Shown: piece by piece, positions 1-33,516 of the stretch
How the letters are laid out: every line of letters starts with the position of its first letter
Position numbering within the stretch: position 1 is the first letter of the stretch
From: Oscillospiraceae bacterium
GTDB lineage: Bacteria; Bacillota; Clostridia; Oscillospirales; Ruminococcaceae
Assembly (NCBI GenBank): GCA_014799395.1
Contig: JAAVID010000095.1
Span: forward strand, 1 to 33,516
Direction of reading: 5' to 3'
DNA: 33,516 nucleotides
Notes under the pieces: model-generated
Seen by the model: the letters and a program-made list of their open reading frames with translations, nothing else
Database searches by the model: none
What the model was told of the DNA's origin: nothing
Position numbers and translations under genes: made by a program

Positions 1-7
1 AGCGCGG

Positions 8-224
8 TTGAGAAAATATGCCCCCGGCATATTTTCTCAATAGTCGACGATTACGCCTGACGGCGCAATCGCCGACGCCTGCACTTCGCTGGGGGAAAAC
101 GTGGCACTGGTGTCCTTGTTTTCCCCCAGACCCCTTTAGCGCTCTGGGGAGTCCGCCGCTTCGCGGCGGTGCGGGGCTTCGCCCCTCGGTTGCGCTTCGC
201 GCAACCACCGCGCTTACGCGCGGT
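8..224. repeat. Dense array of intergenic hairpins
   Basis: No convincing gene lies in the first 419 bases. This part holds a chain of near-perfect inverted repeats. They are a 15-bp stem at 8-22/26-40 (loop ccc), a 5-bp stem at 61-65/70-74, a 12-bp stem at 89-100/118-129, a 7-bp stem at 153-159/163-169, a 5-bp stem at 173-177/181-185, an 8-bp stem at 188-195/199-206 and a 7-bp stem at 207-213/218-224. Several loops are ttc. The bases at 124-130 can also pair with 143-149, giving an alternative fold. The open frame across this stretch has no ribosome site and an unnatural composition, so I do not call it a gene. It could be a palindromic intergenic repeat family, or partly the 3' end of an upstream transcript. 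Confidence 0.7.
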
Positions 225-229
225 ATTTT

Positions 230-310
230 GGGCTGCCGCCCAAACCTGCGCAAGGGCTCTGCCCTTGCATTCCGCCTAAGGGGCAAGCCCCTTAGGAATC
301 CCGATTTTTT
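230..310 (+). repeat. 81-bp palindromic repeat, left copy
   Basis: This copy carries a 4-bp hairpin at 230-233/238-241, an 8-bp perfect hairpin at 250-257/261-268 (loop tct) and a 10-bp perfect hairpin at 275-284/287-296 (loop aa), and ends in a T run. The reverse complement of 33436-33516 matches it with about three differences. Two of those form a compensatory T-A to A-T swap in the last stem (277 with 294), which suggests the folded form is under selection. Confidence 0.85.
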
Positions 311-352
311 TAACTTTATAATGTTACATTTAATTTTAACATTAAAATCCTC

Positions 353-381
353 TTGAAAAAAAACCAAAAATATGCTAAAAT
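353..381 (+). promoter_or_regulatory. SigA-type promoter for azlCD
   Basis: TTGAAA at 353-358, a 17-nt spacer and TAAAAT at 376-381, with a TATG extended -10 just upstream. Transcription would begin near 388. This rules out the upstream in-frame ATG at 372 and supports the azlC start at 420. Confidence 0.7.
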
Positions 382-419
382 ATTCTCTGTGCAACAACAA
401 AAACGAAAAGAGAGATAAA

Positions 420-1133
420 ATGAACAACCTCAACTTTAAAACGGGTCTTAAAGACGGTATCCCCATAGCACTCGGCTACCTGTCGGTCTCGTTTACTTTC
501 GGCATTACCGCCGTCAATATGGGTATCCCCCCCATCACCGCTATACTCATCTCCCTCACTAACGTCACAAGCGCGGGACAGGTCGCGGGTATCGGTATAA
601 TAGCCGCTCACGGCGGTTTCGCGGAAATGGCGCTCGCTCAGCTCGTCATCAATATGCGCTACGCGCTGATGAGCCTGTCGCTGTCACAAAAGCTCGACGC
701 TAAGTACAGCCTGTTCCACCGTATCGTAACCTCGTTCTGCGTGACCGACGAGGTATTCGCGGTCGCTTCGGGAAAGGACGGCGAGCTTCCCGCGCGTTAT
801 ATTTACGGACTGATAACGCTTCCGTATCTGTTCTGGTCGGGCGGTACGGCGGTCGGCGCGTTCCTCGGCGCAATACTCCCCGAAATGATAAAATCCGCGC
901 TCGGAATAGCGATATACGGTATGTTTATCGCAATATTCATTCCCCCGTCAAAAAAGAGCCGCGGCGTGCTTGGCGTGGTGATGACCGCGGCGGTGCTCAG
1001 CTGTGTGATCTACTACATACCCGCCCTCGGATTTATTTCGAGCGGCATTTCGATAATCATCTGCACGGTCATCGCCGCCGCGCTGGGAGCGCTGCTGTTC
1101 CCGCGCAGAGAGGAGGCTGCCGAGAATGAATGA
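420..1133 (+). CDS. azlC: AzlC family branched-chain amino acid export permease
   Basis: A 237-residue multi-spanning membrane protein of the AzlC family, the large subunit of the AzlCD exporter that confers 4-azaleucine resistance and moves branched-chain amino acids out of the cell. The sequence shows typical AzlC stretches: GYLSVSFTFGI near the N-terminus, the TSAGQVAGI segment, MRYALMSLSLSQKL and FCVTDEVFAV in the first half, then hydrophobic helices to the end. I chose the ATG at 420 because it follows a purine-rich site and the predicted transcript begins downstream of the earlier ATG at 372. The gene overlaps azlD by 8 bases, the usual translationally coupled pair. The family assignment is firm; the exact substrate is inferred. 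Confidence 0.9.
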   Translation: MNNLNFKTGLKDGIPIALGYLSVSFTFGITAVNMGIPPITAILISLTNVTSAGQVAGIGIIAAHGGFAEMALAQLVINMRYALMSLSLSQKLDAKYSLFHRIVTSFCVTDEVFAVASGKDGELPARYIYGLITLPYLFWSGGTAVGAFLGAILPEMIKSALGIAIYGMFIAIFIPPSKKSRGVLGVVMTAAVLSCVIYYIPALGFISSGISIIICTVIAAALGALLFPRREEAAENE

Positions 1134-1452
1134 CGCGCTATACTTATTTATAAGCGTAGCCGTAATGGCGATGGTGACATATCTTATCAGAATGCTCCCG
1201 CTCAGCCTTTTCCGCAAGAAAATAAAGTCGAGATTCGTTCTTGATTTTCTGTATTACGTTCCGTATGCGGTCCTGGCGGCAATGACTATCCCCGCGGTCT
1301 TTTACAGCTCGAACAGCATCATAAGCGCGGCGGCGGGATTTCTGGTCGCGGCGGTGCTTGCGTTTTTTGAGCGCGGACTGCTCACGGTCGCGGTCTGCGC
1401 CTGCGGAGGAGTGTTCCTGACGGAGCTTGTAATGCGGTTTATAGGAGGATAA
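1126..1452 (+). CDS. azlD: AzlD family small permease subunit
   Basis: A 108-residue hydrophobic protein with about four membrane segments. It is the small partner of AzlC in the two-component branched-chain amino acid exporter. Its length and the TYLIRMLPLSLF and FLYYVPYAVLAAMTIPA segments are characteristic of AzlD. The ATG at 1126 lies inside the last codons of azlC in another frame, with AGAGGAGG at 1110-1117 as ribosome site. The next gene starts 3 bases after its stop, so all three are probably cotranscribed from the promoter at 353-381. Confidence 0.88.
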   Translation: MNDALYLFISVAVMAMVTYLIRMLPLSLFRKKIKSRFVLDFLYYVPYAVLAAMTIPAVFYSSNSIISAAAGFLVAAVLAFFERGLLTVAVCACGGVFLTELVMRFIGG

Positions 1453-1455
1453 ATT

Positions 1456-2007
1456 ATGAAGCTTATGTTTGCGTCCGATATCCACGGCTCGGCGCTGTGG
1501 TGCGAAAAAATGCTCGCGGCATACGAGCGCGAAAAGCCGCGTAAGCTCTGTCTGCTCGGAGATATACTTTATCACGGACCGCGCAACGATCTCCCAGAGG
1601 GTCACGCGCCCAAGGAGGTCATAAAGCTGCTCAATCCCTTAAAAAACGAGCTTCTGTGCGTTCGGGGAAACTGCGATACCGAGGTCGACCAAATGGTGCT
1701 GGAATTCCCCGTTTTGCAGGACAGCGCTGCTATATTTATTGATGAACGGGAGCTTTTTCTCTCGCACGGACATCACTTCGATCCGCAAAACCTGCCGCCG
1801 CTCGGCGAAGGCACGGTGCTGATAAACGGACACACGCATATCCCCAAAGCGGAGCTTGTCGGAGGTATCCACTGCCTTAACTGCGGCTCGGTTGCGTTAC
1901 CGAAGGAGAACACTCCGCATTCCTATATGATATACGAGAACGGAGTTTTCGTCTGGAAAACGCTTGGCAATAACGAAAACGAAGAATTTATGCGCTATAC
2001 ACCGTAA
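1456..2007 (+). CDS. yfcE: YfcE-type metallophosphoesterase (phosphodiesterase)
   Basis: A 183-residue cytoplasmic calcineurin-like phosphoesterase of the YfcE/MJ0936 group, a two-metal enzyme that hydrolyses phosphodiester model substrates; its physiological substrate is not settled. The metal-binding set is complete: D8-x-H10, G35-D36, G71-N72-C73-D74, H104-G-H106 and G125-H126-T-H128. Length fits the family. The start follows TAGGAGG near 1441-1447 and lies 3 bases after azlD. The GH5 gene begins 10 bases after its stop, so it sits in the middle of a four-gene run. Nothing in the sequence links its activity to amino acid export or cellulose use. Confidence 0.88.
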   Translation: MKLMFASDIHGSALWCEKMLAAYEREKPRKLCLLGDILYHGPRNDLPEGHAPKEVIKLLNPLKNELLCVRGNCDTEVDQMVLEFPVLQDSAAIFIDERELFLSHGHHFDPQNLPPLGEGTVLINGHTHIPKAELVGGIHCLNCGSVALPKENTPHSYMIYENGVFVWKTLGNNENEEFMRYTP

Positions 2008-2017
2008 GGAGGACATT

Positions 2018-3511
2018 ATGAAAAAAATCATCGCGGCGCTTTCCACGGCGCTTATGCTCACGCTCTGCGGCTGTCAGGCTTCAAACGAGGTTTTGGACAG
2101 CTCGTCGAGCTCGTCAAGTTCGTCGAGTTCTACAAGTTCGTCAAGTTCAACAACAAGTTCATCGAGTTCTACAAGTTCCTCAAGTTCGTCAAGTTCAACA
2201 AATTCGACAAGCTCGACAACAACAAGTTCATCATCTTCTACAACATCAAGTTCAACCACGACTTCAAGCTCTACAACATCATCAAGCACCGAAAGCTCAA
2301 CGGAAACGACCACCGAGACTTCCTCAACCACCACCGAAACCTCGAGTGTTTCGAGCGTTTCGAGTACTTCAAACATTTCAAGTTCGACTTCATCTTCGGA
2401 GAGTTCTTCGACAACATCAAGCACGACATCAAGCTCCGCGAGCCGTAACGATGAAAATATCGACGGTCTCGGCACTATGGAGATAGTTAAAAAAATGGGC
2501 TACGGAATAAACCTCGGCAACACTCTCGAAGCGTGCGGCGACTGGATAAACCCAAGCTCCGTAAGAAGCTACGAGACCGCGTGGGGAAGCCCCGTAATAA
2601 CCCGCGAGATGATAAACGGTTACGCCGCCGCGGGGTTCGGTGTCCTGCGTATTCCCGTGGCTTGGTCAAACCTTATGAGCAAGGACGGCAACTACACTAT
2701 CAGCCCCGACTACATAGCGCGCGTCAAAGAGGTCGTCGAATGGACGCTGGATACGGGAATGTTCGCGATAATCAATATCCACTACGACAGCGGCTGGGTG
2801 AACCTCTTCCCCGAAAACGAGACCGAAAATATGCGCCGCTTTAAGACGATGTGGTCGCAGATAGCCGACGCGTTCAAGGACTACGGCGAGCGGCTTGTAT
2901 TCGAGGCGCAGAACGAGGAATTAGGCTGGAATGAGATATGGAACCAGTGGAGCGGCTCAAACGGCGAGGACAAAAAAGCCTCCTACCGTCTGGTAAACGA
3001 GGTAAACCAGGCGTTTGTCGACGTGGTACGCGGCTCGGGCGGAAATAATCCGCGCCGTCACCTGCTGATCTCGGGATACAATACCGACGTCGGGCTTACC
3101 TGCGACGAGTTGTTCCAACTTCCCAACGACCCCGCGAACAGACTTGCCGTGTCCGTTCACTATTACGACCCGTCAACGCTTACTATTCTCGAAGAGGACG
3201 CGGATTGGGGAAAAGCCAAGACCACCTGGGGAAGCTCCGCCGACATAGCCGCTCTCGAGAAAAACGTCGAAAAGCTGAAAAAACGTTTTATAGATAACGG
3301 GATACCCGTTATTGTAGGTGAATACGGCTGTTTCGGGAAAAACAAGACCCGCGACACTATCGAGAGCTATCTTCTCGACGTTTCCTCGCGGATGTACGCC
3401 ATAGGCGCGTGCCCGATACTCTGGGACACCACCGGCGACGAATACGACCGCAAAGCCTGCGCGTTCAGAGACCCAGAATTTATAGCTGAGCTTATCAAGC
3501 CCGCCCAATAA
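2018..3511 (+). CDS. Lipid-anchored glycoside hydrolase family 5 (endoglucanase-like)
   Basis: A 497-residue extracellular enzyme expected to cut beta-1,4-glucan or a related plant polysaccharide. Residues 1-19 form a lipoprotein signal ending in LCGC (lipidated Cys19). Roughly residues 27-145 are an almost pure Ser/Thr linker, and the rest is a GH5 barrel. Catalytic-domain signatures are GYGINLGNTLEACGDW, GFGVLRIPVAWSN, INIHYD, the acid/base pair N299-E300 in EAQNEELG, HYYDP and the nucleophile E435 in VGEYG. No dockerin or carbohydrate-binding module is visible, so anchoring is by lipid, not by cellulosome. I chose the ATG at 2018, preceded by AAGGAGG at 2006-2012, over an upstream frame opening at 1964 inside the previous gene. 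The subfamily and exact substrate are not resolved. Confidence 0.92.
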   Translation: MKKIIAALSTALMLTLCGCQASNEVLDSSSSSSSSSSSTSSSSSTTSSSSSTSSSSSSSSTNSTSSTTTSSSSSTTSSSTTTSSSTTSSSTESSTETTTETSSTTTETSSVSSVSSTSNISSSTSSSESSSTTSSTTSSSASRNDENIDGLGTMEIVKKMGYGINLGNTLEACGDWINPSSVRSYETAWGSPVITREMINGYAAAGFGVLRIPVAWSNLMSKDGNYTISPDYIARVKEVVEWTLDTGMFAIINIHYDSGWVNLFPENETENMRRFKTMWSQIADAFKDYGERLVFEAQNEELGWNEIWNQWSGSNGEDKKASYRLVNEVNQAFVDVVRGSGGNNPRRHLLISGYNTDVGLTCDELFQLPNDPANRLAVSVHYYDPSTLTILEEDADWGKAKTTWGSSADIAALEKNVEKLKKRFIDNGIPVIVGEYGCFGKNKTRDTIESYLLDVSSRMYAIGACPILWDTTGDEYDRKACAFRDPEFIAELIKPAQ

Positions 3512-3516
3512 CAGAA

Positions 3517-3564
3517 AAATGCCGTTTTTCCTTTTCCGTTAAAGAAAGAGAAAAAACGGCATTT
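3517..3564. terminator. Shared convergent terminator hairpin
   Basis: A long stem with arms at 3517-3529 and 3552-3564, GC-rich at the base and T/A-rich at the top, lies between the stop codons of the GH5 gene (+) and the lipoprotein (-). It probably ends transcription from both sides, although a classic external T run is absent. Confidence 0.6.
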
Positions 3565-3567
3565 AAA

Positions 3568-4518
3568 TTAGAAAATCTCGACGGAAACTATCTCCCCGTC
3601 GATAAAGCTGCTCATGTGCATATCGCAGAACATTGAAATATCTGTGACCGTCACGCTGACCTTTGCCGACGTGCCGTCGGTCGGTATCCCGCTGATGTCC
3701 GTGCCTTTGTTGATGTTGCCGAGACGTATCGTCGGGTATTCGGTAGCGTAGGCGAAACCGTTTATATTCCACTGCCAGACCGCGGTGTTTGTCGTATCGG
3801 TCTCTTGGTCGACGTGGAAGTTTATCACGGGAAGCTTGAGGCTGTCCTTATCCGGAACGAAAAGCACCTCGCCCTCCTCAACTCCGTATTCGCTCACGCA
3901 GACGCGCATATATCCCGTCATTGTGACCGTGCCGTCAAATTCCGCGCTGCACCTCCACAGCATACCCGCGAAGCTCATTCCCTCGTCCATTATCTGCTCG
4001 GTGGTAAGCACGCCCTCCTTGTCCTCGTAGCCGATACGCGAGAACGCCGTCTCGGCGCTTTTGACCGTCAATCCGCCGAATTTGTCGCCGACCTTGTAAC
4101 GCTTGTACTCGGTATCGGTGAACTCGACTGTGTTGAAAAGGAGCGCTTCGGGGTCGTACAAGTCCGCGTTGTCAACGCTGTTGAGACTTATCGTCGGTTC
4201 GGCGAGGTACGCAAAGCCGTTGCAGGATATTTCCTCCCAGTTGGTGTCCTCAAGCGTTTCCCTTGTGAGCGGATTGCCGTTGCTATCGCGCATTTCGGTA
4301 ACGTCGCCGAACGTTATCTGTACGTTGTCCGCGCCGTAGAGCGGGAACGGGAGCGGTGCACTGCTTTCCTCGTGAGCGCCGTCGGGGCTGTCCGTTGAGG
4401 TCTCGGTACTTGTAGCAGTTGAAAAACTGCTGTCGGTCATAACCGAGGATATGTTTTCCTTATTCTCCGCGCACCCCGTAAGCAAAAGCGCAAGTAAAAA
4501 TATCGAATACTTTTTCAT
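3568..4518 (-). CDS. Lipoprotein, paralogue of the one at 27243-28295
   Basis: A 316-residue predicted lipoprotein: Met-Lys-Lys start, hydrophobic stretch, lipobox LTGC with Cys16, a Ser/Thr-rich spacer, then a globular domain. No known enzymatic motif is recognised. Its domain is clearly related to the protein at 27243-28295. Both have a GFxYLAEP-type segment, VGDxFxGLTV/L, FDGxVTMTGYM, a V(I/L)FVP strand followed by LPV, and a YxxxxLGN-type strand ahead of a DISGIP/DLSEIP tail. The start follows AAAGGAG at 4528-4534. An ECF-like promoter (4554-4581) is divergent from the sigma gene at 4655. A role in envelope sensing or surface structure is only inferred from location and lipidation. Confidence 0.8.
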   Translation of the reverse strand: MKKYSIFLLALLLTGCAENKENISSVMTDSSFSTATSTETSTDSPDGAHEESSAPLPFPLYGADNVQITFGDVTEMRDSNGNPLTRETLEDTNWEEISCNGFAYLAEPTISLNSVDNADLYDPEALLFNTVEFTDTEYKRYKVGDKFGGLTVKSAETAFSRIGYEDKEGVLTTEQIMDEGMSFAGMLWRCSAEFDGTVTMTGYMRVCVSEYGVEEGEVLFVPDKDSLKLPVINFHVDQETDTTNTAVWQWNINGFAYATEYPTIRLGNINKGTDISGIPTDGTSAKVSVTVTDISMFCDMHMSSFIDGEIVSVEIF

Positions 4519-4553
4519 TTTGAAGATCTCCTTTAAAATTTATTACATATATA

Positions 4554-4581
4554 ATACCGGGTAATTTGAAAAATGGTTTCA
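4554..4581 (-). promoter_or_regulatory. ECF-like promoter for the 3568-4518 lipoprotein
   Basis: Read on the minus strand: TGAAAC (4581-4576), 16 nt, CGGTAT (4559-4554), continuing as CGGTATTATAT. The same elements with the same spacing occur at 10630-10657. This resembles the TGAAAC/CGTA class of extracytoplasmic-function sigma promoters. Confidence 0.5.
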
Positions 4582-4605
4582 TTTTTTAAAGAAAAAACAA
4601 AAAAA

Positions 4606-4637
4606 TGTGACGAACGCTGCTTCCCTGCTGACTATAT
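4606..4637 (+). promoter_or_regulatory. Putative autoregulatory promoter of sigma module 1
   Basis: TGTGACGAAC (4606-4615), 14 nt, GACTATAT (4630-4637), followed by the shared AACAG. The same arrangement, TGTGACAAAC-N14-GACTATAT, precedes the paralogous module at 6093-6124. Conservation of the two blocks and not of the spacer suggests recognition by an ECF sigma factor, possibly its own product. The open frame's GTG at 4607 falls inside this element and is therefore not the real start. Confidence 0.55.
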
Positions 4638-4654
4638 TAACAGGAGGTGATAAT

Positions 4655-5197
4655 TTGGAAGACGTAAAAATAACCGAGCTGCTGGCAAGCCGCGATCAGA
4701 CGGGGCTGTCGGAGCTTAAGCGAAAATACGAACGTCTGATATTAAAGGTGTGCCGGGGAATTCTGCGCTCGCCCGAGGACGCGGAGGAGGTCGCGAACGA
4801 TACGCTGCTCGCGGTGTGGAAAAACACTCCCGAAAATCCCGACGACCTGAAAGCGTATGTCTGCCGGATAGCGCGGCGGAAAGCGATAAACCGCTTTCAC
4901 TACAACACCGCCGCAATGCGCAACGCCGACCTGCTGACCGAGCTTGACGAGTGTATCCCGTCGGGGTATTCCGTCGAGGACGCGGCGGAAAAGGCGGAGC
5001 TGACCGCGGCGCTCAACGAATGGCTCGGCACGCTCGACGAGAAGAAAAGACAGCTTTTTATTCAGCGGTACTTCTATATGCTGTCCGCAAAGGAGGCGGC
5101 AAAGTCCGTCTCTATGACCCCGACCGCCGCGACAACGGCGCTGCTCAGACTTCGCGAATCGCTGAAAGAATTTTTGATCGAAAGGAAGATGTTTTAA
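4655..5197 (+). CDS. ECF-type RNA polymerase sigma factor, module 1
   Basis: A 180-residue sigma-70 family factor with region 2 (LILKVCRGILRSPEDAEEVANDTLLAVW) in the first half and a region 4 helix-turn-helix (SAKEAAKSVSMTPTAATTALLRLRESLK) at the C-terminus. I chose the TTG at 4655 because AGGAGGTG at 4642-4649 directly precedes it and the paralogue at 6144 starts the same way. The in-frame GTG at 4607 lies in the probable promoter. Its stop overlaps the start of a membrane protein (TAATG), the layout of a sigma factor and its membrane-bound controller. It is very similar throughout to the factor at 6144-6692. The signal it answers to is unknown. Confidence 0.9.
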   Translation: MEDVKITELLASRDQTGLSELKRKYERLILKVCRGILRSPEDAEEVANDTLLAVWKNTPENPDDLKAYVCRIARRKAINRFHYNTAAMRNADLLTELDECIPSGYSVEDAAEKAELTAALNEWLGTLDEKKRQLFIQRYFYMLSAKEAAKSVSMTPTAATTALLRLRESLKEFLIERKMF

Positions 5198-5865
5198 TGA
5201 ATGAACTTAATCCGCTGCTTTACGCTCTGAACGATATTGATACACGCTATATTATCGAGCCCAAAAGGAAAAAGCGCCCAATAGCGCTGATGATCGCCGC
5301 GGCTGCGGCGGCTATGACGCTGTTGGTAGGTTTTACGGTCTACAACCGAGGTCATCATATTCTGGCATACGATAAGGGCAGCTTTGAAATCAACGTAACA
5401 CTGCACGACGAAGTTATCGTTCCCGAGGAGTATAAGTCATACCGCAACACTATGTACACAATGGAGGATATAACGGCTGAGGAGATGTTCGAAATGTTCA
5501 ACGTCAAGCCGCTTATTACCGACAAGTTTGAGTATACGGACGGCGACCGCGGACCCGAGGTAGGTATGGGAGATGTCACATTCCGCTGCTCGCTTTACAA
5601 TAAGACTATCAACAGAGAGATTCGTTATTTTGCCAAGTATATATTCGATAATTATGATGTCACATTCTCGTCTGTGGAACTCTCCAACGCAAAGGATTAT
5701 AAATTCGTGAAGTTGAACGACGGTTCGCGCGCGGTAATAGCCGACAGCGAAATCGTTATCTCCGCGCACTTTGCCTATGACGGAGTAAAGTACGACTTGT
5801 ATATGCTTGACGGCGGCACTATTGACGATATGGAGCAAGTCCTTTCCGACCTCGGCATTGTCTGA
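5197..5865 (+). CDS. Probable anti-sigma-like single-pass membrane protein, module 1
   Basis: A 222-residue protein with a short cytoplasmic N-terminus (about 28 residues, NPLLYALNDIDTRYI), one membrane helix (roughly residues 28-47) and an extracytoplasmic domain of about 170 residues. No zinc anti-sigma motif (HxxxCxxC) is present. Its first base is the last base of the sigma stop codon, so the two are translationally coupled. The N-terminus resembles that of the partner in module 2 (MN-x-(L/I)-NPL-xx-A-xxxx-ID), but the outer domains look unrelated. The anti-sigma role is inferred from gene order and topology. A terminator follows at 5875. Confidence 0.72.
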   Translation: MNELNPLLYALNDIDTRYIIEPKRKKRPIALMIAAAAAAMTLLVGFTVYNRGHHILAYDKGSFEINVTLHDEVIVPEEYKSYRNTMYTMEDITAEEMFEMFNVKPLITDKFEYTDGDRGPEVGMGDVTFRCSLYNKTINREIRYFAKYIFDNYDVTFSSVELSNAKDYKFVKLNDGSRAVIADSEIVISAHFAYDGVKYDLYMLDGGTIDDMEQVLSDLGIV

Positions 5866-5874
5866 ATAAAATTT

Positions 5875-5904
5875 AACTCCCTGCGCCACTTGCAGGGAGT
5901 TTTT
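5875..5904 (+). terminator. Intrinsic terminator of sigma module 1
   Basis: A 10-bp perfect stem, 5875-5884 with 5892-5901, a 7-nt loop and a run of five T, starting 9 bases after the membrane-protein stop. Confidence 0.88.
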
Positions 5905-5912
5905 ACATACAG

Positions 5913-6021
5913 AAAAACCCGTCCCTTTCGGAACGGGTATGGTATTCGGCGGGTGTGCCCCCTCCCGCATCTCTTTGTAACCGCAATGGTGTATAGCAGC
6001 ACATTCTCTACTTCAAATACT
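5913..6021 (-). ncRNA. Candidate orphan small RNA, about 110 nt
   Basis: On the minus strand a perfect promoter (6028-6056) is followed, about 90 nt past the expected start near 6021, by a 9-bp hairpin with a GAAA loop (5917-5925/5930-5938) and a T run. This is a complete transcription unit with no plausible coding frame or ribosome site. Inside, a GCGGG/CCCGC hairpin and a TGTGC/GCACA pairing are possible. It does not match SRP, 6S, tmRNA or RNase P features that I know. It lies between the two sigma modules, its promoter partly facing that of module 2. Confidence 0.6.
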
Positions 6022-6027
6022 ATTGTA

Positions 6028-6056
6028 ATTATAACATATTTTCCTCTATTTGTCAA
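6028..6056 (-). promoter_or_regulatory. Perfect SigA promoter on the minus strand, no gene behind it
   Basis: TTGACA (6056-6051), a 17-nt spacer and TATAAT (6033-6028), with TATG just upstream of the -10. Both hexamers match consensus exactly. The only plausible product is the small RNA candidate at 5913-6021. Confidence 0.8.
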
Positions 6057-6092
6057 CAAAGCATTTTTAACTAAAAAAAATTCAAACTAAAG

Positions 6093-6124
6093 TGTGACAA
6101 ACCCCTCTCTCCTTTCGACTATAT
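6093..6124 (+). promoter_or_regulatory. Putative autoregulatory promoter of sigma module 2
   Basis: TGTGACAAAC (6093-6102), 14 nt, GACTATAT (6117-6124), then AACAG, matching the element at 4606-4637 in both blocks and spacing. The start codon lies 20 bases further on, so the leader would be very short. Confidence 0.55.
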
Positions 6125-6143
6125 AAACAGAGGAGGTGATGAC

Positions 6144-6692
6144 TTGGAGGACGAAAAGATCACCGAGCTGCTGACGAACCGCGACCAGAGCGGACTTGCG
6201 GCGCTTAAAGCCAAGTACGGGAAATTGATACTCAAGGTCTGCCGCGGCTTTCTGCGCTCCGAGGACGCGGAGGAATGCGCGAACGATACTCTGCTCGCGG
6301 TCTGGGAGCGTATACCTCCCGACCGACCCGATAATCTCACGGCGTACATCTGCAAGATAGCGCGCCGAAAGACTATCGACCGGCTGCGCTACAATACCGC
6401 CGCAATGCGTTCGCCCGAGCTTATGACGGAGCTCGACGAGTGCCTGCCGTCGGGGTACTCGACCGAGGACGAGGCGGAAAAAGCAGCGCTTTCGGAAGCA
6501 TTAAACGAATGGTTAAAAAAACTCGACGAACGTCATCGAAAGCTGTTCACCCTCCGCTACTTCTATATGCGGTCGGCAAAGGACGCGGCGAAAGCCTGCT
6601 CCATGACCCCGACCGCCGCAACGACCGCGCTGGCGAGACTGCGCGGCTCGCTGAAAAAATATTTGATCGAAAGGGGATTATTCTATGAATAA
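6144..6692 (+). CDS. ECF-type RNA polymerase sigma factor, module 2
   Basis: A 182-residue ECF sigma factor, a close paralogue of the one at 4655-5197 from the first residues (EDxKITELL) to the C-terminal LKKYLIERGLF. Region 2 contains AEECANDTLLAVW and region 4 contains SAKDAAKACSMTPTAATTALARLR. The start is TTG at 6144, with GAGGAGGTG just upstream and no ATG nearby. The last 8 bases overlap the following membrane-protein gene. The near-identical region 4 helices in the two factors suggest they read similar promoters, so cross-talk or shared targets are likely, but this is inference. Confidence 0.9.
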   Translation: MEDEKITELLTNRDQSGLAALKAKYGKLILKVCRGFLRSEDAEECANDTLLAVWERIPPDRPDNLTAYICKIARRKTIDRLRYNTAAMRSPELMTELDECLPSGYSTEDEAEKAALSEALNEWLKKLDERHRKLFTLRYFYMRSAKDAAKACSMTPTAATTALARLRGSLKKYLIERGLFYE

Positions 6693-7278
6693 AATAAATC
6701 CGTTATTTGAAGCCGTAACCAATATCGACGACAATATCGTCTCCTGCGCAATAAAGGAAAAGCGCCGCTCGAAAAAATTCAGGGTTCTGCTGACAGCAGC
6801 GGCGGTAATGACATTCTGTCTGCTGACGACAGCGGTGTCCGCGCTCGGGATATTTACAGCGCCCAAAAAAGTAATGATAAACGGCGTATCTGTCACGCCC
6901 TCCTACGGTATGGCAAGAATGGGCTACGACGTAGTGGAGTATTACGTTGTGGACGTTCCCGAGGCGTTTCTTACCGAGGAAAGAGAGGGCTTTACTCCCG
7001 TGGGAGAAGTAAAGGTCATCGCTAATCCAGAATATCCGAACGAACATAACAAATGGATAATCACGGACGCGGCAGGAAATGAATTCCGCAACGGTATCAA
7101 CAATAAGATCATAACTTTTAATAACGCCGCGGGCGTTGGCGGCGGTAATTTTGCCTGCCTTAACTTTAACGAGGAATACAGCTTTATTCAGATAGAAAAT
7201 GAGGAGGACAAAATCGAATTTGTGTTCCTGCCCGACGGTCTGGGTGAAGAATATCTCAAACAAGAGCTCAACCGATAA
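6685..7278 (+). CDS. Probable anti-sigma-like single-pass membrane protein, module 2
   Basis: A 197-residue protein with a short basic cytoplasmic N-terminus (INPLFEAVTNIDDN, then KEKRRSKK), one membrane helix at about residues 33-54, and an outer domain of about 140 residues with no recognised family. It starts inside the end of the sigma gene (8-base overlap). The N-terminal segment resembles the module-1 partner, whereas the outer domain does not. This fits two copies of one regulatory circuit with different sensing domains. The anti-sigma role is inferred. A shared terminator follows at 7306. Confidence 0.72.
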   Translation: MNKINPLFEAVTNIDDNIVSCAIKEKRRSKKFRVLLTAAAVMTFCLLTTAVSALGIFTAPKKVMINGVSVTPSYGMARMGYDVVEYYVVDVPEAFLTEEREGFTPVGEVKVIANPEYPNEHNKWIITDAAGNEFRNGINNKIITFNNAAGVGGGNFACLNFNEEYSFIQIENEEDKIEFVFLPDGLGEEYLKQELNR

Positions 7279-7305
7279 AAGTTTTTTTGCTTCAATATAA
7301 ATATA

Positions 7306-7334
7306 AAGCGGGAGCATAACTCCCGCTTTTGTTT
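7306..7334. terminator. Bidirectional terminator between sigma module 2 and proS
   Basis: A 9-bp perfect stem, 7306-7314 with 7320-7328, loop cataa, and a T-rich tail on the plus strand. The minus-strand side is also T-rich (TTTATATTTATA), so it can serve both converging genes. Confidence 0.85.
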
Positions 7335-9055
7335 TACTTTGTGATCATCTCGGAAATAAGCTCCTTAAGCCGTTCAACAGCGTTTTCGGGTTTGAGCTTT
7401 TCGGAGAGGGTCTTGTCGCGGCTTGAGAGCTCGAACACGCCCTCGTCGAGGTTTCTCGGGCTTACGACCACGCGCAGAGGAACTCCGAGCAAGTCCGCGT
7501 CGGAGAACATAACGCCCGCGCGGACGTTTCTGTCGTCGTAGATGACCTCAACTCCCGCGGCTTGAAGATCCTCGTAGAGCTTGTCCGCGGCAGCCTTGAC
7601 GCGCTCGTCGTCGGGGCGGACAGCGCAGAGATGAACCTGCCACGGCGCTATCGCCATAGGCCAGATAGGACCGTAATCGTCGTGAGAAGCCTCGCAGACC
7701 GACGCGGCAAGTCTGCCCACGCCGATACCGTAGCAGCCCATTATCGGGGTCTGCTCCTTGCCGTCCTTGTCGAGGAACGTCATTCCCATTGACTTGGAGT
7801 ATTTCGTGCCTAACTGGAAGATATTGCCGACCTCGATACCGCGTGAGATATTTACGGTCTTTTCGCCGCACTCGGGACAAACTCCGCCGTCGATTATCTT
7901 CGCGAGATCGCGGTACTCGACGTTCGCGCAGTCGCGCTCCATATCGAGACCCGTCAGATGATAATCCACCTTGTTCGCGCCGCAGACAAGGTTGTTCGCG
8001 CCCTTGAGCGAGCTGTCGAACAGCACGGTATGGTCTCCGTTTACGGTAAGGTTCACGGGACCGATAAAGCCCGCCTTTAATCCGCATTCGTCGTCGATAA
8101 CGGCGGGGTGTATATCGCAGCCGAGGTAGTTTGTGAGCTTGGTCTCGTTCACGTCCAAGTCGCCGCGCAGGAACACCACTACAAAGCTGTCGTCGGTGTT
8201 TTTCTGATAAATAACCGCCTTCAGCGACTTCTCAACGGGCGCTTTCAGGAAATTGCAGACCTCCTCGATAGTGTGACAATCGGGAGTATTTACCTCGGCG
8301 AGCGCCTCGGAAACGTCGTCGCGGACGTTCGTGATTATGGACGGCGCTGCCTCGACGTTCGCGGTGTAGCCGCAGTGCTTGCATATCGCGATACTGTCCT
8401 CTCCGATAGGCGTGAGGAGCATAAACTCGTGCGACACCGAGCCGCCCATCATTCCGCTGTCGGACTTTACCGAGATAACGTTCGGCGCGCCGCAGCGTCT
8501 GTAAACGTTCTCGTAAGCCTTGTGAGCGCGTTTGTAGTACTCCTCCAGATCCTCCTGCGACGTATGGAACGAGTACGCGTCCTTCATCGTGAACTCGCGC
8601 ACGCGGATAAGACCGCCGCGCGGACGAGCCTCGTCGCGGAACTTGGTCTGTATCTGATAGATCATAAACGGATATTTCGTGTACGAATTAGCGTACTCGC
8701 GGACGAGCTGAACTGCCGCCTCCTCGTGGGTCATACCGAGGACGAGAGGCTGTCTGCCGCGGTCTGTAAAGCGCACCATTTCGCTGCCGATAGAGGTATA
8801 GCGTCCGCTCTCCTCCCACAAACTTGCGGGCATAACGACGGGGAACATTACCTCCTGTCCGTCGATAGCGTCCATTTCCTCGCGGATTATCTGCTCGATC
8901 TTGCGCGTAATGCGCTTGAGGGGCGGGTAGTTCGAGAAAATGCCGTTCGCCACATACTTGATGTAACCGCCGCGCACCATAAGCGCGTGGCTGTCGATCT
9001 GGCAGTCCGAGGGGCGCTCTTTAAATCTGTCGCCTATCAGTTTGTCTAATTTCAT
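7334..9055 (-). CDS. proS: Prolyl-tRNA synthetase, bacterial type
   Basis: A 573-residue class II synthetase that charges tRNA-Pro. It has the bacterial layout: an N-terminal catalytic part with RDEARPRGGLIRVREFTMKDAYSFH, an inserted YbaK-like editing domain in the middle (roughly residues 220-400, which removes mischarged alanine in this family), the motif-3 region GCYGIGVGRL, and a C-terminal anticodon-binding domain. Length is normal. The start follows GGAGG about 10 bases upstream. It lies 98 bases downstream of a kinase-like gene, and both appear to be read from the proline T-box at 9775-10049. Its end converges with sigma module 2 at the shared terminator. Confidence 0.97.
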   Translation of the reverse strand: MKLDKLIGDRFKERPSDCQIDSHALMVRGGYIKYVANGIFSNYPPLKRITRKIEQIIREEMDAIDGQEVMFPVVMPASLWEESGRYTSIGSEMVRFTDRGRQPLVLGMTHEEAAVQLVREYANSYTKYPFMIYQIQTKFRDEARPRGGLIRVREFTMKDAYSFHTSQEDLEEYYKRAHKAYENVYRRCGAPNVISVKSDSGMMGGSVSHEFMLLTPIGEDSIAICKHCGYTANVEAAPSIITNVRDDVSEALAEVNTPDCHTIEEVCNFLKAPVEKSLKAVIYQKNTDDSFVVVFLRGDLDVNETKLTNYLGCDIHPAVIDDECGLKAGFIGPVNLTVNGDHTVLFDSSLKGANNLVCGANKVDYHLTGLDMERDCANVEYRDLAKIIDGGVCPECGEKTVNISRGIEVGNIFQLGTKYSKSMGMTFLDKDGKEQTPIMGCYGIGVGRLAASVCEASHDDYGPIWPMAIAPWQVHLCAVRPDDERVKAAADKLYEDLQAAGVEVIYDDRNVRAGVMFSDADLLGVPLRVVVSPRNLDEGVFELSSRDKTLSEKLKPENAVERLKELISEMITK

Positions 9056-9153
9056 AGTTAGTCCTCCTTAAAAAACCGTTATTCACGGCAAAAATCAATA
9101 TATTTATTAAAATTTAACCGAGCGTGTAACTTTACTCGATAAATTAGAATTTG

Positions 9154-9705
9154 TTATTTCATAAAAAAATCAATTTGTTTTAATATTGCTGAATTTTGTT
9201 GGTAAGAAAAGTCGTCAGCTTCAATTTCCAGTGTTTGTCCAATGATCTTCTCGTTTCTGATCCATTCTGCCGTCTTAAGAAAATCTTCTTTTTCATTTAT
9301 TGTTGTAGTTAAGTGAACGGGGTGTCTATTTTCTTCATTCATCCGGCGGATATATCTTTCATACAAAACATCCGCATTTCCTCGCAATACCAACGTTAAA
9401 ACATCGTATTGGTTTTCATGGGCAATATTGTGTATTTTTTCCAATTCGGCTTCATGGAAATTTGCTTCAAGAATAACATTGCTGTCCGTTATTGCGATTT
9501 GCGAAAAAGCATGACACATAATTTCTATTGTCGCATTTGAAAGCATTTTATTCTCTTCACGATTGCGAAATCCAATGTTATCGCCTAAAATTTCCTTTAT
9601 GGTATCTTTTTGAAAAACAACCGCGCAATATCTGGCTGACAATATTTTTGAAAATGTTGATTTTCCTGCTGCTATGTCACCAGTAATCAACAGTAACTTT
9701 TTCAT
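9154..9705 (-). CDS. AAA/P-loop kinase-like protein
   Basis: A 183-residue cytoplasmic ATP-binding protein with the Walker A motif GDIAAGKST near residue 9, a hydrophobic Walker-B-like strand (SNVILEANF) and an arginine-rich lid (LYERYIRRMNEENRHP). This is the shape of the AAA_33/zeta-toxin/chloramphenicol-phosphotransferase-like kinases, so it probably phosphorylates a small molecule or nucleic-acid end; the substrate is unknown. The ATG at 9705 has AGGAGAGG 6 bases upstream; a TTG codon just before it is a weaker choice. About a third of its bases are G or C, against more than half in proS. Together with its position between the T-box and proS, this suggests later insertion. Confidence 0.8.
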   Translation of the reverse strand: MKKLLLITGDIAAGKSTFSKILSARYCAVVFQKDTIKEILGDNIGFRNREENKMLSNATIEIMCHAFSQIAITDSNVILEANFHEAELEKIHNIAHENQYDVLTLVLRGNADVLYERYIRRMNEENRHPVHLTTTINEKEDFLKTAEWIRNEKIIGQTLEIEADDFSYQQNSAILKQIDFFMK

Positions 9706-9774
9706 CAATTACCTCTCCTCTGAATTCCGATTTGTCAAACTGTAAATTATTTACCATCTTTGCCCATAGACCAT

Positions 9775-10049
9775 AAAACAAAAACGCCCCTTAACCAATG
9801 TTAAGGGACGAGTAATTACACCCGCGTTACCACCCAAATTCGGGAGCCGACTTTAACGTCGGTTCGCGCAGCTCAAAGAACATAATGTTCCGCTCTCGTA
9901 ACGGGAGAGACCGTCGCCGCTTAATCGAGCTTTCGCGGCGCACTCCAAGACGGGTTCGGCGTTTGGAATACCACGGCTCGCACCGACCGCCGTTTCTCTG
10001 AATACCCCGTACGCTTACTGTTTCTTGTCACAGCTTTTCAATATTCAAT
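9775..10049 (-). promoter_or_regulatory. T-box riboswitch, proline specificity
   Basis: Read on the minus strand, the leader has a long stem I region and the conserved T-box sequence GGGTGGTAACGCGGG (9835-9821). An 11-bp terminator follows (9810-9800/9795-9785) with a T-rich tail to 9775. The likely specifier follows GAA in the stem I loop: CCC at 9954-9952 (or CCG shifted by one), proline either way. Uncharged tRNA-Pro should prevent termination and raise expression of the kinase-like gene and proS downstream. Confidence 0.93.
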
Positions 10050-10055
10050 ATTTAA

Positions 10056-10084
10056 ATTATATCACATTAGCCCGATTTTGTCAA
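10056..10084 (-). promoter_or_regulatory. Perfect SigA promoter for the T-box operon
   Basis: TTGACA (10084-10079), a 17-nt spacer, TATAAT (10061-10056) on the minus strand. Start expected near 10049. Confidence 0.88.
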
Positions 10085-10117
10085 CCCCCGTTTTCCATAA
10101 AAATTTCAATTTATATA

Positions 10118-10146
10118 TTGACAAATGAAAAAAAATATGTTAAAAT
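10118..10146 (+). promoter_or_regulatory. SigA promoter for ruvX
   Basis: TTGACA (10118-10123), a 17-nt spacer, TAAAAT (10141-10146) with TATG upstream of the -10. Start expected near 10153, which puts the in-frame ATG at 10159 almost at the transcript end and favours the ATG at 10183. Confidence 0.82.
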
Positions 10147-10182
10147 ATCAATTAAATAATGTGTTCAGAACGGAGAATTGCA

Positions 10183-10608
10183 ATGAAGATAATGGCGGTA
10201 GACTACGGCGACAGCAGAACGGGTCTCGCAATGAGCGACGAGACCGAAACGCTTGCCTCCCCCCTCGAAACGGTATACGAGCACCACTTCGACAGGTGCG
10301 TCGAGCGCGTGGCAAAAATCGCGATAGAGAAAAAAGCTGCGATGATAATCGTCGGCGACCCCGTAAATATGAACGGCTCGCGCGGTCCGCGCTCGGAAAT
10401 GTGCAACGAATTCGCGCGGCTGTTAAAGGAGCTCGTTGACGTTGAGGTCATAATGTGGGACGAGCGCTCCTCCACCAACACCGCGATAAACTATATGAAC
10501 GAGATAAACAAGCGCGGCAAAAAGCGCAAGCAGGTGCTGGATCAGGCGGCTGCGGCGGTCATTCTCGACAGCTATCTTGAATACCGCAAACGGCAGAGCG
10601 GCAAATGA
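10183..10608 (+). CDS. ruvX: YqgF/RuvX family nuclease (Holliday junction resolvase-like)
   Basis: A 141-residue RNase H-fold protein of the YqgF family. It is annotated as a putative Holliday junction resolvase and also linked to pre-16S rRNA 5' end processing. The acidic active-site positions are visible: D7 in AVDYGDSRTG, the DER motif at 93-95 (WDERSST) and the aspartate in LDQAAAAVIL near residue 120. The VGDPVNMNGSRGPRSE segment is the usual glycine loop. I chose the ATG at 10183 with CGGAG at 10171-10175; the longer frame from 10159 lacks a ribosome site. It is normally adjacent to alaS and an IreB-like gene, but neither is here. Confidence 0.92.
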   Translation: MKIMAVDYGDSRTGLAMSDETETLASPLETVYEHHFDRCVERVAKIAIEKKAAMIIVGDPVNMNGSRGPRSEMCNEFARLLKELVDVEVIMWDERSSTNTAINYMNEINKRGKKRKQVLDQAAAAVILDSYLEYRKRQSGK

Positions 10609-10629
10609 TCCGTAAAAACGCGGTTTTTT

Positions 10630-10657
10630 TGAAACCTTTTCGGAGGACATTCGGTAT
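10630..10657 (+). promoter_or_regulatory. ECF-like promoter for the 10695 lipoprotein
   Basis: TGAAAC (10630-10635), 16 nt, CGGTAT (10652-10657) continuing TATAT. The same hexamers, spacing and flanking bases occur on the minus strand at 4581-4554 ahead of an unrelated lipoprotein. Confidence 0.5.
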
Positions 10658-10694
10658 TATATTTAAACCAAGACATTCTGAAAGGAGTTTTCAT

Positions 10695-11705
10695 ATGAAG
10701 AGATCAATTACGGCAATGCTCGCGCTTATAATGCTCTGCGGCTGCTCCGATCAAACCGCTCCGGGAGCAAACGATATGTCCGACGGTTATTTATCGGAGG
10801 AAATAATTCCGTTCCGACCTGATAGTTCAAGCCACTCGGACAGTCCATCTTCTTCGGAAAAAGAAATATTTCACGTTCAGCCCGAGGAATTAAGACGGTT
10901 CGCATTCAATTCCGCGGAGGATGTCGAGGCTATCTCCGATGAGGATTTGATTTATATTTCCCAAAATAATTATTCCACGCCCGACTTCATTTCCGATATC
11001 GACGAGAATATAATAGATTTATTCAGTGTTCCGCTGTCGGAAAAGGAAACAAACGGATATGTTTACAAAGAAAAAGTCGAAACCTTTTTGCTCAGCTCAG
11101 CGCTCCCGATAGAGGAATTGAACGTAAACGAAAGTATCTTCGACGACGTGCTTCGGGAAGCATGTGAAAAACATTGCGAAAATCTGATCAAATCTGCCAC
11201 TGTTTCGCAAGGAGACACAGGGTCAAGGACAAAAGATGAGGAAATTATCTACTGCGGAGAAAACGATCTCTACGCGGAGTACAGCATCAGGTTTACATCT
11301 ATAAAAACGATGTACAACAACAATACTCTTATGACATATGAAACTCCGCGCGCTTATCGAAGGTTATTCCCAAAGAATCGGTTAACCGTTCATATCGGCG
11401 AACGCGGAAACCCTGTCTATTTCGGAGAGCTGACCTTGGAAAATGTAAAAGCGGAAATGGACCTTATGATATCCTTATATGGTCTTACCGTTTACAGAGA
11501 GGTCGGTGAAACGGAAAACGCTTATATCTATACGTCATACATGATCAATACGATCGGGGGGGATTGGGGACTTTGCGACAGAGCGGAGCTCAGAAAATAT
11601 GATAACATATTTGATAAAACAACCCATGAACAATCAAGCAAAGAGACCTGCATCAGAAGTGTAGAAATTGCAGGAACGGCACGTTATTGGGACAATGAAT
11701 GGTAA
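10695..11705 (+). CDS. Lipoprotein of unknown function
   Basis: A 336-residue predicted lipoprotein with lipobox LCGC (Cys17), a short Ser/Asp-rich spacer and a soluble domain of about 280 residues that I do not recognise. It is not visibly related to the other lipoproteins in the window. The ATG at 10695 is chosen for the AAAGGAG at 10680-10686 and the lipoprotein signal that begins exactly there; the frame is open back to 10605 but without a start site. Base composition is lower in GC than ruvX. An ECF-like promoter at 10630-10657 suggests envelope-stress or sigma-controlled expression. The next gene starts 15 bases on. Confidence 0.78.
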   Translation: MKRSITAMLALIMLCGCSDQTAPGANDMSDGYLSEEIIPFRPDSSSHSDSPSSSEKEIFHVQPEELRRFAFNSAEDVEAISDEDLIYISQNNYSTPDFISDIDENIIDLFSVPLSEKETNGYVYKEKVETFLLSSALPIEELNVNESIFDDVLREACEKHCENLIKSATVSQGDTGSRTKDEEIIYCGENDLYAEYSIRFTSIKTMYNNNTLMTYETPRAYRRLFPKNRLTVHIGERGNPVYFGELTLENVKAEMDLMISLYGLTVYREVGETENAYIYTSYMINTIGGDWGLCDRAELRKYDNIFDKTTHEQSSKETCIRSVEIAGTARYWDNEW

Positions 11706-11720
11706 AGAGGACAATTACAG

Positions 11721-12209
11721 ATGTACAGAATTTCATTTACGGGCTACCGTCCCGAAAAGCTCCCGTTTTTCGGCGAGGACGACCCTATGTGTGTTGATTT
11801 AAAAGAGCGCCTTTCCGAGCAAATCGAAAAACTGATAAACGACGGCGCGGACGAGTTCTATACGGGAATGGCGCTCGGCGTGGATACCTGGGCGGCGGAG
11901 GCGGTTCTCGAGCATAAAAAGGCTCACCCCGGGATAAAATTGACAGCGGTTATCCCCTGCCCCGAGCAGTCCGACAAGTGGACGGACGAGGACAAGGCGC
12001 GTTATCGGTCTATTCTCGAACGGTGCGACAGAACTATGACTATCTCGCCGCACTATACCAAGGATTGTATGCTCAAGCGAAACCGCGCGCTCGTGGAGCT
12101 GTGCGACGTGCTCGTCGCCGTGTACGACGGCAAGCGCGGCGGTACTCAGTACACCGTGAATTTCGCGAAAAAAAGCGGGAAAAGCACTGTGCTGATAGCG
12201 CCGATGTGA
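11721..12209 (+). CDS. YpsA/DUF1273 family SLOG-fold protein
   Basis: A 162-residue cytoplasmic protein of the DUF1273 (YpsA-like) family, part of the SLOG superfamily of Rossmann-like folds thought to bind nucleotides or related ligands. Signatures are FTGYRPEKLP at the N-terminus (the GHRP-type motif), a GMALGVDTWAAE loop in the first half, AVIPCPEQSDKW, LKRNRALVELCDVLVAVYDG and GGTQYTVNFAKK. In Bacillus subtilis YpsA affects cell division. The start follows AGAGGAC, 15 bases after the lipoprotein, so the two are probably cotranscribed. A strong terminator lies 61 bases past the stop. Confidence 0.87.
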   Translation: MYRISFTGYRPEKLPFFGEDDPMCVDLKERLSEQIEKLINDGADEFYTGMALGVDTWAAEAVLEHKKAHPGIKLTAVIPCPEQSDKWTDEDKARYRSILERCDRTMTISPHYTKDCMLKRNRALVELCDVLVAVYDGKRGGTQYTVNFAKKSGKSTVLIAPM

Positions 12210-12270
12210 TCAGATACAAACATAATAACAGATCAAGAAACGTGCGGTATGGACGTATTCGTTGATTTTG

Positions 12271-12305
12271 AAAAGGCTGCGCAGAAACTCTGCGCAGCCT
12301 TTTTG
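12271..12305 (+). terminator. Intrinsic terminator after the DUF1273 gene
   Basis: A 14-bp perfect stem, 12271-12284 with 12290-12303, loop aaact, ending in T residues. Confidence 0.92.
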
Positions 12306-12359
12306 TCTCACTTCTATTGCAGCACAACATTGTAAATATGCGTTTTTTGAAAAAGTGCA

Positions 12360-12388
12360 TTGACAAAACAAGGTTATTATGCTATAAT
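12360..12388 (+). promoter_or_regulatory. Perfect SigA promoter for the structured leader
   Basis: TTGACA (12360-12365), a 17-nt spacer, TATAAT (12383-12388) with a TATG extension. The expected start, near 12395, coincides with the first base of the closing helix of the leader described next. Confidence 0.9.
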
Positions 12389-12394
12389 TAAATT

Positions 12395-12558
12395 GCGGCA
12401 CAATTTAATAACGTCTTTTAAGCGTGGGTACGCTTTTGCCTATAGGTAAAAGTGCATGCTCTTTTCGTGTACCCTTTTTTAAGAGACGAAATTGTGTCGC
12501 AGCAATCGGAGCTTTGCATTTTTCGGTGCGTAGCTTCGGCTGCGCACTTTTTATTTTT
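12395..12558 (+). ncRNA. Riboswitch-like attenuator leader (or terminated small RNA)
   Basis: The transcript's first 12 bases (12395-12406) pair with 12489-12500 (one G-U). Inside are a 10-bp helix 12412-12421/12479-12488, GGGTAC/GTACCC at 12426-12431/12469-12474 and a hairpin 12434-12440/12445-12451. A 9-bp terminator with a TTCG loop (12526-12534/12539-12547) and a T-rich tail follows. Bases 12494-12503 can instead pair with 12539-12547 (9 bp, one bulge), which would break both the closing helix and the terminator. This is the classic layout of an OFF-type riboswitch. I do not recognise the class; a stand-alone small RNA is the alternative. Confidence 0.68.
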
Positions 12559-12595
12559 GTCGAGAAAACAATAACCCGAATAAAGGAGAAATGAA

Positions 12596-13027
12596 ATGGT
12601 TCCACTACTTATTAAAGCTGCTGTTTCCGCAGCAATATCGTTTTTTTCCACACCTCCGCTTGCTGAAATGTGTTGGAGAAGCGGTCCCGATATACCGAAG
12701 AGCTTTCTTGCTGTTACATATCTGTTGGTCTTTTTATGGAGTTATTTTTCCCTAAGCGCAACCGCATACGCATTGCATTTGGGAATGGGGTTTGCATTGA
12801 TAGTCGGGATATTATCAATTGCGATTGGCGGAGCGATCGCGATGGCTGATGCTTTTTTCTTTGTAGATATTTTCGCCAATATAACGCCGGACGACATAAA
12901 AGCTAACCCAACCGATTTAAAGGAGTTCTGGATTCTGATGCTCATATCGGTCGTGCTTTTTCTTGTTTTTCCGATAATAGATATTATATTGATGATCAAG
13001 AAAATTCGCGACGGAGAGTGGCTTTGA
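12596..13027 (+). CDS. Small membrane protein of unknown function under leader control
   Basis: A 143-residue integral membrane protein with about four hydrophobic segments (around residues 37-58, 62-82, 82-95 and 110-132), a loop containing NITPDDIKANPTDLKEFW and a short basic C-terminus KKIRDGEWL. I do not recognise the family. The ATG at 12596 has AAAGGAG at 12582-12588 with 7-base spacing; an out-of-frame ATG at 12591 is too close to that site. It begins 38 bases after the leader's terminator, so it is the likely controlled gene. A ligand-related role (uptake, export or ion balance) would be guesswork. Composition is AT-richer than the surrounding operons. Confidence 0.72.
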   Translation: MVPLLIKAAVSAAISFFSTPPLAEMCWRSGPDIPKSFLAVTYLLVFLWSYFSLSATAYALHLGMGFALIVGILSIAIGGAIAMADAFFFVDIFANITPDDIKANPTDLKEFWILMLISVVLFLVFPIIDIILMIKKIRDGEWL

Positions 13028-13102
13028 ATAACGTAAAGATAGACATGAACCGATTACAACGGAGAATTCTTCCGAAAGCCTATATGATTTAATACAAACA
13101 TA

Positions 13103-13134
13103 ACCGCGGAATTATTTCCGCGGTCTTTTCTTTT
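13103..13134 (+). terminator. Intrinsic terminator
   Basis: A 9-bp perfect stem, 13103-13111 with 13116-13124, loop ttat, followed by a T-rich tail. It ends the leader/membrane-protein unit and isolates the operon that starts at 13258. Confidence 0.9.
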
Positions 13135-13257
13135 AAAACCGCTCATAAAAAAAACATAATCATTGCACAAAGTTACAGAAAACATTTTTGCTTTTATCAT
13201 AAAACTATCACAATTCGGCGCTATAATACAATCAACGACAACGAAAGGACGAGATGA

Positions 13258-13965
13258 ATGGCATACGCTAACACCTTTAAAAGGCGGGAGATGAAGTTCC
13301 TGCTGAACGAGGAGCAGTACACCTTTCTCCGCGGCGAAATAGAAAAGCATATGACCGAGGACGATTTCGGCAAGCACACGATACTGAACATCTACCTCGA
13401 CAATCACAACAACGATCTGATAAGAAGCTCGCTCGGAAAGCCCGTTTACAGGGAAAAGCTGAGGCTGAGGTCTTACGGTAATGTTGAAGATGATTCCCCC
13501 GCGTTTCTGGAGATCAAGAAAAAATTCCGCGGGATAACCTACAAGCGGCGGTTTGAGCTGACATACAAGGAGCTCCACGATTACATAACCGACGGCACTC
13601 CTCCCGAAAAGCGCGGGCAGGTTTTCGAGGAGATCGACTATATGATACGCCGTATGGACTTAAAGCCGAAGATCGTTATCTGTTACGACAGAGAGGCGTA
13701 TTACGGTAACGACGATAAGGAATTCCGTCTTACATTCGACGGGAACGTCCGTTTCAGGCGCGGCGATCTCGACCTGCGCTCGGGCGACGGCGGCGAATAT
13801 CTGATGACCCAGCCGTATACGGTAATGGAAGTAAAATCCGCGGGAGCTATCCCGATCTGGCTTGCGAGAACGCTTTCGGAAAAGAGAATATTCCACGGCT
13901 CGTTCTCGAAGTACGGCAGTATTTTTTCAAATGAAATAAGACAGAAATTTAAAATGGGAGTATGA
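13258..13965 (+). CDS. VTC-domain (polyphosphate polymerase-like) protein
   Basis: A 235-residue protein with the VTC domain, the tunnel-shaped fold of the yeast vacuolar polyphosphate polymerase. Charged residues expected to line the tunnel are present: REMKFLL at the N-terminus, YREKLRLRSYG, FLEIKKKFRGITYKRR, ICYDREAYYG, LRLTFD-type strand with RFRRGDL, and VMEVKSAG near the C-terminus, followed by FSKYGSIF. The ATG at 13258 has AAAGGA at 13244-13249; a TATAAT at 13222-13227 may be its -10. It starts an operon with DUF4956 (3-base gap) and a beta-helix lipoprotein, a recurring trio in clostridia and other bacteria. Whether it makes polyphosphate or another polymer is not known. Confidence 0.88.
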   Translation: MAYANTFKRREMKFLLNEEQYTFLRGEIEKHMTEDDFGKHTILNIYLDNHNNDLIRSSLGKPVYREKLRLRSYGNVEDDSPAFLEIKKKFRGITYKRRFELTYKELHDYITDGTPPEKRGQVFEEIDYMIRRMDLKPKIVICYDREAYYGNDDKEFRLTFDGNVRFRRGDLDLRSGDGGEYLMTQPYTVMEVKSAGAIPIWLARTLSEKRIFHGSFSKYGSIFSNEIRQKFKMGV

Positions 13966-13968
13966 CAA

Positions 13969-14643
13969 ATGTTTTCGAGTATAATTGACACATCAACGGG
14001 GCTTACGGCACAGAGCGCGCTTTTCTGCACGCTGACCTCGGCGGCGCTGGGACTTTGGGCGGCGTTTCTGTACAGGCTGAATAATCCGCGCGCGTCGAAA
14101 AACCTTATGGTGACGCTGGTGGTGCTTCCCGTACTGGTACAGGCGGTGATAATGCTTGTGAACGGCTCGATAGGCGCGGGTATCGCGGTTATGGGCGCGT
14201 TCAATCTGGTGAGATTTCGTTCCGCGCCGGGAACTTCGAGAGAGCTCTGCTACGTTTTCCTCGCGATGGGAATAGGTCTCGCGACGGGTATGGGGTATCT
14301 GGGATTTGCGGTCATAATCGCGGTGTCGGTCGGCGTTATTCTGGCGGCGCTCGGTTTTATCCCCGCGTTCGGTATCGTCAAGACCGCCAAGCTCCTCAGA
14401 ATTCTTATCCCCGAGGACGCGGACTATATGACCTGCTTTAAGGACATCTTCGCGGAATATACGTCGAGTTCACGTCTCATTATGTCAAAGACCGTGAGTA
14501 TGGGAACGCTTTACGAGCTCAGATATGAAATAATTCTCAAGCACGCGGAAAAGGAAAAGGAGTTTCTCGACAAGATACGCGTTAGAAACGGAAATCTTAC
14601 GGTTGCCTGCAGTGTTTTGACGGACAATCACGAGGAAATGTAA
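13969..14643 (+). CDS. DUF4956 membrane protein
   Basis: A 224-residue protein with about four membrane helices in the N-terminal 130 residues, including the motif GAGIAVMGAFNLVRFRSAPGTSRELCYVFLAMGIGLATGMGY (shown in part: FNLVRFR, ELCYVFLAMGIG), and a soluble C-terminal domain. DUF4956 proteins typically sit beside VTC-domain genes, as here. The start follows GGGAG at 13955-13959, 3 bases after the previous stop. A natural hypothesis is a membrane platform or exporter for the product of the VTC enzyme, but that is inference from gene order only. Confidence 0.88.
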   Translation: MFSSIIDTSTGLTAQSALFCTLTSAALGLWAAFLYRLNNPRASKNLMVTLVVLPVLVQAVIMLVNGSIGAGIAVMGAFNLVRFRSAPGTSRELCYVFLAMGIGLATGMGYLGFAVIIAVSVGVILAALGFIPAFGIVKTAKLLRILIPEDADYMTCFKDIFAEYTSSSRLIMSKTVSMGTLYELRYEIILKHAEKEKEFLDKIRVRNGNLTVACSVLTDNHEEM

Positions 14644-14669
14644 CGCGCAACTGCTTCGGAGGTATTGAT

Positions 14670-16598
14670 ATGAATATGAATTTTAAGACCCTTGCGGCGC
14701 TGTTCGCGCTGTCGTTCGCTATGACAGGCTGCGCGAAGGACAACACGAACGTTCGGGACAGCTCGGACGGGACCTCAAGTCCGCTTATTAACAGCAGCGG
14801 CAAGGTCGAACAGCAGAGCCCCGCAAACGACGAGACAAGCGACACCATTGAGGTCGATGTGCCGCGATACTCAGACTGCTCGATAATGTTTTCGACGGGA
14901 AAGATCGACGTCGACGGAAAGGGCGCGGAGGTCAAGGACAACGTCGTGACGATAACCAAGGCGGGCGCGTATACGCTCTCGGGAAGCTCCGAAAACGCCA
15001 AGGTCATAGTCAATGTCGGCAAGCAGGATAAGGTCACACTGATGCTGAGCGGCGTTACACTGAAAAGCGCCGACGGAAGCGTTATCGACTGCGAGAGCGG
15101 CGATACGCTTGTGCTGTGTCTTAACGAGAACACCGAGAACTCGCTTTCCGACAGCGCCGATTACACATTCCCCACCGATGAGACCGAGCCCGACAGCGCG
15201 GTATTCTCTCGCGCGGACTTGGTGATAACGGGCACGGGAAGCCTCAGCGTAACGGGCAATTACAAAGACGCGGTAAAATGCAAGGACGGGCTGTCGATAC
15301 AATCGGGAAATATCAATATATCCTCCGCGGACGACGGCATAGTCGGCAAGGACTATGTTAAGATATGCGGCGGCGATATAACGATAAACGCGCAGAGCGA
15401 CGGAATAAAGTCCACCAACGACACCGACGAAGGGCGCGGATATATCACGATAACGGACGGCACTCTCAATATAACCTCCGAAAAGGACGGTATCCAAGCC
15501 GAAAAGGAGCTTAACGTCGAGGGCGGAAACATCACGATATTTGCGGGCGGAGCCGACGCGGACGCCGAGGTCAAGGCAAGCTCAAATCCGTTCGACTGGG
15601 ATAACAAAACGGATAATTCCGAAAGCAAAAAGGGACTTAAAGCAAAGTCGGATATTCGTATAACGGGCGGCGAGATAAACATCACGTCCGCCGACGACAG
15701 CGTTCACTCAAACGCTAACGTAAGCGTTTCGGGCGGCACGCTTACCCTGTCGTCCTGCGACGACGGTATTCACGCGGACGAGCTGCTTACGATAAACGAC
15801 GGCACTATCAGCGTTGTCAAGAGCTACGAGGGTCTTGAGGGCAAGAATATCGAGATAAACGACGGCGAGATAGACATCAAGTCCGCCGACGACGGTCTGA
15901 ACGCCGCGGGCGGCGATAACGGCGGCTTCTTCGGTTTCGGCGAGGGCAGCGACGAATACTATATCAGCATTTCGGGCGGCAATATCACCGTCAACGCCGA
16001 CGGAGACGGCATCGACAGCAACGGTACGGTAGCGCAGAGCGGCGGATACGTCGTGGTATACGGTCCTACAAATTCGGGCAACGGCGCTATTGATTACGAG
16101 AAGTCGTATGCGGTGAGCGGCGGTACGCTTATAGCGCTTGGCGCGTCGGGAATGGCGCAGGCGCCGAGCACGCTCTCTCAGCCCTGCCTGTCGATAAACG
16201 CGAACGTAAGCGCGGGAAGCACCATCGAGGTACGTTCGTCGGACGAGACGGTATTGTCGACGGTAACTCCCAAGCAGTGCCAGTCGCTTATCTTCACGAG
16301 CGACAAGCTGAAAATAGGCGAGGAATACGGTATCTACGCGAATGGCGAGCTGCTCTCGACGCTCACCGCCGAGGAGGGCGTTACGGGCAACGGCGCTAAC
16401 GGCGCGGGATTCGGAGGTCCGGGAGGCTTCGGTCACGGCGGCTTCGGCGGAGGCGGCTTCGGCGGAGACTTCGGCGGAGGCTTCGGCGGAGGCAACCGCG
16501 GAGACGGCAACAAGCCCGGCAGAGGAGAACCGAATGATTTCGGAGAAGCACCCGATATTCCCGAAAATTTCGGCGGCAGACCAAATGATTTTATTTAA
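14670..16598 (+). CDS. Cthe_2159/DUF4353-like beta-helix lipoprotein with Gly-rich tail
   Basis: A 642-residue surface lipoprotein. Its signal ends in MTGC (Cys21). A Ser/Asp spacer is followed by a long series of parallel beta-helix coils marked by repeated GGxIxI and ADDGI/SDGI turns (about residues 160-480), as in Cthe_2159, a cellulose- and pectin-binding protein of Clostridium thermocellum. The last 100 or so residues are a Gly/Phe-rich GGFGG tail with RGD and NDF repeats. The start at 14670 has GGAGGT about 9 bases upstream. As third gene of the VTC-DUF4956 operon it is probably the exported, carbohydrate-binding component. The binding target is inferred from the family. Confidence 0.87.
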   Translation: MNMNFKTLAALFALSFAMTGCAKDNTNVRDSSDGTSSPLINSSGKVEQQSPANDETSDTIEVDVPRYSDCSIMFSTGKIDVDGKGAEVKDNVVTITKAGAYTLSGSSENAKVIVNVGKQDKVTLMLSGVTLKSADGSVIDCESGDTLVLCLNENTENSLSDSADYTFPTDETEPDSAVFSRADLVITGTGSLSVTGNYKDAVKCKDGLSIQSGNINISSADDGIVGKDYVKICGGDITINAQSDGIKSTNDTDEGRGYITITDGTLNITSEKDGIQAEKELNVEGGNITIFAGGADADAEVKASSNPFDWDNKTDNSESKKGLKAKSDIRITGGEINITSADDSVHSNANVSVSGGTLTLSSCDDGIHADELLTINDGTISVVKSYEGLEGKNIEINDGEIDIKSADDGLNAAGGDNGGFFGFGEGSDEYYISISGGNITVNADGDGIDSNGTVAQSGGYVVVYGPTNSGNGAIDYEKSYAVSGGTLIALGASGMAQAPSTLSQPCLSINANVSAGSTIEVRSSDETVLSTVTPKQCQSLIFTSDKLKIGEEYGIYANGELLSTLTAEEGVTGNGANGAGFGGPGGFGHGGFGGGGFGGDFGGGFGGGNRGDGNKPGRGEPNDFGEAPDIPENFGGRPNDFI

Positions 16599-16612
16599 TT
16601 TTTTAACAAATA

Positions 16613-16648
16613 TACCCCCGAGGGAGACCTCGGGGGTAATTATTATTT
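16613..16648. terminator. Convergent terminator between the beta-helix gene and nifJ
   Basis: An 11-bp stem, 16613-16623 with 16628-16638, loop gaga, then a T-rich stretch (ATTATTATTT). It lies between two converging stop codons. Confidence 0.8.
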
Positions 16649-16661
16649 CGGAGTTATCGAA

Positions 16662-19600
16662 TTACTTCTCGAACTCTTCCTTGTATGCCTTCTGCATCTC
16701 AACAAGGTGATCGTACTTAGCCTTGGAGTTAGCGACTGCCTTGTCGAACAGTACGGTAGCTCTGTCGGGATTAGCACGCATGAGCGAGTTGTAACGAACC
16801 TCTCTCATCATAAACGCCTTGTAGTCGCCGGTAGGAGCCTTGCTGTCGAGCGTGAACGGAGACTTGCCCTCGTCCGCGAGCGCGGGGTTAAATCTGAACA
16901 GATGCCAGTAACCAGCCTCAACCGCTTCCTTCTCAACCTGCTGAGCGATAGTCAGACCGCCCTTGATACCGTGGTTGATACACGGAGCGTATGCGATGAT
17001 CAGCGAAGGTCCGTCATAAGCCTCAGCCTCTGCGATTGCCTTCAGGCACTGGTTGCGATCCGCACCCATGGAGATCTGCGCAACGTATACATAGCCGTAG
17101 CTCATTGCGATACCCGCGAGATCCTTCTTCTTAACGTCCTTACCGCCCGCAGCGAACTGCGCAACAGCACCTACGTTTGTAGCCTTGGAAGCCTGTCCGC
17201 CGGTGTTGGAGTAAACCTCGGTATCGAATACGAAGATGTTTACGTTCTTGCCCGAAGCGATAACGTGGTCAAGTCCGCCGTAGCCTATATCGTAAGCCCA
17301 GCCGTCGCCGCCGAAGATCCACTGGCTCTTCTTGGAGAGATAGCTCTTGAGCTTGAGTACTTCCTTGACCGCGGGCTCGTTAGCGCACTGGCAGTTCTCG
17401 AATGCCTCAACGAGGTTCTTGGTAGCCTCTGCGTTAGCCTTGCCGTCGTTTACGGTGTTGAAGTAAGTCTCGATGAGACTCTTAGCCTTTTCGTGACCGT
17501 CCTGCGCCGCGATCTCCTTAAGCTTGCTCTGCGCTCTCTTGCGGAGAGTATCCTGTGCCAGGAACATACCGAGACCGAATTCCGCGTTGTCCTCGAACAG
17601 GGAGTTAGCCCAAGCGGGACCGTGACCTGCCTTGTCGGTGGTGTACGGAGTGGAAGGCTCGGAACCTGCCCAGATAGAGGAGCAGCCCGTCGCGTTCGCG
17701 ATATACATTCTGTCGCCGAACAGCTGAGTAATGAGCTTAGCATACGGAGTTTCGCCGCAGCCCGCGCAAGCGCCCGAGAATTCGAGCAGCGGCTGCTTGA
17801 ACTGAGCGCCCTTGATGGTGCTCTCCTTGAACTTCTCAACAGCAGCGTCGTTGGAGTTGTCGTTCGCAACGGCATAGTCGAAGAACTTCTGCTGCTCCAT
17901 AGCCTCCTCGATAGGAGTCATAACGAGAGCGTTCTTAGCCTTATCCTTAGCGCCCGCGGGGCAGATGTTAGCGCAAACGCCGCAGCCGGTGCAGTCGAGA
18001 GTGGAAATAGCCATTGCGTACTTCATACCCGGCATACCGGTAGCGTCCTTGACAGCGGTGCCTGCTGGCAGCTTAGCCGCCTGATCGTCGCTGTAAACAA
18101 ACGGACGGATTACAGCGTGCGGGCAAACCATCGCGCACTGGTTACACTGGATACAGTTCTCGGGGATCCACTTGGGAACGTCGACTGCAATACCGCGCTT
18201 CTCAAACGCAGCGGAGCCCTGCGGGAACGTACCGTCGGCGATGTCAACGAATGTGGAAACGGGGAGCTTATCGCCGCGCTGTGCGTTTACGGGAACCTGA
18301 ATGTTGTTTACGAAGTCGATAAGCGACTTGTTGTTGCCCGTGCCGCCCTCGAAGTGCGGGTGAACCAGCTCGCCGGAGCAGTTAGCCCAGTCTGCGGGAA
18401 CGTCAACCTTGATGACCTCGCCTGCGCCCTTTTCGATCGCCGCGTAGTTCATGTTGACGATATCGTCGCCCTTCTTAGCGAACGACTTGTAAGCCATCTT
18501 CTTCATATAATCGATAGCCTGGTCTGCGGGGATAATGTTCGCGATCGAGAAGAACGCGGACTGGAGCACGGTGTTGGTCTTGTTGCCCAGACCGATCTCC
18601 TTGGCTACCTTGATAGCGTTGATTATATAGAAGTTGATGTTGTTCTTTGCGATATAGGACTTAACGGAAGCGGGGAGCTTCTCGCCAAGCTCGTCAACCG
18701 ACCACTGGCAGTTGAGCAGGAACGAACCGCCGGGGATTACGTCCTCGACCATATCGTACTTGTCGATGTAAGACGGGTTGTGGCAGGCAACGAAGTTAGC
18801 CTTATTGATAAAGTAGGTGGACTTTATCGGAGTCTTACCGAATCTCAGGTGAGAAATGGTTACGCCGCCCGACTTCTTGGAGTCGTATGCGAAGTAAGCC
18901 TGCGCGTACATATCGGTGTGGTCGCCGATGATCTTGATGGAGTTCTTGTTCGCGCCGACGGTACCGTCCGAGCCGAGACCCCAGAACTTACAGCAGGTAG
19001 TTCCCTCGGGAGTGGTGTTCGGATTTTCGGTGATAGCGAGCGACAGATTGGTAACATCGTCCTCGATACCGATGGTGAATATCGGCTTCTCCTTGTTGTT
19101 GTAGACTGCGATGATCTGCGCGGGGTTGCAGTCCTTCGAGCCCAGACCGTAACGTCCGCTGAATACGGGAACGTCCTGGAACTTGTTCTCGCGCTTGAGA
19201 GCAGCGACAACGTCGAGGAACAGAGGCTCGCCGAGAGAGCCGGGCTCCTTGGTTCTGTCGAGAACGGTGATCTTCTTCGCGGTAGCGGGGATAGCCGAAA
19301 CGAAAGCGGAGGAAACGAACGGTCTGTACAGTCTTACCTTTACGAGACCTACCTTCTTGCCCTGCTTTACGAGGTAGTCGATAGTCTCCTCGATAGTATC
19401 GCAAACGGAGCCCATAGCCACGATAACTTCCTCGGCATCGGGAGCGCCGTAGTAGTTGAACAGCTTGTAGTCGGTGCCGATCTCGGCGTTGACCTTGTCC
19501 ATGTACTCGGTAACGATGTTCGGAATGTTCTCATAGTACTTATTGCAAGCCTCGCGAGCCTGGAAGAAGATGTCGGGGTTCTGAGCGGTACCGTGAAGCA

Positions 19601-20240
19601 CGGGCTGCTCGGGGTTGAGCGCTCTGTCGCGGAACGCCTGAATGGAATCCCAGTCTACCATCTTAGCGAGGGTATCGTAGTCCCAGACCTCGATCTTCTG
19701 GATCTCGTGAGAGGTTCTGAAGCCGTCAAAGAAGTGCAGGAACGGAACTCTGCCCTTGATAGTCGAAAGGTGAGCTACCGCGCCCAGATCCATAACCTCC
19801 TGAGGGTTAGTGGAGCAAAGCATTGCGTAGCCTGTCTGGCGGCAAGCGTAAATATCGCTGTGGTCGCCGAAGATAGACAGCGCGTGAGAAGCGACCGCAC
19901 GAGCCGAAACGTGAATTACGGAGGGGAGCAGCTCGCCCGCGATCTTATACATATTCGGGATCATCAGGAGCAAGCCCTGAGAAGCGGTGTAGGTGGTAGT
20001 CAGCGCACCTGCGGAAAGAGAACCGTGGACCGCGCCCGCCGCGCCTGCCTCGGACTGCATTTCAACGACCTTAACTTCCTCGCCGAAAATGTTCTTTCTG
20101 CCTGCCGTTGCCCAGGAATCTGTTACCTCCGCCATAACGGAAGAAGGGGTGATGGGGTAAATCGCTGCCAAGTCGGTGAACGCGTAGGAAACGTGACCCG
20201 CGGCGTTGTTACCGTCCATCGTAAGCTTTTGTCTAGCCAT
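16662..20240 (-). CDS. nifJ: Pyruvate:ferredoxin (flavodoxin) oxidoreductase
   Basis: A 1192-residue single-chain PFOR that oxidises pyruvate with CoA to acetyl-CoA and CO2 and reduces ferredoxin, a central step of clostridial fermentation. All domains are present in order: N-terminal pyrimidine-binding half (YPITPSSVMAE), transketolase-like domain, the 2x[4Fe-4S] ferredoxin domain with CIQCNQCAMVCP (near residue 695) and CTGCGVCANICP (near 748), and the C-terminal thiamine-diphosphate half with CAGCGETPY and GCSSIWAGSEP. I chose the ATG at 20240, about 10 bases after AGGAGG (20256-20251). A frame extension to 20264 only translates the ribosome site. The promoter is at 20366-20338. A long antisense open frame covers it but is not credible. 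Confidence 0.97.
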   Translation of the reverse strand: MARQKLTMDGNNAAGHVSYAFTDLAAIYPITPSSVMAEVTDSWATAGRKNIFGEEVKVVEMQSEAGAAGAVHGSLSAGALTTTYTASQGLLLMIPNMYKIAGELLPSVIHVSARAVASHALSIFGDHSDIYACRQTGYAMLCSTNPQEVMDLGAVAHLSTIKGRVPFLHFFDGFRTSHEIQKIEVWDYDTLAKMVDWDSIQAFRDRALNPEQPVLHGTAQNPDIFFQAREACNKYYENIPNIVTEYMDKVNAEIGTDYKLFNYYGAPDAEEVIVAMGSVCDTIEETIDYLVKQGKKVGLVKVRLYRPFVSSAFVSAIPATAKKITVLDRTKEPGSLGEPLFLDVVAALKRENKFQDVPVFSGRYGLGSKDCNPAQIIAVYNNKEKPIFTIGIEDDVTNLSLAITENPNTTPEGTTCCKFWGLGSDGTVGANKNSIKIIGDHTDMYAQAYFAYDSKKSGGVTISHLRFGKTPIKSTYFINKANFVACHNPSYIDKYDMVEDVIPGGSFLLNCQWSVDELGEKLPASVKSYIAKNNINFYIINAIKVAKEIGLGNKTNTVLQSAFFSIANIIPADQAIDYMKKMAYKSFAKKGDDIVNMNYAAIEKGAGEVIKVDVPADWANCSGELVHPHFEGGTGNNKSLIDFVNNIQVPVNAQRGDKLPVSTFVDIADGTFPQGSAAFEKRGIAVDVPKWIPENCIQCNQCAMVCPHAVIRPFVYSDDQAAKLPAGTAVKDATGMPGMKYAMAISTLDCTGCGVCANICPAGAKDKAKNALVMTPIEEAMEQQKFFDYAVANDNSNDAAVEKFKESTIKGAQFKQPLLEFSGACAGCGETPYAKLITQLFGDRMYIANATGCSSIWAGSEPSTPYTTDKAGHGPAWANSLFEDNAEFGLGMFLAQDTLRKRAQSKLKEIAAQDGHEKAKSLIETYFNTVNDGKANAEATKNLVEAFENCQCANEPAVKEVLKLKSYLSKKSQWIFGGDGWAYDIGYGGLDHVIASGKNVNIFVFDTEVYSNTGGQASKATNVGAVAQFAAGGKDVKKKDLAGIAMSYGYVYVAQISMGADRNQCLKAIAEAEAYDGPSLIIAYAPCINHGIKGGLTIAQQVEKEAVEAGYWHLFRFNPALADEGKSPFTLDSKAPTGDYKAFMMREVRYNSLMRANPDRATVLFDKAVANSKAKYDHLVEMQKAYKEEFEK

Positions 20241-20337
20241 TGGATTTGTTCCTCCTAAATACATAGTATTATTATCGGCAATTGCAAATTGCAGGTGTTA
20301 GCACACCTATACACAATTCCCGCATATTACACCTTAT

Positions 20338-20366
20338 ATTGTATCACACTTTTTTGTAAATTGCAA
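20338..20366 (-). promoter_or_regulatory. SigA-type promoter for nifJ
   Basis: TTGCAA (20366-20361), a 17-nt spacer, TACAAT (20343-20338) on the minus strand. The roughly 90-nt leader contains an inverted repeat AGGTGT-tagc-ACACCT (20293-20308, plus-strand reading) that could be an operator or a small hairpin. Confidence 0.7.
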
Positions 20367-20486
20367 TAGAATTCCAAAAATTTTTTCAGAAATTTCGTGC
20401 ATTTTTGCTTAAAAATGTATATTTTTCACCGAAAAATATAGGGTAGCCCTTTGAAACTGCCCTTTGTACTTATTTTAATATAACGA

Positions 20487-21251
20487 TTATTTTAATATAA
20501 CTATCTTAGTGCAGTGCGCCCGTCCCGGATAGCTCTGAAGCGTATAGTCGCTGTCGACAAGTAACGCGGTCTCGGGTTTGAGATCGTCTGCTGTGGCGGG
20601 AGAGCCGTCCTCGAAAACTATCTCCGCGTCGCCCGTCATAAGGTATTCGCCTGTTATGCGGCGGCTGCCGTCGGGAGCGGTGCAGATCTCAATTTTCTCC
20701 TCGTCCTCGTTGAAGTACGCCATATAATATACAAAAAAATTTCCGTCGCCCGCAAGCAGTCCATAGACCATATTATCGGGATTCTCACCGTTATATTCCA
20801 GCGGCAGCGCGCGTTCGTAAAGCTCCGCGCCCGAATACGGACAAAGCTCGTCCTTATTCTCGAAATGAAGCTGAACAATGCGCCCGTCATCTGTAACATA
20901 CTGACGGTGTCTCGGCTGCCCGAACGCCTGCGTTTTGCCGAGCTTTTCCAAAATATCCGCGTAAGAAGTGTCCGCCGCGATCTCCGAAAGCTGTTCCTTT
21001 GTCACCATAACGGTATCATAATCCAACAAGTTCTCGTCCTCCGAAGAATCGGAGGAGGTGTTCTTCGGCGGAATGTACTCCACATATCCCTCGTCGGGGT
21101 GGTCTATCTGCACTCCGCCGTTGGAGAATACGGTCATATTTATTCCGCCGTTTCCCCCGTCCGCGGCGCCGTACTCCGCGTTTTCGGTAGAGCAGCCCGC
21201 AGACAGCACTGCGGTCAACGCAATAATTAAAATGAATTTTTTGTTAAACAT
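20487..21251 (-). CDS. Lipoprotein, downstream member of a tandem pair
   Basis: A 254-residue predicted lipoprotein with lipobox SAGC (Cys20), a Gly/Asn/Ser-rich spacer and a compact C-terminal domain. The domain closely matches its neighbour at 21382-22065: TSYADxLEKLGxTQAxGQ, RQYxTDDGRIxQLxF, DELCPYSGxELYxRA, a (D)AEI(V/I)FED turn and an identical HCTKIVILK end. The TSYADILEKLGKTQAFG segment resembles a small helical repeat seen in extracellular beta-lactamase-inhibitor-like (BLIP/SmpA-like) domains, but that link is tentative. The start follows AAAGGA. It has its own promoter at 21320-21292. Function unknown. Confidence 0.8.
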   Translation of the reverse strand: MFNKKFILIIALTAVLSAGCSTENAEYGAADGGNGGINMTVFSNGGVQIDHPDEGYVEYIPPKNTSSDSSEDENLLDYDTVMVTKEQLSEIAADTSYADILEKLGKTQAFGQPRHRQYVTDDGRIVQLHFENKDELCPYSGAELYERALPLEYNGENPDNMVYGLLAGDGNFFVYYMAYFNEDEEKIEICTAPDGSRRITGEYLMTGDAEIVFEDGSPATADDLKPETALLVDSDYTLQSYPGRAHCTKIVILK

Positions 21252-21291
21252 AAGCTAAGTCCTTTCCCGAATGTAATATTCCCACAACCGT

Positions 21292-21320
21292 ATTATAGCA
21301 TATCAGCCGTCGAAAGTCAA
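21292..21320 (-). promoter_or_regulatory. SigA promoter for the 20487-21251 lipoprotein
   Basis: TTGACT (21320-21315), a 17-nt spacer, TATAAT (21297-21292), TATG-extended, minus strand. The duplicated gene is therefore transcribed on its own as well as by any read-through from the upstream copy. Confidence 0.78.
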
Positions 21321-21381
21321 CAAAGATTGCAAATGCGTAAACACAAATAAAATCTGCTGAAAATATAGGGCGCACCTGTAC

Positions 21382-22065
21382 CTATTTTAATATAACGATC
21401 TTAGTGCAGTGCCTTTGCTCGGGATAGCTGTAAAGGCTGTAATCGCTTTGGACGAATACTCGGGAATCCTGTCTCAAATCGTCCTCCGAAGCGGGTGAGT
21501 CGTCCTCGAATATTATCTCCGCGTCAATCGTCGTAAGGTAATCGCCCGTGATCTTGTCCGTGTATTTACCGTCATATGTGTCATAGTGCGTGAAAAATCC
21601 TCCCCTGCCGAGAATGCCGTATACCATTCCCTTGGGCTCCTCGCCGCCGTATTTCAGAGACTGCGCGCGGTCGTACAGCTCCTCGCCCGAATACGGGCAA
21701 AGCTCGTCCTCGCTGTCAAAATAAAGCTGAATTATTCTGCCGTCGTCGGTGAGGTACTGTCTGTAATATGACTGTCCGTACGCCTGCGTATTCCCTAATT
21801 TTTCCAAGACATCGGCGTAAGAGGTGTTCGCGGGAATGCCGGACATCTGCTCACGGTTGACTGTTGTCAGCTCGTGGAACAAGTCCTCGTCAAACAGCGG
21901 GCTCTCCGACGGCGCGCTGTTTACGGCTCCCGTGCCGCCGTAACTTGCGTCGCACTCTATATACGTCGGCGAACCGTCGAACGCGCCGTATCGCGTGTTC
22001 TCCGCGCAGCCCGTCATCAGCACCGTAAGTATTGCCGATACAAATATTATCTTTTTGTTGAACAT
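21382..22065 (-). CDS. Lipoprotein, upstream member of a tandem pair
   Basis: A 227-residue predicted lipoprotein with the same start (MFNKK), lipobox (MTGC, Cys20) and C-terminal domain as the protein at 20487-21251. The spacer is shorter and one internal loop is reduced (the segment around YDTYDGKYTDKITGDY). The two genes are separated by 130 bases and are plainly a tandem duplication that has diverged mainly in the linker and that loop. The start at 22065 follows GGAAAGGA. No convincing promoter is visible upstream; a weak TTGCGA element exists. No function can be assigned. Confidence 0.8.
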   Translation of the reverse strand: MFNKKIIFVSAILTVLMTGCAENTRYGAFDGSPTYIECDASYGGTGAVNSAPSESPLFDEDLFHELTTVNREQMSGIPANTSYADVLEKLGNTQAYGQSYYRQYLTDDGRIIQLYFDSEDELCPYSGEELYDRAQSLKYGGEEPKGMVYGILGRGGFFTHYDTYDGKYTDKITGDYLTTIDAEIIFEDDSPASEDDLRQDSRVFVQSDYSLYSYPEQRHCTKIVILK

Positions 22066-22280
22066 AATATCGATCCTTTCCGTAAAATTTACCTCTCTGT
22101 AAATAAGTTCGCAAAAACAAAACGGATATGACAGCGGTTTTCCGAAAAAATTTTAATTTGTGGATAACGCACAATTTACAGCGCGTTATATTGTTAAATT
22201 TGCCATACTCCAACCTATTCAAATAAACCTAATATTCTAACCCGTCCAACCTTTGCATAGAATAGTTCGGGGGCGATGCA

Positions 22281-22661
22281 ATGCGTAAACACAAACAAAA
22301 TTCGCGGCTGCTGCCGTATGCGGCGGGGCTGACCGTAGGATATACCGCGGCGCTTCTGGTGAGCGCGCTGGCGGCGGCTCTGCTGTCGCTGACCGACGCG
22401 GCTGCGCAGACCGCGGGAGCGGCGGCGGTGCTGGCAATGTCGATAGGCAGCTTTCTCTGCGGGCGCACCGCGGGGATAATAAAGCACCGCGACGGACTGA
22501 AAACGGGAGTGCTGTGCGGACTTGCGTTCGTGCTCCCTCTGCTGATACTGTCGGCGATATTCGGCAGGTGGAGCGCTATGTTTTTCGTGAAGCTGCTGCT
22601 CTGCACGGCGTTCGCGGCGGTCGGGGGCGTGGCGGGAGTAAACCGCGAGGAAAAGCCGTAA
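22281..22661 (+). CDS. TIGR04086-type membrane protein
   Basis: A 126-residue protein with four predicted membrane helices (about residues 12-36, 42-62, 75-92, 97-117). Its length and pattern fit the TIGR04086 family of small clostridial membrane proteins, often near preprotein translocase or sporulation genes; function unknown. A GGGGGCGATGCA sequence precedes the ATG at 22281, a less typical ribosome site. The YlbJ-like gene begins 26 bases after its stop. Confidence 0.75.
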   Translation: MRKHKQNSRLLPYAAGLTVGYTAALLVSALAAALLSLTDAAAQTAGAAAVLAMSIGSFLCGRTAGIIKHRDGLKTGVLCGLAFVLPLLILSAIFGRWSAMFFVKLLLCTAFAAVGGVAGVNREEKP

Positions 22662-22687
22662 AGAAACGTAATGGATAAAGGAGACGT

Positions 22688-23740
22688 ATGAAATATTTTT
22701 TGTCAATTATCGCGGTGCTTGCCGCCGTTTTCCTGATAGCCGAGCCGAAGATGATCGCGGGAGCGGTCGGCGCGGCGGTCACGGACTGCTTAGAAGTGAT
22801 AGTGCCGTCGCTGTTCGCGTTTACGGTGCTGGCGGCGTATCTGCAAAGGAGCGGTCTGTACCGCACCGCGCTGAGACCGCTGACCTTTCCCCTGTCGAAG
22901 CTGCTGCGTATCGACGAGGAGCTGTGCGCGGTATTCGTGCTGGCGAATATCGGCGGCTATCCCGTCGGAGCGAGCCTGCTCGCGGAGCTTGTGCGGCGCG
23001 GCGCGTTATCCGAGAAAAACGCCGCGAGAATGCTGTGCTGCTGCTTCGGCAGCGGACCGTCGTTTATCATCGGGATAGTCGGAATGCGCGTTTTCGGCAG
23101 TGCGGCGGCGGGACTTATGCTGTTCGCGGTGTGCTTTTTGTCGTCGGTGATCATGGCGTTTATCGTGAGAACGGGCGGAGAAATAGCGCTGAAAAGCTCC
23201 GAGGCGCGGTACGACCTTACGGCGGACGCGTTTATTTCCTCGGTAATGACGGGCGCGAGGGTCATGTTCACGGTATGCGCTATGATAGTGGGTTTTTCGG
23301 TAATCTCGGCAATGCTCGGCTATGTCGGCGTAAACTCGCTGTTCGAGCGGCTTTTCGGGCTTCTCGGCGCCGGCGAGAATTCGGGAGAGATATTCGCGGC
23401 TATGCTTGAGGTCACGAGGATAAAGTCGATAGCCCCGACAAGCGGCGCGTTCCCCGTATGCGCGGCGCTGCTCAGCTTCGGCGGAGTATGCGTGATAATG
23501 CAGGTGGCGGCGCTTTCGGGAAAAATGCCGCTTAAGCGCTTCATAATTTCGAGGATAACCGCCTCGGCGATAAGCGCTTTCGCGGCGATCCCTCTGTCGA
23601 AAACGCTCCCCCCCGCCGACGTGCAGGCACTCGCCCCGAACGCCTATGCGGAGCCGTTCACGAAAAACGCGGCGCTCTCGGTCTGCGTGCTGATAATGTG
23701 CGCTATCCTGCTGCTGGAGGTAAGACGCGGAAAGTCTTGA
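22688..23740 (+). CDS. YlbJ-like sporulation integral membrane protein
   Basis: A 350-residue protein with eight or more membrane helices and two repeated gate-type (nucleoside recognition) halves. The YlbJ signature region is clear: NIGGYPVGASLLAELVRRGALSEKNAARML (partly quoted) followed by CCCFGSGPSFIIGIVG; the second half has TSGAFPVCAALLSFGG. In Bacillus YlbJ is a SigE-dependent protein needed for the spore coat and heat resistance, so this suggests at least remnants of sporulation ability. The start at 22688 follows AAGGAG at 22677-22682. Its stop overlaps the -35 of the next promoter. Confidence 0.78.
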   Translation: MKYFLSIIAVLAAVFLIAEPKMIAGAVGAAVTDCLEVIVPSLFAFTVLAAYLQRSGLYRTALRPLTFPLSKLLRIDEELCAVFVLANIGGYPVGASLLAELVRRGALSEKNAARMLCCCFGSGPSFIIGIVGMRVFGSAAAGLMLFAVCFLSSVIMAFIVRTGGEIALKSSEARYDLTADAFISSVMTGARVMFTVCAMIVGFSVISAMLGYVGVNSLFERLFGLLGAGENSGEIFAAMLEVTRIKSIAPTSGAFPVCAALLSFGGVCVIMQVAALSGKMPLKRFIISRITASAISAFAAIPLSKTLPPADVQALAPNAYAEPFTKNAALSVCVLIMCAILLLEVRRGKS

Positions 23741-23765
23741 CAAACGCGATCTAATGTGATATAAT
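23737..23765 (+). promoter_or_regulatory. Perfect SigA promoter for the leader peptide/RNHCP unit
   Basis: TTGACA (23737-23742), overlapping the stop of the preceding gene, then a 17-nt spacer and TATAAT (23760-23765). Start expected near 23772. Confidence 0.88.
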
Positions 23766-23811
23766 GGCGTTGACGGCGAAAGCCGAATACATTGCTCGAA
23801 AGGAGAAACGT

Positions 23812-23856
23812 ATGATGATGAAGAATAACAATAATAGGGGAGAGATTGCCGCTTAA
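23812..23856 (+). CDS. Putative 14-residue leader peptide
   Basis: A short open frame, MMMKNNNNRGEIAA, with a good ribosome site (AAAGGAG, 23799-23805, 6-base spacing) directly downstream of a perfect promoter. It begins with three Met codons and carries four Asn codons in a row. It ends 69 bases before the RNHCP gene and abuts a two-state pairing region (23860-23919). This is the layout of a regulatory leader peptide whose translation sets expression of the next gene. The inducing condition is unknown. Confidence 0.55.
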   Translation: MMMKNNNNRGEIAA

Positions 23857-23859
23857 CCC

Positions 23860-23919
23860 CGGAGGTTTGCGGAATATCCCGACATTCCTCCGAAAAGGCT
23901 ATCTCAACTTTCAGGAGGA
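23860..23919 (+). promoter_or_regulatory. Candidate translational switch controlling the RNHCP ribosome site
   Basis: CGGAGG (23860-23865), just after the leader peptide's stop codon, can pair with CCTCCG (23887-23892). The overlapping TCCTCC (23886-23891) can instead pair with GGAGGA (23914-23919), the ribosome site of the RNHCP gene. The two 6-bp helices exclude each other. A ribosome at the end of the leader frame would cover the first arm and favour hiding the ribosome site. Confidence 0.5.
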
Positions 23920-23925
23920 TACCCT

Positions 23926-24351
23926 ATGAACAGGGAAAACAAAAAACGTTCGTTTGAAAAAAATTACTACAAGACCCACCCCTGCACCGAACCGTTTACC
24001 TGCAAGGTCTGCGGACGGCTCGTCACTCCGGGCGGCGCGGGGAGCGACCACCGCAACCACTGTCCGAACTGCCTGTCGAGCCGGCATCTTGACAACGAGG
24101 TGGGAGACCGCTCCGCGGACTGCGGAGGAGTAATGGAGCCTATCGCGGTGTGGGTGAGAAAAAACGGCGAATGGGCGGTGATCCACCGCTGTAAGATATG
24201 CGGCGCGCTGTCGTCGAACCGTATCGCGGCGGACGACAACCCAATGAAGCTCATATCTCTGGCAATGAAGCCGATAGCGCTTCCTCCGTTCCCTTTGGAG
24301 CGTATTGAGGAAATGACAAGACTTATGGGTGGAGACGGCGAAATTCGCTGA
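23926..24351 (+). CDS. RNHCP-domain zinc-ribbon protein
   Basis: A 141-residue protein containing the RNHCP domain: two or three Cys pairs (FTCKVCGRLV, the defining DHRNHCPNCLSSRHLD, and IHRCKICGALSSNR) that look like zinc ribbons. The family is widespread in Firmicutes but has no assigned function; a nucleic-acid or ribosome-related role is plausible given the basic zinc ribbons. The ATG at 23926 has AGGAGG at 23913-23918. It is preceded by its own promoter, a leader peptide and alternative hairpins, and followed by a strong terminator, so it forms a single-gene unit with elaborate control. Confidence 0.85.
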   Translation: MNRENKKRSFEKNYYKTHPCTEPFTCKVCGRLVTPGGAGSDHRNHCPNCLSSRHLDNEVGDRSADCGGVMEPIAVWVRKNGEWAVIHRCKICGALSSNRIAADDNPMKLISLAMKPIALPPFPLERIEEMTRLMGGDGEIR

Positions 24352-24358
24352 ACTAATC

Positions 24359-24388
24359 AAAGGGCTGTGCAAACGCGCAGCCCTTTTG
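24359..24388 (+). terminator. Intrinsic terminator after the RNHCP gene
   Basis: A 12-bp stem (one G-U), 24359-24370 with 24375-24386, loop aaac, ending in four T. Confidence 0.9.
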
Positions 24389-24504
24389 TACAATATGCTG
24401 TATTTATTTGTGAATTATGCACAAAATATTCGGTTATCGCTAAAGAAGTAATATTTTCCTGCCGATATTATTAAAGATACTATAATTATATGGAGGTGGT
24501 TTGT

Positions 24505-25587
24505 GTGGATCTTTCAGCTGTCGGTTCAATCACCGCTTACGTAAAATCCGTAAAGAGCGCCGCGAGCGTGCATAACAATATCGAATCGGGCTTTGCCAAC
24601 AGCCGCTCCGCAAAGGACACCGCCGATTTTTCGGTTAAGGCGCGCGCCGCCGCGCGGAACAGCATAGCAAGCGCCGAGGATATTCTCGAAAAGATGAACG
24701 CGTTCAAGGAAGCCGCGGAAAAACAAAGCGCCGAAAACGCCGCCAAACAAAAGGCCGAGCAGTCCAAAACAGAACAGTCAGCGGCAAAGCAGCCGGAGAC
24801 CGAGCAGTCAAAGACCGAACAGTCGGGAAATTCCGCTGCCGGCAAACCCGAGGATAAAAACGAGGGAAAGACTATCGCGGAGATGGTCAAGGAACAAATG
24901 GAAAAGCTCGACAGCTTTCTGGAGCAGAGAGAATACGATAAAGCCAACGACACCCGTCTGAGCGGCATCAAGGCGAAAATGCGCACCGGCTCGGGTCTTA
25001 CTCCGAGCGAACAGCAGTATCTCGCCGCTAAAGACCCCGAGGCGTATTCGAGCTTTCAGAGGACGGAGAGCGTAAAGAAAATGTACCGCTGCTCGCTCAA
25101 CGCCTGCCGCACCAAGGACGAAGTGAACGCTATGCGCCTGTCCAACGCGCTTTCGGCGCTGTCGGCGTACAGAAAGGCGATACGCAACGGCGGCGACGGC
25201 GCGGACATTGCGGGGCTCAACGCCGCTCTCGACCGCGAGATACGCACCTTTACGAGCTCGGCGAATTACAGAAGGCTTCCCACCGTCGCGGAATGCAATA
25301 AGTTCGACCGCGATCTCGCAAAGGCGAAGAAGAACGAGCGCGAAAAGAAGCTCGCCGAAAAGAAAAAGCTGGAGGCTCGCAGACAGCGCACTCTTGCCGC
25401 CAAAAAGCTCGCCGCTAAACGCGCGGCGAAATACAAGAAAACGCCGGGAGACGGAAAGCAGACCGTTTCGCAGGTGCTCTCCTCCCCTACCGCGAAAAAG
25501 GTGCTCGCTTCACGCGCAAAGCGCGATTACTGCACCTGCGGTCAGCTCGGCTATAAAGACGCGAACAAGCTGTATTCAAAGGCATAA
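24505..25587 (+). CDS. Basic coiled-coil protein of unknown function
   Basis: A 360-residue soluble protein without signal peptide or membrane segment. The N-terminal 80 residues are Ala/Ser-rich and helical (SVKSAASVHNNIESGF). A Lys/Gln/Glu linker with repeated SKTEQS and KQ units covers about residues 83-125. A helical middle follows, and the last 100 residues are strongly Lys/Arg/Ala-rich coiled coil ending in DYCTCGQLGYKDANKLYSKA. I recognise no family. I prefer the GTG at 24505 because GGAGGTG (24492-24498) fits it; the ATG at 24490 would place the ribosome site inside the gene. A TATAAT at 24481-24486 would give an almost absent leader. The next gene starts 11 bases on. Confidence 0.68.
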   Translation: MDLSAVGSITAYVKSVKSAASVHNNIESGFANSRSAKDTADFSVKARAAARNSIASAEDILEKMNAFKEAAEKQSAENAAKQKAEQSKTEQSAAKQPETEQSKTEQSGNSAAGKPEDKNEGKTIAEMVKEQMEKLDSFLEQREYDKANDTRLSGIKAKMRTGSGLTPSEQQYLAAKDPEAYSSFQRTESVKKMYRCSLNACRTKDEVNAMRLSNALSALSAYRKAIRNGGDGADIAGLNAALDREIRTFTSSANYRRLPTVAECNKFDRDLAKAKKNEREKKLAEKKKLEARRQRTLAAKKLAAKRAAKYKKTPGDGKQTVSQVLSSPTAKKVLASRAKRDYCTCGQLGYKDANKLYSKA

Positions 25588-25598
25588 AGGAGTTTATT

Positions 25599-26732
25599 AT
25601 GATATATAACGATTTTCAAGGCGAAAAGCTCTCGGCTCTGGGCTTAGGCTGTATGCGCCTGCCGCTTATCGACGGCGACGACAGCCGCGTCGATCAGGAG
25701 AAAACCGACGAAATGGTCGGCTACGCAATGGAGCACGGGGTCAACTATTACGATACCGCGTGGGGCTATCACGCGGGAAATTCGGAACTTGCGGTCGGAA
25801 ACGCGCTGAAAAGCTATCCGCGCGAGAGCTTTAAGCTGGCGGATAAGTTCCCGGGTTACGATCTCGCGAATATGGGCAAGGTCAAGGAGATATTCGAGGA
25901 GCAGCTGAAAAAGTGCCAAGTTGAATATTTCGACTTCTATCTGTTTCACAATGTCTGCGAGATGAATATCGAACAGTATCTCGACCCGAAATACGGCGTA
26001 TTCGAGTATCTTATCGAGCAGAAAAAGAACGGCAGGATACGCCATCTGGGCTTTTCGGCTCACGGCGAAATGCCCGTGCTGGAAAAGTTTATCGGCAAAT
26101 ACGGCGAGTATATGGAGTTCGGTCAGCTGCAGGTCAACTGGCTCGACTGGACGTTCCAGAACGCCGCCGGCAAGGTAAAGCTGTACAAAGAGCATAATAT
26201 CCCCGTGTGGGTAATGGAGCCCGTGCGCGGAGGAAAGCTCGCAAATCTTCCCGAAAAGTACGCCGAAACGCTGAAAAAGCTCCGCCCCGAGGCATCTCCC
26301 GCGGAGTGGGCGTTCAGATTTTTGCAGAGCGTTCCCGAGGTAAAGGTCACGCTTTCGGGTATGTCGAATTTTGAGCAGCTCAAGGAGAACATCGCGGTAT
26401 ACGAGGAAGCAAAGCCGCTTTCCGACAAGGAAAAGACCATGCTTGCCGCTGTCGCCGCGGAGATGATAAGCGAAGGGACGGTTCCCTGCACGGCTTGTCA
26501 TTACTGCACGTCGCATTGTCCCCGCGGGCTGGATATTCCGAATTTGCTGGAGCTGTACAACGAGCACAAGCTGACCGGCGGCGGATTTATCGCACCTATG
26601 GCGCTAGGCGCTGTCGCAAAGGATAAGCAGCCCTCGGCGTGCGTAGGCTGTCGGAGCTGCGAGGCGGTATGTCCTCAGCAGATAAAGATCTCCGAGGCGC
26701 TTGCCGATTTCAATAAAATGCTGGGAATATAA
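25599..26732 (+). CDS. Aldo/keto reductase with C-terminal 2x[4Fe-4S] domain
   Basis: A 377-residue oxidoreductase: an aldo/keto reductase barrel (residues about 1-285; LGLGCMRLPL, NYYDTAWGYHAGNSE, HNV, HLGFSAHG) fused to a ferredoxin-like tail with CTACHYCTSHCP near residue 297 and CVGCRSCEAVCP near 348. Such fusions are common in anaerobes and probably couple ferredoxin to reduction of small carbonyl compounds; the substrate is unknown. The start follows AAAGGAG. It sits between the coiled-coil gene (11-base gap) and DUF1893 (16-base gap), probably one operon. Confidence 0.93.
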   Translation: MIYNDFQGEKLSALGLGCMRLPLIDGDDSRVDQEKTDEMVGYAMEHGVNYYDTAWGYHAGNSELAVGNALKSYPRESFKLADKFPGYDLANMGKVKEIFEEQLKKCQVEYFDFYLFHNVCEMNIEQYLDPKYGVFEYLIEQKKNGRIRHLGFSAHGEMPVLEKFIGKYGEYMEFGQLQVNWLDWTFQNAAGKVKLYKEHNIPVWVMEPVRGGKLANLPEKYAETLKKLRPEASPAEWAFRFLQSVPEVKVTLSGMSNFEQLKENIAVYEEAKPLSDKEKTMLAAVAAEMISEGTVPCTACHYCTSHCPRGLDIPNLLELYNEHKLTGGGFIAPMALGAVAKDKQPSACVGCRSCEAVCPQQIKISEALADFNKMLGI

Positions 26733-26748
26733 ACAAGGAGGCAATACT

Positions 26749-27174
26749 ATGCATCAGGATCTTGAAAGAGCAAAGGAAGCAATGGAGCTTAACGGGTACA
26801 CCTGCGTTATAACCTTTGACAGCGTAATGTTCAAGAGTAATGAAAGAGGTGTGCAGCCGCTTCTGGACTGGCTGTACAGCGGAAACAAATACTCGGGCTG
26901 GAGACTTTGCGACAAAGTCGTCGGAAAAGCGGCGGCGTATCTGCATATCATTCTCGGAGTTCGCGAGATATACGCCGAGGTCATCAGTCAGTCCGCGAAG
27001 GAGCTGCTTGAGGAGAACAACATCACCGTAAACGCGGGCGAGATAGTTCCCGCGATACTCAACGAAACAAAGGACGCACCTCACCCTCTCGAGACCGTTG
27101 CCGACGGCATTACGGACATCAACGACTCCGTAATAGCTATCGAAATGGCGCTCAGACGTATGAACAAGAAATGA
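26749..27174 (+). CDS. DUF1893 family protein
   Basis: A 141-residue cytoplasmic protein of the DUF1893 family, an uncharacterised group in clostridia and methanogens with a deaminase-like alpha/beta fold. Visible features are the N-terminal helix, SVMFKSNERGVQPLLDWL, CDKVVGKAAAYLHIILGVREIYAEVIS and a later helix. I chose the ATG at 26749, with AAGGAGG at 26735-26741, over an opening at 26701 inside the previous gene. It ends the operon; a terminator follows immediately. No precise function can be given. Confidence 0.85.
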   Translation: MHQDLERAKEAMELNGYTCVITFDSVMFKSNERGVQPLLDWLYSGNKYSGWRLCDKVVGKAAAYLHIILGVREIYAEVISQSAKELLEENNITVNAGEIVPAILNETKDAPHPLETVADGITDINDSVIAIEMALRRMNKK

Positions 27175-27180
27175 TACGGT

Positions 27181-27220
27181 CGGCTTTCCCACTGCGGGAA
27201 AGCCGCTCGGTTTGTTTTTT
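27181..27220 (+). terminator. Intrinsic terminator after DUF1893
   Basis: A 10-bp perfect stem, 27181-27190 with 27196-27205, loop actgc, then TTTGTTTTTT. The next gene begins only 23 bases further on, leaving little space for a promoter, so the lipoprotein may depend on read-through. Confidence 0.88.
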
Positions 27221-27242
27221 GAACAAAGAAAGTGGAGTTATT

Positions 27243-28295
27243 ATGAAAAAATATCGTATAATTTTAGCGCTGATACTCGCGGCGGCTCTTACGGGCTGCT
27301 CCAAAGACGAACAGAGCTCGGAAAGCTCGTCGGTAAGTATTTCCGAGAGCTCGTCGCAAAGTACGGAAAACAGCGTAGTCGTGCAGAGTACCGTCGAGAG
27401 CAGCTCGGAAAGCAGCACCGAGAGCTCGACAGAAAGCACAACGGAAAGCACGCAGACCTCCGAGCCCGATAATTCGGAGGAGACGGGAAATCCCGAGAAT
27501 ACGTTTCTTATCGGGCTCGCGGGCGACGTTATCAAGCGCTCGGAGCTTACGATGATCTTCTCCAACGACGGCTCGGACGGCGACCCCGAAACGTTCTCCG
27601 AGGAGAATTTCTCGGGCGTGGTGTGCGACGGCTTTGTTTATCTCGCCGAGCCCTCGGGCATCTGCCGCACGAGCTATGACGACGCGGACGTTTTCGACGG
27701 AGATATGGTGCGGTTCACCGACATTTCCGAAACGCCGAAAAAGGACTACGAGCGCGTTTCAGTCGGCGATACGTTCTGCGGTCTCACGCTGACCGAAGCG
27801 CAGGTCAATTTCGCGCACGGTCTCGACAGTATGGATTACCTTCTCGGCGACGGCTCGGAAAAGCGCGGCTCGGAGCTCGGCTTCCCCGAGATATACTTTA
27901 TGGGCGGTACGGCTTCATTCGACGGCGAGGTCACAATGACGGGCTATATGTGCGCTGCCGCCGAAGACGAACGTTCCATAATGGCGGGAGACGTGATCTT
28001 CGTTCCGAGCGGCTGCGAGTGCACCCTGCCCGTTATGGGCTACCGCTTCGACCCCGACGTTGGAACCGCGCATTTTCCCCGCATCAACACGCGTGACGAT
28101 ATGTACTGGGAGAACGAATACGGTTACATATACCTCGGCAATACCTACGGAGACATAACCGCCGATCTGTCCGAGATCCCCGACGACGGGAGCTTTGTTA
28201 AGGTGAATATCACGCTTAGCAATATCAAGATCACCTGCGGAATAAATATGATGGAGAGTTATTCGGCTGATATTGAGTATATAGAGGTTTTGTGA
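27243..28295 (+). CDS. Lipoprotein, paralogue of the one at 3568-4518
   Basis: A 350-residue predicted lipoprotein: MKKYRII start, lipobox LTGC (Cys19), a long Ser/Glu/Thr linker of about 70 residues (SSES-, STES-type repeats), then a domain homologous to that of the 316-residue protein at 3568-4518. Shared segments include GFVYLAEP, VGDTFCGLTL, FDGEVTMTGYM, VIFVP and YLGNTYGDITADLSEIPDDG. The start at 27243 follows GTGGAG; the frame opens earlier (27171) but runs through the upstream terminator. Function is unknown. With two copies of this domain in one window, it is probably a multi-copy surface family in this organism. Confidence 0.82.
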   Translation: MKKYRIILALILAAALTGCSKDEQSSESSSVSISESSSQSTENSVVVQSTVESSSESSTESSTESTTESTQTSEPDNSEETGNPENTFLIGLAGDVIKRSELTMIFSNDGSDGDPETFSEENFSGVVCDGFVYLAEPSGICRTSYDDADVFDGDMVRFTDISETPKKDYERVSVGDTFCGLTLTEAQVNFAHGLDSMDYLLGDGSEKRGSELGFPEIYFMGGTASFDGEVTMTGYMCAAAEDERSIMAGDVIFVPSGCECTLPVMGYRFDPDVGTAHFPRINTRDDMYWENEYGYIYLGNTYGDITADLSEIPDDGSFVKVNITLSNIKITCGINMMESYSADIEYIEVL

Positions 28296-28302
28296 TAAAA
28301 TT

Positions 28303-28338
28303 ACGCCGTGCGTTACCCTGCACGGCGTTTCTTTATTT
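28303..28338. terminator. Terminator between the lipoprotein and the hemolysin-III gene
   Basis: A 9-bp perfect stem, 28303-28311 with 28320-28328, 8-nt loop, then TTCTTTATTT. It lies between converging genes and reaches the stop codon of the minus-strand gene. Confidence 0.86.
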
Positions 28339-28993
28339 ATGTTACTATCATAGACAGTATTGAGAAATAATGGAACACGCTTCCCGCGACCGTAAAAATA
28401 TGCCATATCGAGTGAAAGTATTTCTTTGACTTCATCGCGTAGAAGATTATCCCGACGGTATAGCAAAGCCCTCCGATAAGCAGGAACCACAGCGAGACCG
28501 CCGAACAGTTCTCGAGCATTGGCTTCACCGCGAAGATGACTACCCACCCCATTGCCACATAGCAGACAACGGACGGCTTGCGGAACTTCTCAAGGTCGAC
28601 CGAGTTCATAACTATCCCGAGCACCGCCGCGCCCCAGACTATCCCGAACAGCACCCACCCGAGCGTTCCCCGCAGAGGGATAAGCGTTATCGGCGTGTAC
28701 GTCCCCGCGATAAGGAAAAATATGGTATCGTGATCCATAATGCGGAAAAACGTCTTTGCTCTGCGGTTTGTAAGCGCGTGATACAGCGTCGACATCGTGT
28801 ACAGGACGATCAGCGAAGCGCCGTACACCGCGGAGCTCACCACTCCCCACACGTCGGAATAAACCGCCGCGAACACTATCAGTACCGCCGTTCCCGCGAT
28901 AGCCAGCAGTCCGCCCAATCCGTGCGTTACCGAATTGAATATCTCTTCTCCGAGCGTATACCTTTTGGTTATATCGGCTGTGTTGTTTTTCAT
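28337..28993 (-). CDS. Hemolysin III / PAQR-type membrane protein
   Basis: A 218-residue protein with seven membrane helices of the HlyIII (PAQR-like) family. Signature residues are present: NSVTHGLGG near the start, STLYHA, IMDHDTIFFLIAGTYTP, and the C-terminal HSIWHIFTVAGSVFHYFS with the metal-binding histidines. Despite the name, cytolytic activity is not established for most members; zinc-dependent membrane hydrolase activity or membrane homeostasis are the usual proposals. I chose the ATG at 28993, with a purine-rich GAAAGAAGTG upstream; the frame extends to 29044 without a ribosome site. Confidence 0.9.
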   Translation of the reverse strand: MKNNTADITKRYTLGEEIFNSVTHGLGGLLAIAGTAVLIVFAAVYSDVWGVVSSAVYGASLIVLYTMSTLYHALTNRRAKTFFRIMDHDTIFFLIAGTYTPITLIPLRGTLGWVLFGIVWGAAVLGIVMNSVDLEKFRKPSVVCYVAMGWVVIFAVKPMLENCSAVSLWFLLIGGLCYTVGIIFYAMKSKKYFHSIWHIFTVAGSVFHYFSILSMIVT

Positions 28994-29131
28994 AATTATC
29001 ACTTCTTTCAATTTAATACTACCACCTAAAAAAGGATTTGTCAAGCATTATCACACAATATTCTTATTTTTTCACATTTCTTTCCGAATTTTCACTTTAT
29101 TATCACTTTTATTGTAAAACTGCTTTTTATC

Positions 29132-29160
29132 TTGACAGAAAGGAAATAATGTGCTACAAT
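29132..29160 (+). promoter_or_regulatory. SigA promoter for the murT leader
   Basis: TTGACA (29132-29137), a 17-nt spacer, TACAAT (29155-29160). Start expected near 29167, giving a leader of about 210 nt before murT. Confidence 0.82.
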
Positions 29161-29196
29161 ATAAGGTGTTGATTTGTAGAAAAGTAATTTAAAACC

Positions 29197-29344
29197 ACAC
29201 CTCCCAGACTGGCGATAAACACTCGCAGACGAGGAAAAGCCCCAACGGCAAGGCTTTGTGCCTGCCGTTGGGGCTTTGACGAAGTAAGTGCCGCCGCAAC
29301 GCGGCGGCACGGTGCGAGGGTTTATCGGCAGTCTGAAAAGGTGT
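29197..29344 (+). promoter_or_regulatory. Large multibranched leader RNA upstream of murT
   Basis: A composite stem is formed by ACACCT/AGGTGT (29197-29202/29339-29344), CAGACTG/CAGTCTG (29205-29211/29329-29335), 29213-29220/29320-29327 and CTCGC/GCGAG (29222-29226/29314-29318), interrupted only by single mismatches or a 2-3 nt loop. It encloses two hairpins: a 15-bp perfect stem 29236-29250/29263-29277, extended by GGC/GCC in its loop, and a 10-bp perfect stem 29288-29297/29301-29310. No T run follows, so control, if any, would not be by a simple terminator. An inserted palindromic repeat is the alternative. Confidence 0.65.
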
Positions 29345-29378
29345 TTTGATTATTTTATCCAAAGGGGTTAAAAATATT

Positions 29379-30704
29379 ATGAGAAAGTTCTTTACCATAC
29401 TGGTGTGCAGACTGGCGTATTTCGCGGGGCATCTGATAGGTCGCGGCTCCAGTCTGCCCGGGGAGATCGCGCTGAAAATGTATCCCGACATACTGTCAAG
29501 GATAAAACTGCCCGAGATGATAATCGCCGTTACGGGAAGCAACGGCAAGACCTCCACCGTTGAGATGATAACGCATATTCTGCAAAAACGCGGCAAGCGC
29601 GTTATCTCCAACAAGGAGGGGTCAAATCTTGACTGCGGAATAGCGGCGGTCATTTTGTCGAACTGCACGCTCGTAGGGCGCTTTAAAGGCGACGTTCTAG
29701 TGCTGGAGACGGACGAGCGCTACGCGAAGCTCACGTTCAGATACTTCTCGCCGACGCACTATGTCGTTACCAACCTTTACCGCGACCAGCTCACGAGAAA
29801 CGGACACCCCGAATGGGTCTACGAGGCTATCCGCGAGAGCGTTACCGACGAATGCACGCTTATCCTCAACGCCGACGATCCCTTGATCTCACAGCTCGGA
29901 AGAGAACATAAAAACACGGTATGGTTCGGTATGGACAGACAGTCATTTTCCACCGCCGAGAACACCTCCGTATACGACGACGGCGCGTTCTGCCCCGTCT
30001 GCAAGAATCGTATGCGCTATAATTACCGTCATTACAATCATATAGGCTCGTATATCTGCGATTACTGCGGTCATCGGAAGCGCGAGACCGAGTTTACCGT
30101 CACAAGCGCCGACCTTGACCGCGGCGTGATAACGGTGAACGGCAAGTACGATATAACCCTGAGCTTTAAGAGCATTTACAACGTTTACAATATCCTCGCG
30201 TGCTTTGCGGCTTGCGCGAGGGCGGGGATAGCTCCCGAGAGCATTTCCGGGGACATAAGCGACTATGTGCTGAAAAGCGGACGCGTCGTCGAGTATACTC
30301 TCGGAGAGAGCGAGGGCACGTTCCTCGTTTCCAAGCACGAAAACTCCGTCTCCTACGACCAGTCGTTACGCTACATTATCGGGCGCAGCGAGCCGTGCGG
30401 GGTCATAATTATCGTTGACGCGGTGAGCCGCCGCTATTCCACCGGCGAGATAAGCTGGCTGTGGGATATTGATTTCGAGCTGCTGAACTCTTCCTGCGTG
30501 GAGCATATTTATCTGCTCGGCGCGCACGCTCACGATCTGGAAACGCGCTTCTCCTATACAGACGTTCCGCCCGAAAGGTTCTCGGCAATGCCCGATATTG
30601 AGGCGGCTGTGGAAGAGATCGCCGCTAAAAAGCACGAGCGGCTGTACACCGTCACCTGTTTCTCGGACAAGGCGAAATTCCTGTCCAAGGTCACGGTAAA
30701 GTAA
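29379..30704 (+). CDS. murT: MurT-like Mur ligase family protein
   Basis: A 441-residue Mur-ligase-fold protein of the MurT type, the ATP-using subunit of lipid II isoglutaminyl synthase, which amidates D-glutamate of peptidoglycan precursors. The P-loop GSNGKTS is at about residues 53-59. NLYRDQLTRNGH and LILNADDP follow, then the MurT-specific zinc ribbon CPVC...YICDYCG (around 205-230) and a C-terminal DUF1727-like domain. Start at ATG 29379 after AAAGGGG; the TTG at 29346 is rejected because it overlaps the end of the leader structure. GatD-like gene follows after 10 bases. Length matches the family. Confidence 0.92.
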   Translation: MRKFFTILVCRLAYFAGHLIGRGSSLPGEIALKMYPDILSRIKLPEMIIAVTGSNGKTSTVEMITHILQKRGKRVISNKEGSNLDCGIAAVILSNCTLVGRFKGDVLVLETDERYAKLTFRYFSPTHYVVTNLYRDQLTRNGHPEWVYEAIRESVTDECTLILNADDPLISQLGREHKNTVWFGMDRQSFSTAENTSVYDDGAFCPVCKNRMRYNYRHYNHIGSYICDYCGHRKRETEFTVTSADLDRGVITVNGKYDITLSFKSIYNVYNILACFAACARAGIAPESISGDISDYVLKSGRVVEYTLGESEGTFLVSKHENSVSYDQSLRYIIGRSEPCGVIIIVDAVSRRYSTGEISWLWDIDFELLNSSCVEHIYLLGAHAHDLETRFSYTDVPPERFSAMPDIEAAVEEIAAKKHERLYTVTCFSDKAKFLSKVTVK

Positions 30705-30714
30705 AGGGGGATAT

Positions 30715-31341
30715 ATGAAAATTCTGCATTTGTTTCACGATCTTATGAACCTATACGGCGACTACGCGAACGTTCTCGCGCTGGAGCGCGCGCTTGTGAG
30801 CAAGGGTGCGGAGGTCGAGATAACACGGCGTTCCGTCGGCGATCATATGTACTTTTCGGAGTTCGACTTTATCTATATCGGCTCGGGAACGGAACGCAGT
30901 CAAAAAACGGCGCTTGAGTATCTGCGCGACAGCGCGGATGCGTTAAAGAACGCCGTTGACGGCAGCGCGGTGATACTGGCGACCGGCAACTCGTTCGAGA
31001 TGTTCGGGAAGAAGATAACCGACCGCGACAGAACGGTACACGAGGGGCTCGGGCTGTTCGATTTTATTACCGAGGAGGGCGCGGAGCGTATCGTTACCGA
31101 CAGCGTTGCCGAGTTTGAGGGACGCGGGCTTATCGGCTTCGTCAACAAGGCGAGCGGGATATATGGCATAAAAGAGCCGCTTTTCACCGTAAAGCAGGGC
31201 GCGGGCAACAATCCCAAGGACGCGTCTGCCGAGGGTATTCATATTGGAAATTTTTACGGAACACATATTATAGGACCGCTGCTTATACGCAATCCGTCAA
31301 TGGCGGAGTATTTCGCGGAGCTGTTGATCTCACGGGAATGA
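30715..31341 (+). CDS. gatD: GatD-like class I glutamine amidotransferase, catalytic residues apparently missing
   Basis: A 208-residue CobB/CobQ-type glutaminase-fold protein, the usual partner of MurT that supplies ammonia from glutamine. The fold markers are present (LHLFHDLMNLYGDYANVLAL, YIGSGTERSQ, GLGLFDF, HIGNFYGTH, GPLLIRNPSMAEYF). However, the nucleophile loop, normally ICGGYQ, reads ATGNSFEMFG around residues 89-98 with no cysteine. The usual HGPLL reads IGPLL at residues 186-190, though a histidine lies two residues upstream (H184). The protein therefore looks inactive as a glutaminase, or works differently. It starts 10 bases after murT with AAAGGGGG. Confidence 0.82.
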   Translation: MKILHLFHDLMNLYGDYANVLALERALVSKGAEVEITRRSVGDHMYFSEFDFIYIGSGTERSQKTALEYLRDSADALKNAVDGSAVILATGNSFEMFGKKITDRDRTVHEGLGLFDFITEEGAERIVTDSVAEFEGRGLIGFVNKASGIYGIKEPLFTVKQGAGNNPKDASAEGIHIGNFYGTHIIGPLLIRNPSMAEYFAELLISRE

Positions 31342-31365
31342 TGTGATTTTGAAAGAAGGATAGCT

Positions 31366-32760
31366 TTGTCTAAACAATATCAAATGGATATGTGCAGCGG
31401 TCCCGTGCTTAAAAAGCTGCTGCTTTTTTCACTGCCGCTTATGGCATCGGGCGTTTTGCAGCTCCTGTTCAACGCCGCCGACATTATCGTGGTCGGAAAA
31501 TTCGCGGGAGACAACTCAATGGGCGCGGTGGGGTCTACCTCCTCGCTTATCAATCTGTTCACAAATCTGTTCGTGGGAATGTCGGTCGGCGTAAACGTTA
31601 TCGCGGCGCGCGCTCACGGGGCGAACTCCGCCTCGGATATGCACGACACCGTGCACACGTCAATGCTGCTGTCGGTGATATGCGGCGCGGTGCTTGCGGT
31701 GGTGGGCTTTATTCTCGCGCCGGAAATGCTGATACTTATGAACGCTACCGAAAATCAGCTCCCGCTCGCGGTAATGTATCTGAGAATATACTTCCTCGGA
31801 ATGCCCGCGACTATGGTCTACAACTTCGGCGGCGCGGTTTTACGCGCGGTCGGCGATACAAAACGCCCGCTCTACTTTCTGACGGCGGCGGGAGTTATCA
31901 ACGTTCTGCTTAATCTGCTGTTCGTTATCGCGCTGAAAATGGACGTTGCGGGCGTGGCGCTCGCGACGGTCATCTCGCAGTGCATTTCCGCGGGGCTTAC
32001 GGTGCTCTGCCTTATCAAGGACAACACGGAGATACACCTTGACGTAAAACAGCTCAAAATACGAAAGCGAATACTTTTCTCGGTGCTGAGGGTCGGACTG
32101 CCCGCGGGATTTCAAGGCACTATCTTCTCGCTGTCGAACGTCGTTATACAGTCGTCGATTAACCTTTTCGGAGATACGGTGGTATCGGGAAACTCCGCCG
32201 CCTCGTCGATAGAGGGCTTCATCTATATGGCGATGAACACGTTTTACCAGGCGGCTATATCGTTTACGGGGCAGCATATGGGCGCGAAAAAATATTCGCG
32301 GATACCGAGGATACTCGCAAGCTCTCTGCTCTGCGTTACCGTGACGGGGCTTGTTTTCGGGTGGACAGCGTTCCTGCTCGGACGTCCGCTGCTCGGCATC
32401 TACTCCAACAGCTCCGAGGTCGTTGACGCGGGAATGGTTCGCTTGTCGATAATCGCGACGACCTACGCGCTGTGCGGCATGATGGACGTTATGGTCGGAA
32501 TGCTGCGCGGTCTTGGCTATTCGATAATGCCGATGATCGTGTCGCTGCTTGGTGCGTGCGGACTGCGCATACTATGGATCGCGACGGTTTTTCAAATTCC
32601 CGAATATCACTCTCCGCGCACCGTTTATCTGTCCTATCCCATATCGTGGGGGATAACGCTGTTCGTGCATATTGTATGTTACATTGTGGTATGGCGGCGG
32701 CTCAAACGGCGCGAGAGCGAGTATTTCGTCGGGGAAGAAAAATCCGGTATCATTAAATAA
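31366..32760 (+). CDS. MATE family efflux transporter
   Basis: A 464-residue, 12-helix cation-coupled exporter of the MATE (MatE/DinF) family. Features: PLMASGVLQLLFNAADIIVVGKFAG in helix 1 (partly quoted), the repeated half with GLPAGFQGTIFSLSNVVIQSSIN, and a C-terminal RLKRR tail. Substrates are often drugs or flavins but cannot be predicted. The start is taken as TTG at 31366 because AAGAAGGA lies at the right distance (31352-31359); the next in-frame ATG (31384) has no ribosome site. It begins 24 bases after the GatD-like gene and may be cotranscribed with it. Confidence 0.93.
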   Translation: MSKQYQMDMCSGPVLKKLLLFSLPLMASGVLQLLFNAADIIVVGKFAGDNSMGAVGSTSSLINLFTNLFVGMSVGVNVIAARAHGANSASDMHDTVHTSMLLSVICGAVLAVVGFILAPEMLILMNATENQLPLAVMYLRIYFLGMPATMVYNFGGAVLRAVGDTKRPLYFLTAAGVINVLLNLLFVIALKMDVAGVALATVISQCISAGLTVLCLIKDNTEIHLDVKQLKIRKRILFSVLRVGLPAGFQGTIFSLSNVVIQSSINLFGDTVVSGNSAASSIEGFIYMAMNTFYQAAISFTGQHMGAKKYSRIPRILASSLLCVTVTGLVFGWTAFLLGRPLLGIYSNSSEVVDAGMVRLSIIATTYALCGMMDVMVGMLRGLGYSIMPMIVSLLGACGLRILWIATVFQIPEYHSPRTVYLSYPISWGITLFVHIVCYIVVWRRLKRRESEYFVGEEKSGIIK

Positions 32761-32774
32761 TTTTAAATTTGATA

Positions 32775-32803
32775 TTGCAATATACTCAAAAGTATGCTAT
32801 AAT
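32775..32803 (+). promoter_or_regulatory. SigA promoter for the ECF S-component gene
   Basis: TTGCAA (32775-32780), a 17-nt spacer, TATAAT (32798-32803) with TATG extension. The spacer contains ATACT-caaa-AGTAT, a small inverted repeat that could be an operator. The leader is only about 30 nt, too short for a riboswitch. Confidence 0.8.
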
Positions 32804-32839
32804 ATGTTTATCGACAGACAGGAAAAGGAGACAATACAA

Positions 32840-33394
32840 ATGAACAAAGAAAAACAGACAGCTCACGAAAGGCTGCTGAAGCTTTGCTTTGCGGCAATGT
32901 TCGCGGCGCTGATATTCGCGGCGACGAGGGTAATTCAGGTACCGTGTCCGTCGGGCGGTTATATGCACCTCGGGGACTGCTTTATATTGATATGCTCGTG
33001 GGTGCTGGGTCCGGTATACGGCTTTGCGGCGAGCGCGATAGGCTCGGCGCTTGCGGACGCTACTTCGGGGTTTGCGGTGTACGTTCCGGGAACTGTGCTG
33101 ATAAAGGGCGTAATGGCTTCGCTTGCGGCGGTGATAATGCGCGTATTCGTCAAAAAAGCGGTCAAAATGCGGACGGTGGGCTTTTTTGTCAGCGGTATTG
33201 TTTCGGAAGTGTTTATGGTGAGCGGGTATTTTCTGTATGAGACTGTGTTTTTGGGATTAGCGATACCCGCGGCTTTGGAGGGTGTCGTGAGGAGCTCGAT
33301 ACAAGGCGCGTTCGGATTGATACTCGGAGTGTTTTTTATTCGGGTCATTATGAAAACGGGGATCTTGAAGAAGATGCATACTTATGCTGTATAA
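32840..33394 (+). CDS. ECF transporter S component (vitamin-binding subunit)
   Basis: A 184-residue, six-helix membrane protein of the energy-coupling-factor S-component superfamily, which captures a vitamin or similar micronutrient and works with the shared EcfAAT module encoded elsewhere. Typical features are LCFAAMFAALIFAATRVIQVP in helix 1, GYMHLGDCFILICSWVLGPVYGF and PGTVLIKGVMASLAAVI. The GGYMHLGD segment resembles those S components with predicted folate, pantothenate or thiamine-type substrates, but the ligand is uncertain. I chose the ATG at 32840 after AAAAGGAG; the longer frame from 32672 overlaps the MATE gene. Confidence 0.88.
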   Translation: MNKEKQTAHERLLKLCFAAMFAALIFAATRVIQVPCPSGGYMHLGDCFILICSWVLGPVYGFAASAIGSALADATSGFAVYVPGTVLIKGVMASLAAVIMRVFVKKAVKMRTVGFFVSGIVSEVFMVSGYFLYETVFLGLAIPAALEGVVRSSIQGAFGLILGVFFIRVIMKTGILKKMHTYAV

Positions 33395-33397
33395 AAT

Positions 33398-33420
33398 GAG
33401 CCGCGGAAACCCCGCGGCTC
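33398..33420. terminator. Hairpin after the ECF S-component gene
   Basis: A 9-bp perfect stem, 33398-33406 with 33412-33420, loop aaacc, immediately after the stop codon. It has no T run, so it is a weak candidate terminator or part of the neighbouring repeat region. Confidence 0.5.
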
Positions 33421-33435
33421 CTCTCGTCTCGCAGC

Positions 33436-33516
33436 AAAAAATCGGGATTCCAAAGGGGCTTGCCCCTTTGGCGGAATGCAAGGGCAGAGCCCTTGCGCAG
33501 GTCTGGGCGGCAGCCC
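33436..33516 (-). repeat. 81-bp palindromic repeat, right copy, cut by the window edge
   Basis: Inverted copy of 230-310, with the same three hairpins and only about three differences, two of them compensatory. Whether the hairpin array seen at 8-224 also follows this copy cannot be seen because the window ends. Confidence 0.85.

Follow-up and report, generated by a model that had tools for sequence, protein, structure and literature searches.

A promoter-fused leader RNA of Clostridia with competing pairings, probably a transcription attenuator of a new class

Introduction

In trp-type attenuators, alternative segments of the leader RNA pair as 1:2, 2:3 and 3:4, and c-di-GMP riboswitches occur in several copies per genome ahead of surface genes. 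The leader RNA described here shares with the former a chain of alternative pairings that ends in a terminator, but the pairing that corresponds to 2:3 (B:C, see below) opposes an antiterminator and is not one itself. With the latter it shares the multi-copy use before surface genes, although it has no Rfam match to them. T-box leaders (RF00230) are comparable as a case of transcription attenuation in Bacillota, but no T-box match covers the leader. The trpB motif (RF04312), a riboswitch candidate, likewise has a hairpin P1 followed by a terminator and can be weakly aligned to the leader by Rfam, but the leader's score of 18.9 bits is well below the gathering score (59). According to PMC11109978, the antiterminator of the trpB motif sits in the right shoulder of P1, whereas the better-kept antiterminator of the leader lies downstream of P1.

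We estimate at roughly three in four the probability that the leader, fused to its own promoter, represents a new RNA class and attenuates transcription in cis. The predicted structure and its competing pairings are strongly supported by comparison; the attenuation itself we infer, as we do the assignment of A:B together with C:D/E to read-through and of B:C together with D:E to termination.

Results and Discussion

The folded leader occupies positions 12395-12558 on the forward strand of the window, that is the whole 33,516-nt stretch of DNA analysed here, between a consensus promoter and a gene starting at 12596; all features below are on this strand unless stated otherwise. The promoter (12360-12388) consists of TTGACA (12360-12365) and TATAAT (12383-12388) separated by 17 nt, matches the consensus at 12 of 12 positions and carries an extended TG (12380-12381) ahead of the -10 box. 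As the original prediction had it, the transcription start expected at 12395 (judged by eye) is the first base of a helix, 12395-12406/12489-12500, which is present in the minimum-energy fold. Promoter, helix from the predicted +1, inner domain and intrinsic terminator could all be confirmed in the sequence, so the initial observation is real. The leader RNA folds far more stably than its shuffled versions (z -7.32; 0 of 200 shuffles as stable), its centroid fold contains the antiterminator and its minimum-energy fold the terminator.

The closing helix P1 is made of a 5′ strand at 12394-12406 and a 3′ strand at 12489-12501, and is followed on its 5′ side by a joining loop (12407-12411) whose AAUA (12407-12410) is kept in relatives. 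In the fold of the window leader, the variable helices P2 (12412-12422 with 12478-12488) and P3a (12426-12430 with 12470-12474) lead to the hairpin P3b, the 5′ side of which we call strand A (12431-12440). Strand B (12445-12461) comprises the 3′ side of P3b (12445-12454) and a toehold, CAUGCUC (12455-12461). What had been noted as a loop-rich core can now be identified as this toehold and a U-rich linker (about 12455-12468). Strand C (12502-12523) can be the partner of B via 12509-12523 or the 5′ half of an antiterminator via 12502-12520, and the 3′ half of the latter (12525-12543) overlaps the intrinsic terminator (12526-12558; stem 12526-12534/12539-12547, UUCG loop and T-rich tail). The window copy also contains a perfect 9-bp inverted repeat at 12387-12409 (ATTAAATTG-CGGCA-CAATTTAAT) spanning the -10 box and the start site, a possible operator; this palindrome is not obvious in the other copies compared, as judged without scoring.

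When scanned against Rfam 15 (4227 families), the window leader gave no match at the gathering thresholds, permissive matches lying far below them, which agrees with the earlier failure to assign it to a known class. Rfam did not match the element in 20 loci with divergent copies either. The only matches at curated thresholds in the window are a T-box leader (RF00230, 108.2 bits, 9801-10040, minus strand), located upstream of the minus-strand frames 9154-9708 and 7334-9055, and a skipping-rope RNA (RF02924, 48.2 bits, 5941-6021, minus strand), both outside the leader. Literature searches, which did not extend to supplementary lists where an unnamed candidate is possible, produced no description recognised as this element, nor was it recognised in the available parts of the surveys PMC8040213 and PMC11109978. 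Our claim of novelty is based on these searches together with the missing match in Rfam 15.

The presumed target gene (12596-13027), preceded by a Shine-Dalgarno-like AAGGAGA at 12583-12589 (by eye), encodes a 143-aa protein that appears by eye to be a membrane protein. It is an orphan: no Pfam family scored above the cut-off, the single match among 100 genomes was the window's own, and six peptide patterns retrieved no match from a collection of genome contigs. Because neither the other 99 genomes nor the peptide patterns yielded a relative of the protein, we rejected the downstream gene as a guide to function. Nor does the unknown small membrane protein of the original prediction provide a key to the class, since it is an orphan here and other copies of the leader precede different types of protein. 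Unlike the protein, the leader DNA has many relatives in a sequence search of 100 genomes.

Judged by the YspA protein (88% identity), the nearest relative is a genome (G020) in which our covariance model R1, built from 20 aligned copies of the element, finds no match; its VTC protein shares 94% identity over 201 residues, and the space between yspA and the VTC gene is taken by another gene in the opposite orientation. Because this relative lacks the element and has another gene at the site, the promoter and leader of the window, together with the orphan membrane gene, have the appearance of an accessory segment that was inserted or replaced another one; the presence of that other gene also means that no insertion boundary can be drawn in an empty-site test. 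That gene of the relative (locus L330, complement of 713-1510) looks by eye like an HTH regulator, which makes the position between yspA and the VTC gene appear prone to gene turnover.

By its sequence, the window leader belongs to a widespread RNA family. Within the genus, R1 produced 96 matches, some short or weak, in 26 of 43 genomes (0-12 per genome). In the order, its matches at E ≤ 0.001 come from 139 of 394 genomes, which represent 72 of 168 genera. A broader covariance model, R2, was used for the class and the phylum: at E ≤ 1e-4 it matched 96 of 391 class genomes (56 of 223 genera), about a quarter of those sampled, although Rfam 15 has nothing that matches the element; among 299 genomes sampled from the phylum, R2 matched the window's own and no other. 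Since about seven candidates per genome were scored in the order and class searches, copy numbers there are floors, and weak copies are under-sampled because the analysed copies are the best-scoring matches. A tally at E ≤ 1 (94 of 100 genomes) was set aside, as many of the weak matches span only the promoter stretch. An exact 20-base pattern occurs in at least 119 stretches of named records, and the 80 matches listed stem mostly from uncultured gut or rumen Clostridia, Oscillospiraceae and genomes labelled Ruminococcus or Ruminiclostridium. The family is real and large, is apparently uncatalogued, and would form a class of Clostridia attenuators that are fused to their own promoters and act on transcription. 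Among the loci that carry the element is a record labelled as an unverified bacteriophage (L359, MT835845.1); its reading frames look chromosomal by eye, and the record is probably mislabelled and derives from a gut bacterium in human feces.

Several copies per genome, copy numbers that differ strongly between species and a close relative with another gene and no copy at the syntenic site are also what a mobile repeat or selfish element would produce, its promoter and palindromes being incidental. However, all 140 copies of our main set are distinct, and the P2 region shows 126 distinct 13-base stretches, while pairing is kept. The exact pattern has no match in viral contigs and none in plasmids, on which grounds a phage or plasmid origin was rejected; two unverified fecal 'phage' scaffolds do match, and the one examined looks chromosomal by eye. 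We therefore consider a mobile or selfish element very improbable.

Besides the main set, a second set of 108 copies spread over the class was compared; two weak matches among them were left out of the energy, P2+P3a fold and swap tests (n = 106) and kept in the pairing and covariation counts. What is kept across the family is a cassette in which a strong promoter is followed by the closing helix, positioned at the predicted +1, then by a folded core and a terminator; in most cases a gene start lies close downstream. At most one mismatch to the 12 promoter consensus positions is present in 99 of the 140 main-set copies, while 700 random positions peak at 5-6 mismatches. A TGn precedes the -10 box in 134 of 140, and 121 of 140 have the end of their -10 box 5 nt upstream of the model start; one copy is truncated by a contig end.

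The covariation anticipated by the original prediction is strong for P1, P3a, P3b and the terminator in a first set of 101 copies, and that of P1, P3b and the terminator was also seen in the 108 class-wide copies. In the latter, the 12 modelled pairs of P1, equivalent to 12394-12405/12490-12501 in the window, are 99.4% paired with double changes in 10 of 12 pairs, and the terminator is paired in 100.0% of cells with double changes in 7 of 9 pairs. Together, P1, P3b and the terminator are 98.2% paired (88.4% in shuffles) and contain 282 double-change cells (56.5 in shuffles), counts that lean towards structure because the P1, P3 and terminator helices were part of the aligning models. P2 varies in sequence among copies; single-copy folds of P2+P3a, run without a control, gave a median of 17 pairs (10-90% range 12.5-21) for 106 copies. 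The AAUA loop is nearly constant (A80, A103, T103 and A101 of 106), and P1 is in places less variable than its pairing would allow, as with pair 9-178, which is AU in 107 of 108 copies.

A strong promoter and a terminator of its own would allow each copy to release an RNA of about 155-165 nt, which might act chiefly as a multi-copy small RNA in trans. The position of the downstream genes speaks against this: in 56 main-set copies the most likely start falls 16-27 nt past the end of the RNA model and in 47 it falls 53-67 nt past it, so that 103 of 140 fall into two narrow ranges suggestive of control in cis, with 13 more at 28-52 nt and 24 beyond 67 nt. Of the 54 class-level copies, 51 have a called frame, starting at 14-27 nt in 23 cases, at 28-67 nt in 7 and farther away in 21. 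At the distant starts simple gene calling may fail, or a close gene may be absent. As the co-adapted antiterminator described below also argues for control in cis, a mainly trans-acting role appears improbable to us.

The competing pairings speak for the preferred reading, a cis-acting attenuator. Strand B, the 3′ side of P3b with its single-stranded CAUGCUC, is complementary to strand C directly 3′ of P1, and its core (12448-12461) can pair either with A (12431-12440) or with C (12509-12523). The alignment does not favour B:C or the antiterminator, since both are absent from the aligning models; the shuffle counts that follow are not probabilities, as the sequences are related. In the 108-copy set B:C is 96.5% paired (93.9% in shuffles), with 55 double-change cells compared to 19.6 in shuffles and at most 25 in slid versions; another count gave 96.0 vs 93.7% and 32 vs 7.0 double changes. 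Pair 120-201 is unpaired in 29 of 107 copies. Of the copies with A at column 114 (B), 20 of 21 have U at column 207 (C), and of those with G, 80 of 85 have C there, although column 58, the strand A partner of column 114, is often a U, which tolerates both A and G.

The antiterminator 12502-12520/12525-12543 pairs C with the 5′ arm, the loop and part of the 3′ arm of the terminator. In the 108 copies it is 92.8% paired, compared to 91.0% in shuffles and at most 49.1% in slid versions; its two main helices reach 96.1 and 98.1%, its lowest helix 81.6%. It has 39 double-change cells vs 14.9 in shuffles, but slid versions reach 31. In the genus-rich set of 101 copies it is barely above the shuffles (95.9 vs 95.4%; covariation score reached by 60 of 500) because it hardly varies there. 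Taken in isolation, the stretch from C to E adopts the antiterminator fold in 80 of 106 copies and not in 26, its fold being in the median 3.6 kcal/mol below the terminator alone over all 106. Median energies of -8.2 kcal/mol for A:B and -19.5 for the C-to-E fold stand against -13.2 for B:C and -15.4 for the terminator, so the two states are near equal in energy by simple sums that leave out loop and pseudoknot terms. The pairings A:B, B:C and C:terminator co-adapt, also inside taxonomic families: strands swapped among all copies were never as low in energy as the native ones (B:C 0 of 200, A:B 0 of 100, C:DE 0 of 100), and neither were swaps within families (0 of 1000 for each of the three; 93 of 106 copies, 16 families). 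In sum, an intrinsic terminator lies between promoter and gene, and an antiterminator that excludes it is conserved, as far as sequence can tell.

The original prediction of a structured leader with mutually exclusive terminator and antiterminator holds in this form, but its choice of the 3′ strand of P1 as the antiterminator is not supported. The 9-bp pairing proposed, 12494-12503/12539-12547, is present in the sequence with U12497 bulged, and in the window copy it may still form. As drawn, it is kept less well (87.3% paired vs 85.7% in shuffles, 0 of 500 as high) than the competition of A:B, B:C and C:terminator, and it is unpaired in 31 of 107 copies at a pair whose P1 column covaries. The C:D/E antiterminator uses no P1 strand and is compatible with P1, so opening of P1 is not needed for read-through. 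A leader-peptide attenuator was rejected as well, because a closed frame of at least 6 codons led by a ribosome site is not conserved: a simple scan found one in just 16 of 140 copies in the main set and 13 of 106 in the second.

We propose that P1 to P3 would fold during transcription with A:B formed and the 3′ end of B free as a toehold. From this toehold C could invade B, and the resulting pseudoknotted helix (B:C, at most 13 pairs) would sequester C, allow the terminator D:E to form and stop transcription (OFF). When A:B stays in place, which a signal that binds the P1-AAUA-P2-P3 fold might for example bring about, C would instead pair with D/E as the antiterminator and the gene would be transcribed (ON). 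Such alternating pairing of A, B, C and D would amount to a natural strand exchange of the toehold type, accessible to tests with short RNAs.

What might hold A:B is the point at which two special cases of the attenuator part. In a true riboswitch, the P1-AAUA-P2-P3 fold would be an aptamer for a small molecule, possibly a cell-surface-linked signal, and the ligand would decide between A:B and B:C. Signal-molecule riboswitches have a similar architecture and multi-gene use, and the conservation of the AAUA joining loop and the U-rich linker and the tandem double copies at several loci would fit as well. However, although the helices and the AAUA loop are kept, few unpaired bases are strictly conserved that could make a pocket; we regard a riboswitch as quite possible, if short of an even chance. 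For c-di-GMP in particular, every one of the 43 genus genomes has GGDEF matches, and the more of them there are, the fewer copies of the element tend to occur (rho -0.39, kinship ignored); as copy number does not rise with GGDEF number, this link was rejected. Alternatively, an RNA-binding protein or elongation factor could read P1/AAUA or the toehold and set the terminator. That P1 is partly more constant than pairing needs would suit such a protein, but there is no Rfam leader family match and no candidate protein, co-occurrence with copy number having been examined for the GGDEF family only, and we rate this option a little less probable than a riboswitch. The tandem pairs mentioned, about 210-315 bp apart and mostly before one gene, are found at L066, L143, L281, L289, L295 and L309.

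Coming back to the attenuator as such, its target genes suggest what it could be used for. A crude hydrophobicity rule classed 104 of 123 downstream proteins as exported-looking, compared to 119 of 354 control frames of at least 150 aa, and a crude lipobox was found in 32 of 123 vs 31 of 354; the 123 genes are those of the 140 with a start within 130 nt and a ribosome-site word, and the control, taken from other loci, includes any element-downstream genes lying in these. A Pfam scan of the first 400 aa of 121 of the 140 proteins (additionally at least 60 aa long), many of them paralogues from a few genomes, assigned 52 to the BspA-type leucine-rich repeats (LRR_5) and 3 to AMP-binding enzymes. 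At class level, where 32 of the 34 filter-passing genes among the 54 copies were scanned, 6 of 32 matched LRR_5 and 5 of 32 the copper amine oxidase N-terminal domain. By eye, many of the class-level targets are small and lack export signals. Copies of the element thus precede BspA-type repeat proteins, lipoproteins and other proteins, one target being a GIY-YIG/HTH protein. Within the genus, copy number rises with the number of LRR_5 matches (rho 0.65, kinship ignored).

Repeated copies of the switch in many genomes could provide coordinated control of surface and other accessory proteins, and many poorly annotated exported genes of gut bacteria would gain a common regulator. Tentatively, one may go on to picture a new riboswitch class that works by toehold strand exchange and, with up to a dozen promoter-fused copies per genome, governs the surface-protein repertoire of many uncultured gut and rumen Clostridia, the sensed signal being possibly tied to the cell surface or the host environment.

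Two groups of small proteins deserve mention. Similar-looking proteins of 75-78 aa (by eye) start directly after the element in four genomes, at L282, L284, L285 and L292, those at L282 and L292 having no Pfam match. At L296 and L303 a similar-looking pair of small cysteine-rich proteins is encoded downstream of the element.
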